A stretch of DNA of 64,000 bases from Acidimicrobiia bacterium. Lineage in GTDB: Bacteria > Actinomycetota > Acidimicrobiia > Spongiisociales > UBA11373. Numbering within the stretch: the first letter of the stretch is position 1; the number at the start of each line of letters is the position of its first letter. This document shows, one piece after another, positions 1 to 64,000 of the stretch. The position numbers and the translations under genes are program-made. Location of the stretch: NCBI GenBank assembly GCA_040878325.1, contig JBBDMM010000016.1, forward strand, positions 1 through 64,000, written 5' to 3'. Under the pieces are notes generated by a model, which saw nothing but the letters and a program-made list of their open reading frames with translations, was not told the origin of the DNA and did not search any database.

Positions 1-63
1 TTGGGGCCACCGTGGTCGTCGTTGGGGCCACCGTGGTCGTCGTTGGGGCCACCGTGGTCGTCG
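1..63. repeat. Three tandem 21-bp units in the Thr-rich linker
   Basis: Three perfect copies of a 21-bp unit encode TVAPTTT on the minus strand inside the linker of the FecR lipoprotein. Such a tract can lengthen or shorten by slippage without changing the frame. The array may continue beyond the left edge. Confidence 0.9.
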
Positions 64-916
64 TCGTAGGCGGCTCGTCCGGGCCTGAGATGGTTGTCGT
101 GGTGGTTGGAGCCGCGGTTGTGACGGACCCGCCGCCCGAGGTAGTGGTCGTCACGGCCACGGTGGTCGTGGTCGCGGCGACAGTCGTAGTTGTCGTCGGC
201 TCCTCGGGGCCCAACACCGTGGTGGTGGTGGTCGACGCGTCATCCGGGCAATGCGGACCCTGGTCGAGTTCACAGTTGTAGACGATCCATTCGTCATCGA
301 TCAGGTCATCCGGAATCGGCACGGGATCGCTGACATTCCCATCCTCGTCGATGGTCACCATGAAGCCTTCGGGTACTTCGGTATCGCCCACGCCTACCGA
401 GCCTTCGATCACAGCGACCGTGGTGGACCCGTCAGGGTTGAGGATCACTGCATAGACCGTTCCCTGAACCGACGCGGTGGCGGTCGGGGTCTCGATGTCG
501 AACCGGCTGGCCGCGTCGGTGAGTTCGGTGACGCGGTTGTAGGTGTTGCCCGAGGTCTGCTCGGCCTCGATCACCTTCGACTGCTCGTCATTGTCAAGGA
601 TCGCCATCGTCACGATCTTGAAAGTGGTGTCGTGGTCGAGGCGGGTCACCGAACCGTCGAACCATTCGATGGCGGCGCGGCCGTCGGCAGCCGTCCGCAC
701 AGTCGAACCCTCGGTGAGAATCTGGCCCTCAGACCCCGCAGAGAAGGTGGTGTCATCAACGCTCACTTCGACGGTGCCCGAGAAGACCCTCAAGGTTGCC
801 GTAGGCGCCGAGTCCCCACCCCCACCGCCAAAGCACGCGGAGAGGAGCAATACGGCGAGCAGCGCCGTACTGGCGAATCGAACAAGCCGAACCAGACGAG
901 TGCTTTCCCCGCGCAA
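1..916 (-). CDS. FecR-domain lipoprotein, C-terminus beyond the window
   Basis: The start is a TTG at 916-914, preceded by a strong AAGGAGG ribosome binding site. The protein opens with a lipoprotein signal ending in LLSAC, so it is probably anchored outside the cytoplasmic membrane. A FecR-type domain follows (about residues 45-210), with the typical stretch on imposing an effect on charge, 'DGRAAIEWFDGSVTRLDHDT'. A Pro/Thr-rich linker then runs off the left edge. It is a tandem paralogue of the next gene; the two FecR domains are clearly alike over their whole length. FecR domains sense or bind ligands in the envelope; here no sigma factor or TonB receptor is visible nearby, so the partner is unknown. 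The family assignment is firm, the role is not. Confidence 0.85.
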   Translation of the reverse strand, partial: MRGESTRLVRLVRFASTALLAVLLLSACFGGGGGDSAPTATLRVFSGTVEVSVDDTTFSAGSEGQILTEGSTVRTAADGRAAIEWFDGSVTRLDHDTTFKIVTMAILDNDEQSKVIEAEQTSGNTYNRVTELTDAASRFDIETPTATASVQGTVYAVILNPDGSTTVAVIEGSVGVGDTEVPEGFMVTIDEDGNVSDPVPIPDDLIDDEWIVYNCELDQGPHCPDDASTTTTTVLGPEEPTTTTTVAATTTTVAVTTTTSGGGSVTTAAPTTTTTISGPDEPPTTTTTVAPTTTTVAPTTTTVAP

Positions 917-982
917 CGCCGCCCCTCCTTGAAGGAGCGATTATGGCAGGTTCCTAGGGATTAGTAACGCGAAATCTCGAAA

Positions 983-2620
983 TCAGGTGGCGAGCCCGTG
1001 GCGGCGACGCGAAGCCCAACCCACCGCCACCAGGCCGGCGATCGCGAGGAGCACGATGCCGACGCCCGGTCCGCCGGGACCACCACCGGGCAGCCGCAGC
1101 GGGACCGCCCCGTCGAGGTTGCAGCCCCCCTCCACGACATCGAACGGGACGATGTTCGACACCAGGTCCTCGCTGGTCACCTGCAATTGCACGGGACCGA
1201 CGATATTCCCGAAGATCTCTGTCGCGAACTCGCCCCCGTTGGCCCCGAAGGTCGGCCCGGTCTCGTCGTAGAGGATGTTGTCATCGGTTCCCTCGTCGAC
1301 ATCGGCGAAGGTCACGTCCTGATTGGTATCGACCACGTTCCCGTAGTCATCGACAATGAAGCCGTTGAAGAATTGCGATTCGCAATAAGGAAGATCGTTG
1401 ACTGCTTCCGGATACAACTCGATGTCCTCCGCAGGGCCAGGCACGACCTCGAGGAACGCCGAGTCTTGGTGGCCCTCGTAGGTGCCGACGATCTCGTACA
1501 TGCCGGCGGTGGTGGGGCCGCAGAAGTCGCCGTCGCAAGGCTCTCCGAGCTGGATTTCGCCGAAGGCCGCCGCCAGCGGAACGCCACTTGCAACGAAGAT
1601 CTCGCCCTGACCCTCCCCGAAGAACGGATACGCGACATAGTCGGCATCCACGAATCCCAGGAAGTTGTCCCCGGCATCGAAGGCCCCCGCGGTGTACTTC
1701 CGGGACTCGCCGGCTTCGATGGTGAATTCCGCGGGCGCTATCACGATGTAGGAGATCGGCGGCATCGTCGTGGTGGTGGTCGTGGGGGCCATCGTCGTGG
1801 TGGTGGTCGCCGCGGTCGTCGAAGTCGTGGTCGGTGGGGGTGGCGGGTTCGTAGTCGTGGTCGTGGTCGGTGCCACCGTGGTGGTGGTAGCCGCGGTGGT
1901 GGTCGTCGCAGGAACAGTCGTGGTGGTTGTGGTGGGCGGTTCCTCACAACCAGACAGTCCATCGAGGTCACATTGGTTGAACAGGATCCAATCACTGCCC
2001 AAGAATTCGTCGGGAATCGGCTCCAACTCGCCGATGGTGCCGTCGGCGGCGATCGTCACCATGAAGCCCGCCGGCACCTCGATCTCGTCGTCACCTGAAG
2101 TGACCACCACTGAACCCTCGAGCACCGCGATGGTGATCGACCCGTCGGCATTGAAGATGACGGCGTAGATCGTTCCCTGCACCGAGGCCACCGCCGTCGG
2201 GGTTTCGACCGCGAAGCGGCTCTCGGAATCGGTCAGTTCGGTGACCCGGTTGTAGGTGTTGCCGGATTCCTGGTCGCCTTCGATGACCGTCGACCCCTGG
2301 TCGTTGTCCAGTATCTGCAGAGTCACGATCGTGAAATTGGTGTTGTGGTCGAGCCGGGTCACCGACCCGTCGAAGTACTCGATCGCGGCACGCCCATCGG
2401 CACCCGTGCGCACCGTGTCGCCTTCAGAAATCGTCTGTCCGTCGGAACCGGCCGCGAACTGGCCGTCGGTCCCCACCTCGACGCTGCCGGCAAAGACGCG
2501 CAACGTGGCCACCTGCACGTCGGGATCGCCGCTCGATCCCCCGCAGGCAGCCAGGACGAGGATGAACGCGATCCCCAGAAGGTGGAGATTGCGGATTCCG
2601 TGGGTGGCCTGACGACCTAT
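983..2620 (-). CDS. FecR-domain lipoprotein with Thr-rich stalk and C-terminal membrane anchor, probable AUA start
   Basis: The frame holds a lipoprotein signal with lipobox LAAC (Cys26), a FecR domain (about residues 38-200), a Thr/Pro stalk (about 228-295), two Ig-like beta-rich segments with Cys pairs, and a C-terminal hydrophobic helix followed by RRR. The first GTG in frame is at 2518, but that start would lose the lipobox. The frame is open back to a TAG, and the only codon at good spacing from the AAGGAG at 2632-2627 is ATA at 2620-2618, 6 nt away. I therefore place the start there (545 aa). ATA initiation is rare; a sequence error is the other explanation. It is a paralogue of the upstream gene, and probably a cell-surface protein of unknown role. 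Confidence 0.8.
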   Translation of the reverse strand: MGRQATHGIRNLHLLGIAFILVLAACGGSSGDPDVQVATLRVFAGSVEVGTDGQFAAGSDGQTISEGDTVRTGADGRAAIEYFDGSVTRLDHNTNFTIVTLQILDNDQGSTVIEGDQESGNTYNRVTELTDSESRFAVETPTAVASVQGTIYAVIFNADGSITIAVLEGSVVVTSGDDEIEVPAGFMVTIAADGTIGELEPIPDEFLGSDWILFNQCDLDGLSGCEEPPTTTTTTVPATTTTAATTTTVAPTTTTTTNPPPPPTTTSTTAATTTTTMAPTTTTTTMPPISYIVIAPAEFTIEAGESRKYTAGAFDAGDNFLGFVDADYVAYPFFGEGQGEIFVASGVPLAAAFGEIQLGEPCDGDFCGPTTAGMYEIVGTYEGHQDSAFLEVVPGPAEDIELYPEAVNDLPYCESQFFNGFIVDDYGNVVDTNQDVTFADVDEGTDDNILYDETGPTFGANGGEFATEIFGNIVGPVQLQVTSEDLVSNIVPFDVVEGGCNLDGAVPLRLPGGGPGGPGVGIVLLAIAGLVAVGWASRRRHGLAT

Positions 2621-2712
2621 GGGTGGCTCCTTCGTCTACTCCGGCATTGTCGCCGACTGGGTGCGCTATCGGCAAGCGCCGCGCGATTCCTTTAGCGATC
2701 GGAGAGGTTTAT

Positions 2713-2718
2713 TAGCGT
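2713..2718 (+). promoter_or_regulatory. -10 box of the nuclease gene
   Basis: TAGCGT lies 6 nt before the ATG at 2725, with no ribosome binding site between them, so the transcript is probably leaderless. Confidence 0.5.
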
Positions 2719-2724
2719 CGGACG

Positions 2725-3519
2725 ATGCTCAAGACGCTGGTAGCGGTCCTGATCGTCGTCGCGGCATGCAGTGCGCCAACAGTCGACGCCGATCCGACCA
2801 CACCGGAGGGACGTTCCGCAAGAGTTGCCGCGGTGCTCGATGGCGACTCGGTGAGAGTGGTCGTCGACGGCGCGACGACGGAGGTCCGACTGCTGGGAAT
2901 CAACGCGCCGGAGGTCGACGAGTGTTGGGCCGACGAAGCCCGCACGGCCCTCCAGAACCTGCTCGAGGACGAGATCACGCTCGTCGAGGACGGTGCGGAC
3001 CAATTCGGACGGACCCTCGCCCACCTTCATTCGGGCGGGCGACACATCAACCTGGCGTTGGTGGAGGCGGGGGCGGCGATCGCCCTGGCAACGGAGCACC
3101 CCGACTTCGCCGCTGCCGAGCAAGCCGCCTTCGAGGATCGGCTGGGGCTGTGGTCGCCGACCGCATGCGGACCCGCGGCCACGCTCGAGGTTCACATCTC
3201 AGAGGTGTCCTTCGACGCGCCCGGACCCGACGACGAGAACCAGAACGGCGAATTCGCCGTGGTCTCCAATGAAGGGCCCGAAGCCGACCTCGGGGGATGG
3301 TGGATCCGCGACGAGTCGTCCACCCACCGCTTCCGCTTCCCCGACGGGTTCGTGCTCGGCACGGGCGACCGGGTGATCATCCGCTCGGGCTGCGGACAGG
3401 ACGGGAGCGGCGAGCTCTACTGGTGCGCCAATGGCCCCGTCTGGAACAACGACGGCGACATGGCAATGCTGCTGGACGCCTACGGAAACGTAGACGACCG
3501 TTGGCGATACGAGGGGTAG
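2725..3519 (+). CDS. Secreted thermonuclease with lamin-tail domain
   Basis: This is a lipoprotein (signal ends VVAAC, Cys15). Residues 30-150 form a staphylococcal-nuclease fold: DGDS at 39-42, and RLLGINAPE at 55-63, which supplies the equivalents of catalytic Arg35 and Glu43. The position of the calcium ligand Asp40 is Asn60. A later QFGRTLAHL supplies the second arginine. Residues 160-264 form a lamin-tail (LTD) beta domain (ISEVSF...GWWIRDES...FVLGTGDRVIIRSGCG), a module often attached to secreted nucleases. The likely job is degradation of extracellular nucleic acid at the cell surface. The Asn for Asp change could reduce metal binding, though it also occurs in bacterial relatives. Confidence 0.85.
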   Translation: MLKTLVAVLIVVAACSAPTVDADPTTPEGRSARVAAVLDGDSVRVVVDGATTEVRLLGINAPEVDECWADEARTALQNLLEDEITLVEDGADQFGRTLAHLHSGGRHINLALVEAGAAIALATEHPDFAAAEQAAFEDRLGLWSPTACGPAATLEVHISEVSFDAPGPDDENQNGEFAVVSNEGPEADLGGWWIRDESSTHRFRFPDGFVLGTGDRVIIRSGCGQDGSGELYWCANGPVWNNDGDMAMLLDAYGNVDDRWRYEG

Positions 3520-3600
3520 CAAGAATCAAGTAGCAAGTAGCAAGTAGCAAGAAGAGAAGTGTGACCCTTTCTTGCTGCTTGATTCTCGCTACTTGCTACT
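3516..3600. repeat. Short-unit repeat forming a large inverted repeat
   Basis: The left side has TAGCAAG units repeated in tandem, and the right side carries their reverse complement. AGTAGCAAGTAGC (3529-3541) and GCTACTTGCTACT (3588-3600) are perfect inverted copies. It sits directly after the nuclease stop codon and could end its transcript. The -10 box of moaA begins 6 nt after it. Confidence 0.75.
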
Positions 3601-3605
3601 CCAAC

Positions 3606-3611
3606 TACCGT
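3606..3611 (+). promoter_or_regulatory. -10 box of moaA
   Basis: TACCGT, 8 nt before the ATG at 3620. Confidence 0.45.
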
Positions 3612-3619
3612 CCCTCGGG

Positions 3620-4627
3620 ATGGAGCCCATCGACACTCTGGGACGGCCGCTCCGGGATCTACGGATCTCGGTGACGGATCGGTGCAACTTCCGATGCACC
3701 TATTGCATGCCGAAGGAAGTGTTCGGCCGCGACTACGAGTTCCTCGCCCGCGACCTGCTGCTCTCCTTCGAGGAGATCGTTCGGGTCACCCGGGTGTTCA
3801 CAGGGTTGGGGGTCCGCAAGGTGCGGCTCACCGGCGGCGAGCCGCTGCTACGCCGTGACATCGAGACGCTGGTGGGCATGCTCGCCGAAGTGCCCGGCGT
3901 CGAGGATCTCACGCTCACCACCAACGGCTCGTTGCTGGAGCGCAAGGCGGAGGCCCTGGCGGCCGCCGGACTCGACCGGGTGACCGTGAGCCTGGACTCG
4001 CTCGAGGACGCCACTTTCATGGCGATGAACGACGTCGGGTTTCCCGTGGCAAGGGTCCTCGCCGGCATGGACGCCGCCGAGGCGCATGGCCTGGGTCCGG
4101 TGAAGGTGAACGTGGTGGTCAAGCGAGGTGTCAATGATCACGAGGTCGTCGACATCGCCCGGCATTTCCGGGGGACGGGACGGATCGTCCGGTTCATCGA
4201 ATACATGGATGTCGGCCACACGAACGGCTGGCGCATGGACGACGTGGTACCCAGCGCCGAGGTCCAACAGGCGATCGCCGCCGATGCCCCCTTCGAGCCG
4301 ATCGCTTCCAACTACCCGGGAGAGGTCGCCAACCGCTTCCGCTACCTCGACGGTTCGGGCGAGTTCGGGGTGATCGCCTCCGTCACCCAACCGTTCTGCG
4401 GATCCTGTACCAGGGCCCGGCTCTCGGCGGAAGGGTCCCTGTTCACCTGCCTGTTCGCCACCGGCGGCCACGACCTACGGGCGCTGATGCGGGGAGGGGC
4501 TTCCGACGAGGATCTACACAGCGCGATCGCCGGCGTATGGACGGCCCGCAGCGACCGCTATTCGGAGATCAGGTCTGAGTCGACCAGCGGCTGGCAGAAA
4601 GTCGAGATGTCCTACATCGGCGGGTAG
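3620..4627 (+). CDS. moaA: GTP 3',8-cyclase MoaA
   Basis: This radical SAM enzyme catalyses the first step of molybdenum-cofactor synthesis, converting GTP to 3',8-cyclo-GTP, in the cytoplasm. The N-terminal 4Fe-4S motif is C22-x3-C26-x2-C29 (CNFRCTYC), followed by the [11 protein letters not shown]-binding stretch. The C-terminal cluster motif is [10 protein letters not shown]...FTCLF, and the protein ends in the conserved Gly-Gly. I use the ATG at 3620; a longer frame from 3572 begins inside the repeat and is unlikely. Length is 335 aa, normal for the family. The last 19 bases of the coding region are duplicated at 6471. The tungstate/molybdate-type transporter at 42.8-46.8 kb fits the same cofactor economy. 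Confidence 0.97.
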
Positions 4628-4630
4628 GAG
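4604..4630 (+). repeat. Left copy of the moaA-tail direct repeat
   Basis: Bases 4604-4622 are identical to 6471-6489, and 24 of 27 bases match over 4604-4630 and 6471-6497. The two copies flank the AbiE cassette. Confidence 0.85.
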
Positions 4631-4797
4631 CGGCTCTATGGCTCGGACCAGGGCGAACGCGTCAGGCGGTGGCCGGCGTTCCGCGAGGATTCAGCGGGAA
4701 GCCCCAGGATGGTGTCGCTGCAGACCAAGTCAAAGTGAGTGAGCCCATCGATCTTGCCCCAGATGCCGATGCCTGACACCGGGCGAAATGTCCGTCG

Positions 4798-4842
4798 GTC
4801 ATGTACCGAATCTAAAGGTTCTGGTTAGTATCGGTACATGAC
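4798..4842. promoter_or_regulatory. Inverted-repeat operator and promoter of the abiE operon
   Basis: GTCATGTACCGA (4798-4809) and TCGGTACATGAC (4831-4842) are perfect 12-bp inverted repeats 21 bp apart. The right arm covers the ATG at 4838. TAGTAT (4826-4831) is a -10 box 6 nt before that ATG. A protein on these arms would block both transcription and the start codon. AbiEi antitoxins are known to repress their own operons by binding inverted repeats, so AbiEi is the likely ligand. Confidence 0.7.
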
Positions 4843-5656
4843 TGACATGGGAACGCCGCCTGGATCGCGCGACCTAGCCGACTGGTTGTTGGCCCGTGGT
4901 CGGCATTGGGTGACCACAAGCGAGGCCGCCAAGCTGCTCAGCATCCCGAAACCCCATGTGGCGCCTTCGCTGGCCCAGTCGCGCCGACGAGGACACCTGT
5001 TCAGCCCGACGAAGGGATTGTATGTTGCCATCCCGCCCGAGTTCCGCTCTTGGGGTGCTGTTCCGGCAGCCCATTTCGTCGATCCGATGATGCGTCACCT
5101 CGGCCACGACTACTACGTCTGTTTGCTGTCGGCGGCTGAGGTGTACGGGTTCGCCCATCAGCATCCTCAGGTATTTCAGGTGATGACGCCAACGCGGCTG
5201 CGTGATCGGGTGTTCGGGCGGGTCCGTATCGAGTTCATCACCTCCGTTCGCACCTCGGATCGTCCCGTGGATGCCGTCAACACCCCGACCGGCACGATGC
5301 GTGTCTCCACTCGAGAAACCACCATTCTCGATCTCGTGTCCTTCCCCCAGGCGAGCGGAGCCTTGTTCAACGTTGCCACCATCATCGGAGAGATGCTGGC
5401 CGAGAAGGTTGTCGATGTTCCTCGTCTTGCCGAGGTCGCCGGCGACTACCCGGCCTCCGTTGTTCAGCGAACTGGGTGGCTCCTCGACTACATGGCTGCG
5501 CAGGTCAACGTGGCCGCGGACACTGAGCCGCTGTTGCCCCTGGCGTCCACGCGGACTACACCCACGGCCCTCGATCCGGGCTATGGGCGATCTGGGACGC
5601 TTGATCGGCGCTGGAACGTCATCATCGCCGAGTACCCGGACGAAGAGTCGTCGTGA
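4838..5656 (+). CDS. abiEi: AbiEi-family antitoxin / autorepressor
   Basis: The N-terminus carries a winged-helix segment (WVTTSEAAKLLSIPKPHV, then SRRRGHLFSPTKGLYV) typical of AbiEi antitoxins. The C-terminal half (about residues 90-240) matches the AbiEi_C region, with the HYYVCLLSAAE-like stretch and the RETTILDLV motif. It overlaps the next gene by 4 bp (GTGA), giving the standard antitoxin-toxin order. It should neutralise AbiEii without direct contact (type IV system) and repress the operon through the inverted repeat around its own start. The ATG lies 6 nt after a -10 box. Confidence 0.85.
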   Translation: MTDMGTPPGSRDLADWLLARGRHWVTTSEAAKLLSIPKPHVAPSLAQSRRRGHLFSPTKGLYVAIPPEFRSWGAVPAAHFVDPMMRHLGHDYYVCLLSAAEVYGFAHQHPQVFQVMTPTRLRDRVFGRVRIEFITSVRTSDRPVDAVNTPTGTMRVSTRETTILDLVSFPQASGALFNVATIIGEMLAEKVVDVPRLAEVAGDYPASVVQRTGWLLDYMAAQVNVAADTEPLLPLASTRTTPTALDPGYGRSGTLDRRWNVIIAEYPDEESS

Positions 5657-6432
5657 TCCCCCGAGCGGCGATCACGGCATGGGGCACCACGGTGCCGTGG
5701 CCCACCGTCGAGCAGATCGAGCAAGACCTGCTGCTCTCCCGTCTCATCGTCGAGATAGCCAACGACGACTACCTCGGCAACGAACTGGTGTTCCGAGGTG
5801 GCACCTGCATGCACAAGCTCCACGCCCCCGAGCCGCTGCGCTACAGCGAGGACCTCGACTACGTCCGCAGCACTAGCGGCGGGATCCGAGAGCTCACTGG
5901 GGCCGTTACTCAGATCGGGAAGCGGCTCGGCATGGAGGTGAGAACGAGGCTCACCGAGCACCCCAAGATGTTCCTGCGCGCGCACTATGAAACCGGGACA
6001 GGTCCAATGAGGATCAAGATCGAGGTCAACACCTTCGAGCGCTCGCCGGCGCGCCCGCCCGTCAAGATCCCGTTCCAGGTGGACTCCTCCTGGTTCACCG
6101 GCGGTGCCGAGGTGCTCACGTTCATGCTCGATGAGGTCATTGCCACGAAGATTCGAGCTCTGTTCCAGCGCTCGAAGGGGCGCGACCTGTTCGATCTCTG
6201 GCTAGCCCTGACCCGGCTCGGCGTGCCGGCGTCATCGATCGTCGAGGCCTTCGGCCCCTACCGGCCCCACGGGTACACCAGACGTCGTGCCGAGCTGAAC
6301 CTGCGCGAGAAGGTGAAACGAGCAGCCTTCCGCGAGGACATCCGCCCGCTGGTGAGGGCCTGGCCCGCGGGCTACGACATCGACGCTGCAGCTGAACTCA
6401 TTGTGGCCGACATCCTTGCTCTGGTCGAGTAG
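5653..6432 (+). CDS. abiEii: AbiEii-family nucleotidyltransferase toxin
   Basis: FRGGTCMHKL (about residues 49-58) and RYSEDLDYV (about 66-74) supply the GGT and S-x-D-x-D nucleotidyltransferase motifs, and KIEVN (about 123-127) a further acidic-strand residue. The C-terminal part has KGRDLFDLW, the usual second conserved block of the AbiEii/AbiGii family. Members modify tRNA 3' ends or otherwise transfer nucleotides, causing growth arrest and phage abortive infection. The GTG start overlaps the antitoxin stop. Length (259 aa) is close to compact members of the family. Confidence 0.88.
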   Translation: MIPRAAITAWGTTVPWPTVEQIEQDLLLSRLIVEIANDDYLGNELVFRGGTCMHKLHAPEPLRYSEDLDYVRSTSGGIRELTGAVTQIGKRLGMEVRTRLTEHPKMFLRAHYETGTGPMRIKIEVNTFERSPARPPVKIPFQVDSSWFTGGAEVLTFMLDEVIATKIRALFQRSKGRDLFDLWLALTRLGVPASSIVEAFGPYRPHGYTRRRAELNLREKVKRAAFREDIRPLVRAWPAGYDIDAAAELIVADILALVE

Positions 6433-6470
6433 TCGAGAGTCTTCGAAGCGAAACGACGACAACACCCATG

Positions 6471-6497
6471 GAGATGTCCTACATCGGCGAGTGGAAG
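6471..6497 (+). repeat. Right copy of the moaA-tail direct repeat
   Basis: This repeats the moaA 3' end (19 bp exact) and still reads EMSYIG in frame from an ATG at 6468, but the Gly-stop is changed so that the frame continues WKSQGS. It marks the right boundary of the abiE cassette. Confidence 0.85.
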
Positions 6498-6508
6498 AGT
6501 CAAGGATC

Positions 6509-7219
6509 ATGAGCCGAGAAAGTCACCAAAGCGGTTACCGTCATGTCGTGGATCCGTCCGAACGCGCCCGAATCGGCAAAATGACTCATCCGGTTCGGGG
6601 CCTCCTTCACGGGACCGCGGCGCTCGCCGCGCTGATCGGAGCCCTCGCCCTCACCAGCAATGCGCCTGACGGCGTGGCCCGGAAATTGTCGTTGCTGGCG
6701 TTCGGGATCAGCCTGGTCGCGCTGTTCGTCACGAGTTCGCTGTACCACTCGATCCCCTGGGACCATGTGTGGAAGAAGCGCATGCAGAAACTCGACCACA
6801 CGATGATCTATGTGTTGGTGGCGGGAACCTTCACACCGATCGCGGTGATCGTCCTCGAGGACTGGGCCCGATGGACGATTCTGGGGCTCCAGTGGGGCCT
6901 CGTGGCCATCGGGGCGCTCTACATGTTCATCGCCAAGCCGCCGCGGCATTGGGTTTCAGTGGCGTTGTCGACGACTCAGGGCTGGCTGGCGGTGTTTCTC
7001 CTCGGACCGCTGTCGAGCCGGCTCCCGTGGACCGCGCTGTTGATGATCGGTCTGGGCGGCGTGCTCTACACAGTGGGGATGGTGTTCCTGGTGACGGGAC
7101 GACCCCGGCTGTGGCCAAGGGTCTTCTCGTACCACGAGGCGTTCCATGTGCTGGTGGTGGCGGCGGCCGCGGTGCACTTCATCGCCATCGCCCGCTGGGT
7201 GTCGAACTACGGGGTCTAG
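6509..7219 (+). CDS. Hemolysin III / PAQR-family membrane protein
   Basis: Seven hydrophobic segments follow a short basic N-terminus. The family's metal-binding pattern is present: SSLYHSIPWDH near the second helix, DHTMIYVLVAGTFTP, and HEAFHVLVVAAAAVHF at the C-terminus. Bacterial TrhA/hemolysin III proteins sit in the cytoplasmic membrane and affect membrane lipid homeostasis; the haemolysin name is historical. I choose the ATG at 6509, with AAGG 7 nt upstream. A longer frame from 6401 would run through the moaA-tail repeat. It converges on the desaturase gene with only 13 bp between stops. Confidence 0.88.
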   Translation: MSRESHQSGYRHVVDPSERARIGKMTHPVRGLLHGTAALAALIGALALTSNAPDGVARKLSLLAFGISLVALFVTSSLYHSIPWDHVWKKRMQKLDHTMIYVLVAGTFTPIAVIVLEDWARWTILGLQWGLVAIGALYMFIAKPPRHWVSVALSTTQGWLAVFLLGPLSSRLPWTALLMIGLGGVLYTVGMVFLVTGRPRLWPRVFSYHEAFHVLVVAAAAVHFIAIARWVSNYGV

Positions 7220-7232
7220 GGGGTGAGCCGCC

Positions 7233-8135
7233 TTAGGTCGCAACCATCCCCATGCGGCGCTCGAAGATCTCCGCCTTGCGAAGCACGGTCGCCGGGAACT
7301 CGATGACCTTCTCCTGCAGCTCACGTGCCCGGGCTGACAGCCCGGTGAGGTTCTCGATCCCCCAGTCACGGATCAGCGGGACCAGCACTCGATCGTGGTG
7401 GATCCGAAGGTTGTAGACCCCCGCCCGTGCCATTTCTACGGCCCGCCGCACGAACCCGGGGATCACGATGCCTGGCATCGCGAAGTTGGTGAACACCCGA
7501 TACATGGCATCGAGCATGGTCTCCGGATCGGCCTCGAGTAGAGCCTCGGTCACCCCGCGGTAGAACAGGAAGTGGTGGTTCTCGTCGGTGGCGATCCGCG
7601 CCATGATCCCGTAGGCCACCTCGTCGTCGGCGAGCTTTCCGGCATTGCGATGGCTCACCCGGGTGGCCAACTCTTGGGCCGAGGTGTACACGAAGATCGC
7701 CGCCGGGTCTGGGAAGCCGGTGCTGTGCCCGGCCTCCATCGTGAGCAGGCGGTCGTCCTCGAGCAGTTTCGGGTCGCAATTGCGCGAGGTCAGAAGGTAG
7801 GAGCGGAGGGCGATGGAATGCTGGGCCTCCTCGGATGTCCACATGTGGGTCCAGCGACCCATGGCGGATCCCTCCGGCATGTGGGAGGCGATCTCCGCGT
7901 GGTAATAGGGCAGGTTGTCTTCGGTCAGCAGATTGAGAACCAGGGAAGTACGAACCTCGGGCGAGAGAGAAGCGTCGGCCTCCTGCCACGGCTCGGCGAC
8001 GAAGTTGCGGCCCTTCTCCCAGGGGACGTACTCGTGGGCGTACCAGTGCTCGCGGCGTTCCTTGTGCTCGGCCATGAGGCGCTCGACCGTGGGTTCGACG
8101 GACGCGATCAGTTCGGACTGCTGCTGGTCGATCAT
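7233..8135 (-). CDS. Acyl-[acyl-carrier-protein] desaturase
   Basis: This is a soluble di-iron stearoyl-ACP-type desaturase of the actinobacterial DesA class. The iron ligands are visible in LTEDNLPYYHAEI, in WTSEEAQHS (E-E-x-x-H) and in ATDENHH (D-E-x-x-H). It introduces a cis double bond into acyl-ACP using ferredoxin and oxygen, adjusting membrane fluidity. Length (300 aa) fits the bacterial class. GAAGGGG precedes the ATG at 8135. Confidence 0.93.
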   Translation of the reverse strand: MIDQQQSELIASVEPTVERLMAEHKERREHWYAHEYVPWEKGRNFVAEPWQEADASLSPEVRTSLVLNLLTEDNLPYYHAEIASHMPEGSAMGRWTHMWTSEEAQHSIALRSYLLTSRNCDPKLLEDDRLLTMEAGHSTGFPDPAAIFVYTSAQELATRVSHRNAGKLADDEVAYGIMARIATDENHHFLFYRGVTEALLEADPETMLDAMYRVFTNFAMPGIVIPGFVRRAVEMARAGVYNLRIHHDRVLVPLIRDWGIENLTGLSARARELQEKVIEFPATVLRKAEIFERRMGMVAT

Positions 8136-8259
8136 GGTGTGCCCCTTCGGCGCCCCGGACGGGGTCAGGCGTCCGTAAAGACATTAGTGCCGGCACGGCT
8201 GATCACCGCACTCCCATGGCGGTGGGACTAGGTTTCGCCCCCACTCGGACGGGGGGGAG

Positions 8260-9297
8260 ATGCGAGCGAGAGCGGCAGTACTGGCACTGGCCCTGGCGGC
8301 CTGCGGCGGCAGCGGGGCGAGCACCACGACCGGAGCCCCGGGGACGACCGCCGGCACCCAGACGACCACCACTGGCGCCCCGACGACCACCGCCGCTGCG
8401 ACCACCACCACCGCGGACAGCGGCCCGGTTGCAGTCGTCGCGGTAGTTCCCTATCCGCTGGAGATGGCGGACTTCGCCAGCAATTCTGCCCCTGACCTTG
8501 GGGTGACGATGGCCCTCGTCACCGGCAGCCCGCTCAAGGCGATATTCAGCGCCACCGACGAGTTCCCGGGAGACTGCCTCGGGTTCACCATTTGGAGCCC
8601 CGACTTTCTGACGCAGTACGCCAACGGCCACGTTGACATCAAGCCCGACGGTTGTGAAGGCGCCGAAGTCGTCTTCGGCGAGGACGAGATCGTGATCCGC
8701 ACCGGACGCACCATCGTCGTCGAGCTGGGCGATCTCCCCGACGCGCCGTTCATCCCCGCATTCCAGGTGCTCGATGCAGGATTCCAATCGGGCTTCTACT
8801 CGCGGCCCCTGCTGATCCCGGCCGAGCCCGACGAAGTAACGGACCTCGGCCCCGGCCTGATCGTCAACGTGCTGGGCGGCGAGAATTTCGAGATCGGAGC
8901 AGACGGGGCATGGGCCGTCGCCGATTTCCCCCCGGCCCAGCCCGGCATCTGTGAGCCTGCCGGCGGTCTCGTGTGCCTGAACGGGGACCGATTCCGAGTC
9001 GAGGTGAAATTCGCTACGGGCGGAGCGACCGACCCGGTGAGATTGATCACGAGTCAGGATGACACCGGCATCTTCTATTTCTTCGATGCGGACAACTACA
9101 ACCTCATCATCAAGATCTTGAACGGCTGTTCGGTCAACAACCACTACTGGGTGTTCATCGGGGGACCCGTCGGCACCGATGCCGATGCCGACGTGACCAT
9201 CGAGGACACCAACTCCACCGACGAGGCCACCTACGAGTATCGACCGAGCAGCGGGCCGGTCATCATCGACACCGGGGCCTTCGCCACCTGCCCGTAG
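8260..9297 (+). CDS. Secreted lipoprotein with Thr-rich linker and conserved C-terminal beta domain
   Basis: The signal peptide ends ALAAC (lipobox), followed by a Thr-rich linker to about residue 50. The middle part is unassigned. The C-terminal 100 residues (from CLNGDRFRVEVKF through DNYNLIIKILNGC and YWVFIG to DTGAFATC) look like an unnamed domain that occurs at the ends of secreted proteins in several phyla; I recall that from related sequences and did not search. GGGGGGAG directly precedes the ATG. Role unknown; the location is outside the membrane. Confidence 0.75.
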   Translation: MRARAAVLALALAACGGSGASTTTGAPGTTAGTQTTTTGAPTTTAAATTTTADSGPVAVVAVVPYPLEMADFASNSAPDLGVTMALVTGSPLKAIFSATDEFPGDCLGFTIWSPDFLTQYANGHVDIKPDGCEGAEVVFGEDEIVIRTGRTIVVELGDLPDAPFIPAFQVLDAGFQSGFYSRPLLIPAEPDEVTDLGPGLIVNVLGGENFEIGADGAWAVADFPPAQPGICEPAGGLVCLNGDRFRVEVKFATGGATDPVRLITSQDDTGIFYFFDADNYNLIIKILNGCSVNNHYWVFIGGPVGTDADADVTIEDTNSTDEATYEYRPSSGPVIIDTGAFATCP

Positions 9298-9345
9298 GAG
9301 GGCCGACAGCCAACAGCCACCAGCCAGACGCGTACGAGCGGCCAT

Positions 9346-9478
9346 CGTGTCTCTACCCCCGGAGGGGGGAGTACGGGAACCCTCTGGGTTCCTTGGGGAG
9401 GGGGGCGCCCAGACCAAACCCCCCACAAGAAGCCTGGACCCCCTCTTGCTGGAGGCGGAAGGCGGAAGGCGGAGGGCC
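9346..9478. repeat. Intergenic repeat element: G-rich segment plus GGCGGAAGG units
   Basis: The segment lies between two convergent genes. CCGGAGGGGGGAGTAC at 9359-9374 recurs as a perfect reverse complement at 47174-47189 and in a shortened form at 12863-12875. At 9453-9478 GGCGGAAGG units are repeated in tandem; the same units appear at 54690-54730 and, inverted, at 25137-25160. Nothing coding is seen. Confidence 0.7.
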
Positions 9479-9484
9479 TGGCTC

Positions 9485-11038
9485 TTACGTCACCAACCGC
9501 TCGGTGGCCGACTTCATCTCCATGAACAGGCGGAGGTAGTCGGGCCCGCCCGCCTTGGCGTTGGAGCCTGACATGTTGAATCCCCCGAAGGGCTGCACCC
9601 CCACCAGGGCGCCGGTGATCTTCCGGTTGATGTACAGGTTGCCCACATGGAACTCACGCCGGGCGCGTTCGATCCGGGTGCGGTCCTTCGAGTAGAGGCC
9701 GCCGGTCAGGCCGAATTCGGTGCCGTTGGCGATCTCGAGGGCCTCGTCAAAGTCACTTGCCCGGATCACTGAGAGCACCGGGCCGAAGATCTCGTGCTGG
9801 GCGAGCCGGGCGTCGGGGGCGACGCCGGCGAACACCGTCGGCTGGATGTACCAACCGCCGTCCCGGTCGATCGCCGCCCCGCCGGCGACGACCTCCGCTT
9901 CCTTGATGCCCTTGGAGATCTCCCCGAGGATCGCCTTGTGCTGGGCGGCGGAGATGACAGGCCCCACAGGGAGGTTCTCCATCGGGGGCCCGACCTCCAG
10001 CACCGCTGCACCTTCCACCACGAGGTCGAGCACCTCGTCGTGGATGGCGTCGACGAGGATCAGCCGAGAAGCCGCCGAGCACTTCTGGCCCTGGAACCCA
10101 AAGGCCGACCGGACCGCATCGGCGGCGGCGGCCTTCAGGTCGGCCGTCTCGTCGACGACCATCGCGTCCTTGCCGCCCATCTCCATGTAGGCCCGCTTGA
10201 GCCACTTCTGGCCCGGGTGCACCTTGGCGGAGCGCTCGGCGATCCGTAGCCCAATCTCCTTCGATCCCGTGAAGTTGATGAATCGCGTCTTCGGGTGGTC
10301 GACGAGGAAGTCGCCCAACTCGCCGCCTGAGCCGGGCACATAGTTGATGACCCCGGGCGGGATTCCCGCCTCGGTGACCATCTCCATCCACCGGGCGCCG
10401 ATGATCGGAGTGTTCGACGCCGGCTTGAGCACGAGGGTGTTGCCCGCGAGGACCGGACCTATTGCCATGCCCACCAGGATCGCCAAGGGGAAGTTCCACG
10501 GCGGGATCGCCACCCCCGCCCCCATCGGGATCAGGTGTGACTCGTTCTCCTCGCCAGGCACCTGCACCACCGGCAGCGGCTCGGCGAGACGCACCGCCTG
10601 CCGGGCGTAGTAGTCGACGAAGTCGATCGCCTCGGCGACGTCAGCCTCGGCCTCGAGCCAGTTCTTGCCCGCCTCGAAGGTCTCGATGGCGGCCAACTCG
10701 TACTTATGGCGGCGCATGATCTCCGCGAGCGCCACCCCGCAGCGAGCACGATCCGCCGCGGACCACGACGCCCAGCCGGGGAACGCATCCCATGCTGCGC
10801 CAAGCGCCTGCCCCGCCTCGTCGATCCCGGCGGCGGCGACGGTGCCGACCACCTCATCGGGGCGCGCCGGGTTCACGCTGGTGATCGTCGATCCCGTTTC
10901 GACCGCCTCGCCGCCGATGGTCAGGGGGTACGACGCCCCGAATCGTGCCGCCACCCCGGCCAGGGCGAGCTCATACGCCGCCCTCTTTGCCGGGTCGGAG
11001 AAGTCGGAGTACGCCTCGGGGAAATAGGGCGGGAACAT
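9485..11038 (-). CDS. pruA: L-glutamate gamma-semialdehyde (1-pyrroline-5-carboxylate) dehydrogenase
   Basis: This NAD-dependent aldehyde dehydrogenase oxidises glutamate semialdehyde to glutamate, the second step of proline breakdown. PPWNFPLAI and the TGSKEIG loop bind NAD. The catalytic Glu is in YMEMGGKDA and the catalytic Cys in FQGQKCSAASR. QPFGGFNMSG is near the end. Length is 517 aa from the ATG at 11038, normal for the stand-alone enzyme. The frame extends 33 codons upstream, but that part is translated intergenic repeat. GATACT lies 6 nt before the ATG. No proline dehydrogenase gene is nearby. Confidence 0.94.
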   Translation of the reverse strand: MFPPYFPEAYSDFSDPAKRAAYELALAGVAARFGASYPLTIGGEAVETGSTITSVNPARPDEVVGTVAAAGIDEAGQALGAAWDAFPGWASWSAADRARCGVALAEIMRRHKYELAAIETFEAGKNWLEAEADVAEAIDFVDYYARQAVRLAEPLPVVQVPGEENESHLIPMGAGVAIPPWNFPLAILVGMAIGPVLAGNTLVLKPASNTPIIGARWMEMVTEAGIPPGVINYVPGSGGELGDFLVDHPKTRFINFTGSKEIGLRIAERSAKVHPGQKWLKRAYMEMGGKDAMVVDETADLKAAAADAVRSAFGFQGQKCSAASRLILVDAIHDEVLDLVVEGAAVLEVGPPMENLPVGPVISAAQHKAILGEISKGIKEAEVVAGGAAIDRDGGWYIQPTVFAGVAPDARLAQHEIFGPVLSVIRASDFDEALEIANGTEFGLTGGLYSKDRTRIERARREFHVGNLYINRKITGALVGVQPFGGFNMSGSNAKAGGPDYLRLFMEMKSATERLVT

Positions 11039-11051
11039 GGGGTCAGTATCG

Positions 11052-11125
11052 GCCTCGCTGCGCTCGGCCCGCAAATGGCCTCGCTCCGCTCGGCCCGCGA
11101 TACGCAATGCGCGACGCGCAACGCC
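11052..11125. repeat. Intergenic repeat: GCCTCGCTCCGCTCGGC units
   Basis: Two copies of a CTCGCT(G/C)CGCTCGGCC unit are followed by an ACGCAATGCGCG segment. Related copies lie at 12833-12850, 18315-18392, 27735-27760 and 55742-55775. Confidence 0.65.
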
Positions 11126-11149
11126 AACTCTGGCCATGGACCTCTCTGG

Positions 11150-12451
11150 CTATCGACTATCCACGATCGGCTCCATTGACTGGTCGCTCCAATCGCGGAT
11201 GTGGTCGTCTACTCCTTGCAGGACTACTCGTCCAGCGATGAGGAAGAGGATGAGGGTGGCGAGGGCGACTTCTCTCGGCAGGCCGGCCACGGTGACGATG
11301 ATGCCCCAGGTGAGCGGGCCGAGGAGGGTGGCGAATCGGCCAACGGTGGCGTACAAGCCGTAGAACTCCCCCAGGTGGCTCGGCGGCGAGATCCGCTGCA
11401 TGTACACCCGATCGGCTGCCCAAGTGGCCCCGAGTGCGAGCCCGCCCAGCGCGCCCAGGGGCCACGCGAGTGCCTTGCTGCCGGCGGCGCCCGCCACCAC
11501 TCCGATGACCATGGCGACCATCCACGCGTAGAGCACACCGTGAAGTATCCGTCGAGGCCCTAGCCGGTCCACCAGGCGGCCCCCGCCGTACCCTCCGACG
11601 ATCGCCATGGTGATCGCCACCGTCAGCAACGCCTGCAGTTCACCGGAGGTGAAGTCCAGTTCCTCCCTCGCGTAGATCGTCAGGTAGCCGCCGATCAGGG
11701 TGTTGATCGCATCGGTGTAGAGGAACCTGCCGACCAGAAATCGGGTGACCCCTTCGTAGGTGCGGGCGAGACGCCACGAGGCAACCAGCCGTCGGGCACT
11801 CGATCGGAGAGAAGGGGGCGCCCCTGTTCGTCGGGGCCGGGGCCGCTCGCGCACCCACAGGAAGGTGGGGATGGCGAAGAGCGCAAAGAGCACGGCGAGG
11901 ACCTTGAACACCGCGGCATGGCCCTCGGAGTCGAGCAACAGAGCGCCCACCCCGACCGCGATGAACGAACCCAGGTATCCGATCGCAATCCCCGCGCCGG
12001 AGACCCGACCCACGTTCTCCGCAGTCGATACGTCGGGAAGCAGCGCGTCGTAGACGACCGAGCCGAGGTTGACCCCGACCAGGGCGATCGAGAACAAGAC
12101 CAGCGAACCGACCACGTCGACCGACGCGAGAAAGAACGTGGGGATCACCGCGAGCACGGTCATCGGGATCAGGTATCGGATCCGTCTGCCCCGGTGGTCG
12201 CTCCGAGCACCGATCCACGGACCGAGGATGATGACCACGATCATCGCCGCGTCGACTGCCAGGGTGAGAGCCAGGTCGGCGGGATCCCCCCGACTCAGCC
12301 AACTCGGGAGCTGCGGGAGACGGCCCTGGTTCTCGGTGAGCCATTCGGCGAAGAACAGCGAGCCGACCCCGAGGGCAAAGATGGTGTTCGCCAGGTCGTA
12401 GACCGTCCACGACGCGACACTCAGTCGTCCGGGTCGCCAGGCGGGTTGCAC
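11150..12451 (-). CDS. MFS transporter, UMF1/Atg22-like
   Basis: This is a 433-aa polytopic membrane protein with about 12 hydrophobic segments. The opening YDLANTIFALGVGSLFF is typical of the UMF1 (vacuole effluxer Atg22-like) branch of the major facilitator superfamily, and GPWIGARSDHRGRRI is the loop 2-3 motif. The substrate is unknown; relatives are thought to export amino acids or drugs. I choose the GTG at 12451 because TACCGT lies 6 nt before it; the longer frame to 12523 is intergenic repeat sequence. Confidence 0.85.
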   Translation of the reverse strand: MQPAWRPGRLSVASWTVYDLANTIFALGVGSLFFAEWLTENQGRLPQLPSWLSRGDPADLALTLAVDAAMIVVIILGPWIGARSDHRGRRIRYLIPMTVLAVIPTFFLASVDVVGSLVLFSIALVGVNLGSVVYDALLPDVSTAENVGRVSGAGIAIGYLGSFIAVGVGALLLDSEGHAAVFKVLAVLFALFAIPTFLWVRERPRPRRTGAPPSLRSSARRLVASWRLARTYEGVTRFLVGRFLYTDAINTLIGGYLTIYAREELDFTSGELQALLTVAITMAIVGGYGGGRLVDRLGPRRILHGVLYAWMVAMVIGVVAGAAGSKALAWPLGALGGLALGATWAADRVYMQRISPPSHLGEFYGLYATVGRFATLLGPLTWGIIVTVAGLPREVALATLILFLIAGRVVLQGVDDHIRDWSDQSMEPIVDSR

Positions 12452-12457
12452 CCGGCG

Positions 12458-12463
12458 ACGGTA
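12458..12463 (-). promoter_or_regulatory. -10 box of the MFS gene
   Basis: TACCGT on the minus strand, 6 nt before the GTG at 12451; it decides the start. Confidence 0.5.
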
Positions 12464-12469
12464 GACAGC

Positions 12470-12570
12470 CTTCAGTCTCCAGTCACCAGCAGGAGGGCCT
12501 TCCGCCTTCAGCAAGAGGGCCATCCGCCATCAGGAAGCAGGGAGCAGGACGCAGGAATCAGGGAGCAGGC
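12470..12570. repeat. Composite short-unit intergenic repeat
   Basis: The segment holds an inverted copy of the GACTGGAGACTG unit found at 13025-13068, CCTTCCGCC units, and AGGAAGCAGG-like units that recur at 55793-55812. Confidence 0.6.
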
Positions 12571-12610
12571 CTTACGCGCGGCGCTCGCCTTGCCGTCGCA
12601 AGCCGAAGCG

Positions 12611-12763
12611 TCAGGCGGCTTGGTCTTGGGCGTGGTCGTGGTGGCAGGAAGGGCAATCGGCGACAGGGCACGCGCCTACCTCGATGGCCTTCAAGCCGAG
12701 TCGAGCTAGCCACGCCTCGACCGGTGTCTGTTCGCTGAGCAGGAGCCTGGTCTGATTCTTCAT
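12611..12763 (-). CDS. Small Cys/His-rich protein, 50 aa
   Basis: An ATG-initiated frame of 50 codons ends PVADCPSCHHDHAQDQAA. Three cysteines and three histidines crowd the C-terminus (C-x4-C-x2-C-H-H-x-H), suggesting a metal site. TACGTT lies 7 nt before the ATG, the promoter spacing used by its neighbours, which supports expression. No family recognised. It lies in the same direction as the MFS gene downstream. Confidence 0.45.
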   Translation of the reverse strand: MKNQTRLLLSEQTPVEAWLARLGLKAIEVGACPVADCPSCHHDHAQDQAA

Positions 12764-13071
12764 GTCTCTAAACGTATGACGAGGGTGTGACAGAAAGGGG
12801 TTCCCCGATTTTCGCGCTCTCGAAACATGAGGCCTCGCTCGCTCGGCGTCTCACCCCGGCTTCCGGGGGGAGTACCCGAAGGGGGAGGGGGGCAGCTGAC
12901 CCTTCGAGAAGGACTGGACCCGTTCTTGAGAAAGTCGCCGGAGTGCTCGCAGGGTCCGCTGCCCCCTCCGTCACCGCCGAGGACGGCGATGCCACCTCCC
13001 CCGCCGAAGGACGGCGGAGGAGGACGCTCTCGCTGGAGACTGGAGACTGGCGACTGGAGACTGGGGACTGC
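12764..13071. other. 308-bp spacer filled with repeats
   Basis: No gene is seen. From 12833 there is a GCCTCGCTCGCTCGGC unit. From 12857 there is a shortened copy of the G-rich element of 9346-9450 (GGGGGGAGTACC, GGGGAGGGGGGC, GACTGGACCC). Around 12975-13022 lie GCCGAGGACGGC-type palindromes. From 13025 to 13068 the unit GGAGACT(G) is repeated about five times directly before the stop of the phosphoribosyltransferase gene. Confidence 0.65.
12771..12776 (-). promoter_or_regulatory. -10 box of the 50-aa ORF
   Basis: TACGTT on the minus strand, 7 nt before the ATG at 12763. Confidence 0.4.
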
Positions 13072-13695
13072 CTACCCCGCCAGGATCGCCTCTACCTCGT
13101 CGTCGGTCACCTGGGCGAATTCCTCGTACCACTCGCCCACTGCCATGAATCGCTCGGGTTGGCGAGGGCAGACGATCTCGTCGACTTCGACGCCGAGCCG
13201 GGCGACCGTGGACGGCGGGCCTACCGGGATGGCGCACACCAGAACCGAAGGGCGGAGGCGGCGCAGATAGCGGAGAGCAGCCTGGAGGGTGGCGCCGGTG
13301 GCCACTCCGTCGTCGACCACTATCACGGTACGCCCCTCGACCTCGAGGTCGGTGGCCCCGAAAGCCTCCTCTCGCTGCCGGAGCTTCGCCATGGCCTTCT
13401 CGACCGCGGCGGTCAGTTGGGCCGCGGAGATGCCCAAGCGTTTCACGGTTATCTCGTCGATGAGGGTCACCCCATCGGGAGCGACCGCCCCGATGGCGAA
13501 CTCCGGGTTGCCGGGCGCGCCCACCTTGCCGGCCACGACCACCCCCAGTTCGCCGCCTAGCGCCTCGGCGATGGGCCGAGCCACCGGCAGACCCCCGCGG
13601 GGGACACCCAGCACGATCGGCCGTTCGCCTGCGTGGTGTGACAGCAGCTCGGCGAGGATCAGTCCGGCCTCGATCCGATTGCGGTATCGCTTCAC
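13072..13695 (-). CDS. Phosphoribosyltransferase-family protein
   Basis: This 207-aa protein has the PRPP-binding loop VIVVDDGVATGATL (about residues 123-136) and the family's N-terminal VLGVPRGGLPVA flexible-loop region. It resembles the stand-alone, poorly characterised phosphoribosyltransferases that in actinobacteria often neighbour dienelactone-hydrolase-like proteins. The base substrate is unknown. The GTG start is 7 nt from a -10 box, and the gene is divergent from the lipid kinase gene with 56 bp between starts. Confidence 0.85.
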   Translation of the reverse strand: MKRYRNRIEAGLILAELLSHHAGERPIVLGVPRGGLPVARPIAEALGGELGVVVAGKVGAPGNPEFAIGAVAPDGVTLIDEITVKRLGISAAQLTAAVEKAMAKLRQREEAFGATDLEVEGRTVIVVDDGVATGATLQAALRYLRRLRPSVLVCAIPVGPPSTVARLGVEVDEIVCPRQPERFMAVGEWYEEFAQVTDDEVEAILAG

Positions 13696-13702
13696 CCGAC
13701 CG

Positions 13703-13708
13703 AGGGTA
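13703..13708 (-). promoter_or_regulatory. -10 box of the phosphoribosyltransferase gene
   Basis: TACCCT on the minus strand, 7 nt before the GTG at 13695. Confidence 0.5.
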
Positions 13709-13739
13709 CCGGCCTCCTGTAGACACCCGGCCAGAGGGG

Positions 13740-13745
13740 TACGCT
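13740..13745 (+). promoter_or_regulatory. -10 box of the lipid kinase gene
   Basis: TACGCT, 6 nt before the ATG at 13752; together with the box at 13703 it forms a compact divergent promoter. Confidence 0.5.
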
Positions 13746-13751
13746 CGCCGG

Positions 13752-14657
13752 ATGCGACGCCTCGTCCTGGTCGCCAACCCCGCCGCCTCGGGATTCACCG
13801 CCTCACTCCACCGGGAGGTGGTGTTGATCCTTCAGGCCGGCTTCATCGTGACCACCATCTGGCCCGACGGGGCCGACGAGGCGCGTGCCGCCGCCGCCGA
13901 GGCTGCGGCTGAGGGTTACGACGTCGTCGTCGCCATGGGTGGCGACGGTGTCGCCCATCAGGTCGCCAACGGACTGATCGACTCGAACACTGCGCTGGGG
14001 GTGGTGCCGGCCGGGACCACCAATGTTCTTCGACGAATTCTCGGGCTCCCGGCGAAGCCGCGGCTGGCGGCGGAGGCCATCGCCCGATCGACAGGATCGC
14101 GTCACCTGCCGACGGTCCGGCTCGACACGATCGGGCCTGACGGACCGGCGACCCGGTTCGCCACCTTCGCCGCCGGCATCGGTTTCGATGCCGCGGTGAT
14201 CCGCGAATCCGAACGGCAGCCGATCAAGAAGGTGGGTGCCGGCACCCTCCACTACATGCGAAGCACCGTGCGCACGGTGCTCAGCGGTTACCGGCGCCGC
14301 CTCCCCACGCTGCGGGTGACGGTCGATGGGCGTTCGACTGATGCGGTGTCAGCGATCGTCCAGGTGCACGACGACTTCACCTACCTGGGTCGAACCGACC
14401 TCAGCCTGGGCGAGCCGCCGCCGGTGGCGGTGAGCATCCGCCGGGTGACCGCTGGCCGGCTGCTCAGCCTGGTGGTTCGAGCGGCCCGCCGTCGACCCGT
14501 CGACAGGGTCCGCGGGGTCCGGGTGTGGACCAACTTCTCAGGCATGACCGTCGACGCCGAACCGGCCGAGTGGATGGAGGCCGACGGCGAGCTGATCGGG
14601 AAAGTCACCCGGCTCGAGGTGACCCCGGAACCGTCGCGCCTGCTCGTCGTCGCCTGA
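13752..14657 (+). CDS. Diacylglycerol/lipid kinase family protein
   Basis: The 301-aa protein starts RRLVLVANPAASG, the nucleotide-binding opening of the DagK catalytic domain. VVAMGGDGVAHQVANGL (about residues 59-75) is the GGDG motif and VVPAGTTNVLRR the next conserved block; GIGFDAAV follows near residue 140. Such enzymes phosphorylate diacylglycerol or related lipids at the membrane. The ATG at 13752 fits the promoter; the longer frame from 13638 would overlap the divergent gene. Confidence 0.9.
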   Translation: MRRLVLVANPAASGFTASLHREVVLILQAGFIVTTIWPDGADEARAAAAEAAAEGYDVVVAMGGDGVAHQVANGLIDSNTALGVVPAGTTNVLRRILGLPAKPRLAAEAIARSTGSRHLPTVRLDTIGPDGPATRFATFAAGIGFDAAVIRESERQPIKKVGAGTLHYMRSTVRTVLSGYRRRLPTLRVTVDGRSTDAVSAIVQVHDDFTYLGRTDLSLGEPPPVAVSIRRVTAGRLLSLVVRAARRRPVDRVRGVRVWTNFSGMTVDAEPAEWMEADGELIGKVTRLEVTPEPSRLLVVA

Positions 14658-14662
14658 TCGGG

Positions 14663-15517
14663 TCACGCCAGTCGGGCGGCAACCACCTTGGCGTCGGCCA
14701 GTCGCCTGACTCCGTCCGCGTCGAGCACGCCCAGTTCCGTCACGATCGAATCGAACGACACGAGCCGAACCACTTCGAGCATCGGTGAGACGAGGGCGGC
14801 GGCGGAGGCCCGGTCGAACAAGGGAGTGGGCAAGGCCTTGTCCGCGCTGGCGAGGACGACCGCATGTACCCCGCGGTTTGATGCCTCCTTCGCCAGCGCG
14901 CCAGTTCCGGCCACGGTCACGGCGGCGTCGGGGCCGAGAGCATTGGCACCGACGAGCACCAGGTCGACGGCATAGAGGGCTTCGAGGACCATCGAGTCGT
15001 CGACGACCTCGACCGTGAGGCCGGTGCTGTTCAGGTCTGCGGCCATCAGGTGGCCCTCACCGCTGCCGGAAGAAGCTGAGCAGACCACCCTGATCCCCTT
15101 GTCCCGAGCGACTCCAAGCGCGGCCCGAACCGAGGAGGAGCCTCCGTAAGTGAGCACCGACCCCCCTTCGGGTATCAGCGCCGCCCCGACGGTCGACAGA
15201 ATCTCCAGCGATGCCGCGAGACGCTTCTGGAAGCCACGCGCCTCGGCGGCGACCACCGCCGGGCCATCCTCGATGGCCAGGAGGACCGCGTTCGCCAGCG
15301 CGACGAGGGGCGCCAGCGCCGGTTGCCGTTCGACGATCTCGTCGGCGATCGCCTCGATGGCAGCGGGATAGCACTCCGGGGCGTACCGGTTGAGGGCCTC
15401 GACGAAGTCGGCGAGATCGGTGGCGGCGTGAGATCCGATCTCGGCCGCTCCTCCCTCCGGCGCCCGCAACAGCGACCCGAGGCGCCGGTAGGAGGGCCAA
15501 TCGAGCCAGTCGGTCAT
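14663..15517 (-). CDS. IF-2B (eIF-2B alpha/beta/delta)-like protein
   Basis: The C-terminal half has the family core: SSSVRAALGVARDKG, then DLVLVGANALGPDAAVTVAGTGALAKEAS, matching the ISOCOT-fold IF-2B/methylthioribose-phosphate isomerase superfamily. At 284 aa it is shorter than methylthioribose-1-phosphate isomerase and may be a sugar-phosphate isomerase. The ATG overlaps the stop of the upstream dynamin-like gene (ATGA), so the three genes 18200 to 14663 are translationally coupled. Its link with membrane GTPases is unexplained. Confidence 0.8.
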   Translation of the reverse strand: MTDWLDWPSYRRLGSLLRAPEGGAAEIGSHAATDLADFVEALNRYAPECYPAAIEAIADEIVERQPALAPLVALANAVLLAIEDGPAVVAAEARGFQKRLAASLEILSTVGAALIPEGGSVLTYGGSSSVRAALGVARDKGIRVVCSASSGSGEGHLMAADLNSTGLTVEVVDDSMVLEALYAVDLVLVGANALGPDAAVTVAGTGALAKEASNRGVHAVVLASADKALPTPLFDRASAAALVSPMLEVVRLVSFDSIVTELGVLDADGVRRLADAKVVAARLA

Positions 15518-16758
15518 TCGGGTGCCACCGCCAGGATCTCGGATTCGGCCATGGATGCGTCGACCGTGAGACCGGCCAACACTGCCGAGAGTGAAGCACG
15601 CTCCCAGATGATCTCTCGTAGCGGCGCCCCAATCCGGGCCTGGAATTCCACGTCGAGGATGTCGGCCGCCGCCGCCTGCCGCTCCGGCACCACCGCCGCA
15701 CCGGGCTCTCGGGGTACGACCCTTTCCATCGTCTCGATTGCCCCTCGGAGCTCGGCATCGAGTCGGGCAGGGCTGAAGCTCTGCCTGATCCGTGTACCAA
15801 ACGGACCGCCGGCATCTGCCGAGAGACGGAGGATCAGCTGATCGAGTGACCGTCGCGCCTCCTCATAGACCGCCACCGTCGGCCCGTGGAGGGCGAGTTG
15901 GGTGACGGCGGTGGCACGGAAGCCCTCCCAGCGCTTCTCGAAGTCGAGGGAACCCCCCTTGGTGACACCGGTTGCACCCGCCAACGCCCGGGTGGCCCGG
16001 CGAATGTCCTCGACGATTCGTCCCAAATGAACCTGCTTCTCGTCGAGTCGATCACCGAGGTGCTCGACCAACGCCTCGATGCCCATCGGTTCGCCCGATG
16101 GCGGCGCGGCGGCGACTTCGAACACGACCGGATGAGAAATCCCGTCGTTGATCAGCAGTTCGATCAGGTGGGCCCGCACCATCTCGCGTTCATCGACGGC
16201 CACCGTGTCGATCTGATTGAGCACGAAGATCAACCGGTCGGCGGCGCCGGCGTTGGGAGCGATGAAGTCCTTGTGCACCACGGCGTCGGCGTACTTGATC
16301 GGATCGAAGACCCAGACACCCACGTCGACCGCGGGGAGCAGTTCTTCGACCCGGCGACGGTGGGCGAGAATCATCGAGTCGACATCGATCATGTCGAGGA
16401 CCGCGAGGTCCGCAAAGCGATCCTGGGCGACCCGATTGCCGATTTCGAGGCGGTCGAGTAGCAGGCGCAGCGAAGACTCGGCGTCACGGGGAATCCACGC
16501 CAGCGGCTCGGTTGTGTGCGGGCGCACCGCGCTCGCCGATGCCACCCGCCGACCGGCGAGCGCATTCAACAGGCTCGACTTGCCGGCCCCCGTCCCCCCG
16601 AGCAGCGCAAGCACCAAGGTCGATCCGAGGTGACCCACCCGGCTCCGGGCCGAAAGGGCCGACGTCCGCGCCGCCCGCAGGTCGTCAGGGTGGAGGTGAT
16701 CTCGGGCCAAGCCGACTACAAGGTCGAGTCCGTCGACGATCGACACGACGTCGGTCAT
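15514..16758 (-). CDS. Dynamin-like GTPase, second of a tandem pair
   Basis: LALLGGTGAGKSSLLNAL (about residues 50-67) is the P-loop, a Thr pair in RPHTTEP serves as switch I, VLDMIDVDS is the G3 region and FVLNQIDTV the NKxD-like G4 motif (N-Q-I-D). The rest is helical. It is a membrane-remodelling or stress GTPase of the bacterial dynamin type, which usually works as a heteromeric pair. The ATG at 16758 overlaps the stop of the upstream GTPase gene by 4 bp. Length is 414 aa. A longer frame to 17148 overlaps that gene and is rejected. Confidence 0.82.
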   Translation of the reverse strand: MTDVVSIVDGLDLVVGLARDHLHPDDLRAARTSALSARSRVGHLGSTLVLALLGGTGAGKSSLLNALAGRRVASASAVRPHTTEPLAWIPRDAESSLRLLLDRLEIGNRVAQDRFADLAVLDMIDVDSMILAHRRRVEELLPAVDVGVWVFDPIKYADAVVHKDFIAPNAGAADRLIFVLNQIDTVAVDEREMVRAHLIELLINDGISHPVVFEVAAAPPSGEPMGIEALVEHLGDRLDEKQVHLGRIVEDIRRATRALAGATGVTKGGSLDFEKRWEGFRATAVTQLALHGPTVAVYEEARRSLDQLILRLSADAGGPFGTRIRQSFSPARLDAELRGAIETMERVVPREPGAAVVPERQAAAADILDVEFQARIGAPLREIIWERASLSAVLAGLTVDASMAESEILAVAPE

Positions 16759-18200
16759 TCGCCTCCCCCGGCGACGGTCATCTTGGCGAGCAGCCCATCG
16801 GGCGATCCCGCCCCGGCGCGTTCGAGGAACCGCATCGAGTCGGCGTAGATGATGCCCTTCAACTCCTCTTCGAGACGCCGGCGGGCGGCGACGACGATGC
16901 CCTGGTGACGATCGAGGAGGCGCGCCGCCTTGCGGTCGGGCCTGAAACGGGGATCGACCGCGGCTCGGCGGATGGTGTCCACCAATCGGTCCCGCTTCCG
17001 GCGGCGGACCGACCGCCCCGAAACCTCCTGGGCAAGGCTCGGCAGGTCGGCCGTCCACCATTCGAGCCGTTCTCGGGCCGCAGCGGGAATCTCCGGGCTG
17101 TGCCCGAACATCTCCGCGTCGAGCCGATCGGATGCGAGAGCCTCCCACCGCTCGGCCACTGTCCGTGCGGCGCGGCCGGCACGGCGGGCAGCCCCGGACG
17201 AGAGCGCGGCCACGAACGCCTCGCGGTCGGTTCCCGTCTCGGCAAAGGCGCCGCTCCGCAGGTCGCGCACCATTTCCGCGGCGGCGCGGCCATACGCGAT
17301 CCGGGCGGGGTCGATCAGCGAGATGCGCCTGGTCTCGGCCGAGATCAGCATCTCGCGCAGTCGTGACAACGAGACGGTCAGCCGACTCTCGGCGGACGCC
17401 AGACCTTGCCGAACCAAGGCTGATCGCGCCGATGGGTCAACGAGTGCCTCCAACTCCTTGCGGATCCCGGCAATCCACTCACCGGGAAGTCCTCCGCCGT
17501 CCGGCGACACCGGGCCCTCGGTGATCGTGACGATGAGTTCGGCGTCCGGACGCACGAGCAGGCCACGCCCGGCGAGCTTGTCGGCGTAGTCGGCCACCAG
17601 AACCGAGCTCAGTTCGGTGCCTGCCGGCACCCGGTTCAGCACGAAAACGGTGGGAATGCCCCGATCGCGGGCACGGTCGGCGAGCTCGATCCCGGCTGCG
17701 TCTGCATATCGGCTCGAACCGGCCACCAATAGACAGGCGTCGGCGACGGAGAGGATCTGCCCGGCGATCGAGTCGCCCTCGTCGTCGAGCACGCCAGGGG
17801 GCGGGGTGTCGACCAGCACGATGCCTTCGGGTGGCGGTCGCAGGGTGTCGACGAGGCGGCCGGGCAGTCGCCGCCGCAGCGCGTCGAGCGTTGGGGGAAG
17901 GCGCGACCCGGTCCACGCCACCGGCTCGGTGGTCGTGGGGCGACGAGTGCCCTCGGCGCTGATACGGCGGCGGGCGATCGAGTTGACGATGGTCGACTTG
18001 CCACTGCCCGACACCCCCACCACCGCCACCACCACGGCGCCGTCGGGATCACGCAGGCGGGGGACGAGGTATTCGGTGACCATCCGGCCGGTGTCGAGAC
18101 GAAGTCGTTCGGCCCGCTCACCGAGAATCGAGAGGTCGGCCTGGCCGAGGGCTTCGCCGATCCCCTCGAGCCGGTCCGGTGACAGAGCGTGGTCGGGCAT
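16755..18200 (-). CDS. Dynamin-like GTPase, first of a tandem pair
   Basis: VVGVSGSGKSTIVNSIA (about residues 58-74) is the P-loop, RRPTTTEPVAW switch I, VLVDTPPPGV the DxxG-like G3, and FVLNRVPAG occupies the G4 position, where the Asp of NKxD is replaced. The C-terminal half is helical and charged, with a hydrophobic stretch missing, so it may reach the membrane through its partner. The degenerate G4 suggests altered nucleotide preference or a regulatory subunit. It is sometimes mislabelled as an ABC ATPase because of the P-loop. I choose the ATG at 18200, with CACAAT 6 nt upstream. Confidence 0.8.
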   Translation of the reverse strand: MPDHALSPDRLEGIGEALGQADLSILGERAERLRLDTGRMVTEYLVPRLRDPDGAVVVAVVGVSGSGKSTIVNSIARRRISAEGTRRPTTTEPVAWTGSRLPPTLDALRRRLPGRLVDTLRPPPEGIVLVDTPPPGVLDDEGDSIAGQILSVADACLLVAGSSRYADAAGIELADRARDRGIPTVFVLNRVPAGTELSSVLVADYADKLAGRGLLVRPDAELIVTITEGPVSPDGGGLPGEWIAGIRKELEALVDPSARSALVRQGLASAESRLTVSLSRLREMLISAETRRISLIDPARIAYGRAAAEMVRDLRSGAFAETGTDREAFVAALSSGAARRAGRAARTVAERWEALASDRLDAEMFGHSPEIPAAARERLEWWTADLPSLAQEVSGRSVRRRKRDRLVDTIRRAAVDPRFRPDRKAARLLDRHQGIVVAARRRLEEELKGIIYADSMRFLERAGAGSPDGLLAKMTVAGGGE

Positions 18201-18217
18201 GCGGCGATTGTGGCATG

Positions 18218-18392
18218 GAAAGAGCCGGACGGCCTGCGGCCTTCCGCCAACCGCCATCCGCCAACCGCCATCCGCCATCCGCGGGAGCCTGCCGACGCGT
18301 CGCGCATTGCGCATCGCGGCCGAGCAAAGCGAGGCCTCTTCCCAATCGCCAATCGCCAATCGCGGCCAAGCAAAGCGAGGCGCATCGCGTTC
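18218..18392. repeat. Composite intergenic repeat between divergent genes
   Basis: In order: CCGCCAACCGCCATCCG units (18238-18282), a CGCGCATTGCGCATCGCGGCC segment, GAGCAAAGCGAGGC, three CGCCAATCG units (18342-18364), and a second GCAAAGCGAGGC. These words recur near 11052, 27735, 46985 and 55742. The spacer also holds the promoters of both divergent genes. Confidence 0.65.
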
Positions 18393-18444
18393 TTGTCACA
18401 CCCAACACATATGTTGCGGTCATGCCCCAAACAGGAGGAATCGA

Positions 18445-19422
18445 GTGACCGTGGCGCTGACCGTTGTGGCCGCAGTGGCGGTCGTCGGAATCTTGCTGGC
18501 CCTCGCCATCGTGGTGCGACGCGCCCCGATGCCTGAGACCGTCAGCCCCGAAGAAATCCGGGCGCTCCACTCCGATATCGGTCGCCTGATGGGCCGGGTG
18601 GAGATGGGGTTCGAGAACAGCGCCCGCGACTCGTCCACGGTCCGGTCGGCCATCGACCTGCTCACCCACGACTCGGGCAGGCGCGGCACCTGGGGTGAGG
18701 TCACCCTCCGCCGGCTGCTCGAGAAGGCGGGCCTGGCGCACGGCCTCGACTTCGACACGCAGGTGGTACTCCCCGGGGGCCGACCCGATGCCCTCATCCA
18801 TCTCGGCGACGGCGGGTCCATCGTCATCGACGCAAAGGCCCCCCTCGATGACCTGCGACGCGCCGTCGATTGCGACGACGACGCTCGCGCCGGCCACCTG
18901 AAGGCCCATGCCACCGCCGTTCGCCGCCATGTGAGGGAGCTGTCGGGCCGCGACTATCCGTCGCGGCTTCGCACCACCTTTGCACCGGTGGTCATGTACC
19001 TGCCGGTCGAAGGCGCGTGGGAGGCCGCACTCGACGCCGTACCCGACCTCGGTTCCGAGGCACTCGCGCTGGGCGTTCATCCGGCATCACCCCGAACCCT
19101 TGGGCTGGTTCTCGAACTCCTCAAGCACCACGCGCTCACGGTGAATCAGGAGGCGGCGACGCGAGAGGTTCTCGAAGACACCCGGGAACTACTCGGACGC
19201 CTCGACAAGCATGCCGAGCACCTCACCAAGCTGGGGCGAGCCCTCGGTGGGGCAGTGGAGGCGTACAACCAGGCGGTCGGGAATGCGGCCACACGGGTTC
19301 TTCCGGCAATTAACCGCATGGCCGACCACCTCGGACGCCAGGCGGTCAAGTCGCCTGCGCCAATCGTCGCCCTGCCCCACCCCGAGCGGGTCCCGGTGTT
19401 CGATGCGGACCGGGTCGCCTGA
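18445..19422 (+). CDS. rmuC: DNA recombination protein RmuC
   Basis: One N-terminal membrane helix (about residues 3-22) is followed by a helical region and the RmuC core: RGTWGEVTLRRLLE, VVLPGGRPDALIHL, and IVIDAKAPLDD with the restriction-endonuclease-like Asp and Lys; FAPVVMYLPVEGA follows. RmuC proteins limit rearrangements between inverted repeats and replicative breakage. The GTG at 18445 has AGGAGG 6 nt upstream. At 325 aa it is a shortened version that lacks most of the long N-terminal coiled coil of E. coli RmuC. An RmuC fits a chromosome with so many inverted repeats, but that link is only suggestive. Confidence 0.92.
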   Translation: MTVALTVVAAVAVVGILLALAIVVRRAPMPETVSPEEIRALHSDIGRLMGRVEMGFENSARDSSTVRSAIDLLTHDSGRRGTWGEVTLRRLLEKAGLAHGLDFDTQVVLPGGRPDALIHLGDGGSIVIDAKAPLDDLRRAVDCDDDARAGHLKAHATAVRRHVRELSGRDYPSRLRTTFAPVVMYLPVEGAWEAALDAVPDLGSEALALGVHPASPRTLGLVLELLKHHALTVNQEAATREVLEDTRELLGRLDKHAEHLTKLGRALGGAVEAYNQAVGNAATRVLPAINRMADHLGRQAVKSPAPIVALPHPERVPVFDADRVA

Positions 19423-19553
19423 ACGGCCGTTTCTGGAAAGCCACGGTTCCAGGGACTCGCGGTCGTAACCTGACGCCGCCGACCAACGGGGCGCCAACTG
19501 TCACAACTCACCGACCACCTTGCAGGGTCCCAGACCCCAGGAGATCGCGCCTT

Positions 19554-20252
19554 GTGATTCCCGGGACGACCATCAACACCGCCGAATCGGCAGCGACTCA
19601 GAAGCTGTTGGAGGTGATGCGGCTGCGCGATCGTTCCCTCGCCGACCACGGACTGCGCGCAGGCCACATGGCGGCCGCCATCGCCGCCGAATTGGGCGGC
19701 ACCACCGACGAGGTGGACCGCGCCTACCTCGGCGGCCTTCTCCACGATGTCGGCAAACTCGGCATCCCTGAGGCCATCCTGTGGAAACCGGCCGGCCTCG
19801 ACTCCACCGAATGGAAGGTGGTGCGCAATCACCCGCAGGAGGGCCACCGCCTCGTCGTCGACCTCACCCATCGGGATGTGGCGGCGGCGGTGCTGTATCA
19901 CCACGAGCGGTTCGACGGCGAGGGTTACCCGCATCGGGTGGACCTGACCTCGATACCGATGCCGGTGCGCATCGTGCAGGTTGCCGATGCCTACGACGCG
20001 ATCACCTCCGATCGCCCCTACGCGCCAGCGCTGCCCCCATCGCTGGCGGTCGAAGAGATCAATCGCTGCGCCGGAAGCCAGTTCGATCCGGACGCGGCCC
20101 GGGGCTTGTCAAAGCTGCTGGAAGCGAGGCTCGATGGGGCGACGATCACCCTTCCCGGAGCGAGTGCCCCCCTGCCTGCCGACCCCTTCGACAAGATCCA
20201 AGAATCAAGAGTCAAGAATCAAGATTCGGTCAGCACACTCCTTGACTCTTGA
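19554..20252 (+). CDS. HD-GYP domain phosphohydrolase
   Basis: HDVGKLGIP (about residues 64-72) is the HD motif with the downstream KxGIP, HHERFDGEGYP (about 122-132) the HD-GYP signature with Gly-Glu-Gly-Tyr, and VADAYDAITSDRPY follows. The class hydrolyses cyclic di-GMP or other cyclic dinucleotides. No sensor domain is attached, so it is a bare catalytic unit of 232 aa. The GTG start has AGGAG upstream. The last 20 or so residues (from KIQES) are translated from the intergenic repeat that forms the terminator, so the original C-terminus was probably shorter. Confidence 0.88.
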   Translation: MIPGTTINTAESAATQKLLEVMRLRDRSLADHGLRAGHMAAAIAAELGGTTDEVDRAYLGGLLHDVGKLGIPEAILWKPAGLDSTEWKVVRNHPQEGHRLVVDLTHRDVAAAVLYHHERFDGEGYPHRVDLTSIPMPVRIVQVADAYDAITSDRPYAPALPPSLAVEEINRCAGSQFDPDAARGLSKLLEARLDGATITLPGASAPLPADPFDKIQESRVKNQDSVSTLLDS

Positions 20253-20259
20253 TTCTTGG
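20198..20259. terminator. Perfect 19-bp inverted repeat between convergent genes
   Basis: CCAAGAATCAAGAGTCAAG (20198-20216) and its exact reverse complement (20241-20259) are separated by 24 bp. The HD-GYP stop codon lies in the right arm. Further CTTGGCT and TTCTTGA units continue to 20297 beside the stop of the opposing nuclease gene. It probably ends transcription from both sides, though no U-tract is seen. Confidence 0.65.
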
Positions 20260-20295
20260 CTCTTGGCTCTTGGCTCTTGATTCTTGACCCTTGAC

Positions 20296-21081
20296 TCACT
20301 CCAACAGCTTCGTGGTCGCCTGGCCCTCGGCGCATTCGTCGAGCAGGGGACACCAGCGGCACCACGGGCCTGCCACCCGGTCGAGGCTGCGCCCGTCGGT
20401 GAAAGCCTCCCGCAGGACCGCGACCATATTCGCCGTCCTGGCTGCCGTCTCCTCGATCCCCGCCCGGGTGGGCACCTCGTCGACCCGCTCGCCGCTCCCT
20501 ACCGAGATGGCCTCGACCTTGCCCGGGATCTCTCCCCGGTCAAGCGCCCACAGCAGGGCGTAGAACGCCAGCTGAACGCCGGGGTCACCGAGGCCGCCCG
20601 TCTTCCAGTCCACTAGACGGACACCGGCGACACCTTCATCGAACACCGCATCGATCCTCCCCCGTAGGAGGACTCCTGCGGCAGGAGTGGCTTCGAGATC
20701 CACTTCCGCCCCCTCGAAACCCTCGGTGCCCATCGCCTTGAAGCGGTCGTAGAGCTGACCGACCTCTTCGATCACCCCGGCGAGGGCACTCGGCTTCAGC
20801 CCGAGCGCACTCAGCTTGGGGTTCATCCCGCCGCCGATCTCCTCGCGGCAGGCAGACTCGAACGCATCCGCCGCGATCGGGCCGCCGCTCAAGTGCCGGG
20901 CGAAGATGCGGTGGGCCAACCCGCCGACGAACGACACCCTCGACTCCGGGCCGTACACCCCTCGCATCCTCCCGGCGGCCTGTTCGGGACAGCGTTCGAA
21001 ACTCACGTAGGTCGTCGCCGAGATCACGAGGTCCTCGCCGGGAGGCACCTCCGGGAAACGAATGGGAGGGTCGAGAGCCAC
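20296..21081 (-). CDS. PD-(D/E)XK nuclease of RecB/Cas4 type with iron-sulfur cluster
   Basis: The nuclease core is GRIDAVFDEG and VRLVDWKTGG, giving the catalytic Asp, Asp and Lys of PD-(D/E)XK enzymes, followed by QLAFYALLWA. One Cys near the N-terminus (SFERCPEQ) and three near the C-terminus (CRWCPLLDEC) make the four-Cys pattern of the Cas4/AddB iron-sulfur cluster. Expected activity is exonuclease in DNA repair. No Cas genes are nearby, so a Cas4 role is unsupported. I choose the GTG at 21081 since TACCAT lies 8 nt upstream; an ATG at 21144 is the alternative. Confidence 0.85.
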   Translation of the reverse strand: MALDPPIRFPEVPPGEDLVISATTYVSFERCPEQAAGRMRGVYGPESRVSFVGGLAHRIFARHLSGGPIAADAFESACREEIGGGMNPKLSALGLKPSALAGVIEEVGQLYDRFKAMGTEGFEGAEVDLEATPAAGVLLRGRIDAVFDEGVAGVRLVDWKTGGLGDPGVQLAFYALLWALDRGEIPGKVEAISVGSGERVDEVPTRAGIEETAARTANMVAVLREAFTDGRSLDRVAGPWCRWCPLLDECAEGQATTKLLE

Positions 21082-21089
21082 TGCTGCGG

Positions 21090-21095
21090 ATGGTA
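21090..21095 (-). promoter_or_regulatory. -10 box of the PD-(D/E)XK nuclease gene
   Basis: TACCAT on the minus strand, 8 nt before the GTG at 21081. Confidence 0.4.
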
Positions 21096-21186
21096 TCCAC
21101 CTCGGACTGCCTTCCCCGGGGTGGGCGAAGCAAGCACGACCCATCCTGTCCCGAAGACACCGCCTGGATCACGCATCGGGTTCGGG

Positions 21187-21213
21187 TTGACTGTTTTCGA
21201 CCCCGGGTACAAT
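21187..21213 (+). promoter_or_regulatory. Promoter of the VanW-PASTA gene
   Basis: TTGACT at 21187-21192 and TACAAT at 21208-21213 are near-consensus -35 and -10 boxes with a 15-bp spacer. The ATG is 26 nt after the -10 box, so this gene has a short leader, unlike many others here. Confidence 0.6.
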
Positions 21214-21239
21214 CGGCATTCCCCCGCGGCATCGGAACC

Positions 21240-23294
21240 ATGCGACCACCCCTACGGATCACGCTGATCATTGCCGCCGTGCTTGTCATCCTCTGGATGT
21301 GGCTCGGTGTCGTCTTTGCCATGGACCGGGTCAGCGATGGGGGCGAGATTCTCGGCCGCGTGACGATCGGCGACGTCGCCGTCGGCGGCCTTACCGAGTC
21401 CGAAGCCCGCCAGGCGATCCTCGGTATCGAGGCCGCGCTCGGCGCCGAGCCGATCGCGGTGCGGGTGCAGAACACCACTTTCACCCTGGTTCCCGCCGAC
21501 GTCGGCTACGACATCGACGAGGCGGCTGTGGTCGAGGAGGCGATGAAGGTTGGGAGAGACGGTGGCCTGATTCGCGACATGCAATGGTGGCTCGGCAATC
21601 TTGTCGGCTCCTCCACCAGCGCCGTCGACGTACCTGCCACCTATAACCGGGAAGCCCTGATGGCCGTCCTTCGCTCCTGGGAAGCGCAGGCCATCACCGA
21701 TCCGTCCACCGAGGGTGGCATCGTGGTCGAGGCAGGCCAGGTGAGCGCCGTCTACCCGAAGTCGGGCACCGGGTTGAACTTCGAAGCGACCGCCGACCTC
21801 ATCGAGGCGGAGATCTTCGGCGGCCGCAACGCGGTAGTGGCGCAAACCGAGTTTCGTGTCCCGGTGCTCACCAATGACGAGATCGACCTGCTCGTGTCAC
21901 GAGCCCAACTCATGGTCGCGCAGCCCGTCACCCTCGCCAAGATCGTGCCGCAGACCTCGCTCACCTTCCCCCGCGAGGTCCTCGCGTCGTCCATCGCGAC
22001 GCGCCTGGTTGGCACGGCAGACGACCCGGAGATCGAGCTCTTCTTCCAGATCGGGCCGCTGGTGCAGTACCTCAACCCCATCCGAGACCAGGTCGAGACC
22101 GATCCGGTCGACGCCCAGGTGGTGATTCGCCCCGACGACATTCCGATGATCCTCCCGGGGAGCAACGCGGTGGAAGTCGACGACCCCGCCCTTCCCGACG
22201 CGATCATGCGCGCCGCCACGTCGGTGACCAGGACGGCTCCCCTGCCGGTCAGGGAGGGCACTCCCCCGTCCTTCACGACCGCCGATGCCGAAGCCCTCGG
22301 CATCCGCAACCTCCTCTACACCGCCACCACCTTCTTCACCGCTGGCGGCGACTTCAAGAACCAGAACCGCATCGTCAACATCCATCGGATCGCCGACGAA
22401 GTGAACGGTGCAATCGTGATGCCGGGGGAAGTGTTCTCGCTCAACGAGCACGTTGGACAGCGCACCCTCGACGACGGATACCGGGTGGCCGGGGCGATCA
22501 TCGGCCCCATCGTGTACTGCTGCGACCACCCCGCCAACGTCGGCGGGGGCGTCAGCCAGTTCGCCACCACGATCTACAACGCGGTGTTCTGGTCGGGTCT
22601 CGACGACGTGGAGCACACGCCCCACAGCCTCTTCATCACCCGGTACCCGATGGTCCGGGAGGCGACGCTCGGCTACCCCACCCCCGACGTGAAGTTCCGC
22701 AACAACACAGAAGCCGCGGTCTACATCAAGACCGAACACACCGGCGACAGCGTCAGCGTGAAGTTCTTCGGCGACAACGGGGGAATCACTGTCACCGAGG
22801 AGGTGTCCGAACGATCCAACTTCACCGATCCAGTGGAGTACTTCGAGCCCGATACCTCGGTTCCTCCGGGTTCGCAAGAAGAACGCGACGACGGCAGCCC
22901 CGGATTCACCGCGACCGTGACCCGCACCATCACCTACCCCGATGGCCGCGAACCCAAGGTGCAAAGGTGGACATGGACCTACCGCCCCTTCCCCATCATC
23001 ATCGCGGTCCACCCATGTGAGTTGCCGCCCGATCACATCCAGTACGACGCATCGGTCGAATGCCCCCAGCAGGTGCCCGACCTACGAAACCTCACACGCA
23101 ACCAGGCCAACAACGCGTTGCAGGCCGTGGGCCTCGTGATGCGCGTGGCCAACAACACGGTGCCGACCGACGACCCTGAGCGCGACAACACCGTTCATAG
23201 TCAGAGCGTGCCGGCGGAAACCTGGCTCGACCCGGGCAGTGAAGTCGTGGTCACCCTCCGCGTCTACGAGGCGCCCGACGAACCCGATCCGTAA
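21240..23294 (+). CDS. VanW-family protein with C-terminal PASTA domain
   Basis: The protein has one membrane helix near the N-terminus (LRITLIIAAVLVILWMWLGV), then two peptidoglycan-binding-like repeats (about residues 60-330), then a VanW domain (about 350-540; NRIVNIHRIADEVNGAIVMPGEVFSLN...GGGVSQFATTIYNAVF) and a PASTA domain at the end (from VPDLRNLTRNQANNAL). The layout points to a cell-wall protein facing the periplasm that binds peptidoglycan. VanW proteins accompany glycopeptide resistance clusters in some bacteria, but nothing here indicates resistance. The frame opens at 21090; the ATG at 21240 matches the promoter. Confidence 0.9.
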   Translation: MRPPLRITLIIAAVLVILWMWLGVVFAMDRVSDGGEILGRVTIGDVAVGGLTESEARQAILGIEAALGAEPIAVRVQNTTFTLVPADVGYDIDEAAVVEEAMKVGRDGGLIRDMQWWLGNLVGSSTSAVDVPATYNREALMAVLRSWEAQAITDPSTEGGIVVEAGQVSAVYPKSGTGLNFEATADLIEAEIFGGRNAVVAQTEFRVPVLTNDEIDLLVSRAQLMVAQPVTLAKIVPQTSLTFPREVLASSIATRLVGTADDPEIELFFQIGPLVQYLNPIRDQVETDPVDAQVVIRPDDIPMILPGSNAVEVDDPALPDAIMRAATSVTRTAPLPVREGTPPSFTTADAEALGIRNLLYTATTFFTAGGDFKNQNRIVNIHRIADEVNGAIVMPGEVFSLNEHVGQRTLDDGYRVAGAIIGPIVYCCDHPANVGGGVSQFATTIYNAVFWSGLDDVEHTPHSLFITRYPMVREATLGYPTPDVKFRNNTEAAVYIKTEHTGDSVSVKFFGDNGGITVTEEVSERSNFTDPVEYFEPDTSVPPGSQEERDDGSPGFTATVTRTITYPDGREPKVQRWTWTYRPFPIIIAVHPCELPPDHIQYDASVECPQQVPDLRNLTRNQANNALQAVGLVMRVANNTVPTDDPERDNTVHSQSVPAETWLDPGSEVVVTLRVYEAPDEPDP

Positions 23295-23303
23295 CGGATC
23301 GGG
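23283..23303. terminator. Palindromic hairpin with the stop codon in its loop
   Basis: CCCGATCCG and CGGATCGGG form a perfect 9-bp stem around a TAA loop, which is the VanW stop codon. It lies 10 bp before the end of the opposing gene and probably terminates both. Confidence 0.65.
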
Positions 23304-23313
23304 AACCCGGGCC

Positions 23314-23622
23314 TCAGGAGGCGGGGTCTGCCTCGTCGTAGAACACGAAGAACTCGGTCACCACTTCGCTCGCGGCCGACAGGGTGCCGCCATCCCACCC
23401 GCCGTCGCGTCCCACCACCACCTGGTTCGAGGCTATGAAGACATGGTTCACGCCCTCGACCCCCTCGAAGAGGCGGGCAGCGAGCTGTCCGGGGAAATCG
23501 TCGGAGGTGTCACCGGCAGAGGCGTAGCTGGACCCATCCTGACCCGTGATACTCCGGTCGGTGTCGATGATGGCGACGCCGTCGAGGACCGTCGTACCGA
23601 GCACCTTGATGGTCTGGCCCAT
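23314..23622 (-). CDS. Nfu_N-like small protein
   Basis: This is a 102-aa protein with AAGGGGAG before the ATG. The segment SYASAGDTSDDFPGQLAARLFEGVEGVNHVFIASNQVVV resembles the N-terminal domain of Nfu/NifU-type scaffold proteins, where a compact domain precedes the Cys-containing NifU C-terminal part. That Cys domain is absent here. It may be an accessory or regulatory protein in iron-sulfur assembly, but the match is from pattern recognition only. Confidence 0.55.
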   Translation of the reverse strand: MGQTIKVLGTTVLDGVAIIDTDRSITGQDGSSYASAGDTSDDFPGQLAARLFEGVEGVNHVFIASNQVVVGRDGGWDGGTLSAASEVVTEFFVFYDEADPAS

Positions 23623-23676
23623 TTGACTCCCCTTCGTATTGCTGGTCGATCGTAAGCGGTCCCGTCGCCCCCCCGA

Positions 23677-25116
23677 TCAGGTGGGCCGGGAACCGCTCGG
23701 CACGCCCGACGACTCACTGCCGATTACGTGCAATTTGAGCAGGTTCGTGGCCGCTTGCTGGTTGGGAGGAATGCCCGCCGCCATCGCGATGCGGTCTCCT
23801 TCCACGGCGAGGCCCTTCTCGAGGAGGATCCTCTCGGCCTCGGCGATCATCTCATCGGTGGTGTCGAACCGCCCGAAAAGCAGCGGGGTCACCCCCCACA
23901 CGATCGCCAGCCGGTTACACACCGTGGGAATCGAAGTGAAGGCGACGATCCGGGCGTTCGGCCGGTAGCGGGCGACCAGCCGGGCTGTGTCCCCGCTTTC
24001 GGTAAATGCCACCACGGTGTCGAGGTGGAGGCTGGCCGCAGTATCGGCGACCGCACCGGCGATCGCCGCCGGCACGGGGTTGTCACCGACGAGCTCAAAG
24101 GCAGGCGCCGCCGGATAGCCCGGGCTCGCCTCGGCTTCGCGGCAGATCGCCGACATCACCTCGATCGTCCGCACGGGGTATTTACCGATGGCGGTCTCGG
24201 CGGAAAGCATCACCGCGTCGGTGCCGTCGAGCACCGCGTTGGCGACGTCGGTGACCTCGGCGCGAGTGGGGCGCGGTGACGAGGTCATCGACTCGAGCAT
24301 TTCGGTGGCGGTGATCGATACACCCCCCACGGCATTGGTACGGGCGATGATTTCCTTCTGAATCCGCGGCAACGGTTCGAAGCCGATCTCCACCCCGAGG
24401 TCGCCGCGGGCCACCATCGCTCCGTCGGCCGCAATCACGATCTCGTCGAGGTTGGCATAGGCCGCGGCCCTCTCGATCTTGGCGATGACCGGCGTGTCGC
24501 CGGCGAGGGCCTTCACCTGCCGGATATCGGCACCCGATGTCACGAACGAGGCTGCGAGGAGGTCGACCCCCAGTTCACGGCCGAACGCCAGGTCCAGCTC
24601 GTCTTTTTCGGTGATCACGGGCAGGCCGGCCCCCGCCCCGGGGAACGCCACCCCTTTGTGGTCCGAGAGGGTGCCGCCCTCGATCACCTCGGCGACGACC
24701 CCGGTCTTGTCGACATCGCGCACGTTGAGCACGACCATGCCATCGGCGAGCAGCACCCGCTGGCCCTCCTGAGGAGAGACGGCTGCGAGATGCTGCACCA
24801 GGATCGTTCCTTTGGTGCACTCGCCGACGCCGTCTTCGAGCCGAACCCGGTCCCCGGCCCGCAACTCGATCGAGCCCCCGGGAAACGTGCCCACCCGCAC
24901 CCGGGGACCCTGGATGTCCTGCAGCACCGCCACCGTGCGACCCTGCTCCTTGGCGGCTGCCCGCACCGCGGCGAACAGGGACGCGTGGGTTTCGTGGGTG
25001 CCGTGGGAGAAGTTGAGACGAGCGACATCCATGCCCGCCGCCACCATTCGTGAGATCACCTCGGGTGACGAACTGGCCGGCCCCAGCGTGGCGATGATCT
25101 TGGTCTTGCGGGCCAT
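23677..25116 (-). CDS. pyk: Pyruvate kinase
   Basis: This is the last step of glycolysis, phosphoenolpyruvate plus ADP to pyruvate plus ATP. KIIATLGPAS opens the barrel, LNFSHG and DIQGPRVRVG follow, VIAKIERAAA carries the catalytic Lys-Glu, MVARGDLGVE the metal-binding Asp, and TEMLESM and TRAEVTDVANAVLDGTDAVMLS are standard. Length (479 aa) is normal. TAGATT lies 6 nt before the ATG. The C-terminal end SGSRPT is poorly conserved. Confidence 0.97.
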   Translation of the reverse strand: MARKTKIIATLGPASSSPEVISRMVAAGMDVARLNFSHGTHETHASLFAAVRAAAKEQGRTVAVLQDIQGPRVRVGTFPGGSIELRAGDRVRLEDGVGECTKGTILVQHLAAVSPQEGQRVLLADGMVVLNVRDVDKTGVVAEVIEGGTLSDHKGVAFPGAGAGLPVITEKDELDLAFGRELGVDLLAASFVTSGADIRQVKALAGDTPVIAKIERAAAYANLDEIVIAADGAMVARGDLGVEIGFEPLPRIQKEIIARTNAVGGVSITATEMLESMTSSPRPTRAEVTDVANAVLDGTDAVMLSAETAIGKYPVRTIEVMSAICREAEASPGYPAAPAFELVGDNPVPAAIAGAVADTAASLHLDTVVAFTESGDTARLVARYRPNARIVAFTSIPTVCNRLAIVWGVTPLLFGRFDTTDEMIAEAERILLEKGLAVEGDRIAMAAGIPPNQQAATNLLKLHVIGSESSGVPSGSRPT

Positions 25117-25122
25117 CGGACC

Positions 25123-25128
25123 AATCTA
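25123..25128 (-). promoter_or_regulatory. -10 box of pyk
   Basis: TAGATT on the minus strand, 6 nt before the ATG at 25116. Confidence 0.5.
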
Positions 25129-25132
25129 GGCC

Positions 25133-25175
25133 GCACCGCCTTCCGCCTTCCGCCTCCGGGCGGCCTCCGGCCGGC
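25133..25175. repeat. Inverted copies of the GGCGGAAGG unit
   Basis: CCGCCTTCCGCCTTCCGCC at 25137-25155 is the reverse complement of the array at 54690-54730. It sits between the divergent promoters of pyk and cofC. Confidence 0.6.
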
Positions 25176-25221
25176 CACGCCTTCGGGAATCCGGGCTGGT
25201 AGTAACGCTTCGTCCGATATC

Positions 25222-25227
25222 TACCCT
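25222..25227 (+). promoter_or_regulatory. -10 box of cofC
   Basis: TACCCT, 7 nt before the ATG at 25235. Confidence 0.5.
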
Positions 25228-25234
25228 CCCCGCC

Positions 25235-25828
25235 ATGCCCCACCGGCCGCTTGCCATCGTTCCTCTCAAAGACTTTCGCGACGCGAAAGGGCGGCTCGAC
25301 CTTTCACCGGAGAATCGGTCGTCGCTCACCCAGGCAGTTGCCGAGCACGTGATCATCGCGTGTCGGGACGGAGGGCTGACTCCCCTCGTCGTCACCGGTT
25401 CTGAGGGCATGCGCGCCTGGGCGGCTGCGTTCGGGGCGGACGTGCTGGTCGAGACCTCGGGTGAAAGTCTCGATGCTGCGGCCGCCCACGGAGCCGCCCA
25501 GGCCGGAGGCGGCCCGTGGCTCGTCGTCCACGGCGACCTTCCACTTCTCTCGGCAGAGGACATTGCCCACGTCGGTCACTTGCTGGCGCGGGGCGGAGTC
25601 GTCCTCGCCCCGTCCCGGGATGGTGGCACCAACTTGTTGGGGGCCACGGGGCACTTCGACTTCCGCTACGGGCCGGCATCGTTCCACCGGCACCTGGCGG
25701 TGGCGGCCGACTGCGAGGTCGAGGTGGTGATCCGCCCCGGCACCGCCCTCGAGATCGACACCCTGTCGGACCTCCACTCGGTCGCGCGGCTCCCCTCCGG
25801 GGAATGGCTGCGCCGCTTCCTATCCTGA
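25235..25828 (+). CDS. cofC: CofC/FbiD guanylyltransferase of F420 biosynthesis
   Basis: This cytoplasmic nucleotidyltransferase joins GMP to 2-phospholactate or, in actinobacteria, phosphoenolpyruvate, giving the precursor of coenzyme F420. IVPLKDFRDAKGRL is the nucleotide-binding opening, VHGDLPLLS the metal-binding Asp, APSRDGGTNLL and FRYGPASFHRHL are family signatures. Length 197 aa is typical. It shows that the organism probably makes F420; the other fbi genes are outside the window. It lies beside pyruvate kinase, whose substrate is phosphoenolpyruvate, but on the opposite strand. Confidence 0.93.
   Translation: MPHRPLAIVPLKDFRDAKGRLDLSPENRSSLTQAVAEHVIIACRDGGLTPLVVTGSEGMRAWAAAFGADVLVETSGESLDAAAAHGAAQAGGGPWLVVHGDLPLLSAEDIAHVGHLLARGGVVLAPSRDGGTNLLGATGHFDFRYGPASFHRHLAVAADCEVEVVIRPGTALEIDTLSDLHSVARLPSGEWLRRFLS
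25821..25826 (+). promoter_or_regulatory. -10 box inside the 3' end of cofC
   Basis: TATCCT, 6 nt before the ATG at 25833; it overlaps the cofC stop region and would let the next gene be expressed on its own. Confidence 0.45.
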
Positions 25829-25832
25829 GCGC

Positions 25833-26954
25833 ATGAGCCAGATCGCAGTCTTGGGTGCAGGAATCGTCGGCCGGGCCGCGGCGTGGGACATGGTCCGCCG
25901 CGGCCACTCGGTTGTGATCGCCGACGTCGACCGAACCGCAGTCGATCAAGCCGCCACGGTGTCCGGAGCCACCGGATCGATCCTCGATGCGACCGATCCT
26001 ACGGCGCTGAGGGCCTTCCTCGAAGGGGTCGAGCTCGTGGTGTCCGCGGTTCCGTATGCCCTCGGCTTCGAAGTCGCCCGAACCGCGATCGATTCGGAAA
26101 CGCACTACCTCGACTTCGGAGGGAACCCAACCATCGTCGGCCGCCAGCTGACGCTTGACGCCGCCGCTCGCCGGGCCGGAGTCGGCGTGGTCCCCGACTG
26201 CGGCCTTGCCCCCGGAATGGCCAACGTGCTCGCCGTGGGCGCGGTCGAGGCGCTCGGTGACGGCCCGATCGACGAGGTCCGGCTTCGGGTGGGGGCGCTC
26301 CCCGCGGTCCCCACCGGCGCCCTCGGCTACCAGCTGGCATTCAATCCCGCCGGTCTGGTCAACGAGTACGACGAGCCCTGCGAGATCCTCGCCGGCGGCA
26401 AGTACGCCACCGTCGAACCCCTAACCGAGACCGAGGATGTCGCCTGGCCGGGCTGGGGGCCGCTCGAAGCGTTTCACACCGCCGGTGGTTCGTCGTCTCT
26501 CCCCCGCATGTGGGAGGGACAGGTGACTGAACTCGACTACAAGACCCTCCGCTTCCCCGGCCACGCCAACCCGCTACGGGCGATGCGTGAAGTAGGTCTG
26601 TTCTCCGAGGAACCCCAGCCAGACTCCGGGATCGCCCCGCGCACCGTGCTGCTCGAGGCGCTCCGTCGACACCTTCCCAGCGGCGCCGACGATGTGGTCC
26701 TGGTGCGGGTCTGGGCCACCGCCACCCGGGACGGCAAGCGCCGTACCGTGGGGTACCAGGTCGACGACCGACACGACGGAACCTTCTCCGCCCTTGCCCG
26801 CACCACCGCGTTCCCCGCCACCGCCCTCGCTCACCTACTCCTCACCGGCGAGGTCGACACCCGCGGGGCGGTGACCATGGACGGGGCAGTCCCGGCCGAG
26901 GCGATGATCCGGGAACTGGAGCCGGTAGGAGTGCGGGTGGACTCCTGGCCTTGA
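25833..26954 (+). CDS. Saccharopine dehydrogenase-family oxidoreductase
   Basis: IAVLGAGIVGRAAAWDMVRRG is the N-terminal NAD(P)-binding Rossmann motif. VVSAVPYALGFEVARTAI, HYLDFGG and PDCGLAPGMANVLA are conserved in the saccharopine dehydrogenase / lysine 6-dehydrogenase group, and the C-terminal domain is complete (373 aa in all). The most likely activity is oxidation of an amino acid in a lysine or related catabolic route; the substrate cannot be read from the sequence. It begins 4 bp after cofC. Confidence 0.82.
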   Translation: MSQIAVLGAGIVGRAAAWDMVRRGHSVVIADVDRTAVDQAATVSGATGSILDATDPTALRAFLEGVELVVSAVPYALGFEVARTAIDSETHYLDFGGNPTIVGRQLTLDAAARRAGVGVVPDCGLAPGMANVLAVGAVEALGDGPIDEVRLRVGALPAVPTGALGYQLAFNPAGLVNEYDEPCEILAGGKYATVEPLTETEDVAWPGWGPLEAFHTAGGSSSLPRMWEGQVTELDYKTLRFPGHANPLRAMREVGLFSEEPQPDSGIAPRTVLLEALRRHLPSGADDVVLVRVWATATRDGKRRTVGYQVDDRHDGTFSALARTTAFPATALAHLLLTGEVDTRGAVTMDGAVPAEAMIRELEPVGVRVDSWP

Positions 26955-26988
26955 GCCGGTAGCGGGAAGCGGGTAGCGGGTAGCGACT
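26954..26988. repeat. AGCGGGTAGCGGGTAGCG units
   Basis: About four imperfect units of AGCGGGTAGCGG begin at the stop of the saccharopine-dehydrogenase-like gene and end just before the SDR promoter. Confidence 0.6.
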
Positions 26989-26993
26989 TGCTT

Positions 26994-26999
26994 TACCAT
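26994..26999 (+). promoter_or_regulatory. -10 box of the SDR gene
   Basis: TACCAT, 7 nt before the GTG at 27007. Because this box contains the ATG at 26998, the GTG is the better start. Confidence 0.4.
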
Positions 27000-27006
27000 G
27001 AACCCG

Positions 27007-27732
27007 GTGAAGGAGACTCAAACCACTCAGGACGCCGTTGCCGTAATCACCGGGGGGACCGGAGGGTTGGGCCGACAGGTGGCGCATCGGCTCGCCGCCT
27101 CGGGTCATCGGCTGGCCATCACCTATCTCGTCCCGCAGGAAGCCAACGAGGTCGAGGAGTTTCTACGGATGCCGGAGGACCGGCTGCTGTTGAAGCGAGT
27201 CGACTGCACCGACTCTGAGAGCGTCAACAGCTTCATCAAAGAGGTGGCGTCGACCTTCGGCCAGATCAACGTGCTCGCCTGTCTGGTGGGCGGTTGGGCC
27301 GGAGGCCGCGACGTAGAGGAGACCGACGACGTCCGCTTCGATCGAATGATCGACCTGAACCTCCGCACCTCATTCAACGCAGTCCGCGCCACCCTCCCGT
27401 ACCTGCGCGATGCCGATTGGGGACGGATCCTGATGATCGGAAGTCGATCGGCAGTAGATCCACCCGCCGGTCAGGCCATGTACAACGTGGCCAAGGCCGG
27501 GGTCATCGCCCTGGTGCGCACCATCGCCGAAGAGGTGAGCGACTCGGAGGTGACCGCCAACGTGGTGCTCCCCTCACTCATCGACACGCCCGCCTTTCGC
27601 GAGGTGGTGCCATTTGCCAACTACGTCGACTGGCCCACCCCCGAGGAGATCGCCGCCGTCATCGAGTTCCTCGTATCGCCCACCTCCGGTGTGATCAACG
27701 GCGCGATGGTCCCGGTCTACGGGAAGACGTAA
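27007..27732 (+). CDS. SDR-family oxidoreductase
   Basis: AVITGGTGGLGRQVAHRLA is the TGxxxGxG cofactor loop, MIGSRSA gives the catalytic Ser and YNVAKAG the YxxxK pair, followed by NVVLPSLIDTPAFR. It is a classical short-chain dehydrogenase of 241 aa. The substrate is unknown. The start could also be the ATG at 26998, which is in frame. Confidence 0.88.
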   Translation: MKETQTTQDAVAVITGGTGGLGRQVAHRLAASGHRLAITYLVPQEANEVEEFLRMPEDRLLLKRVDCTDSESVNSFIKEVASTFGQINVLACLVGGWAGGRDVEETDDVRFDRMIDLNLRTSFNAVRATLPYLRDADWGRILMIGSRSAVDPPAGQAMYNVAKAGVIALVRTIAEEVSDSEVTANVVLPSLIDTPAFREVVPFANYVDWPTPEEIAAVIEFLVSPTSGVINGAMVPVYGKT

Positions 27733-27807
27733 GAGGGCCTCGCTCGCTCGGCCGCGCGGCGATTGGTTCCGCGTTCGTGTGCCTTCCGGCTGTGCCAACA
27801 TCGTGAG

Positions 27808-28251
27808 ATGAACGAGGATGACCGCTCCCTTCGGAACACCACCTACGGATTGTTCGTCGAGCTCGGCAGAGCTCCGACGGTGAGCGATGTCGCCGAAAAG
27901 TTGAACCGGACGCCAGAGGAGGTTGTAGCCGGCTGGCGGCGGCTTCATGCCGACCATGCGTTGGTACTCCAGGACAAGGCGGACGAGATCCGCATGGCCA
28001 ACCCATTCTCGGCGGTACCCACCGCCTACCGAGTACATGCAGACGGTCGATGGTGGTATGCCAACTGCGCCTGGGATGCGTTCGGAGTCCTCGCCGCGCT
28101 CCACGCAGACGGTCACATTGAGGCGTCTTGTCCTGATTGTGGCGACCCGATCGAAATCGAAGTGAAGGCCGGGCGTCCCGACAACGATACGTTGTGGTTC
28201 CACTGCCTTGTCCCTGCCTCGTCGTGGTGGGACGAGATCGCATTCACCTGA
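27808..28251 (+). CDS. Alkylmercury lyase (MerB)-family protein, N-terminal part before an in-frame UGA
   Basis: A winged-helix-like segment (APTVSDVAEKLNRTPEEVV, residues 22-40) precedes the MerB-type core: NPFSAVPTAYRV, then NC87AWD90, matching the Cys96-x2-Asp99 catalytic pair of MerB, and SCPDCG (108-112). The frame ends ...WWDEIAFT-UGA, and the same frame continues as the missing C-terminal part of the family (next entry). The UGA is codon 148, 61 residues after Cys87; in MerB the second catalytic Cys (159) is 63 residues after Cys96. A hairpin follows the UGA within 5 nt. It is therefore either a selenoprotein, a split gene or a nonsense mutant. Many family members are annotated as lyases without proven activity on organomercurials. 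Confidence 0.75.
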   Translation: MNEDDRSLRNTTYGLFVELGRAPTVSDVAEKLNRTPEEVVAGWRRLHADHALVLQDKADEIRMANPFSAVPTAYRVHADGRWWYANCAWDAFGVLAALHADGHIEASCPDCGDPIEIEVKAGRPDNDTLWFHCLVPASSWWDEIAFT

Positions 28252-28255
28252 AGCA

Positions 28256-28288
28256 CGATGAACCTCTTCCGGTCGGAAGAACACATCG
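28256..28288 (+). promoter_or_regulatory. SECIS-like hairpin directly after the UGA
   Basis: CGATG (28256-28260) pairs with CATCG (28284-28288); after an AACC/ACA internal loop, TCTTCC (28265-28270) pairs with GGAAGA (28275-28280) around the loop GGTC (28271-28274). The apical loop begins 20 nt after the UGA and opens with GG. Bacterial selenocysteine insertion elements have this layout, and the E. coli fdhF loop also contains GGUC. The bases also encode the conserved LFRSEEH, so coding constraint may explain part of it. Confidence 0.45.
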
Positions 28289-28476
28289 GCCGATGGCTGG
28301 GAGGACGAACTCCAGGAGCCACCATCCCGGTCTCCACATTGAACGAACTCGCCCATGCCTGGTGGAGTGACCGGATCTCCCCGAACTGGCATCCCCGCAC
28401 GCCGGAACAAGGCCAGCGCATCCTCGACGAATTGGGCCTCGACTCCGAGTTCTGGCGCATTCGCAGGCCAGGGTGA
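28258..28476 (+). CDS. Alkylmercury lyase-family protein, C-terminal part after the UGA
   Basis: MNLFRSEEHIGRW and the ending LGLDSEFWRI match the C-terminal third of the same MerB-like family. It is in the same frame as the previous entry, separated only by UGA-Ser-Thr. There is no ribosome binding site or -10 box at useful distance before the ATG, so independent translation is doubtful; readthrough of 27808-28476 would give one 222-residue protein of family length. Confidence 0.6.
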   Translation: MNLFRSEEHIGRWLGGRTPGATIPVSTLNELAHAWWSDRISPNWHPRTPEQGQRILDELGLDSEFWRIRRPG

Positions 28477-28487
28477 GTAAACCCTCC

Positions 28488-28519
28488 CCTCGGCGAGCGT
28501 ACGTAAATGTCATCAGAGG
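28488..28519 (+). repeat. Array repeat, copy A
   Basis: Core CGAGCGTACGTAAATGTCAT between CCTCGG and CAGAGG arms. It lies 12 bp after the MerB-family stop and 42 bp before the hydrolase ATG. Confidence 0.8.
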
Positions 28520-28560
28520 CTGTGCCCCAATCGGGGGCGGCATCTGTCAGGATTGAGCCG

Positions 28561-29235
28561 ATGGAAGTTGAGCTCCGGGCGGGTCCCTTCTCCTATGTCG
28601 ACACCGGCGGCGGCAAGGAAGTGATTCTCCTTCTGCATGCCATGCGCAGGTCGTCCAGTGACTGGCAGCCAATCATCGAGCGGCTTGGGGACACGTACCG
28701 GATGATCGCCCTGGACTTGCGGGGGCACGGCGGCAGTAGCCGACCTGCCAGTTACTCGCTTGAGTTGATGCGAGATGACGTTCGGGACTTCGCCGATGCC
28801 CTCCGACTCTCCCGGTTCCACCTGATCGGACACTCCATGGGAGCCACGGTCGCAATTCTGTTCGCCGAACGATGGCCGAGCCGACTTGACCGCCTGGTGC
28901 TCGAAGACACCCCGCCCCCCTCAGGTCGAGAGCAGGTTTCGGCGCCACCTCCCGAGGCTCCCGAACCAGTGCTGTTCGACTGGGCGGTACTCGGCCCGAT
29001 CATCCACCAACTCAACAACCCAGACCCTGGATGGTGGACCGACCTCCCCAACATCACCGCCCCCACACTCGTCGTCGGAGGCGGCAGCGACAGCTTCATC
29101 GATCAGGGAGAGTTGGCGGACATGGTGAGTCGGATCCCGGACGCACGACTTGTAACGATCGAGGCCGGCCACCATGTGCACAGCACCAAGCCTGACGAGT
29201 TCGCATCAGCCGTCTACGACTTTCTCACCGCGTAG
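28561..29235 (+). CDS. Alpha/beta-hydrolase
   Basis: VILLLHAMRRSSSDW forms the oxyanion-hole strand, DLRGHGGSS is the loop before helix A, GHSMGAT carries the nucleophile Ser, and the charge-relay Asp and His are near VVGGGSDSF and EAGHHVHS. Length is 224 aa from the ATG at 28561. A frame-matched ATG at 28507 lies inside repeat A and I regard it as part of the repeat. The substrate is unknown; the fold includes esterases and dehalogenases. It is the first gene of the repeat-bounded array. Confidence 0.85.
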   Translation: MEVELRAGPFSYVDTGGGKEVILLLHAMRRSSSDWQPIIERLGDTYRMIALDLRGHGGSSRPASYSLELMRDDVRDFADALRLSRFHLIGHSMGATVAILFAERWPSRLDRLVLEDTPPPSGREQVSAPPPEAPEPVLFDWAVLGPIIHQLNNPDPGWWTDLPNITAPTLVVGGGSDSFIDQGELADMVSRIPDARLVTIEAGHHVHSTKPDEFASAVYDFLTA

Positions 29236-29245
29236 TGCCCTCGGA

Positions 29246-29305
29246 GCAAAAGTCGGCCCCGTCGGCCACCGTACGTAAAGGTCATCCGAGATCGGGGTCC
29301 TTTGC
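29246..29305 (+). repeat. Array repeat, copy B, with extended imperfect hairpin
   Basis: The core is ACCGTACGTAAAGGTCATCC. GCAAA (29246-29250) pairs with TTTGC (29301-29305), CCCC with GGGG, TCGG with CCGA and ACC with GGT, so the whole 60 bp can fold with a loop of GTACGTAAA. Confidence 0.8.
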
Positions 29306-29351
29306 GGCGACACAGGACCTTGACCCGTGGTGTCGACCAGAATCACGCAGG

Positions 29352-30239
29352 ATGAACGAAGAGCAGTTGGAGAGGCTGCGAGTCGGGAAGGGCTTCATCG
29401 CCGCGCTTGATCAGAGCGGCGGGAGCACACCCGGCGCGCTGGAACACTACGGGATAGCTGAGGCCGGCTTCCCCACCGAGGATGACATGTTCGATCTCAT
29501 CCACGAGATGCGAACTCGCATCATCACGAGTCGGAGCTTCACAGGTGATCGGATCATCGGGGTGATCCTGTTCGAGAGGACAATGGACAGCGAGATCGCT
29601 GGCCGCGCGTCGGCGGAGTACCTCTGGTCGGTCAAGGGTGTCGTTCCGTTCCTCAAAGTCGATCGAGGCCTCGCGGATATGGCCGACGGCAGCCGCCGGA
29701 TGAACCCGATACCGGACCTCGGGTCGCTCCTCGAGCGTGCCACGGAGAAGGGCGTGTTTGGTACCAAGATGCGTTCGCTGGTCAGGCTTGCCGACCCCGG
29801 GGGGGTAAATGCGGTCGTCGACCAGCAAGTCGAGATCGGTTGTCGCATACTCGATGCCGGCCTGATCCCCATCCTCGAACCGGAAGTCGACATAGACAGC
29901 CCACAGAAGTCGGAGGTAGAACTCCTGCTGAAGCACGCTCTGCTGTCGCGTCTCGACGAGCTCTCGTCCAGCCAGTCGGTGATCCTCAAACTCACGCTGC
30001 CCGAGGAGGCCGACCTCTATCGGAGTCTCGTAGAGCACCCGCGAGTCCTCCGGGTGGCAGCCTTGTCGGGAGGGTTTTCACGGGACGAAGCCAATGCACG
30101 TCTTGCGAGCAACAGTGGCGTCGTGGCGAGCTTCTCACGAGCATTCACCGAGGGCCTCCGCTTCGACCAGTCCGACAGTGAGTTCGACGCTGCCCTCGAA
30201 GCGTCCGTGGAGTCGATCTACGAGGCCTCGATCACGTAG
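29352..30239 (+). CDS. Fructose-bisphosphate aldolase class I
   Basis: GKGFIAALDQSGGSTPGALE is the hallmark opening of the bacterial class I aldolases of the FdaB type. FLKVDRGL and FGTKMRS carry active-site lysines and VILKLTLPEE the Schiff-base lysine region. It cleaves fructose 1,6-bisphosphate to triose phosphates in the cytoplasm. Length 295 aa is normal. The ATG is at 29352; the longer frame from 29235 runs through repeat B. A core-metabolism gene in a repeat-bounded array is unexpected, and another aldolase probably exists elsewhere in the genome. Confidence 0.9.
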   Translation: MNEEQLERLRVGKGFIAALDQSGGSTPGALEHYGIAEAGFPTEDDMFDLIHEMRTRIITSRSFTGDRIIGVILFERTMDSEIAGRASAEYLWSVKGVVPFLKVDRGLADMADGSRRMNPIPDLGSLLERATEKGVFGTKMRSLVRLADPGGVNAVVDQQVEIGCRILDAGLIPILEPEVDIDSPQKSEVELLLKHALLSRLDELSSSQSVILKLTLPEEADLYRSLVEHPRVLRVAALSGGFSRDEANARLASNSGVVASFSRAFTEGLRFDQSDSEFDAALEASVESIYEASIT

Positions 30240-30261
30240 GCGACCCCTGCCCCCAGGCCAG

Positions 30262-30311
30262 GACCGTCCCCTCGGCCAGGGTGCGGGAATGTCACCCGAG
30301 AGGGTGTCGTG
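30262..30311 (+). repeat. Array repeat, copy C
   Basis: The core CCAGGGTGCGGGAATGTCAC lies between CTCGG and CCGAG, with GTG paired to CAC around the loop CGGGAATGT; CCC before and GGG after lengthen the stem. It lies between the convergent ends of the aldolase and the next gene. Confidence 0.8.
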
Positions 30312-30313
30312 AG

Positions 30314-30541
30314 TCAGTAGCTGACCGAGGCATCACGCACGATTGCTACAACAACCAGGACCACGAGCGCGTTGGCGGCTGCCAGCGCAAGAGAGCTGAG
30401 AACGCCTGCGAACGAGTCAACCGAACCCTGAGCGAGAACGATTGCGGCCCACGCGAGAGTGACTCCGACGCCGACCAACACCAAGCGTCGTGGGAGCGCG
30501 ATCCCTCCGACCAATGCCAGCAGCAAGACGGTGGGTATCAC
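30314..30541 (-). CDS. Small two-helix membrane protein
   Basis: The 75 residues are almost wholly hydrophobic: helices at about 4-36 (with a PRR break near 17) and 44-70, ending RDASVSY. AAAGGAAG lies 4 nt before the GTG at 30541. No family recognised. It is the third gene of the array and is transcribed against the first two. Confidence 0.65.
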   Translation of the reverse strand: MIPTVLLLALVGGIALPRRLVLVGVGVTLAWAAIVLAQGSVDSFAGVLSSLALAAANALVVLVVVAIVRDASVSY

Positions 30542-30590
30542 GCGGCTTCCTTTCCGTACTTCAAGGTACGCCTACTCGGCTCATGGGTGA

Positions 30591-30640
30591 AGTCGGCGCA
30601 CTCAGCCAGCGTGCGGAAATGTCATCAGAAGTCGGCGACT
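30591..30640 (+). repeat. Array repeat, copy D
   Basis: The core CCAGCGTGCGGAAATGTCAT is flanked by AGTCGGCGCACTCAG and CAGAAGTCGGCGACT, which pair at about 12 of 15 positions. The flanks differ from those of the other copies yet still pair. Confidence 0.8.
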
Positions 30641-31121
30641 ATCTGAACTCCCCGGACAGAAGCATCTTCACGGAGCGCCCATCTCGCGAGATCCCCCGGA
30701 ATCCGAAGCGCTCGTAGAGACGGACCGCGGGGTTCCTCTCATCGACCGAGAGACTGCACCGTTCTAACCCGTCCAGAAGCCGTACAAGTAGATCGCTCCC
30801 AACGCCCTGGTTACGGTGATCGGGAATGACCGCGATCGAGAGTTCTGGGGTGGAGTCGTCAATGAAGCCGTAGCCCGGCGCGGAATTGTCGAACAGTCGA
30901 ACCCAGGCCGCACCGATGGCTGTGCCCGAGGCATCCTCGGCGATAACTCCCCGATCACCAGTACGAAGCCCGAAGTCACGGTGATAGGGGGCCAAGTCCG
31001 GTTGATCCAAGACATCTCTCGGGAATGGCTGCATGCCAGACGGCACATACAGCGCCTCATACAGCATCTCGATCAGGAATGGCTCATCACCTGGTGAGGC
31101 GGGGCGAATCGTGTGGGCCAT
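30639..31121 (-). CDS. GNAT-family N-acetyltransferase
   Basis: HTIRPASPGDEPFLIEML is the usual N-terminal strand-helix, LSIAVIPDHRNQGVGSDLL the acetyl-CoA-binding motif A (R-N-Q-G-V-G), and DERNPAVRLYERFGFRGI motif B. Length is 160 aa. I choose the ATG at 31121 because TACGCT lies 6 nt upstream; ATGs or GTGs further out fall inside repeat E. The acceptor is unknown. Confidence 0.85.
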   Translation of the reverse strand: MAHTIRPASPGDEPFLIEMLYEALYVPSGMQPFPRDVLDQPDLAPYHRDFGLRTGDRGVIAEDASGTAIGAAWVRLFDNSAPGYGFIDDSTPELSIAVIPDHRNQGVGSDLLVRLLDGLERCSLSVDERNPAVRLYERFGFRGISRDGRSVKMLLSGEFR

Positions 31122-31127
31122 TGCTGC

Positions 31128-31133
31128 AGCGTA
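31128..31133 (-). promoter_or_regulatory. -10 box of the array GNAT gene
   Basis: TACGCT on the minus strand, 6 nt before the ATG at 31121; this array gene thus carries its own promoter. Confidence 0.5.
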
Positions 31134-31155
31134 GAGAAACGAGGTGGTGTTCATT

Positions 31156-31196
31156 ACCACCCTCCGCCAGCGTGCGGGAATGTCACCCGAGGTGGT
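31156..31196 (+). repeat. Array repeat, copy E
   Basis: The core CCAGCGTGCGGGAATGTCAC is flanked by ACCACC (31156-31161) and GGTGGT (31191-31196). In addition GAGGTGGTGTTCA occurs as a direct repeat at 31141-31153 and 31189-31201, around the core. Confidence 0.8.
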
Positions 31197-31198
31197 GT

Positions 31199-31849
31199 TC
31201 ACTCGTCGAGGAGAGTCGTGACCTGAGGAGACTTGACGAGGCACTGGCCGACGGCGAGCAGCTCGAAGTAGACAGGATTTTTCCCAACCAGGCTTGCCCT
31301 AGTGGTCAGCGAGTCGAGGGCAACGAAAGCTGCTTCCCTGGCCTTGGTGTCGGTCCTGTGAGGATCCCAATGGACACCGCCCATCTTGTTCGAAATGTAC
31401 TGAATCAGGTGCTGGCGCGAGATTCGACTGCCATCAACGACAGCGCATGGCTCGCGCAGGTATCGAGTGAGGGCCCAGGTCACCTCGGGTGGTCCGCGAT
31501 GTGAAGCATGGCGGCGGCGGATCAGTTCCGCGGGCATGACCCCGGCGTACCGGAGAACGGGCCCCACCTCCGCGCCGCCGTGTGTCGCCCCGCCAGCGAC
31601 AGCAAACTGCACCGCCTTCATGGCAAGGCCATCAAGGAACCTGTCCAGATCGGGTGAAGTCACCATGACGGGCCCCCGGAGCCCGAGCTCGGAGCGATAC
31701 CGATTCAGCAGCCCCCCATCATCGATCATGAGGCGTCTCAGTACGGTGCTGTCACGGCGGAGGAAGTCGTCGTCAACCTCCCGAAGAGTCCACGTCGAGC
31801 GCAGATAGCGAAGGTCTGCAACGACTTGGCGAGCGACTTCTGACTCCAC
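31199..31849 (-). CDS. Protein of unknown function, 216 aa
   Basis: A soluble protein with no signal or membrane helix. Features worth searching are RLMIDDGGLLNRY, VTWALTRYLREPCAVV and a C-terminal block HLIQYISNKMGGVHWDPHR. I do not recognise a family with a known role. The GTG start has TAGCCT 6 nt upstream. It is the last gene of the repeat-bounded array, next to the tRNA locus. Confidence 0.7.
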   Translation of the reverse strand: MESEVARQVVADLRYLRSTWTLREVDDDFLRRDSTVLRRLMIDDGGLLNRYRSELGLRGPVMVTSPDLDRFLDGLAMKAVQFAVAGGATHGGAEVGPVLRYAGVMPAELIRRRHASHRGPPEVTWALTRYLREPCAVVDGSRISRQHLIQYISNKMGGVHWDPHRTDTKAREAAFVALDSLTTRASLVGKNPVYFELLAVGQCLVKSPQVTTLLDE

Positions 31850-31855
31850 ATGGTC

Positions 31856-31861
31856 AGGCTA
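31856..31861 (-). promoter_or_regulatory. -10 box of the 216-aa gene
   Basis: TAGCCT on the minus strand, 6 nt before the GTG at 31849. Confidence 0.5.
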
Positions 31862-31898
31862 TCGGAGCCGACTCCTGCTCGGGTGACCGGCATCCCTG

Positions 31899-31920
31899 TC
31901 AGCCAGCGTGACCTCATCCG
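31899..31920 (+). repeat. Array repeat, possible degenerate copy F
   Basis: TCAGCCAGCGTG followed by ACC and TCATCCG resembles copies B and D with part of the loop deleted. It would close the array on the right. Confidence 0.5.
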
Positions 31921-31969
31921 TACACCACGAGGCTGAACGCGACACTGGCGGCGATGTTTCGACATGGGT

Positions 31970-31984
31970 CCCGAGGGGATTCGA
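31970..31984 (-). repeat. tRNA-Glu 3'-end fragment, candidate attachment-site remnant
   Basis: CCCGAGGGGATTCGA is identical to 32219-32233 within the T-arm and acceptor stem of tRNA-Glu, in the same orientation. A second, looser match (CCCGAG-TA-GGGAT-CGAAC) lies at 32090-32106. Confidence 0.6.
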
Positions 31985-32171
31985 CGTTCTCCGCGCAACC
32001 CGCCGACACCTCGACTGCCCCCACGCGCAGTCTCCGAACGCCAGCCGCCAGGCGGACATAAAACAACCCGAACCGAGACGGTGTTAGATCCCGAGTAGGG
32101 ATCGAACACCGCGACCACGGCCGCCATGGGATTGGGGCCCCATCTGGCGGAGGAGGCCGGACCAGCGTCTG

Positions 32172-32190
32172 TTCGGCGGCGAAGCCGCCG
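32172..32190 (-). terminator. Hairpin downstream of tRNA-Glu
   Basis: TTCGGCGGC and GCCGCCGAA form a 9-bp stem with a 3-nt loop, about 20 nt beyond the tRNA 3' end. No U-tract follows. Confidence 0.6.
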
Positions 32191-32211
32191 AAGTCCGGCC
32201 GGGTATGTAGT

Positions 32212-32287
32212 TGGTAGCCCCGAGGGGATTCGAACCCCCGCTACCGGCTTGAGAGGCCGGCGTCCTAGGCCGCTAGACGACGGGGCC
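32212..32287 (-). tRNA. tRNA-Glu (anticodon CUC)
   Basis: A complete 76-nt cloverleaf on the minus strand: acceptor GGCCCCG pairs with CGGGGCT, the anticodon loop CTCTCAA gives CUC between CCGGC and GCCGG, the T-arm contains GGTTCGAATCC, and CCA is encoded. Confidence 0.96.
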
Positions 32288-32308
32288 ATGCGGTCCACAT
32301 GAACCGCC

Positions 32309-32383
32309 TGGCTCGGGGGGGAGGACTCGAACCCCCAACGACAGGACCAGAACCTGCTGTGTTGCCAATTACACCACCCCCGA
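32309..32383 (-). tRNA. tRNA-Gln (anticodon CUG)
   Basis: A complete 75-nt cloverleaf on the minus strand beginning TCGGGGGTGG and ending in encoded CCA. The anticodon loop TTCTGGT gives CUG. It sits between gltX and tRNA-Glu, 21 bp from the latter, so all three may be cotranscribed. Confidence 0.96.
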
Positions 32384-32447
32384 AGGCGGGCGGAATGGTA
32401 ACGCGTCAGACGTGTCGGGAAACCTGCGGCTTTCGCGTCGGGCCGAA

Positions 32448-32478
32448 GAGCAATTGGCAATAGGCAATTGGCAATTGC
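32448..32478. repeat. CAATTGGCAATAGG units
   Basis: Three to four imperfect CAATTGG units between tRNA-Gln and gltX, related to the CGCCAATCG units at 18342-18364. Confidence 0.55.
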
Positions 32479-32531
32479 GCGTCAGTCCGCCGTCTGATTC
32501 AACCGGTGCTCGCGAGCAAGCCTTCCTGGCA

Positions 32532-33959
32532 TCAACCTCGGAGGCGGCCCGCGGCTTCCTTTAGGCGTGCCAGGGAACGCTCGCGGCCGAGGGCTTCAAG
32601 GGACTCGAACAGGGGTGGGCTGACCGAGGAGCCGGTGACGGCGACCCGGATCGGTTGGAGGCCCTTGCCGGCAGAGAGGCCGTGCTCGTCGAGCATGCCG
32701 CGAAGGGCCTCCTCGATGGCGCTGGTCGACCAGTCCGCGAGTGCGCCGAGGCGCGCCAGGGCTCCCTCGACCGCGACCACCGCCTCCGGCTTGGTCATGA
32801 CCTTGTCCCACGAACCGGGGTCATATTCGATCGGATCCGTGAACAGGAAGCGGGTCTGCTCGGGAACCTCTGTCAGCAGCTTGGCCCGCTCCTGAATGAG
32901 CGGAGCCACCGCCTCGAACAGGGTGCGCTCACCCGCATCGAGGGTGCGCCCCAGGCCGCCCTCGATCAGCGGCAGCGAGCGCCCGACGAAGTCGGGTACG
33001 GCCATCGCCCGGATGTAGACGCCGTTCATCCACTCGAGCTTGGCGAGGTCGAACACGGCCGGGTTGCTCGAGACGTCGGCGAGGTCGAAACGCTCGACCA
33101 TCGTGTTCAGGGACACGATCTCCTCGTCGGGCCCGGGGGACCACCCGAGGATCGCCAGGTAGTTGCTCATCGCCTCCGGCAGATAGCCCATCTCGCGGTA
33201 AGCCCGCAACGAAGTGTGCCCGTGCCGCTTGGACAGTTTCTTGCCATCGGGCCCGTTGATGAGGGCGAGGTGGGCATAGGTCGCCGCAGGCGCACCCAAT
33301 GCTGTAGTGAGAGCGATGTGTTTCGGGGTCGAAGAGAGAATGTCTTCGCCGCGCACTACGTGGGTGATGCCGAAGTCGACGTCGTCGACGGTCGACGCCA
33401 GGTGGTAGGTGGGCGTTCCATCGGACCGAAGGATGATGAAGTCGTCGACGTCGTCGTGGTCGAACCGCACCGAGCCCCGCACCAGATCCTCGAATTCGGT
33501 TGCGCCAGGCCGAGGCATGGCGAACCGGATCGGCTTGCCCGGCATCACTCCGTCACCGCGGTATTCGCCGCGATAGGCCGGTGAACGATTCTCGGACTGG
33601 GCGGCCTTCCTCGACTCCTCCAGTTGCTCCGCCGTGGCAAGGTCGTAATAGGCGTGGCCCGCGGCGACCATCTGCTCGGCGGCCTGGCGATAACGGTCGA
33701 ACCGCTCGCTCTGCCGGTAGGTGCCATGGAGGCCGCCAACCTCGAGACCCTCGTCCCAATCGAGGCCCATCCAGCGGAGCCCGCTGAGGATGTCCTCGTG
33801 GTACTCCGCCTCGCTGCGCTCGGTGTCGGTGTCGTCGGAGCGCAGGATGAAGGCCCCACCGCGGTTACGCGCAAACAGCCAGTTGTAGAGCGCGGTGCGG
33901 ACTCCTCCGATGTGGAGATGGCCGGTCGGAGACGGGGCGAACCGAACCCGGACCGTCAC
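32532..33959 (-). CDS. gltX: Glutamyl-tRNA synthetase
   Basis: [20 protein letters not shown] is the HIGH-type motif and KKLSKRHG the KMSKS-type motif of class I synthetases. The protein charges tRNA-Glu, and in organisms with GatCAB it usually also charges tRNA-Gln with Glu. Length 475 aa is normal. The GTG/ATG region overlaps the FAH gene stop by 4 bp, and both its tRNAs lie directly downstream. No GlnRS gene is seen in the window. Confidence 0.97.
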
Positions 33960-34720
33960 GAGCCCGCCACCACCGGATTGGCGAGCGTGCCAATTCGCTC
34001 GATTGTGACCTCGACCCGGTCACCGGGCACGATCGGGCCGACGCCAGCAGGCGTGCCGGTCAGAATCACGTCGCCTGGCAGCAGCGTCATCACCCGGGAG
34101 ATGAACGCGAAGATCTCGGCGACTCCGAACACCATGTCGTAGGTCGAACCCTCCTGGCGTAATTCGCCGTTGACCTCGCAGGTGATCCGCAGACCAGCGG
34201 GGTCGAGCTCGGTCTCGATGGCGGGGCCGAGCGGGCAGAACGAGTCGAACCCCTTGGCCCGGGCCCATTGACCATCCTTCTTCTGCAGGTCGCGGGCACT
34301 CACGTCGTTGCCGGCGGTGTACCCGAGAATGTGAGCGGCGGCGTCCTCGGCGGCCACGTGCCGGCTGACCTTGCCGACCACCACCGCCAGCTCGGCCTCG
34401 TGGTGAACATCCAACGCCTCGCTGGGGAGGACGATGGGAGCACCCGGGCCGATGACCGAGGTGGAGGGCTTGATGAAGATGACCGGATCATCCGGCACCT
34501 GATTGCCCAACTCGGCGGCATGCTCGGCATAGTTCCGCCCGACGCACACCACCTTGGTAGGGAACACCGGCGCAAGAAGATGCGCCTCCTCGAACGGGAT
34601 GATCGTCTCGGTGGGTTCCCAGGCCACGAACGGAGTCCCCCGGTAGACGGTGATCCCCTCAGCCTCGGCCACCCCGTAGACGATCTCGTCACCCTGGATG
34701 CGCACCCGCACGATCTTCAC
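33956..34720 (-). CDS. Fumarylacetoacetate hydrolase-family protein
   Basis: The FAH fold is shown by [16 protein letters not shown], then [26 protein letters not shown] with metal-binding Glu residues, [23 protein letters not shown], and TGTPAGVGP near the end. Members hydrolyse or decarboxylate beta-diketo or oxo acids with Mg2+. The same neighbour of gltX is found in mycobacteria, which supports an old operon. The substrate is unknown. 254 aa; it overlaps the neighbours on both sides by 4 bp. Confidence 0.92.
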
Positions 34721-35166
34721 GACTCGCCGCCACTCCCCCCCATCGGGCCCATCAGCACGTCGCGGGGAATCGCCTCCACCAGGCGCCGGAGGCGCGAGTG
34801 GTCATGAGCGATACCGGAGACTGCTTCGGCACCGGCGGGCAGGTCGAGCAGGCCGATGGCTAGATCGATGTCGGGGCCTACAGGTGCGCGGCCGAGTGCA
34901 GACGACCGGGCGCTGATGATGGCCATCAAGGCCGCTTCGACGTCATCCTGCAGACCTGCTGGGACCTCGATGGCGCGGCGGCGAAGCAGCCTGAGGGCGT
35001 ACCCGGTGTCGGGCCCGGGCGTCCCAAACGGCCCACCCCAGGGAACTTGTTCCGGCGATACGAGGTCTCCAGGCCGATCGGGCCGCCACCGACGGGCTGC
35101 CGCCGGCTTGGCGGTGGCCCGGGGCAGGTCGGCGACAGTTATCGGGATGTTCGGTTGCTGACCCAC
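34717..35166 (-). CDS. Conserved-looking protein of unknown function, 149 aa
   Basis: Translation is coupled: AGGAG overlaps the ilvE stop, 5 nt before the GTG at 35166, and the stop overlaps the FAH start by 4 bp. The N-terminus is Pro/Arg-rich; [31 protein letters not shown] and [12 protein letters not shown] are the parts that look conserved. No membrane helix or signal. Function unknown; the operon couples it to branched-chain amino-acid metabolism and tRNA charging. Confidence 0.75.
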
Positions 35167-35174
35167 CAGAACTC

Positions 35175-36089
35175 CTACGCGTACTCGAGCCAGTGACGGT
35201 ACGGCTCGAGTTCGCCGGTGACCGCCTCCTTGAACAATTGCTGAGCGCGCCTCGTGATCGGGCCGGGGCGGCCCTCGCCGACCGGCCGATCGTCGATCTC
35301 GCGGATCGGGGTCACCTCGGCGGCCGTGCCGGTGAAGAACGCCTCGTCGGCGTAGTACAGGTCAGAGCGGGTCACCTGGGCCTCGATCACCTCGTATCCG
35401 TCGTCGGCGAGGAGCTTCATCACCGTGTCCCTGGTGATCCCCTCGAGCGCCCCGGCCGTGCTCGGCGGCGTCGACACCGTGCGGTCCCTCACCAGGAAGA
35501 CGTTCTGCCCGCTCCCCTCGGCGACGTAGCCCGCGTAGTTGAGCATGAGCGCCTCGTCGTAGCCGGCGGTGACGGCCTCCTGTTTGGCGAGCACGCTGTT
35601 GATGTATTGGCCGGTCCCCTTGGCGTTGGGGATGAGCGCCTCGTGGCCGATGCGGCGCCAGGACGACACCCGCACCCGCGCCCCGTCCTCGAGCGCGCTC
35701 TTGCCGAGATAAGCGCCCCACTCCCACGCGGCGATCGAAGTGTGGCTGATGGCTCCGGTGGGGTTGAGGCCCAGCGAACCGGCACCGAGGAACACGATCG
35801 GGCGCAGATAACAGACGTGCATCTCGTTCGCCCTGACGAGCTCGAGGGCCGCCTTCGAAAGATCCTCGACGGTGTAGGGCAACGGAATCCGGAACGCCTT
35901 GGCCGAGTGGACCATGCGGCGCATGTGGTCGCCGAGACGAAAAGCGGCCGCTCCTTCCGACGTGTGATAGACGCGAATCCCCTCGAACACCCCGGTCCCG
36001 TAATGGAGTCCGTGGGCGAGCACATGGACGGTCGCTTGCTCCCACGGAACGAGTTCGCCGTCGAACCAGATGAAGCGGGTGGGTTCCAT
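35175..36089 (-). CDS. ilvE: Branched-chain amino-acid aminotransferase
   Basis: A class IV PLP aminotransferase: WFDGELVPW at the start, HYGTGVFEGIR, then NAKGTGQYINSVLAKQEA with the PLP-binding Lys, GYDEALMLNYAGYVAEGSGQNVF, and EGITRDTVMKLL. It exchanges the amino group between glutamate and leucine, isoleucine or valine. 304 aa, normal. AAGGGGA precedes the ATG by 5 nt. Confidence 0.95.
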   Translation of the reverse strand: MEPTRFIWFDGELVPWEQATVHVLAHGLHYGTGVFEGIRVYHTSEGAAAFRLGDHMRRMVHSAKAFRIPLPYTVEDLSKAALELVRANEMHVCYLRPIVFLGAGSLGLNPTGAISHTSIAAWEWGAYLGKSALEDGARVRVSSWRRIGHEALIPNAKGTGQYINSVLAKQEAVTAGYDEALMLNYAGYVAEGSGQNVFLVRDRTVSTPPSTAGALEGITRDTVMKLLADDGYEVIEAQVTRSDLYYADEAFFTGTAAEVTPIREIDDRPVGEGRPGPITRRAQQLFKEAVTGELEPYRHWLEYA

Positions 36090-36098
36090 GTAGTCCCC

Positions 36099-38015
36099 TT
36101 ATGTTGACACATCGAGGTATCGACGGTGCCAGTCGATGATCGCATCGAACCGCTCCCGCCGGTACTTGGGTTTGCCCGAACGCGAGAGCTCGTGACTGCT
36201 CTCGGGGAATCGCAGCATCTCGGCCTCCACTCCGTTGTCGACCAGGACGGCGAACAGCTGCTCGCCCTGCTCGATGGGACAGCGAAAGTCGTTCTCGGAA
36301 TGGATCACGAGGCACGGAGTGGTGATCTGATGTGCCCGCGAGAGCGGGCTCGCCTCCCACAGCGCGGTCCAGTCGTCGTACTTCCATTGACCCAGGTACA
36401 TCCGGGGAAACCGGAAGCCGATGTCTGATGTGCCGGCGAACGAAGTGAACGAGTAGAGACCCCGCTCGGGCACCGCACTGCGGAATCGGTCGTCGACCGC
36501 CACGATGCGGGCGGTGAGAAACCCGCCGTACGAGCCGCCCATCACCCCCATTCGCTCGGGATCGAGCCGGTCGAACCGAGCGACCGCGGCATCGAGCACC
36601 GCCAGCACGTCCTCGAGGTCCGGCGGGCGGTCCTCACCCCAGCGCCCCACCGGTGTGCGCACGAACTCGGTGCCCCGGCCGCTGGAGCCACGCGGATTGC
36701 ACGCCACCACCGCAAACCCCGCCGCGGCGTACTCCTGAAACTCGTCGAAGAAGCCCCACCCGTACTGGGTGGCGGGGCCGCCGTGGATGTTGAGGAGTAC
36801 GGGAACGGGACCATCACCCTCCGGGAGAAACACCCACCCATCGAGCTCTCCACCGTCGTGTTCCACGACGATGTGCTCAGGGGCGATCAGCCCGTCACGA
36901 AACTCGTCGTTGATCGAGGTGACCGTCCGCTCTTCGCCGTCCTCGAACCAGCGGAGCTCGCCCGGGTCGGTCGCCGAAGTGGAGATGAGCACCATCGCCG
37001 AGCCGTCGGGGCGAGTGGTCATCCCGGTGATCGCCCGCTCGCCTCCGGCAACGTCTGTCCACGAGCCATCGGGCCTGACTTCGATCACCCGATTGACCGC
37101 ACGATCTTCTACGACGATGCGGCACGAGCCGTCGGCCAGCCACTGCGGTCCCCCAGGTGCCACCGCCGGCGCCGGCGGCGCGAACGACCGGTCGAGGCCT
37201 TCGGCGAGTTCGACGAGCCCGTCGCCCTCCACCCGATACAGCGCCGCCACGCCCGGGTAGCTCCACAGGTCGGGCATCCCGATCAGGTGGACCGCACCGT
37301 CGGGCCGGTAGTGGACCGAGGTCCAGTTCCCGACGTCGACCAGGGGCCGGGGGTCGCCGCCGGCGACATCGACTTCCCATGCTTGCGAGCCGGTGTCGAT
37401 GAACGCCCGCTGGTGGCGAGGGCTCATGAATGCGATCGCCGACCCGTCCGGACGCCATACCAGGCCGCCGTCGAGGAAGTCGGTCTCCGTCAGGGCCCGG
37501 GGCTCGCCCGCGAATGGATCCACCAGGTAGATGTTGCGCCGGCGGTCGTGAAGCCAGCCCTGGGTGTCGAACCGGTAACCGGCGCCGCCGATCCGCCGGG
37601 GCCGGCGCTTGCGGCCGTCGTCGTCGAGTTCGGCCCACCCCGATCGCCACTCGATGCCCGCCACCGCCAGCATCGACCCGTCGGGTGACCACTCGGCCTC
37701 GGCCGCCCCGAGAGCGAACGAAGTGCGCACGGTCGCCTCGCCCCCAGCCGCGGCCATCACGGCCACCTGCGCCTTGTCGCCCTCCTTCGCGGAGGTCCTG
37801 AGAAAGGCGAGGTGGGATCCATCCGGTGACCACCGCGGCCGGACATCGCCCGGCCCGTGGGTGAAGCGTCGCGCCGCCTGCCCATCCCACAGCCAGATCT
37901 CACGGTCGTATCGGTCGTCCTCGAAGTTCATCCGCGACACCACGAAGGCGACGCGCTTCCCGTCGGCATAGATCTGAGGGTCGGACAGCGTGGCGAAGGA
38001 CAGCAGGTCGGTCAT
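36099..38015 (-). CDS. S9-family peptidase (prolyl oligopeptidase type)
   Basis: Residues 1-370 form a beta-propeller with repeated WSPDG and WRPDGS blades. The C-terminal alpha/beta-hydrolase domain has HGGPATQYGWGF, the nucleophile in MGGSYGGFLTARI, the Asp in VIHSENDFRCP, and the His in ESSHELS. No signal peptide is seen, so it is a cytoplasmic acylaminoacyl- or dipeptidyl-type peptidase. 638 aa is standard. TAGCCT lies 9 nt before the ATG. Confidence 0.93.
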   Translation of the reverse strand: MTDLLSFATLSDPQIYADGKRVAFVVSRMNFEDDRYDREIWLWDGQAARRFTHGPGDVRPRWSPDGSHLAFLRTSAKEGDKAQVAVMAAAGGEATVRTSFALGAAEAEWSPDGSMLAVAGIEWRSGWAELDDDGRKRRPRRIGGAGYRFDTQGWLHDRRRNIYLVDPFAGEPRALTETDFLDGGLVWRPDGSAIAFMSPRHQRAFIDTGSQAWEVDVAGGDPRPLVDVGNWTSVHYRPDGAVHLIGMPDLWSYPGVAALYRVEGDGLVELAEGLDRSFAPPAPAVAPGGPQWLADGSCRIVVEDRAVNRVIEVRPDGSWTDVAGGERAITGMTTRPDGSAMVLISTSATDPGELRWFEDGEERTVTSINDEFRDGLIAPEHIVVEHDGGELDGWVFLPEGDGPVPVLLNIHGGPATQYGWGFFDEFQEYAAAGFAVVACNPRGSSGRGTEFVRTPVGRWGEDRPPDLEDVLAVLDAAVARFDRLDPERMGVMGGSYGGFLTARIVAVDDRFRSAVPERGLYSFTSFAGTSDIGFRFPRMYLGQWKYDDWTALWEASPLSRAHQITTPCLVIHSENDFRCPIEQGEQLFAVLVDNGVEAEMLRFPESSHELSRSGKPKYRRERFDAIIDWHRRYLDVST

Positions 38016-38024
38016 CGACAGCGC

Positions 38025-38030
38025 AGGCTA
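38025..38030 (-). promoter_or_regulatory. -10 box of the S9 peptidase gene
   Basis: TAGCCT on the minus strand, 9 nt before the ATG at 38015. Confidence 0.35.
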
Positions 38031-38080
38031 ATCAAGAGGCAAGAGCCAAGAGCCAAGAATCAAGAGTCTTGACTCTTGGG
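38031..38080. terminator. Inverted repeat of CAAGA units downstream of the ABC exporter
   Basis: CCAAGAATCAAGA (38053-38065) and TCTTGACTCTTGG (38067-38079) pair at 12 of 13 positions. The left arm shares CCAAGAATCAAGAGT with the terminator at 20198, 18 kb away. Confidence 0.6.
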
Positions 38081-38083
38081 TTC

Positions 38084-39853
38084 TCAGACTGTCGTCGTGC
38101 CTGCGGCCCAGTCGGCGTAGAGGCCGGCGTAGACGCCGTCTGCCGCCATGAGCTCGCGGTGGGTGCCCCGTTCCACCAGGCGGCCGCGATCGAAGACCAG
38201 AACATGTTCGGCGCCTTCGGCGGTGGCGAGTCGGTGGGCGATCGTGATCGAAGTTCGGCCCAAGGTGAGCCGCCCGATGGCTCGCCGCAGCCTGACATCC
38301 AGCGCCGGATCGACCGCCGAAGTGGCCTCGTCGAGGACGAGCACGTCGGGATTGGAGATCCACGCTCGCGCCAGGGCCACCAGCTGGCGCTCGCCCGCCG
38401 ACAGGCTCGACCCGCGCTCGCCCACCTTGGTGACTATCCCCGCGGGGAAGGATGCGACCCAGTCGTCGAGCTCCAGCTCGCGCAACGCGGCCATGACGGC
38501 GTCGTCGGACGCGGCGGGATCGCCGTAACGGACGTTGTCGGCGATGGTGCCGGTGAACAGGAAGCCCTCCTGGGGGACGAAGGCGACCCGCGACCGAAGG
38601 CTGGCGTTTCTCGCCTGCTTGAGATCGACACCCCCGATGGCGACCACCCCTCGATCGGGATCGAGCAGCCTGGTGAGCAGCTTGGCGAACGTCGTCTTGC
38701 CCGAGCCGGTTTGGCCGACGACGGCGATACGGCTTCCGGGGGCGATCTCCACCGTCACGTCGGACAGGATCTCCGGGCCCTCTCGATAGGAGAACCCCAC
38801 GTCCCGAAACGACACGCCCAACGAACCCGCTGGGAGATCTACGGGATGCTCGGCTTCGGGAATCTCAACCGGTGCGTCGAGTGTCTCGACGATGCGCCGC
38901 AGACCGGAGGCGGCGCTCTGGGCAAAGTCGAGGATCTCGACGAGCGTCTGGATCGGCCCGATGAGCAGATTGACGAGGAACAAGAAGGCCAGGAGCACGC
39001 CCGCCGACACCCCGTTCGCCGGTCCCAAGAGCAAGCCCATCGCCACGACCGTGGCGGTGAGCGCGGCGGCAAACAGCTCGGCCGTGGCAAACAGCACGTT
39101 GCCGAAATGGGCGGCCTTGAACTCGGCGCGGAACCGAGCCTCGAGCACCTCATCCACCCGGCGCATGGTCACCACTTCAGCGCCATGAGCGCGTACCTCC
39201 GGCAGGGCGTTCACCGCTTCGCCCATCACGGCGAGGCTGTCGGCGACCCGCTCCCTCACCCGGTCGTACCGGCGGCGAAGGATCCGCTGGAACCAGAGCA
39301 GGCTGGCCGCATAGACCACCGTGCCTGCCGCCACCACGGCCGCCAGGCGCCATTCGTAGAGGGCCATCACGGTGAGCGCCGCCGCCACCTGGGTGCCATT
39401 GACGAGGAACATCACCCCGCCCCACTCCATGAAATCCTGCAGGGTCGATACGTCGGAGGTGACCCGTGACACCAGCGCCCCGCGTCGATCAGACTCCACG
39501 TGGAGGACGGACCGTCGCATCAAGTGCGAAAAGACCTTCACCCTCAACTCGCTGAGACCCATCGATGCCTGGCGGACCAGCCGGATCAGCCCGAACCGCG
39601 TCATCACCGCGCCGACGACCCCCAGGGTGAGACCGATGGCGACCGACCTCGCCACCCCGCCCACATCCACCTGGTCGCCCGAGATGTGGTTGTCGAGCGT
39701 CTGCTGAATGATCACCGGGATGAGAATCTGCACCGCGGTACCGCCGAGGTTGAGCAAGAGCACCACCCAGAGGCGTCGAGCGACGATCGGCACCTCGGCC
39801 ACCGCGCGGCGCATCGCCGAGTAGGTGGACATCGACTGCACGGAAGCCGTCAT
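38084..39853 (-). CDS. ABC exporter half-transporter (permease-ATPase), second subunit
   Basis: Six membrane helices (about residues 20-310) precede an ATPase domain: Walker A VVGQTGSGKTTFAKLL, signature LSAGERQLVAL, Walker B VLVLDEATSAVD, and switch His in IAHRLAT. It overlaps the upstream half-transporter gene by 4 bp, and the two should form a heterodimer. The signature here is LSAGE rather than LSGGQ, so the two ATP sites are unequal. The substrate (lipid or drug) is unknown. 589 aa. Confidence 0.93.
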   Translation of the reverse strand: MTASVQSMSTYSAMRRAVAEVPIVARRLWVVLLLNLGGTAVQILIPVIIQQTLDNHISGDQVDVGGVARSVAIGLTLGVVGAVMTRFGLIRLVRQASMGLSELRVKVFSHLMRRSVLHVESDRRGALVSRVTSDVSTLQDFMEWGGVMFLVNGTQVAAALTVMALYEWRLAAVVAAGTVVYAASLLWFQRILRRRYDRVRERVADSLAVMGEAVNALPEVRAHGAEVVTMRRVDEVLEARFRAEFKAAHFGNVLFATAELFAAALTATVVAMGLLLGPANGVSAGVLLAFLFLVNLLIGPIQTLVEILDFAQSAASGLRRIVETLDAPVEIPEAEHPVDLPAGSLGVSFRDVGFSYREGPEILSDVTVEIAPGSRIAVVGQTGSGKTTFAKLLTRLLDPDRGVVAIGGVDLKQARNASLRSRVAFVPQEGFLFTGTIADNVRYGDPAASDDAVMAALRELELDDWVASFPAGIVTKVGERGSSLSAGERQLVALARAWISNPDVLVLDEATSAVDPALDVRLRRAIGRLTLGRTSITIAHRLATAEGAEHVLVFDRGRLVERGTHRELMAADGVYAGLYADWAAGTTTV

Positions 39854-41655
39854 GCCCCGCCCTCCCTGGTGCGGGCCGCCGCCTCGTGCTCGTACGCCTC
39901 GACGAGACGGGCGTATCCGGGCTGCTCGGCGAGGAGCATCTGGTGCGAGCCCTGGGCGATCACCCGGCCGTCGTCCACGAACACCACCTCATCGGCCAGC
40001 CGGATCGACGACGGGCGATAGGCGACGATGACGATGGTCGATGGCAACTCTGCCTCTCGCAGCCCTCGCAGGATCTCCGCCTCGACCGAAGGGTCGACCG
40101 CCGAGGTGGCGTCGTCGAGGATCAGCAACCGGGGGCGACGAACCAACGCCCGGGCGATGGCGATCCGTTGGCGCTGGCCCCCGGAGAGCGATGCGCCCCG
40201 TTCACCCAGCCGGGAGGCGTAGCCATCGGGGAGCTCCAGGATGAAGTCATGGGCTCCTGCCAGCCGGGCGGCTTCTTCCACCCGGTCGCGGGGGATGTCC
40301 ATCCCCATGGTGATGTTGCCCTCGGCGGTGTCGTCGAAGAGAAATGCGGTCTGGGCGACAAAGGCGACCTCGAGGGCGAGCTCGGATCGGGCGAAGTCGC
40401 GCAGGTCTCGCGTGTCGAGGTGGATGCGCCCGGTTCCCGGGTCCCAGAGGCGGGCAAGCAGAAGGGTCAAAGTGGTCTTGCCGGAACCGGTGGGGCCGAC
40501 CACCGCCACGGTCCGCCCCGCGGGGATGTCGACCACGACGTCGCTGAGGATCATCGCTCCCGGGTCGTACTGGAAGCTGACCGCCTGCGAGTCGATGGGG
40601 GCCGCCCCGGAGTCGAGGCGCGCGTCGAGGTCGCCGTAGACGACCCGCTCATCGGCCTCGAGCACAGCCTCGACCCGCCGCCACCCGGGGATGGCCGCCG
40701 CCAGGTCGAAAAGCACGAACGCGATCAACTGGATCGGGAATGCGAGAAGGGACAGCAGGTAGAGAGCGGTCACGATGTCGCCGGGGGTGATCGCCCCATC
40801 CTGCACTCGAACCGCACCCACCAGCAGCACCACGAGGCCGATCATCGGGATCAATACGACGATGATCGTGCGGAACGTCTCCCACTTGACGCCGAGGGTG
40901 ATCAGCATGTCCCGCAAGTCGTCGGAGGCCACCCGCATCCGCTCGGTCTCGTAGTCCTCCCTTCCCAGCGCCTTGACCGTCAGCGCCCCGTCAAAGCTCT
41001 CATGGGCGGTTCGGCTGACTTCACCGAACTGGCTCTGGATGCCCTCCCACGATGGGTACAGGGTGATGGCAGCGCGGACCTCGATCGAGACGACCAGAGC
41101 CATGCCGAGAAGGGCCACCACCCCTAGCCACACGTCGATGAGGGCCAGCAGTACGACGGTCCCGATTACGAGAAGCGAGACCCCAGTGGCGTAAGGCAAC
41201 GGGGCGAGGACACTGGTGGCGCGCTGGGTGTCGTTGTCAGCCACCGACAGGAGGTCGCCGACCGACTGCTTCCGGAACCAGGACAGCTCCAGCTCCAACT
41301 GGTGCGCCAGCAAACGCCGTCGCAGGTCCTGCTGGTTGCGGAGCTGCAGCCACCCGGCCGACGTGCGCCGCATCACGATGGCGCCGGCCTTCCAGATCGC
41401 AACGCCGAGAACGGCGAGCACCACCGGGAGCACCTTGCCCGAGGTCGATTCCCCATCGCGCAGCACGGGGAGGATGGCGGTGTCGGTGATCCAACCGATC
41501 ACTGCCGAAGAGGCGATGATCGATGCGGCGAACATCGCCGCGCCCGTCACCGCAGACGCGAACGCCCAGGGCCGAGCCTTGATGAAGCGAAATACGATTT
41601 TGAGCCCACCGCCCAGGACGTCCCGCGCGGTGGGCGGCCTTGCCTCAGAAGTCAC
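39850..41655 (-). CDS. ABC exporter half-transporter (permease-ATPase), first subunit
   Basis: Six membrane helices (about 30-330) and an ATPase domain with Walker A VVGPTGSGKTTLTLLL, signature LSGGQRQRIAIA and Walker B LLILDDATSAVD. The Asp after the Walker B Asp replaces the catalytic Glu, and the switch His is Tyr (IVAYRPSS), marking this as the degenerate site of a heterodimeric exporter. 601 aa, GTG start with TAATCT 8 nt upstream. Confidence 0.93.
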   Translation of the reverse strand: MTSEARPPTARDVLGGGLKIVFRFIKARPWAFASAVTGAAMFAASIIASSAVIGWITDTAILPVLRDGESTSGKVLPVVLAVLGVAIWKAGAIVMRRTSAGWLQLRNQQDLRRRLLAHQLELELSWFRKQSVGDLLSVADNDTQRATSVLAPLPYATGVSLLVIGTVVLLALIDVWLGVVALLGMALVVSIEVRAAITLYPSWEGIQSQFGEVSRTAHESFDGALTVKALGREDYETERMRVASDDLRDMLITLGVKWETFRTIIVVLIPMIGLVVLLVGAVRVQDGAITPGDIVTALYLLSLLAFPIQLIAFVLFDLAAAIPGWRRVEAVLEADERVVYGDLDARLDSGAAPIDSQAVSFQYDPGAMILSDVVVDIPAGRTVAVVGPTGSGKTTLTLLLARLWDPGTGRIHLDTRDLRDFARSELALEVAFVAQTAFLFDDTAEGNITMGMDIPRDRVEEAARLAGAHDFILELPDGYASRLGERGASLSGGQRQRIAIARALVRRPRLLILDDATSAVDPSVEAEILRGLREAELPSTIVIVAYRPSSIRLADEVVFVDDGRVIAQGSHQMLLAEQPGYARLVEAYEHEAAARTREGGA

Positions 41656-41663
41656 AAGTGGTC

Positions 41664-41669
41664 AGATTA
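41664..41669 (-). promoter_or_regulatory. -10 box of the ABC exporter operon
   Basis: TAATCT on the minus strand, 8 nt before the GTG at 41655. Confidence 0.45.
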
Positions 41670-41733
41670 GATGGTCCCTGCGACGGCCTTCTTCGGCTCC
41701 GCTCGGGGGGTGGGGTCGGGTCGCACCAGCCGG

Positions 41734-41739
41734 TAGCCT
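41734..41739 (+). promoter_or_regulatory. -10 box of pgpA
   Basis: TAGCCT, 6 nt before the GTG at 41746. Confidence 0.5.
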
Positions 41740-41745
41740 CGCGTC

Positions 41746-42201
41746 GTGCGTCGCATCATCGCCTCCACCCTCGGCCTCGGCTTCATCCCCCGTCGGCTGT
41801 GGGGTTCCGATTCGGGCGCGGGGACATTCGGAGCCGCCTTCGCCGCCGCCATCGGTTTGGGCCTGCTCGCGCTCGACGCACCCTGGTGGATGACCCTCGC
41901 CATCGCCGCGGCGCTGACCGGGCTCTCGCTCTGGGCGGCGGTGCCGTTCACCCGCGATGGGGACGACCCCGGCTGGGTCTGCATCGACGAGACGGCGGGG
42001 ACGATGCTTGCCCTGGTGGGGCTCGGAGGCATTCCGTGGGTGGTGGCCCTGGTCGTCGCCCGGCTCGCCGACATCTTCAAGGTGCTCCCCGGGGTGCGCA
42101 CCGCGGAACGGCTCCCCGGGTCGATCGGCGTCACGGCCGACGATGTGGTGGCGGGGCTATACGGTCTGGGGGCGGGTTCGGTCCTGGCGTCGCTGCTCTA
42201 G
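41746..42201 (+). CDS. pgpA: Phosphatidylglycerophosphatase A
   Basis: The membrane enzyme removes phosphate from phosphatidylglycerol phosphate. The family motifs are GSDSGAGTFGAAF, DGDDPGWVCIDETAGTMLAL, RLADIFKVLPGV with LPGSIGVTADDVVAGLYG. Three to four hydrophobic helices; 151 aa, typical. The GTG at 41746 follows a -10 box by 6 nt. Confidence 0.88.
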   Translation: MRRIIASTLGLGFIPRRLWGSDSGAGTFGAAFAAAIGLGLLALDAPWWMTLAIAAALTGLSLWAAVPFTRDGDDPGWVCIDETAGTMLALVGLGGIPWVVALVVARLADIFKVLPGVRTAERLPGSIGVTADDVVAGLYGLGAGSVLASLL

Positions 42202-42238
42202 ACCCAAGTGCGCAACACGCCGGAGTGACACCGGCCAA

Positions 42239-42718
42239 TCAACTCGCCGCCCGCTTGACCAGTGCCCGGATCTTCGCTTCCTCGGCGGCACCCAGCTTCT
42301 TCAACGCGTAGGAGGTCGGCCACATCGCGCCCGCGTCGAGGTTCGCCTTGTCGCTGAAGCCGAGGGTGGCGTATCTCGACTTGAACTTCGACGCGCCCTG
42401 GAAGAAGCACACCACGTCGCCGTCGCGGGCGTATGCAGGCATGCCGTACCAGGTCCTCGGTGCAAGGGTGGGCGCGCTGGATTTGATGAGGGCATGGAGT
42501 CGCTTGGCCATGGTGCGATCCGTTGGTGGCATCTCGGCGATCTTGGCGAGCAAGTCGCTTTCGCCGTCGGCTCGTCCGGTCCCCTTGGCCCCCTTCAACT
42601 CCTGAGCGCGATCCCTCATCGCGGCCTGTTCTTCGGGCGAAAACCGCTGAGACTTCCCGCCGCCGGCGCCATCGACGGACCGCTTCTCGACCTTCTTCGC
42701 AGGCTTCTTCTGAGCCAT
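42239..42718 (-). CDS. DUF1801-family protein
   Basis: A Lys-rich N-terminus ([14 protein letters not shown]) precedes the DUF1801 (YdhG-like) core: [33 protein letters not shown] and [10 protein letters not shown]. Related proteins were reported as iron chaperones, but the function in actinobacteria is unproven. AAGGAGAG lies 6 nt before the ATG at 42718; 159 aa. Confidence 0.8.
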
Positions 42719-42848
42719 CACCAACTCTCCTTCGTCAATCGACGCCGTCCCGGCCGGCATACCTCGGGGCCTTCATGACGAAACGGGCGGCCCTCCACGT
42801 CAACCTAGCGAAGCCTTGACTGACGCTCTCGCCCGCCCGCCAGAAAAC

Positions 42849-43619
42849 TCAGGGGACCCGGAATACCTGCTCGCCGAAGATCTCGTCATTCGCTCTCCGG
42901 AGCGCATCTCGGCCTTCCGGCGACAACAGCCACGCCACGAAGTCGCGAGCTTCTTCGGTTGCACCGGCGACCACGATCACGCCGTAGGGGTTGCGCAGCA
43001 GATCGCTCGCCGCCAGCTCCACCGGGGAAAGACTGAGCACGCCCGACGCAGCTAGATAGCTGCCTCGTTCGGCGAGGGTGAACGCTTCGCGCTGGTCGGC
43101 CACCTGGAGGGTCGGGCCCATCCCGAGGCCCGTCGCCGAATACCAGCCCCCCGCCGGCTCGATGGCTGCTTCGGCCCAGATGGCTCGCTCGGCTGCCTCC
43201 GTGCCGGACCCATCGCCGCGAGTCACGAATGGCCAGCCCTCGCCGGCGATGCGGATGAATGCCTCGGCCGGAGTCGATCCGGTCAAGGCGGTGGCCAGGG
43301 CCGGCGCGCCGATGAGGACAAAGTCGCTTACGGCGAACCGCGCCCATGACTCGGCCTGTCCGGCGGCGACGAACTCGGCCTCGGCCGCCGGATCGTGAGT
43401 GATCAGCACCTCGGCGGCGCCTTGCCCGCCGAGGTGCAGCACCCGCTGGGTCGAGTCGTCGACGATCGAGATCTCCACTCCACGGGTCTCCTCGTAGGCG
43501 GCGACGATGTGGGCAATGATCCCCGAGTCCGCCAGGGTGGTGCCTACGGCGAGGATCACTCGACTGTCCCCACCGCAGGCCGCCAGGATCAACACCAGGG
43601 CGAGGAATCTGCGGGTCAC
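42849..43619 (-). CDS. Tungstate/molybdate-type ABC substrate-binding lipoprotein (TupA-like)
   Basis: The signal ends LVLILAAC. ILAVGTTLADSGIIAHIVAAYEE and TRGDGSGTEAAERAIWAEAAI are typical of TupA-type oxyanion-binding proteins (tungstate preferred). The GTG at 43619 overlaps the ATPase stop by 4 bp. 256 aa. A longer frame to 43796 would lose the signal. In TupABC systems the binding protein usually comes first; here it is last. Confidence 0.85.
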   Translation of the reverse strand: MTRRFLALVLILAACGGDSRVILAVGTTLADSGIIAHIVAAYEETRGVEISIVDDSTQRVLHLGGQGAAEVLITHDPAAEAEFVAAGQAESWARFAVSDFVLIGAPALATALTGSTPAEAFIRIAGEGWPFVTRGDGSGTEAAERAIWAEAAIEPAGGWYSATGLGMGPTLQVADQREAFTLAERGSYLAASGVLSLSPVELAASDLLRNPYGVIVVAGATEEARDFVAWLLSPEGRDALRRANDEIFGEQVFRVP

Positions 43620-44605
43620 CGGCCCACCACCCTGACCGCGGTGGCCTTGACCGTCAGCGTTACCTGGGCGCCGGCCTCGATGCCCATGGCGTCGGCCGAC
43701 CCCGGGGTCAACAACGCCATCACCGGGAATCCGGCGTCGACGACGATCTCCACCAGACGTCCGAGTCTGCGCACCTCGGCGACCCGCCCCACCCAACGGT
43801 TGCGAGCCGACCCGGCCGCACCATCCGCTCCCGAGAACACCGTCACCGTCTCTGCCCCGAACAGGACTACTGCATCTCCATCGACCTCACCGATCCCCCA
43901 GATCTCGGCGCCGCCGACATCGACCATCACCAGTGGTGGGTCGGCTGCCACCACCCGGCCGGGATGAGCATTGGCGACTCCGAGCACCCGCGCCACCACA
44001 TCGTCGACCGGGAGGCCGAGAACCTCGCGGATCGACCCGACCTGCCGGATTCGCCCGTCGACGATCACCGCCATCGAGTCGGCAAGCATCACTGCATCGT
44101 CGCGGTCGTGCGTCACGATCACCGCGGTTCGGCCAGTCAGTGCTCCCGACACCACCCGACCAACAGACTCGCGCTCGCGGGCATCTATGGCCGCCAGCGG
44201 CTCGTCGAGGAGCACGATCGACTCAGGCCGGGCCAACACCCCGGCGAGCCGCAACCGCTGACGTTCCCCACCGGACAGCGCCCGGGCCGGACCGTCGAGA
44301 TGTTCTGCCACCCCGAGCCGAGCCGCCAGGTCGACGGCGCGGGCCTGACCTGCTTCATCGAGCCCCAACCCGAGGTTGCGGCGCGCAGAACCGCGAAAGG
44401 CGTACGGCCGCTGCGGCAGGTACGCCACGGCCAGGTCGGGGCCTCCAGGAAGGGTGCCGGCCAAGAGCCGCAGCAGAGTGGTCTTCCCGGCTCCATTCGG
44501 CCCGAAGAGGGCGAGCGTGCTCCCTGCCGGCACGTCGAGGGACTCCACCTCCAGAATGAAGGCGCCCGATTCATGACGGAGCGATCTGATCGAGAGACCC
44601 GTCAT
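43616..44605 (-). CDS. ABC transporter ATPase of the tungstate/molybdate type
   Basis: Walker A LFGPNGAGKTTLLRLL, signature LSGGERQRLRLAG, Walker B IVLLDEPLAAID, and switch His in VIVTHDRDDA. After about residue 210 a TOBE-like beta domain follows (NRWVGRVAEVRRLGRLVEIVV), which in ModC-type ATPases binds the oxyanion and can shut the transporter. 329 aa. It is coupled to the binding protein (GTGA overlap). Confidence 0.87.
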   Translation of the reverse strand: MTGLSIRSLRHESGAFILEVESLDVPAGSTLALFGPNGAGKTTLLRLLAGTLPGGPDLAVAYLPQRPYAFRGSARRNLGLGLDEAGQARAVDLAARLGVAEHLDGPARALSGGERQRLRLAGVLARPESIVLLDEPLAAIDARERESVGRVVSGALTGRTAVIVTHDRDDAVMLADSMAVIVDGRIRQVGSIREVLGLPVDDVVARVLGVANAHPGRVVAADPPLVMVDVGGAEIWGIGEVDGDAVVLFGAETVTVFSGADGAAGSARNRWVGRVAEVRRLGRLVEIVVDAGFPVMALLTPGSADAMGIEAGAQVTLTVKATAVRVVGR

Positions 44606-44621
44606 GAGCCCCCGCGCCCCC

Positions 44622-46004
44622 TCAGCCGGTGCCGTCCCAAATCAACGTGTCGGGATGGAACTGACTCCACGCGAACCAGAACGATTGGGCCGCGGCGATG
44701 GGGGTGCCCTCGAAGTGGGCGACGAGCCCACCTGCCTCGACGGACAAGCCGACCCCGGCCAATTCGACCGGCTCTGCGCCCGCCAGCCGGACCAGCGCAA
44801 GGGCCACCGGGAAGGCGACCGCCGTCCCATCGGGGAGGGTCAATCCGAGTACCTGCTCCTGTACCGGCAGGCGCGGGTCGCGATCTCCAATCGGAAAGAT
44901 CGGGCCAAGGTCGTCGCGCCCTCCGAGCGGGTCGAGTGCATACCCGCGAGCGCTGCCCGCATCGGAAGCAACGATGGTGGTGTCCGGATGAGCGGACTTC
45001 CACTCGCCCCAGGTGGTGGTCACCAGGATGCCCTGGGTGAGTTCGATCCGCGCCTTCCAAAGCGGGCCGGCCACCGCCCTTCCGGTGAAGGTATCGAACA
45101 CCGACCCCGTCACCACGTCGTACATCACCTTGTTCGAACGGGACAGCAAGCCGCTGGTGCGAAGAGTCGGTGTCTCCCACGGGTCGGGCAGATCGTCCGT
45201 GAAATAGAGCACCGCCGACCCGCACAGCGTGCAGTAAGGGAGGGCAAAGCGGCGGCCGCCGACGGTGTCGTTCACCATCTCGTGGACCTCCATGATGTTG
45301 CGCGGATAGGCACGCGCCTCTCCCCCGATCACAACGCCAAATACGAACCGGTCGTCCGGATACCAATCGCCGCCGGCGGCGTCGGTCACCCGGGGATCGT
45401 CGAGGGCGGGGATGCAGCCGAGACACGAGGACGAGTCCCCGGGCGGGCGGTCGTCGATGAAGACGCCACCCCACGACAAGAGCCGATAGTCGATGTCCGA
45501 GTCCTCGGTGAAGAACCCCGCCCAACGCTCGTCGTGGCCCGTGAACACCGCCGCCTTGTACGCCACGTAGTTCGGTGGCGCCGGGATGTCCCACGCGATG
45601 AGGTGATCGACTGCCTCCACCCAGCCCACTCCGCCGGCGAGGCCCAGGCCGGTCAATTCCTCGAGGGCGCGCCGCGCCGCTCCCGCCTCCGGGTCGGCAA
45701 AGGCAAAGCGCATGAAGTCGGTGAGCAGCCAGGCGAGGCGAAGATCGGCTGAAGAACCGAGAGCCGCCAGATCGGCAGGGTCGGGCTCGGGCAACGCGGC
45801 CCACGCCCGGTCGAGCGCAGCCTGCACCTCCGGGTCGAGTGGCCCATCCACCACCGGCGGAGGCGGCGGAAACCCCTGCCCAAGCGGGATCGTCACGGAG
45901 GTCGGGGTGGTGGTAGGCGAGGAGTTCGCCGTCGGCGCGCCGGCGCACGCCGCTAGCACGACCGCGCCCACCGCCAGTGACGCGCCAAGACGCAAAGGGA
46001 TCAT
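44622..46004 (-). CDS. DUF3179-domain lipoprotein
   Basis: The signal ends AVVLAAC, followed by a short Thr/Pro linker and the DUF3179 domain with YPRNIMEVHEMVND, LPYCTLCGSAVLYF and SGLLSRSNKVMYD. The family is secreted and its activity is unknown. I use the ATG at 46004 (460 aa); a TTG at 46016 is the alternative. Uniquely, it sits between the permease and ATPase genes of the oxyanion transporter, with the same direction, so it may serve that system. Confidence 0.8.
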   Translation of the reverse strand: MIPLRLGASLAVGAVVLAACAGAPTANSSPTTTPTSVTIPLGQGFPPPPPVVDGPLDPEVQAALDRAWAALPEPDPADLAALGSSADLRLAWLLTDFMRFAFADPEAGAARRALEELTGLGLAGGVGWVEAVDHLIAWDIPAPPNYVAYKAAVFTGHDERWAGFFTEDSDIDYRLLSWGGVFIDDRPPGDSSSCLGCIPALDDPRVTDAAGGDWYPDDRFVFGVVIGGEARAYPRNIMEVHEMVNDTVGGRRFALPYCTLCGSAVLYFTDDLPDPWETPTLRTSGLLSRSNKVMYDVVTGSVFDTFTGRAVAGPLWKARIELTQGILVTTTWGEWKSAHPDTTIVASDAGSARGYALDPLGGRDDLGPIFPIGDRDPRLPVQEQVLGLTLPDGTAVAFPVALALVRLAGAEPVELAGVGLSVEAGGLVAHFEGTPIAAAQSFWFAWSQFHPDTLIWDGTG

Positions 46005-46055
46005 CAAAGCCAACAACGCTGCCCGGACCGGGGGGCGTTCCCCTCGCTGATGGAA

Positions 46056-46754
46056 TCATCGGGACGGATCCCGCAACTGGAACCACGTGAGAACGCCGTT
46101 GACGCTGAGGGCGATCAGCAGAAGGACGATGCCGAGGGCGAGGGCGGCCCCGAAGTCGGCCTGGCGAGACTCCTGGACGATCGCAGTGGTGAGCACGCGG
46201 GTCTCACCCTCGATGTTGCCCCCCACCACCAGCACTGCCCCCACCTCGGACACCACCCGGCCGAATGCGGCGGCAGCCGCCGCCATCAGCCCGGGCCAGG
46301 CTTCCCGGCCCAGCACCGCCCCCCTGGTCAGTGGCCCGAGGCGAAGCGCCCGGACCTGCTCGAACGACTCAGGGGCGAGTGCGCGCACCGCCCCGGAGGT
46401 GACTCCCGCCGCGATCGGTATCGCCAGGAGCGCCTGGGCGGCGATCATCGCCGCCGGCGTGAAGAGCAGCCCCCACGCTCCCAGCGGCCCATGGTTCCAC
46501 AGCAGAAGCAGAAGCAAGAGGCCTGCCAGAACAGGTGGCATCCCCATCCCGGTATTGACCAGGACCGTGAGCAGCCCGCGGCCCCTGAAACGCCCTGCAG
46601 CGAGGGCAATGCCCAGCGGGACTCCGATTGCCAATCCGATGGCGGTGGCGATACCCGCAACGAGCAGGGTGAGGCCGATTACTTCGCGTAGCTCGGATCC
46701 GAACGCTCCCAGAAGATCGAGCGCGTCGCCGAGGACCTCCCAGATGAACTCCAC
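46056..46754 (-). CDS. ABC transporter permease of the tungstate type (TupB-like)
   Basis: Five to six membrane helices with the binding-protein-dependent permease loop EAWPGLMAAAAAAFGRVVSEVGAVLVVGG. TupB signature features are the short loops around TLLVAGIATAIGLAIGVPLG and the C-terminal LSVNGVLTWFQLR. 232 aa, GTG start; its stop lies 39 bp before the DUF3179 gene end-to-start gap. Confidence 0.87.
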   Translation of the reverse strand: MEFIWEVLGDALDLLGAFGSELREVIGLTLLVAGIATAIGLAIGVPLGIALAAGRFRGRGLLTVLVNTGMGMPPVLAGLLLLLLLWNHGPLGAWGLLFTPAAMIAAQALLAIPIAAGVTSGAVRALAPESFEQVRALRLGPLTRGAVLGREAWPGLMAAAAAAFGRVVSEVGAVLVVGGNIEGETRVLTTAIVQESRQADFGAALALGIVLLLIALSVNGVLTWFQLRDPSR

Positions 46755-46757
46755 GGG

Positions 46758-46958
46758 CTAGCGGATGTTGAAGTACCAGTACCAGACGCCCACGCTGAGG
46801 GCGCCCGCAAAGATCGCCAGTTTGATCGTCTGCTTGAAGATTCCCCAGAAGAAGAGGAACGCAGTCAGCAGCCCGACCACGATGAGCATCCCGAGCAGCA
46901 CCGGGTTGGCCTTCACCGTGTCGACGATCTCGCCCGCGCTGGAGGGGACTTGGAACAT
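46758..46958 (-). CDS. Small two-helix membrane protein, 66 aa
   Basis: Two hydrophobic helices (about residues 20-38 and 45-62) separated by FKQT, ending WYWYFNIR. The ATG at 46958 has TATCCT 6 nt upstream; the longer frame to 47141 is translated repeat. It is 3 bp upstream of the permease gene and thus heads the transporter operon; it may be unrelated in function. No family recognised. Confidence 0.7.
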   Translation of the reverse strand: MFQVPSSAGEIVDTVKANPVLLGMLIVVGLLTAFLFFWGIFKQTIKLAIFAGALSVGVWYWYFNIR

Positions 46959-46964
46959 GGGTTG

Positions 46965-46970
46965 AGGATA
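46965..46970 (-). promoter_or_regulatory. -10 box of the 66-aa membrane protein gene
   Basis: TATCCT on the minus strand, 6 nt before the ATG at 46958; it probably drives the whole transporter operon. Confidence 0.5.
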
Positions 46971-46984
46971 GGCCGGGGCCGGCC

Positions 46985-47205
46985 TGCGATTGGCGATTGG
47001 CGACCACGCGTTTCCTCCCCCGCAGGGGGAGGTGGCGAGCGAAGCGAGACGGAGGGGCCGTGCGGCGGTCTCGCGCGCTGGGGGTTCCGAACGGCGGGAG
47101 GGGGGAGTGGCGAGCGAAGCGAGACGGAGGGGCCGCCGCACGACCCCCTCCCTTTGGTCGCTTCGCTCCCTCGGTACTCCCCCCTCCGGAGCGAGAAACT
47201 GTTTC
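46985..47205. repeat. Repeat element between divergent genes
   Basis: GCGATTGG units at 46986-47001; a perfect 29-bp direct repeat at 47032-47060 and 47107-47135 (starts GTGGCGAGCGAAGCGAG, ends GGAGGGGCCG); then an inverted copy of the G-rich element (GTACTCCCCCCTCCGG, 47174-47189). The neighbouring small membrane protein and LCP promoters flank it. Confidence 0.75.
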
Positions 47206-47216
47206 CGGACTCGTCG

Positions 47217-47222
47217 TATTCT
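47217..47222 (+). promoter_or_regulatory. -10 box of the LCP gene
   Basis: TATTCT, 8 nt before the ATG at 47231. Confidence 0.45.
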
Positions 47223-47230
47223 CTGCCCTC

Positions 47231-48766
47231 ATGCCTCCTCCGCGGCCCTTCTCCCGCGCCCGCCAACCGAAGCCCTTCGTCGCTGCTCTTCTGTCCGCGT
47301 TGATCCCGGGAGCGGGCCAGATCTACGCCGGGCGGGCACGACGGGGCAAGTTGTTCCTCGCGATCACCGCCGTGTTCGTGATCCCCGCCGTGTTCCTGTT
47401 CGTGATGATCTTCTATGTCAGCGGTATTGGCCTGGCAGTGACGCTGTCGCGGCCCTTCTTCAGCAACCCCGATCTGCTTGGTGTCCTGCTCTTCGTAAAC
47501 GCGCTGCTTCTCGTGTTCCGGGCGGTGGCCGTGGTGGATGCGTTTCTCGTCGCCCGTGACCCTGACGCTTCCATGGGCCGCGAGCAGGGAACGGCCGCGG
47601 CCGTGGTGCTGGGACTCCTCGCCATCCTGGTGATCACCGCCGTGCCCCACGGATGGGTCGGGCACCGCAACCTGCTGCTCTACGACGTGATGACCCACGA
47701 CTTCGTCTCCGACCCCGGCCAGGTGACCACGACGGCAGCCCCCGACGGCTCCGGGAGCACGACGACCACCAGTGTCCCATCGACCGCCTTCCCGGCGGAG
47801 GGCCGGGTGAATCTCCTGCTGATGGGCGGCGACGCCGGAGTGGGCCGCACGGGCATTCGCACCGACACGATGATCATCGTGTCGATCGACCCGGAGACCG
47901 GCTGGACCGCCATGTTCGGGATCCCGCGGAATCTGCGGCGGATCCCGGTGCCTGAGGATCACCCCATCGCCTCCTACACCGGCGGGGCGGGGACGGGCTC
48001 ATCGTCGACGACTGGATCGACGGTTCCCTGGAGCAACTGCCCGGGATGCTTCCCGGCGCTCGCTTGGGACATCTACGCATTCGGTTTGGAGCATCCCGAG
48101 CTGTTCACCGGGCCAAACTCGGGCGGCACCTCGGCCAAGACCCTCCTCGGCCACCTGCTCGGGATCGACATCCACTACTTCGCCATCGTCGATCTCAACG
48201 GGTTCGTCGACATCGTCGATGCAATCGGGGGCATCGACATCACGGTGCCCACTGCCCTGTTCGATCCGGCATACCCGAACGAGGACGGGACCACTGAGGA
48301 GAAGACGCTGGCGGCAGGAGACCACCACCTCAACGGTCACGACGCGTTGTTCTACGCGCGGTCCCGGCAGCAGTCGGATGACTTCAACCGCATGAACCGC
48401 CAACGGTGCGTCCTCGAGGCGATGGCCGAAGGGGCCGACCCCGTCGAGCTCTTGCGGGGACTCCCCGATATCGTCCCGGCCATCGAGGCGAGCGTGCGCA
48501 CTGACATCGGCATCGCTTCGATCCCTGATTTCCTCGACCTGCTCTCGAAGGTGAACACCGAGGAGATCGTCTCGATCCGCTTCATGCCCAACGCGCCGGA
48601 GTTCGACGGGACGCCCACCTCGTACATCGCCGACTTCACCGAAGACGGGTTCCCGATCCCCGACCGCGACTTCATCACCGAAACGGTGGCGACCGCCCTC
48701 TCCCTGCCCCCACTCGAGGCGATCGAGGTGCTCAATCTGCAGCCCCTCGAGGATGTATGCGGTTAG
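47231..48766 (+). CDS. LytR-CpsA-Psr (LCP) family protein
   Basis: The N-terminal part holds about four hydrophobic segments and ALIPGAGQIYAGR, a motif of TM2-type membrane proteins. A Thr-rich linker (about residues 165-185) leads to the LCP domain: VNLLLMGGDAG, GIRTDTMIIVSID, FGIPRNL with the phosphate-binding Arg, and YARSRQQSDDFNRMNRQ. LCP enzymes transfer undecaprenyl-linked glycopolymers to peptidoglycan outside the membrane. The opposing cluster at 48810-52022 could make and flip the polymer. 511 aa from the ATG; the frame to 46997 is repeat. Confidence 0.92.
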   Translation: MPPPRPFSRARQPKPFVAALLSALIPGAGQIYAGRARRGKLFLAITAVFVIPAVFLFVMIFYVSGIGLAVTLSRPFFSNPDLLGVLLFVNALLLVFRAVAVVDAFLVARDPDASMGREQGTAAAVVLGLLAILVITAVPHGWVGHRNLLLYDVMTHDFVSDPGQVTTTAAPDGSGSTTTTSVPSTAFPAEGRVNLLLMGGDAGVGRTGIRTDTMIIVSIDPETGWTAMFGIPRNLRRIPVPEDHPIASYTGGAGTGSSSTTGSTVPWSNCPGCFPALAWDIYAFGLEHPELFTGPNSGGTSAKTLLGHLLGIDIHYFAIVDLNGFVDIVDAIGGIDITVPTALFDPAYPNEDGTTEEKTLAAGDHHLNGHDALFYARSRQQSDDFNRMNRQRCVLEAMAEGADPVELLRGLPDIVPAIEASVRTDIGIASIPDFLDLLSKVNTEEIVSIRFMPNAPEFDGTPTSYIADFTEDGFPIPDRDFITETVATALSLPPLEAIEVLNLQPLEDVCG

Positions 48767-48809
48767 CCGGCTCCTGCTCCGGCCCCGGCCACTGCCAGAG
48801 AGGGTCCGC

Positions 48810-49793
48810 CTAAATCTCGATGCGGGAGAGGCGCCACCAGGCGATCGAGGCCAATGCGCCTAGCGCCCCGAGGCCTGCGACGAGCCAGGGGCCGTCGATG
48901 GCGGCCAGCGAACCCACTGCGGCGGCGAGCAGGCTGGCCGACCAGAGGATCGCCACCGCCACCCGCACTCCGAGCCCGCCCCGGACGAGGCGGTGGGCGG
49001 TGTGGTCGGAGCCCCCTACGGAAACCGGCCTGCCGTGGCGCAGGCGATCGACAGTGACGAAGGCCGTATCGAAGAGCGGAACCGCCAGCAGGGTGACCGG
49101 CACCGCGATCACCGCGAGCAGGCCCGCCGGCCCGGCTCCGCCGGCCCGTCCCGCGTCGAGGACCGCCAGGCCGGCGATCGCCGCCCCGAGAAAGTGCGAG
49201 CCCGCATCGCCCATGAACACCCGGGCCGGGGGCAGGTTGAGGGCGAGGAACCCGGCGATCGCCCCGCCCAGCGCCGCGGCGAGACCCACCGGGCCGGTAG
49301 CGGCAGCCCACCAGATCCACAGGGCTCCCACGGCGACGAGAGCCATCCCGCCGGCAGCGGCATCCATGTTGTCGACGAGGTTGATCGCGTTCATCGCGAC
49401 CACGACCCACAGCACCGTGGCAGCCGCGGCGACGAAGTCACCGCCCGGGATGTCCATCGTGGCGCCGAAACCGACCAGGGCCAGGCCTGCAGCTGCCTGG
49501 CCGACGAGCTTTGCGATGGGCGTCAGCGAGCGAAGGTCGTCCCAGAGGCCCACGGCGAGGCCCACGAAGGCGGCCGCCGCCACGGCGCCCGCTCCCGGCT
49601 CATCTCGCCCCCAGACCAGCACCGCGATACCGAAGCCGGCTCCCATGGCGATCCCACCGGCGAGAGGTACCGAGTCCGTCCGCCACCGGGGTTGCGTTGC
49701 AGCCCGAGTGACGAACCGACTGATCGAGGGGACTCGGACGAACACCGCGCACACCATCAATGCCACCGCGAACGCGACGAGTGCGGCAGCCAT
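48810..49793 (-). CDS. GlcNAc-1-phosphate transferase of the WecA/TagO type
   Basis: Ten or so membrane helices with the cytoplasmic-loop motifs of the family: GLWDDLRSL (Asp-Asp), NAINLVDNMD, VFMGDAGSHFLG, and GGSDHTAHRL with the His residues. It adds a sugar phosphate to undecaprenyl phosphate and starts a wall glycopolymer or related chain. 327 aa. MraY itself is unlikely since the gene is outside a division cluster. Confidence 0.9.
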   Translation of the reverse strand: MAAALVAFAVALMVCAVFVRVPSISRFVTRAATQPRWRTDSVPLAGGIAMGAGFGIAVLVWGRDEPGAGAVAAAAFVGLAVGLWDDLRSLTPIAKLVGQAAAGLALVGFGATMDIPGGDFVAAAATVLWVVVAMNAINLVDNMDAAAGGMALVAVGALWIWWAAATGPVGLAAALGGAIAGFLALNLPPARVFMGDAGSHFLGAAIAGLAVLDAGRAGGAGPAGLLAVIAVPVTLLAVPLFDTAFVTVDRLRHGRPVSVGGSDHTAHRLVRGGLGVRVAVAILWSASLLAAAVGSLAAIDGPWLVAGLGALGALASIAWWRLSRIEI

Positions 49794-49796
49794 CGC

Positions 49797-50774
49797 CTAG
49801 ATGAATTCGGGGTTCTGGCGACCGTGCTCGGCGACCCGGTCGATGATCTCCTCGAGGTCCACCTGCGGCTCGAATCCGGTGATCCGGCGAAGCTTCGAGA
49901 TGTCGGGCACCCGGCGCTGCATATCCTCGAAGCCGGGGGCGTAAGCCTCGTCGTATGGGATGGTGACTATCTCGGAGGCCGAACCGGTCCGCTCCCGCAC
50001 CAGTTTCGCCAGGTCCATGATCGTGATCTCGCGGCCCCCGCCGATGTTGAAGACCTCGCCGAATGCTTCGGTCCGGGTCGGCAGATCGAGGAGCGCCCTC
50101 ACCGCATCTCCGACGTAGGTGAATGCCCGGCTCTGGCTTCCGTCCCCGTAGACCGTGATCGCCTCACCCCGCAGGGCCTGACGCACGAATGTGGGGATCA
50201 CCATTCCGTAGCGACCGGTCTGGCGCGGGCCCACGGTGTTGAACAGCCGGGCAATCACGACGGGAAGGCCGTCACGCCGGTGATAGGCCACCGCGAGGAA
50301 CTCATCAATCGCCTTCGAAGCGGCGTAGGCCCAACGCGAATTGGTGGTGGGTCCGAGCACCATGTCGTGGTCCTCGGCGTATGGCACCCGCTCCGACTTG
50401 CCGTATACCTCGGAGGTCGATGCGATGACCACCGGCCGCCGCCACTTGTTGGCCAGCCGCAGGACCACCTCGGTTCCCCGAATGTTGGTCTCGATGGTGT
50501 GGACGGGGTCGTCGACGATGAGCTTCACCCCGACGGCTGCTGCCAGGTGGTAGACGACGTCGGCCTGGCGTACGAGTCCCTCGAGGGTCTGGTCGTCCTC
50601 GACGCCGGCCACCACCAGCTCGAACGACGGGCCTGCGGAGAGATGGGCGACATTGCGGAAGGAGCCGGTGGAGAGATCGTCCACCGCCACCACCCGGTCG
50701 CCGGCCGCTACCACCGCCTCGGCGAGGTGGGACCCGATGAACCCCGCGCCACCCGTCACCAGGATCGTTCGCAT
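49797..50774 (-). CDS. NAD-dependent nucleotide-sugar epimerase/dehydratase
   Basis: An extended SDR: TGGAGFIGSHLAEAV cofactor loop, STSEVYG with the active Ser-Thr, YAASKAIDEF with the YxxxK, then ARLFNTVGPRQTGRYGMVIP and GDGSQSRAFTYVGD for the nucleotide sugar. It is of the UDP-glucose 4-epimerase / UDP-glucuronate decarboxylase type. 325 aa; the ATG follows a TAGGGT box by 6 nt. Confidence 0.9.
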   Translation of the reverse strand: MRTILVTGGAGFIGSHLAEAVVAAGDRVVAVDDLSTGSFRNVAHLSAGPSFELVVAGVEDDQTLEGLVRQADVVYHLAAAVGVKLIVDDPVHTIETNIRGTEVVLRLANKWRRPVVIASTSEVYGKSERVPYAEDHDMVLGPTTNSRWAYAASKAIDEFLAVAYHRRDGLPVVIARLFNTVGPRQTGRYGMVIPTFVRQALRGEAITVYGDGSQSRAFTYVGDAVRALLDLPTRTEAFGEVFNIGGGREITIMDLAKLVRERTGSASEIVTIPYDEAYAPGFEDMQRRVPDISKLRRITGFEPQVDLEEIIDRVAEHGRQNPEFI

Positions 50775-50780
50775 GATCGA

Positions 50781-50786
50781 ACCCTA
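50781..50786 (-). promoter_or_regulatory. -10 box of the epimerase-transferase pair
   Basis: TAGGGT on the minus strand, 6 nt before the ATG at 50774. Confidence 0.5.
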
Positions 50787-52022
50787 ACTATTGCCCACAG
50801 CGGCTTGGCGGCGGCCGACGGCGGCAGCGCAGATCGCGATCAGCGCGCCGGTCTCGCCGGCGACAAAAGCCACCGAAACCCGCAGCCCCGGGTCTCCAAT
50901 CGACGGGATCAACGCAGCGATCGCGACGGCGAAGCCGAGGACCCAGGCGACGGCGAGAAGCATCGTCCGCCCCCGGGCGACCAGCACCTGACCGGCGAAC
51001 AGCGAGGCGGCGGCGATGATCATCCCGGCGGCGGCGAGGGCCGCCACTTCCCAGGCGGGCTCGAATTCGGGGCCGAACAGAGCCCTCACCACGGCCGGTC
51101 CGAGGAGTCCGCCGCCAACGGCTGCGATCGGCGCCAGGGCGAGTCCGGCGAGTCCGAAACGCAGCGCCCACTTTCTCAGGTCATCGTCGCGGCCGACCCG
51201 CGCCAGCCCGGTGAGCGGAGGGAGCAACCGGGCCAGCATGTTCTGGGTCATCACGATCGGTGCTCGGAACAGTTGGAAGGTCACAAAGACGACGCTCATC
51301 ACCCCGGGCTCGTCGGTGAGAATGCCGACCGCCATCGGGGCGAGCAGCAGCAGGACCTGCGAGGCCGCGCTGGCCAGCACGAATCCGGTGAGGAAGCGGC
51401 CGCCGGCTTCGGGGTCGCGCACCCGATCCTTGGGACGTCCGCTGCGGAACGGGCGCCACAGGACGACGATGAAGGGCGCCAACGCCAACGCCCAGCCCAC
51501 ACTCAAACCGGTCGAAGCGATCCTGAGGAAGACCAACGCCAGCACTACCCGGAAAGCCGCTACCACTCCGCTGACGAGGCCATACGCGCGGAACCGCCGC
51601 ATGCCGGCCAGGTGCCCCCGGCCCAAGGCAAGGAGGGCGTTGCCGGCGACCGTCACCAGCCCGATCAGGGCGTAGGTCGCCTCGCCGTCGAAGAACTGAT
51701 CGCGAGCGAAGTAGGTGAATGCCGTCGCCCCCGTGGCCCCGGCGAAAATGACCCAGGCGACCGCGGCGCCACCCCCGCGTCGGTCGAGCGTGACCCGCCG
51801 AATCTCGAACTGCTCGATGGGCAGGAGCAGCACCGTGAAGACGAGAAAGTGGACCGTCAGCAGCGCGGTGATCGGGTCGAAGTCGGCGGCGCCCAGCGCC
51901 CGTCCCCCCACCACCTGGAACACGTACGCGCCGAGCGAGGCCACGATCGTGCCCGCGAGGATGTACGGGGTTCCGTCGGTGGCGTATCGCTTTAGATCGC
52001 TGCGAACCGAGTCCGGGATCAT
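50784..52022 (-). CDS. Polysaccharide flippase-like membrane protein
   Basis: About 12 to 14 hydrophobic helices across 412 aa, with a charged N-terminus (DSVRSDLKRYATDG) and a loop pattern (FQLFRAPIVMTQNMLARLLPPL) of the MOP/Wzx-type flippases. It would move lipid-linked sugars across the membrane, matching the transferase and LCP genes. Its 3' end overlaps the -10 box of the epimerase gene. Confidence 0.82.
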   Translation of the reverse strand: MIPDSVRSDLKRYATDGTPYILAGTIVASLGAYVFQVVGGRALGAADFDPITALLTVHFLVFTVLLLPIEQFEIRRVTLDRRGGGAAVAWVIFAGATGATAFTYFARDQFFDGEATYALIGLVTVAGNALLALGRGHLAGMRRFRAYGLVSGVVAAFRVVLALVFLRIASTGLSVGWALALAPFIVVLWRPFRSGRPKDRVRDPEAGGRFLTGFVLASAASQVLLLLAPMAVGILTDEPGVMSVVFVTFQLFRAPIVMTQNMLARLLPPLTGLARVGRDDDLRKWALRFGLAGLALAPIAAVGGGLLGPAVVRALFGPEFEPAWEVAALAAAGMIIAAASLFAGQVLVARGRTMLLAVAWVLGFAVAIAALIPSIGDPGLRVSVAFVAGETGALIAICAAAVGRRQAAVGNS

Positions 52023-52056
52023 TCGGCGCCCGACTGTACAGCCGGACCGACGGATC

Positions 52057-54567
52057 TCAGGCCGACGCCAACTCCCGACACTCGATGGCCCGGCGCACGT
52101 CGTCGTCGGCCTCGATCAGCAGGCGCCGCAGCATCGGGCGGATCTCGCCGCCGTCGAAGACCCCGGTTACCCGCGCCCTGATCGTCTCCTCGACCACATG
52201 ACGGGGGAACAGCGATTGGAAGTAGGCCTTGGCGGCTTCGGCTTCGCGCTCTTCGAACACCCCGGTCAGCCCCTCGAAGAATGGGGCGAGGAAGGGCTCG
52301 AGCAGATCGGCCTGGCTGCGCTGCCAGAAGCCTCCGGCGGCAGCGATCGCGACTCGCAGCGAGGGATAGCCATCGGCGTGGAGGCGTTCCCAGGCCTCCT
52401 TCTTGGCCATCGGGTCGGGGCGGGCCACCGCCGCAGTCGTCATGGCACGGTCGCCGCGGTCCGACTTGTCGCGCTCGCGCTCCGTAGCCAGCCGCTCGTC
52501 CGCCCCGTCGATACCGAGCGCGGCCCAGCGGATTGCCACGCTCCACCGCATGTCCTGGTCCACGGTCAGCCCCGACGGGGGGTCGTCCACCAGGGCGGCG
52601 GCCTTCTTGGCGTCCGCCGGCGACAAGGCCAGGCCGATGAGAGCTCGCGCCCAGAGAACCCGGTGGTCGCCGGGAGGAGCCTTGCTGATAGCGGCGAGTG
52701 CGCCGTCGACGAACCGGGTCGCCTCGGCGTCGATCCGGTCCTCGGGGATGTACCTGGTAACGGTCGCCCCCACCGTGGCCGTGACCATGTGGATGATCGG
52801 GAGCGACTGTTCGCTGAGTAGATGCCGGGCCACCAGGTCGAGGTAGGTCGTCGACTTGAGGGTTCGATCGCGCACCATCTCCCACAACGCCTCCCACACC
52901 AGCTGGCGGAGCAGCGGGTCGCCGAGGCCACCGAGGTTCTCGTGGGCATAGGCGATGGAGGCCTCGTCGAGAGCCACTTTGGCGTACCCATGGTCGCCGT
53001 GATTGGGGAACACGAAGGCGGGAGCGGGCAAACCCTCGGCCCCGGCCACCGGAGCGGATAGGTCGTCGATCACACCCGGCACCACCGACAACTTCCCGGA
53101 TGGGTCGATGAGGGCCACCTCGACGTGGTGGGATCGCAGAACCGGATGGTCTTCGAGAGCGGTTTGGCGGAGCTCCAGGTCGGTCACCTTGCCTTCGGCC
53201 GTCTTGTAGGAGGCGGCGAGCGTGTTCAGCGAGGCAGTGCGCAGCCATCGGGCCGACCAGGAGACGAGGTCGGTGCCGCTTCCCTCCTGGAGAGCGGCCA
53301 GGAAGTCGGCGAGGTTCGCATTTCCGAACCGGTGGCGCCGGAAGTAGGTTCGAAGGCCGTCGCGAAACGCATCCTCTCCGATCGCGTGCACCAACTGCTT
53401 GAGCACCGAAGCACCCTTGCCGTAGGAGATGCCGTCGAAGTTCAGGAACACCTCGTCGGTCGAGGGAACCTCGTCGGCGATCGGATGGGTGGTGGGCTGC
53501 TGATCCTCCCGGTACGCCCAGAGCTTCATCCGGAAGTTGAAGTCCTGCCAGATCCCCGGCCAATCGCCCATGGCGGACAGGGCAAGATATCCGGCATACG
53601 AGGCGAACGACTCGTTCAACCACAGGTCGTTCCACCACTTCATCGTCACCAGGTCGCCGAACCACATGTGGGCGAGCTCGTGAGTGAAGTACTCGGCCCG
53701 ACGCAACAGTTGATCCTCGGTCGGGGGATCACGGAAGATGACCGTGTCGGTGTAGGTGACGTTGGCGACGTTCTCCATCCCGCCCCAGTTGAACTCCGGC
53801 ACGAACACCTGGTCGTACTTCCCGAATGGATACGGCTCCGAGAAGAGCTCCCCGAAGTAATCGATGCTCCGCTTGGTCAGCTCGAACAGCGGACCCGAGT
53901 CGAGATGCGGCATCAGCGACTCGCGGGCATAGAGGCCGAGGGGGATGCCGTTGTGCTCGTCGTGGACCGAGGCGTAAGCCCCGGCGACCACCGAGAGCAG
54001 GTAGGTGGAGAACGGCACGGTGGTGTCGAACACCCGGCGCGACCGCCCGTCGGCGGTGTCCTCACGCGAGACCTCCCCGCCGGCGGTGACCACCGCCCAT
54101 GCGCCCGGCGCGTCGACGGTCAACGAGTAGGTCGCCTTGAGGTCGGGCTGGTCGAAACACGGCATGAGGCGATGGGCCGAATAGGGCTCGAACTGGGTGT
54201 AGAGGTACTCCGACCCATCCTCCGGGTCGACGAACTGGTGGAAGCCTTCGCCGGTGTGGTCGTACGCCCGCTCATAGGCCACCCGAACCTCGTTCGTCTC
54301 CTTGAGGGCCGCAGCGGGCAGGTCGATGCGAAAGCCGTCCCAGTTGGGCTCGACCGCGGCGCCGTTGATCTCGAACCGCTGGATCGTTCCCCCCAGCCAC
54401 TCGAGGAAGGTGTCACCACCCCGGTGCTTGAACGAAATCGTGACATCCCCCCGGAAGGTCTTGGCGCCCGCCTCGAGGTCGAGGTCGAGCACGTAGGCGA
54501 CATCCGAGACCCGCTCGGATCGCGTCACCGCCTCGTCGAGAGTCAGACGATCCCGCTGTTCGGTCAT
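52057..54567 (-). CDS. pepN: M1-family aminopeptidase N
   Basis: The metallopeptidase core has the exopeptidase motif GGMEN (GAMEN-type), zinc site HELAHMW with the downstream Glu in WLNESFA, and the Tyr near YGKGASVLKQL. The C-terminal helical ERAP1-like domain is complete. 836 aa from the ATG at 54567, which has GGGAG 6-7 nt upstream. It removes N-terminal amino acids from peptides in the cytoplasm. A longer frame to 54960 runs into repeats. Confidence 0.95.
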   Translation of the reverse strand: MTEQRDRLTLDEAVTRSERVSDVAYVLDLDLEAGAKTFRGDVTISFKHRGGDTFLEWLGGTIQRFEINGAAVEPNWDGFRIDLPAAALKETNEVRVAYERAYDHTGEGFHQFVDPEDGSEYLYTQFEPYSAHRLMPCFDQPDLKATYSLTVDAPGAWAVVTAGGEVSREDTADGRSRRVFDTTVPFSTYLLSVVAGAYASVHDEHNGIPLGLYARESLMPHLDSGPLFELTKRSIDYFGELFSEPYPFGKYDQVFVPEFNWGGMENVANVTYTDTVIFRDPPTEDQLLRRAEYFTHELAHMWFGDLVTMKWWNDLWLNESFASYAGYLALSAMGDWPGIWQDFNFRMKLWAYREDQQPTTHPIADEVPSTDEVFLNFDGISYGKGASVLKQLVHAIGEDAFRDGLRTYFRRHRFGNANLADFLAALQEGSGTDLVSWSARWLRTASLNTLAASYKTAEGKVTDLELRQTALEDHPVLRSHHVEVALIDPSGKLSVVPGVIDDLSAPVAGAEGLPAPAFVFPNHGDHGYAKVALDEASIAYAHENLGGLGDPLLRQLVWEALWEMVRDRTLKSTTYLDLVARHLLSEQSLPIIHMVTATVGATVTRYIPEDRIDAEATRFVDGALAAISKAPPGDHRVLWARALIGLALSPADAKKAAALVDDPPSGLTVDQDMRWSVAIRWAALGIDGADERLATERERDKSDRGDRAMTTAAVARPDPMAKKEAWERLHADGYPSLRVAIAAAGGFWQRSQADLLEPFLAPFFEGLTGVFEEREAEAAKAYFQSLFPRHVVEETIRARVTGVFDGGEIRPMLRRLLIEADDDVRRAIECRELASA

Positions 54568-54618
54568 TCTCGATCTCCCTTCCGAACAGTTTCTAGTCGA
54601 TTTGGAGAGGTCAACCGC

Positions 54619-54732
54619 TGCCCGCCTCCCGCCACCCGCTTCCCGCAAGAAAGACTTGGTGACGTCGACCTCGGGCGGTGTCTTGCCGGGGGCGGAAGGC
54701 GGAAGGCGGAAGGCGGAAGGCGGAAGGCCGAG
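54619..54732. repeat. Composite repeat with five GGCGGAAGG units
   Basis: CCCGCCTCCCGCC-type units at 54619-54650, then GGCGGAAGG repeated about five times at 54690-54730, adjoining the stop of the next gene. Confidence 0.7.
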
Positions 54733-54740
54733 AGCCTTCC

Positions 54741-55721
54741 TCACACCGTCTCGAACGAATCGCGCAGGATCCACTCGACGGTCTCGGGGAGGCCCTCTTC
54801 GAGGGTGCGGGGATCGAATCCGAGCTCGGCGCGGGCCTTGGCGTCGGTGCCGAGGTAGGTGACCCCAGCGGCCACCCGCAGCCGCTCCACGGTGGAGCGC
54901 AATGATCGCAGCACCGCCGCCAGACCACCCAGCACGACCGCCGGTGGGTGGACCGCCCACCGGGGCAACGGCAGCGGCGGATGGGCCTTTCCCGCCAACT
55001 CTCCCGCCGCCGAGAGTACCGCGCGCACGCTGTGGGGCTGTCCCCCAACGATGTACGTCTCACCGATGCGGCCGAACTCCATGGCGAGGACGTGGGCCTG
55101 GGCAACGTCTTCGACATGTGCCCAGCAGTAGGCCGTGGTGTCTGACACGAGTCGAACCCGGCCTCGCAGGTACCTGGCGAGGAGACCGGCCATCCCGCTG
55201 GCGTCGCCCGCCCCATAAGTAGCCCCTGGCATGACGATGACCCCCGGAAGGCCGGAGGCCATCATCGGGGCGGCCACTTCATAGTGAGCCCGCCACCGAA
55301 GCGCGTCGTACCGGGTGAGATGCTTGCCGGTGAACCGGTATGACTCGTCGGGCAGCTCGCCGTGGGTATTCGAGAACACCGACAGCGTGCTGGTATGAAC
55401 CACCCGGGGCACTCTCAGCTCCTTGACCAGTTCGAGCACGTTGCGGGTGCCCTGGACATGGACGGCCTCGGCCAGGCGACGATCGCCGATGGCGACCCGG
55501 TGCCCGGCCACGTGGAAGACGCCGTCGACGCTACGAACCGCCGGCCGCAAGACTTCCTTGTCGACCACCGACCCGAGGAAAGGCCGTACCCCGGCCGCCA
55601 CCATCTCGACGCCCTCCTCCCGGGTGCGCACCAGCGCCGTCACTTGATGACCACCGGCGAGGAGATATCCAGCGATGTACGCGCCGAGGAATCCGGAGGC
55701 ATCCGTTACCAGGTAGTGCAT
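54741..55721 (-). CDS. NAD-dependent epimerase/dehydratase-family (extended SDR) protein
   Basis: YLVTDASGFLGAYIAGYLL is the cofactor loop, although the first Gly of TGxxGxxG is Asp. HTSTLSVF and RYDALRWRAHYE occupy the active-site region; the Tyr of YxxxK is Tyr in RYDALRWRA, with no clear Lys four residues on, so activity is uncertain. It resembles dihydroflavonol-reductase or sterol-dehydrogenase-like SDRs. 326 aa from the ATG at 55721, 6 nt after TACTCT. Confidence 0.75.
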   Translation of the reverse strand: MHYLVTDASGFLGAYIAGYLLAGGHQVTALVRTREEGVEMVAAGVRPFLGSVVDKEVLRPAVRSVDGVFHVAGHRVAIGDRRLAEAVHVQGTRNVLELVKELRVPRVVHTSTLSVFSNTHGELPDESYRFTGKHLTRYDALRWRAHYEVAAPMMASGLPGVIVMPGATYGAGDASGMAGLLARYLRGRVRLVSDTTAYCWAHVEDVAQAHVLAMEFGRIGETYIVGGQPHSVRAVLSAAGELAGKAHPPLPLPRWAVHPPAVVLGGLAAVLRSLRSTVERLRVAAGVTYLGTDAKARAELGFDPRTLEEGLPETVEWILRDSFETV

Positions 55722-55727
55722 GAGGGA

Positions 55728-55733
55728 AGAGTA
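55728..55733 (-). promoter_or_regulatory. -10 box of the extended-SDR gene
   Basis: TACTCT on the minus strand, 6 nt before the ATG at 55721. Confidence 0.5.
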
Positions 55734-55739
55734 GGAAAA

Positions 55740-55830
55740 GACGCAATGCGCGATGAGCAATGCGCGCCGCGCCGAGGGCGCGGCCGGGGGCAGGAAGCAG
55801 GAAGCAGGATCTTGCGGGAGGCGGGAGGCC
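55740..55830. repeat. Composite intergenic repeat
   Basis: GCAATGCGCGATGAGCAATGCGCG-type words, followed by GGAAGCAGGAAGCAGG and GGGAGGCGGGAGGCC units, between two genes of the same direction. The words recur near 11100, 12530 and 18302. Confidence 0.6.
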
Positions 55831-55832
55831 TG

Positions 55833-56474
55833 TTACAGCCCCAGCAGGTCGGGGGTCAAGAGGTCCACCACTTCCGCTCCTGAGGCTATCAGCGCGGCTC
55901 GATCCGACATTGGTCTGACCACGGCGATCGTGCGCATGCCGGCGGCGATCGAGGCCTCCGCCCCGGTGCCGCTGTCTTCTATCGCCACACACTCGGCAGG
56001 CTCCACGTCCAGCCTTCGGGCCGCGGCGAGGTAGCAATCCGGCGCCGGCTTTCCACGCGCCACGTCGTCGCCCGAGACCGAGACGGCGAAGCGCCCCCCG
56101 AGCCCGGCCGCGCGGAGGGTCAGATCGAGCCGACCGCGAGGGCTGGCCGACGCCACCGCGACTGGAAGTCCCGCCGCCTCGCACGCCTCCAGCGTGGCGA
56201 TCCCGTCGGGGAACACGCTCAGGGCGCGGTCGAACGACCTGTCGAGGGCGGACAACAGCATCGGCCACACATCCGGCTTGGGCGGCAACGGGGCGATCGC
56301 CGAGAGAAAGTCATGCGTCGGGTCGAACCCGAACCCGGTGCAGGCCTCGATCTCGGGAACGCCCGCCGGGTGGTCGAGCGTGGTGAGAACGTCGATCCAG
56401 GCAGCCACCGAATGCGGCTCGGAGTCCACGAGCACCCCGTCGCAGTCGAAGACGACCGCCGCCGGGCGGTTCAA
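55833..56474 (-). CDS. HAD-family phosphatase, beta-phosphoglucomutase-like
   Basis: VVFDCDGVLVDSEP is motif I (DxDxV), ASASPRG motif II, GKPAPDCYLAAA motif III and AIEDSGTGAEAS motif IV. 213 aa, subclass with a small helical cap. It probably dephosphorylates a sugar phosphate or similar metabolite. The TTG start overlaps the gatB stop by 4 bp, so it is the last gene of the gat operon. Confidence 0.88.
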   Translation of the reverse strand: MNRPAAVVFDCDGVLVDSEPHSVAAWIDVLTTLDHPAGVPEIEACTGFGFDPTHDFLSAIAPLPPKPDVWPMLLSALDRSFDRALSVFPDGIATLEACEAAGLPVAVASASPRGRLDLTLRAAGLGGRFAVSVSGDDVARGKPAPDCYLAAARRLDVEPAECVAIEDSGTGAEASIAAGMRTIAVVRPMSDRAALIASGAEVVDLLTPDLLGL

Positions 56475-57913
56475 AGCCCGACCCGCTCCCGAATCAGCCG
56501 GTCGACGAGGCGGGGATCGGCTTTGCCGCCGGTGGCCTTCATCACCTGGCCGACGAGGAAGCCGACGAGCCGCTCCTCTCCCTCCCGAATCCTGCCCACC
56601 TCGTCGGGGTGCGCGGCGAGAACGGAGTCGACCTCGGGCCCGAGCGCCGACTCGTCCGAGACCTGGAGCAAGTCGCGGGTCGTCGCAATCTCCCGAGGCG
56701 AACCTTCTCCCGCCAGCACCCCGATCAGGACCTCCTTCGCTGCAGTCGCCGAGAGATCGCCACCTCCGACCATCCCGATTAACTCGGCGAGGCTTGCCCC
56801 GTCGAGCGAGATGTCAGCCGGCGCGGCCCCGGTGCGATTCAGGTGAGCGGCGACTTCGCCGGTCAGCCAGTTGGCGGCTGCCCGCGGGTCGCCGCCGGCG
56901 GCAACCGTGGCGTCGAACAGGTTGGCGAGGTCGCCGGCGACGAGAGTCGCTGCCGCGGTGGGCTCGATCCCCAGCGTGACGTAGCGCGCCCTCCGCAGGG
57001 CCGGAAGCTCGGGTAGTCCGCTTCGAATGCGCTCGACGACATCCGGATTGGTCTGGAGCGGGACAAGATCAGGCTCGGGGAAGTAGCGATAGTCGCTCGA
57101 CTCCTCTTTGCTGCGCCCCGGCTGGGTACGGCCCGCCTCCTCGTCCCAATGGCGGGTCTCCTGGGCGATGGGCTCCCCGTCGTCGAGGAGCGCCGTCTGC
57201 CGATCGATCTCGAAGGCGAGGGCACGCTGCAGCGACCGCATCGAGTTCATGTTCTTGACCTCGACCTTCACCCCTAATGCCTCGTCACCCTCGGGCCTGA
57301 GCGAGACGTTCGCGTCGAATCGAAAACTTCCCTCCTCGAGCCGGGCGTCGGAGATGCCGAGGGCGAGCACGATCGCCCGCAACTCCTGGGCATAGGCGCG
57401 GGCCTCCTCAGGCGTTCTGATATCGGGCTCCGAAACGACCTCCATCAGCGGGATGCCCGACCGGTTGAAGTCGATGAGCGCCCCCTCGGCGTCGTGGATT
57501 CGGCCCCCACCGCCGAGGTGGGTGCTCTTGCCGGTGTCCTCCTCGAGGTGCACCCGGGTGATCCCGACTCGCCGCGCTCCCGACCCGGGGTCGACTTCGA
57601 GATGGCCGCCGACGCAGAGCGGGAGATCGAACTGGGAGATCTGATAGTTCTTGGGGAGGTCGGCGTAAAAGTAGTTCTTGCGGTGAAACACCGAGTGCTG
57701 GGTTATCTCGCAACCGAGGGCGATGCCCAGCGCCACCGTCCACTGGATGGCGCGCTCGTTGGGTACCGGAAGCGCTCCCGGCAGCCCGAGACAGACCGGG
57801 CAGACATTGGTGTTCGGCTCCCCGCCGAACCCGGCGGGGCATCCACAGAACATCTTTGAAGCGGTCGACAGCTCGACGTGGGTCTCGATGCCGATGACAG
57901 GTTCGTATCTCAC
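56471..57913 (-). CDS. gatB: Aspartyl/glutamyl-tRNA amidotransferase subunit B
   Basis: The tRNA-binding and kinase-like subunit: PVIGIETHVELST opens it, CPVCLGLPGALPVPN has one of the zinc-binding Cys sets, RKNYFYADLPKNYQISQF and YRYFPEPDLVP are standard, and the C-terminal YqeY-like tail is present. 480 aa. It phosphorylates Glu-tRNA-Gln or Asp-tRNA-Asn, which is then amidated with ammonia from GatA. GTGA overlap with gatA. Confidence 0.97.
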   Translation of the reverse strand: MRYEPVIGIETHVELSTASKMFCGCPAGFGGEPNTNVCPVCLGLPGALPVPNERAIQWTVALGIALGCEITQHSVFHRKNYFYADLPKNYQISQFDLPLCVGGHLEVDPGSGARRVGITRVHLEEDTGKSTHLGGGGRIHDAEGALIDFNRSGIPLMEVVSEPDIRTPEEARAYAQELRAIVLALGISDARLEEGSFRFDANVSLRPEGDEALGVKVEVKNMNSMRSLQRALAFEIDRQTALLDDGEPIAQETRHWDEEAGRTQPGRSKEESSDYRYFPEPDLVPLQTNPDVVERIRSGLPELPALRRARYVTLGIEPTAAATLVAGDLANLFDATVAAGGDPRAAANWLTGEVAAHLNRTGAAPADISLDGASLAELIGMVGGGDLSATAAKEVLIGVLAGEGSPREIATTRDLLQVSDESALGPEVDSVLAAHPDEVGRIREGEERLVGFLVGQVMKATGGKADPRLVDRLIRERVGL

Positions 57914-59388
57914 CGGGCCCCCTCCGAGGAAGCCAGCTCGGGGCGAATGTCGAAACCCGAAAGCCGTTCGACCTCCGCCGCCACCCGGAACATCACGGCT
58001 TCGCCGAGCGCGGGGGCCAGCACCTGGAACCCGACCGGCAAGCCATCCTCGTCCAGACCAACCGGCACCGAGACGGCGGGATCGCCGCTGAGGTTCGAGG
58101 GGATCGTGCAGATGTCGCTCAGATACATCGCCAGCGGGTCGTCGGCCCGCTCCCCCACCTCGAACGCAGTGGTGGGACTGGTCGGTGTCACCAGGACGTC
58201 CACCTCCGCGTAAGCCTTCTTGAAGTCCTCCATCACCAATGTGCGCACCTTCTGCGCCTGTCCGTAGAACGCGTCGTAGTAGCCCGCCGACAGGGCGTAG
58301 GTGCCGAGGAGGATGCGCCGGGTGACTTCCGGGCCGAAGCCGTCGCGGCGGGTCGCCGACATCATCGCCTCGACACTGTCACCGTCGACCCGCGGCCCGT
58401 AACGGACCCCATCGAACCGGGCGAGGTTGGCCGAGCATTCTGCCGGGGCGATCAGGTAGTAGGCGCTGAGGGCGAACTCGGTGGAAGGAAGCGAGACCTC
58501 CTTCACCGCCGCACCGGCGGCGTCAAGGCGATCGACAGTCGCCTGGAAGGCGGCGGCGACGCCCGGCTGGATGCCGTCGCCCGACAACTCCCGCACGATC
58601 CCGATCCGAAGCCCCTTGACCCCCTTGTCGAGGTCCACCCGCGGATCGGGGTAGCTCCCCCGGAACGAGGTGGCGTCGGCGGGGTCATGTCCAGCCACCG
58701 CCTCGAAGAGGGTGACCGTGTCGGCGACGGTTCTGCCGATGGGGCCGATCTGATCCAGCGAGGAGGCGAACGCGATCAGTCCGTAACGGCTGACGAGCCC
58801 GTAGGTGGGCTTCATCCCCACGACACCGCACAGCGAGGCAGGCTGGCGGATCGACCCGCCGGTGTCGGAACCGAACGCTCCGAAGGCGGAGCCCACCGCC
58901 ACAGCCGCCGCAGAGCCCCCGCTGCTGCCCCCGGGGACCCGATCTGGGTTCCACGGGTTGCGGGTAGTGCCGTAGGCCGAGTTCTCGGTGGACGACCCCA
59001 TGGCGAACTCGTCGAGGTTGGTCTTGCCGAGGATCACGGCGCCGCCCGTCTTGAGCCGCTCGACGACCGTGGCGTCGTATGGCGGGATGTAGCCGGCGAG
59101 GATTCGCGACGAGCAGGTGGTCTCGATCCCCCGGGTCACCATGTTGTCCTTGAGGGCGATCGGAATCCCGTGGAGCGGCCCGCGGTCCTCCCCACGGGAG
59201 AAGGCAGCGTCGGCCTCCACCGCGGCGGCGGTGGCGCCATCGGCATCGATGGTGAGATACGCATGGAGGATGGCCTCGGTCATCGAGACCCGACGGCGGA
59301 CGGCAGCGAGCAGATCGACCGCGGTGAGATCACCCGATCGGAGGCGCGCCCCGGCCTCGGCGATGGTGAGGTCGGCGAGGTCCATCAC
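57910..59388 (-). CDS. gatA: Aspartyl/glutamyl-tRNA amidotransferase subunit A
   Basis: Amidase signature enzyme with the Ser-cis-Ser-Lys triad: Lys in PIALKDNMV, Ser residues in GGSSGGSAAAVA and GSDTGGSIRQPASL. It hydrolyses glutamine and passes ammonia to GatB. 492 aa, standard. ATGA overlap with gatC. Confidence 0.97.
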   Translation of the reverse strand: MMDLADLTIAEAGARLRSGDLTAVDLLAAVRRRVSMTEAILHAYLTIDADGATAAAVEADAAFSRGEDRGPLHGIPIALKDNMVTRGIETTCSSRILAGYIPPYDATVVERLKTGGAVILGKTNLDEFAMGSSTENSAYGTTRNPWNPDRVPGGSSGGSAAAVAVGSAFGAFGSDTGGSIRQPASLCGVVGMKPTYGLVSRYGLIAFASSLDQIGPIGRTVADTVTLFEAVAGHDPADATSFRGSYPDPRVDLDKGVKGLRIGIVRELSGDGIQPGVAAAFQATVDRLDAAGAAVKEVSLPSTEFALSAYYLIAPAECSANLARFDGVRYGPRVDGDSVEAMMSATRRDGFGPEVTRRILLGTYALSAGYYDAFYGQAQKVRTLVMEDFKKAYAEVDVLVTPTSPTTAFEVGERADDPLAMYLSDICTIPSNLSGDPAVSVPVGLDEDGLPVGFQVLAPALGEAVMFRVAAEVERLSGFDIRPELASSEGAR

Positions 59389-59672
59389 TCGTCCAGGAAT
59401 GGCGGAACGCGGAAGTAGGGGCCCTCACGATCGGGGGCCTGGGAGAGCACCTCCTCACGGTCGAGGGTGGGCTCCACCTCGTCGGAACGAAAGGCGTTGA
59501 CCATGGGGAGGGGGTGGGCGGTGGGAGCGACCCCGTCGGTGGGAAGCGCCTGCACCCGGGCGGCGTGTTCGAGAATCACCTGGAGCTGCTGCTCATAGTG
59601 GACGAGTTCCTCGGGCGTCAGCCCGATGCGGGCCAGACGCGCCACCTTGGCGATGTCGATCTCGATGGGCAT
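59385..59672 (-). CDS. gatC: Aspartyl/glutamyl-tRNA amidotransferase subunit C
   Basis: The 95-aa small subunit bridges GatA and GatB: KVARLARIGLTPEELVHYEQQLQVIL at the N-terminus, and LPTDGVAPTAHPLPMVNAFRSDEV. It is the first gene of the gatCAB-HAD operon with its own -10 box. Confidence 0.95.
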   Translation of the reverse strand: MPIEIDIAKVARLARIGLTPEELVHYEQQLQVILEHAARVQALPTDGVAPTAHPLPMVNAFRSDEVEPTLDREEVLSQAPDREGPYFRVPPFLDE

Positions 59673-59678
59673 GGGGCG

Positions 59679-59684
59679 ATGGTA
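59679..59684 (-). promoter_or_regulatory. -10 box of the gatCAB operon
   Basis: TACCAT on the minus strand, 6 nt before the ATG at 59672. Confidence 0.5.
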
Positions 59685-59715
59685 CCGGCGGGCCTACTGC
59701 CCGCAGCCCGGGCGA

Positions 59716-60746
59716 CTACGCGCTGAGGAAGCGCCGCATCACCTCGAAGCACTGACCGAGTGTCGCCGCAGGGGCGCTCTCGTCCTGCTTGTGGGCCTGG
59801 GCGACCTCGCCCGGCCCGTAGTTGACCGCCGGCACACCGCGGGCGGCGAGCCTGGCGACATCTGTCCACGCGGTCTTGGCCGATACGGTCGAAACCATTC
59901 CCCGCAGCCGGCCGAGGTGAGGGTTGTCCTCTGGGATGGGCGCTGCCATCGCCCGATCGACGATCTCCACGGAGTCGGCGGCGGCGCAGGCCTCCCTGAC
60001 CATTGCCTCGGCTTCCTCGACCGAGCGATCGGGCGGATACCGGTGGTTGAGGTTGAGCACGAACCGTGGGGGGATCATGTTGGCTGCCACCCCGCCCTCG
60101 GCGAGGGTCACCGCGAACGTCTCCTTGAAGGTGAGGCCGGCGACCTCGACATCTCGCCATCCACGCTCGTGCATCTCCGCCAGCCACGAGCCCGCCTTGG
60201 TGATGGCGTTCTCCCCGAGCCAGGGCCGGGCGCTGTGCGCCGACACGCCGTGGAATTCGACCCGTGCGTTGATCGCCCCCTGGCAGCCCAACTGGAGTTC
60301 ACCGTCGGTCGGTTCCATCACCACCGCGAACTCGCTCTCGAGCAGAACAGGTGCCTCGTCGAGCACCCGTTCGAGCCCGTTGCCCGCGGCCGGACCCTCC
60401 TCGGCGTCATAGAAAACCCCGAGCACATCGAAGGGCCCACCGCGAACCGACTCATCCTCCAGCAGGGCGACCATCACCGCCAAGCCACCCTTCATGTCTG
60501 ACGCCCCCAGGCCATGAACCCGCCCCCCTTCGACCTTTGCCGGGAGGTTGCCCTGCTCGGGGACGGTGTCGAGATGCCCGTACAGCGAGATCAGGGGTCG
60601 CCCCGTGCGGTGCCCCACCACCACCGATCTTCCGATGATCTGCGGGGCGAGACCCGAGAGACGTTCGGCGACCGCATCGCGCAGCGCGTCCTCGGCCCCT
60701 GTCGGCGAAGGAATGTCGATCAGCCAGACGAGGTCGTCGACCAGGC

Positions 60747-60750
<4 letters not shown>
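59716..60750 (-). CDS. dapE: Succinyl-diaminopimelate desuccinylase
   Basis: An M20-family di-zinc hydrolase: SLYGHLDTVP with the metal His, LGASDMKGG with the bridging Asp, YDAEEGPA with the Glu pair, and a late HKQDE His. It releases succinate from N-succinyl-LL-diaminopimelate in lysine and cell-wall synthesis. 344 aa from the GTG at 60750, which overlaps the dapD stop by 4 bp. Confidence 0.93.
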
Positions 60751-61534
<784 letters not shown>

Positions 61535-61556
<22 letters not shown>

Positions 61557-62683
61557 GACGCCACCACCTCCGCCGCTTCGGCACATTCCCCCACGGTCGG
61601 CACCAGAGCCAGGCGCAGATGCCCCTCGCCGCCAGGCCCGAACGCCGATCCCGGGGACACCACCACCCCTTCGGCCAGCAGTCGCTTGGTCGCATCGATG
61701 TCGTCGTCGACGGCGACCCAGAGGTAGAGCCCGGCGGTGGAGGCGACCACCGCGATGCCGTCCTCCTCGAAGCGCCGCCGCAGGATCGCCCGCTTGTTGT
61801 TGAAGATCTGGCGACGGTCCTCGGCATGGGCATCGTCCGACCACGCGGCCGCGGCGGCGGCCTGGATGAACTCCGGAGAGCCCACCCCCACCGACGACCG
61901 CAGCGATTTGATCGCCGCGATCGCCGCGGGATCGCCCACGATCGCTCCGCTCCGGTACCCCGTCATACCGGACCGCTTGCTCGTCGAGAAGAAGGCCAGT
62001 ACCCCACGGCTTCCGGGTCCCGCGACCTCGAGAGCAGAAGTCGGCGGCTCGTCTTCCCAGAGGTCGGCGTACGCCTCGTCATTGCACAGGAGTGCATCGT
62101 GGTCGCGGCACGCTTCCAGCAGTTCCTCCAGGTCGGCGCGCGAGGTGACCGCGCCGGTGGGGTTGTGGGGACTGCATGACCACACCATCCGAATGCGGCC
62201 CCAGGCGGCTGCAGGCACGTCGGCGGCGCGGAGCACGAAGTCACCCGCCAGCCGCACCGCGATCGCCTCGGCGCCGGCGAACCGCAGCCCGCGCTCGTGA
62301 ATCGGGTACCCCGGCGTACAGAACACCCCGGCGTCGCCGGCGGCGCGATCGACGAAGGCGAACGGTGTGGTGAAGATCGCCTCCTTCGCCCCCGAGGTCG
62401 GCACAACCTGGGTATCCGGATCGACTTCGATCCCAAAGCGTCTCCCCACCCAACCGGCGATCGATTCGCGCAGCGAACGCAAGCCGGAAACGGTCGGGTA
62501 CTGGGACACCTCGGGAATAGCGGCGGCGGCGGCATCCCGGATGAACTCGGGGGTCGGCTCGCGGGGATCGCCGAGCGAGAAGTCGATGAGCCGCTCGCCG
62601 GCATCTCGCATCCGCCGCGCCGTCTCCTGGATCTCGGCGATTGGATACGCGCCCAATTCGGCGAGCACCGGGTTGGTTCGCAT
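61535..62683 (-). CDS. dapC: Succinyldiaminopimelate transaminase
   Basis: A class I/II PLP aminotransferase: YPTVSGLRSLRESIAGW, NPTGAVTSRADLEEL, NDEAYADLW, the PLP Lys in FFSTSKRSGMTGYRSG, and the late RLALVPT Arg. DapC transfers an amino group to N-succinyl-2-amino-6-ketopimelate. dapC, dapD and dapE are overlapped in pathway-compatible order, which fixes the function. 382 aa from the ATG at 62683. Confidence 0.9.
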
Positions 62684-62691
62684 GGCACCCA

Positions 62692-62697
62692 ACGGTA
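62692..62697 (-). promoter_or_regulatory. -10 box of the dapCDE operon
   Basis: TACCGT on the minus strand, 8 nt before the ATG at 62683. Confidence 0.4.
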
Positions 62698-62722
62698 GTG
62701 CCGGGATGCTCCACCACAGATT

Positions 62723-62728
62723 TACCAT
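62723..62728 (+). promoter_or_regulatory. -10 box of the Ig-like membrane protein gene
   Basis: TACCAT, 8 nt before the GTG at 62737; divergent from the dapC box. Confidence 0.4.
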
Positions 62729-62736
62729 CGTTGCCC

Positions 62737-63141
62737 GTGAACCATCGCCGCTTTCGCATCACGATCCTGCTGCTCACTCTGGCGCTGGCCGGGGTCGTCG
62801 GGCTGACCGTCGTCCTCGCCCCCGACGGCCAGGAGCCGGATCTACCCGGCGCACTCGAGGCGGTGTTCCCCTTGCCGGGGGACGCTGTGGTCCGCCAGAC
62901 GGCGATCCAGATCGACCTGCCCATCGGTTACACGGTCGAGATCGAGGTCGATGGCATCTGGATCCCGCCCCATGAGATCGGTCTCACCGCGGCCACCGGC
63001 GAGTATCGATGGCAGCCCAGCACCGAGAGCGTCCTGCCGTTCTGGGAACCCGGCGATCACACGGTCACCATCCGATGGAACCGCGTCTCCGGCGGCCGGC
63101 CTGACCCAGGCGAGTTCACCTGGACCTTCCGGGTGTTCTGA
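62737..63141 (+). CDS. Membrane-anchored protein with Ig-like domain
   Basis: One membrane helix (about residues 7-27) is followed by a beta-rich domain with PLPGDAVVRQTAIQIDLPIGYTVEIEVDG and PGDHTVTIRW...FTWTFRVF, an Ig-like fold used in envelope proteins. It faces outward. 134 aa. Function unknown; the frame extends to 62641 but the GTG fits the promoter. Confidence 0.75.
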   Translation: MNHRRFRITILLLTLALAGVVGLTVVLAPDGQEPDLPGALEAVFPLPGDAVVRQTAIQIDLPIGYTVEIEVDGIWIPPHEIGLTAATGEYRWQPSTESVLPFWEPGDHTVTIRWNRVSGGRPDPGEFTWTFRVF

Positions 63142-63162
63142 GCCCGGATCAGGTATCCGTCA

Positions 63163-63834
63163 TCACCCACCGCCAGAGGACAGGCCCCGGACCGGCCGAC
63201 CGGCCTCGCGCGGCGTCTGGTAGAGCCACTCCTCAAGACGCGCTCGCGCCGTCGGCCACTCTTCGTCGATCATGGCGTACCAGGCGGTGTCGCGGTTACG
63301 CCCCTTGACGATCATGTGGTTGCGGAACACCCCTTCGAACGCGAAGCCGAGCCGCAGGGCCGCCTTCCTCGAGGGCTCGTTGAGCGCGTCGCACTTCCAC
63401 TCCACCCGGCGGCAACCCAGATGGTCGAACGATTCGCGCAACAACAGGTAGGCGACCTCGGTGTTGACGGTGGTGCGCTGCGCACTCGGGGAGTACCAGA
63501 TGTGGCCGATCTCGACCCGACGGTTGGCGCGATCGCGGTTCATCAACGCGGCCATGCCCACCGGGTCCCCCTCGACTTCGGCCGTCCACCACCGCGGGTC
63601 CTCCGATCCGACCGTCGAGGCGATCCACTCGCTCATCGCTCGCTCATGGGTCCACGGACCGTATGCCATATAGGTCCACACGGCTGCGTGGGTGCGATGA
63701 GTGGCGGGAAACAGCATGGCCGCATCGTCGGGGTCGGGAGGGCGCAAGGTGACGCCGCCGCCTTCGATCACCGGCGGGGGCTCGCCAACCGGTTCGGCCG
63801 CCCGGACCTCACCGCCGACCGGAGGGCCGCTCAA
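63163..63834 (-). CDS. GNAT-family N-acetyltransferase
   Basis: LRPPDPDDAAMLFPATH starts the fold, VEIGHIWYSPSAQRTTVNTEVAYLLL covers motif A and RRVEWKCDALNEPSRKAALRLGFAFEGVFR motif B, the pattern of RimJ/RimL-like acetyltransferases. The TTG at 63834 overlaps the stop of the upstream CBS gene (TTGA). 223 aa; the substrate is unknown. Confidence 0.85.
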   Translation of the reverse strand: MSGPPVGGEVRAAEPVGEPPPVIEGGGVTLRPPDPDDAAMLFPATHRTHAAVWTYMAYGPWTHERAMSEWIASTVGSEDPRWWTAEVEGDPVGMAALMNRDRANRRVEIGHIWYSPSAQRTTVNTEVAYLLLRESFDHLGCRRVEWKCDALNEPSRKAALRLGFAFEGVFRNHMIVKGRNRDTAWYAMIDEEWPTARARLEEWLYQTPREAGRPVRGLSSGGG

Positions 63835-64000
63835 CGTTCGACCACCCCTACCAGCCGGCCGGAGTCGTCGACCACAGGCATCGGCCACACGGTCGCATTG
63901 ACGCGGTCGAGGAGGTCGACCGGGTCGTCCGGGGCGACGAACCGCGACTCTCGCGTCACGGACCCGACGGTGGCCCTCGGGTCGGCCGATTCGAGGTCGA
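63831..64000 (-). CDS. CBS-domain protein, C-terminal fragment at the window edge
   Basis: The last 55 codons read a CBS repeat: VGSVTRESRFVAPDDPVDLL and TVWPMPVVDDSGRLVGVVER. The rest lies beyond the window. CBS pairs sense adenosyl ligands in many regulators; no other domain can be seen. Confidence 0.75.
   Translation of the reverse strand, partial: DLESADPRATVGSVTRESRFVAPDDPVDLLDRVNATVWPMPVVDDSGRLVGVVER

Follow-up and report, generated by a model that had tools for sequence, protein, structure and literature searches.

A row of single genes between co-oriented sites

The window, by which we mean the whole 64,000-nucleotide stretch of DNA that was analysed, holds a genuine array of five same-orientation repeats between unrelated genes. 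In the site nomenclature developed below, the array begins on the left with the attL-type (B·P') site A (28472..28519, core TC at 28490-28491), followed by a gene for a 224-aa alpha/beta hydrolase (cassette 1, 28561..29235, + strand), site B (29244..29291, core TC at 29262-29263) and a gene for a 295-aa member of the class I fructose-bisphosphate aldolase family (cassette 2, 29352..30239, + strand). Site C (30254..30301, core TC at 30272-30273) separates the aldolase gene from a 75-aa ORF without a Pfam match (cassette 3, 30314..30541, - strand), site D (30584..30631, core TC at 30602-30603) precedes a gene for a 171-aa GNAT acetyltransferase (cassette 4, 30639..31154, - strand), and site E (31145..31192, core TC at 31163-31164) precedes the gene for a 216-aa protein that also lacks a Pfam match (cassette 5, 31199..31849, - strand). 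Sites B to E are of the attL type like A, and the array closes with an attB-type (B·B') terminal site, F (31880..31924, + strand, core TC at 31899-31900). Copies A to E of the original prediction were re-found where it had placed them, all on the + strand, and its assignment of one gene to each interval from A to F (hydrolase, aldolase, 75-aa ORF, GNAT, 216-aa protein) holds. Its description of F as a degenerate copy needs revision: F keeps the TC core and the left GTGAC, and its right half is a different one (B').

The repeat occurs about 22-25 times in the source genome (2.2 Mb), in co-oriented clusters on contigs C6, C10, C16 and C18, and is also present in 13 of the 13 other family genomes searched; practically no genomes from other families of the order carry it, and it was hardly found elsewhere in the class. 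A 36-nt site profile gave 131 matches in 563 kb of family loci and none in the reversed control. At these loci neighbouring sites are co-oriented 80:4 (80/84), no site lies within a predicted gene (0/115) despite 81% coding DNA, and a single gene occupies 50 of the 80 inter-site intervals, with 15 of the 80 lacking any predicted gene. Gene direction relative to the sites is random at the family loci (45:44), in agreement with the mixed gene orientation described earlier for the window array. Scattered copies without a one-gene-per-repeat pattern, which had been proposed as the outcome that would argue against a cassette role, are not what was found. The many loci that carry arrays share no host gene, and a conserved target of the rlmH or ssrA type is lacking. 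A common tRNA target was rejected as well, since tRNAs adjoin only a few arrays. A gene-less 52-bp unit lies between two sites three times in the source genome (L031:5957-6044, L031:10972-11059 and L032:8013-8100).

Large serine recombinases at the right end of related arrays

The integron integrase IntI is absent from the source genome, whose PF00589 tyrosine recombinases are of the XerC/XerD type only. The genome does encode two related large serine recombinases (LSRs), one intact and one broken, each at an array's right end and on the opposite strand; this placement is seen in G000 (the source genome) on C10 and C6, in G004, in G011 on C13 and C75, and in G010. Array LSRs comprise resolvase, recombinase and zinc-ribbon domains. 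In the source genome and the family, such a three-domain LSR marks the element end at other arrays but not at that of the window, and three of the five site clusters in the source genome, the window's included, have no adjoining LSR. No LSR relative was detected in site-bearing family genomes such as G013, G009 and G008, of which G013 is only 76% complete. Beside the LSR, and convergent with it, lie a small ORF of 56-74 aa and a REP_ORF2-G2P/rolling-circle Rep gene, and the three genes occur together in many Actinomycetota as well as in Chloroflexota. The product of the small ORF is a candidate directionality factor (RDF). Array-bearing LSRs mostly fall in one supported clade of the LSR tree, with the Dormibacterota LSR elsewhere, and an LSR search of plasmid and viral collections returned distant LSRs only. 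Two minor observations concern the module itself: the LSR at the source genome's largest array is split into two overlapping frames (L031:14011-15449, on C6), the C10 copy (136520-137923) being intact, and the 56-74 aa protein whose gene separates Rep from LSR is conserved between phyla (L032:12370-12537, L211:10785-10964, L336:5406-5627).

Hybrid attachment sites

Directly upstream of the array LSR genes, at the border with neighbouring chromosomal genes, lies an attR-type site that shares the array core and joins a P arm, ACATTAACGCAC, on the left to a B' half (e.g. GCGATCACATC) on the right. The P arm repeats the array's right half P', GTGCGGGAATGT, in inverted form, as B' does the array's left half B, GTGATCGC. 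Because P inverts P' and B' inverts B, the array sites can be assigned as attL (B·P') and the LSR-end site as attR (P·B'); the array repeats, in other words, look like the attL sites of an LSR. Matches to the P half are almost confined to sites upstream of LSR genes, and there are almost no internal P or B' remnants in the arrays. Where an array has no LSR, its last site is B·B' (attB-like), lying to the right of the array and in the same orientation. Eight independent cases were found in the family (L071, L080, L091, L093, L094, L095, L096 and L102), and a Chloroflexota genome has three LSR-less arrays that end in this way; the L105 array ends in P·B' with no LSR detected, and in some contig-limited arrays a terminal site was not seen. 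Conservation of the B half among sites is weak. In the window, the B' half of site F is the best B' match among 16,481 TC/TG positions, and the low score of its B half results from a 1-bp shift of GTGAC.

In a structure-based model of LSRs, the zinc-ribbon motif of attB lies 5 bp nearer to the core than that of attP (PMC3783163). Of 20 terminal B' halves, 16 have the zinc-ribbon-type motif at this 5-bp-closer position, the remaining 4 having offsets other than -5, and among scoring left B halves the 5-bp-closer motif occurs in 14 where 0.6 are expected. The sites combine hybrid attL/attR halves that share a core with the 5-bp shift between attB and attP. The central dinucleotide also follows the recombinase: it is TC in both the LSR attR and the array in G000, G004, G011 and G040, and TG in both in G010, G041, G042 and the Thermoleophilia genome, so that partner sites are identical in eight genomes, G007 excepted. 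The G007 exception (L211:8744-13379) is an LSR-Rep locus with sites in atypical orientation and an attR core of TG versus TC in the G007 arrays; the matching gap in G007 (M3 peptidase/oxidoreductase) contains no attB. G012 has arrays with both TC and TG cores. An array site in G013 (L100:3651-3700) has a P-like left half, GTAACGCATAC, and may be an attP-like (P·P') site lying within an array.

Cassettes recur as units

The hydrolase cassette of the window recurs site to site in G003 (L073; 801 versus 808 bp), and the hydrolase gene also forms the final cassette of an array in G013 (L095), before its B·B' site. A homologue of the window's GNAT cassette lies in G007 (L067), oriented alike relative to its site, a two-gene cassette is common to G007 and G004 over 921 bp, and another cassette recurs in G012. 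Recurring cassettes keep their orientation to the site, their neighbours differ, and their homology fades within the site at both ends. The gltX-tRNA-Gln-tRNA-Glu locus that adjoins the window array is site-free in most relatives, G013 alone having one site there.

Arrays in other phyla

LSR relatives served as a lead to arrays outside the home family. A Chloroflexota genome (UBA5189) has 70 sites, every one with a TC core. Its neighbouring sites are co-oriented in 57 of 57 cases, one gene lies in 42 of the 57 intervals, genes run against the site direction 51:7, and an LSR-Rep module adjoins a 17-site array. TG is the core of most sites in the Actinomycetota genome palsa_556 and in a Dormibacterota genome, where co-orientation is looser (8:4), and a two-site array is found in a Thermoleophilia genome. 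With reversed profiles, the Chloroflexota, palsa_556 and Dormibacterota genomes gave no matches, and the LSR attR core equals the array core in these three and in the Thermoleophilia genome. No arrays were found by site profile beside Mycobacterium and Arthrobacter LSRs, and the related LSRs of these two and of others (L239, L240, L241 and L242-L272) lack such sites. An inverted-P search beside other LSR relatives (Mycobacterium, Arthrobacter and others) gave noisy matches, among which the Thermoleophilia locus stood out. At Arthrobacter-type loci the far attR half reads as the HNH motif of an endonuclease gene, which recalls targets of the phiRv1 type.

A model for array growth

We consider it very probable that an LSR acting on attL-type sites built the window array as a row of gene cassettes resembling an integron. 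This supports the first of the three options originally offered, that of a cassette system whose recombinase was unknown, with an LSR now as the likely enzyme. Each repeat would be a double-stranded attL made of a B half, a 2-bp core and a P' half, and each cassette would therefore start with P' and end with B. The carrier element, intact elsewhere in the source genome, would comprise the LSR, the rolling-circle Rep and the small protein, and would sit at the array's right end between the last attL and an attR (P, core and B') just upstream of the LSR gene. Once excised, the circle would carry attP (P·P'), together with cassettes if an inner attL had been used. Entry would proceed by recombination between the attP of the circle and the terminal attB of an array; exit would pair attR with the nearest attL, leaving cassettes behind and restoring attB. 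Any cassettes to the left of the attL used would remain in the chromosome. The window array would then represent the post-exit state, with five cassettes followed by attB, the B·B' arrangement of site F being what the departure of an LSR element from the array end should leave. LSR pairings other than attP with attB (or attL with attR plus a phage factor) do not recombine (PMC3783163), and the proposed cycle would use canonical LSR reactions only. The canonical attL-attR rules do not account for excision of single cassettes. The first B half of a new gene may perhaps come from aberrant excision via a pseudo-site. We infer this origin of new cassettes, catalysis by the array LSR and the order of the steps from sequence comparison. 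The model predicts attP circles, attB scars and compatibility groups defined by the core dinucleotide.

Comparison with known systems

Integrons are the textbook case of one-at-a-time gene collecting, and they depend on a single family of tyrosine recombinases and on sites that fold as single strands. The arrays resemble them in that sites are co-oriented, units hold roughly one small gene each and a recombinase gene lies at one end, and also in recombinase-less (CALIN-like) arrays, tens of cassettes per genome and a cargo of GNAT, APH and AadA-like genes. They differ in that the recombinase is a serine rather than a tyrosine enzyme, the sites are double-stranded and attL-type with a 2-bp core rather than folded attC sites, the terminal site is attR or attB, and gene orientation is random in the home family. 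Co-oriented one-gene arrays are present (80:4 and 57:0), whereas IntI and folded attC sites with RYYYAAC/GTTRRRY ends are not; the absence of such ends, remarked upon earlier for the window, extends to the site consensus. The arrays work like an integron yet, by IntI and attC, do not belong among integrons.

By family, the closest published relatives are tandem LSR islands such as SCC and the Dehalococcoides ssrA islands, together with CIME accretion. The SCC and SCCmec elements (CcrAB, CcrC) are large and reside at rlmH/orfX, and SCC is not known to form arrays of single-gene units. Phage-type LSRs (phiRv1, A118, TP901-1) share the domain make-up, the attP/attB geometry and the 5-bp zinc-ribbon shift, but they insert singly into a host target and are not known to form cassette arrays. 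SCC grows by LSR-driven tandem accretion at one attachment site, and the Dehalococcoides ssrA islands are multi-gene, anchored in ssrA and associated with the DsiB serine recombinase, their six-gene module containing two serine recombinases (PMC3146451). The ssrA islands also consist of tandem, co-oriented units bounded by direct repeats, with a serine recombinase module at one edge and module-less units, whereas the arrays have single-gene units, B·P' sites of about 46 bp and a module of LSR, small ORF and Rep. CIMEs and the related ICEs and IMEs likewise include units with att sites and without a recombinase that are mobilised in cis by a neighbour, but they are mostly large, decayed conjugative or mobilizable elements and form no long single-gene arrays (PMC5704250). 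Relative to tandem islands and CIMEs as a whole, the arrays stand out in that they consist of many single-gene units, have a free attB at the end, share no host target and are associated with a Rep module. LSR-built single-gene arrays were not described in the literature searched, which did not extend to bioRxiv or most subscription journals.

Other readings of the arrays

These relatives raise the possibility, which we regard as unlikely though worth serious thought, that the arrays are the remains of tandem LSR islands of the SCC/CIME type, the units being shrunken separate elements rather than traded cassettes. SCC and the Dehalococcoides ssrA islands (PMC3146451), like CIMEs (PMC5704250), are known to accrete in tandem and to lose the recombinase, and in G010 a gene known as a G000 cassette sits directly between P' and the Rep-LSR module. 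However, most units contain a single gene, a genome may hold as many as 70 sites, inner P or B' remnants are almost absent, and homologous cassettes recur site to site at nearly equal length.

The other two options of the original prediction, mobile hairpins (REP/MITE-like) between unrelated genes and terminators or other regulatory sites, now appear highly improbable, although the sites are strictly intergenic and their core is flanked by CTCGG and CCGAG. It had been claimed that the structure is kept while the stem bases change. When pairing in the proposed stem was compared between 80 aligned sites and shuffled controls, 61.3% of cells paired versus 62.3 +/- 1.0% after shuffling (n=80 sites); double changes in stem columns exceeded the shuffled control by no measure in the same 80 sites, and covariation was also absent by another route. 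The array repeats are not hairpins. There is no credible Rfam match at the repeats, so a hairpin or RNA reading was discarded on this ground together with the lack of covariation, and the conserved hairpin of REP/RAYT elements is missing. Further arguments against these options are that sites are strictly co-oriented while gene orientation is random, that terminal sites are of another type, and that gene and site move together as units that recur between genomes.

More improbable still is the action of XerC/XerD on dif-like sites in the manner of pdif modules, for although XerC and XerD are the sole tyrosine recombinases present and ATGTCA is common to the array site and the family's dif, GCCCATAATCCACGTTATGTCA, the arm spacing differs from the 11-6-11 of dif and Xer is everywhere while arrays are patchy. 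We dropped this reading once attR sites, the LSR-type dyad partners, had been found at the LSR end; the 5-bp shift also speaks against it, as does the way the cores follow the LSR. The likely dif of the source lineage is GCCCATAATCCACGTTATGTAA (genome C12:10051-10072), a single copy widely conserved in the order.

Implications

Returning to the LSR-built cassette array, we lean somewhat towards a broader proposal: that these loci constitute a "serine integron". Such a platform, present in Actinomycetota, Chloroflexota and Dormibacterota, would be dedicated to gene capture; its LSR-Rep element would collect cassettes of one gene each, and deposit them, at a terminal attB, and its origin would be independent of tyrosine-recombinase integrons. 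If true, it would be a second bacterial gene-collecting platform, run by an unrelated enzyme on ordinary double-stranded sites, and gene collecting would have evolved more than once. The cassettes include relatives of aminoglycoside-modifying enzymes (AadA-like and APH), and the arrays may therefore be an unmonitored reservoir of such genes. AadA/APH-type cargo is often seen in integrons. Here, cassettes for a protein with an AadA C-terminal domain (Chloroflexota) and for phosphotransferases of the APH type (Chloroflexota and the home family) were noted at L333:1825-2538, L333:6576-7667 and L081:8005-8904, and further cargo comprises a reverse transcriptase, Fic and SUKH-type proteins (L067:14486-16087; L031:6324-7511; L288:14075-14431 and 19791-20372).
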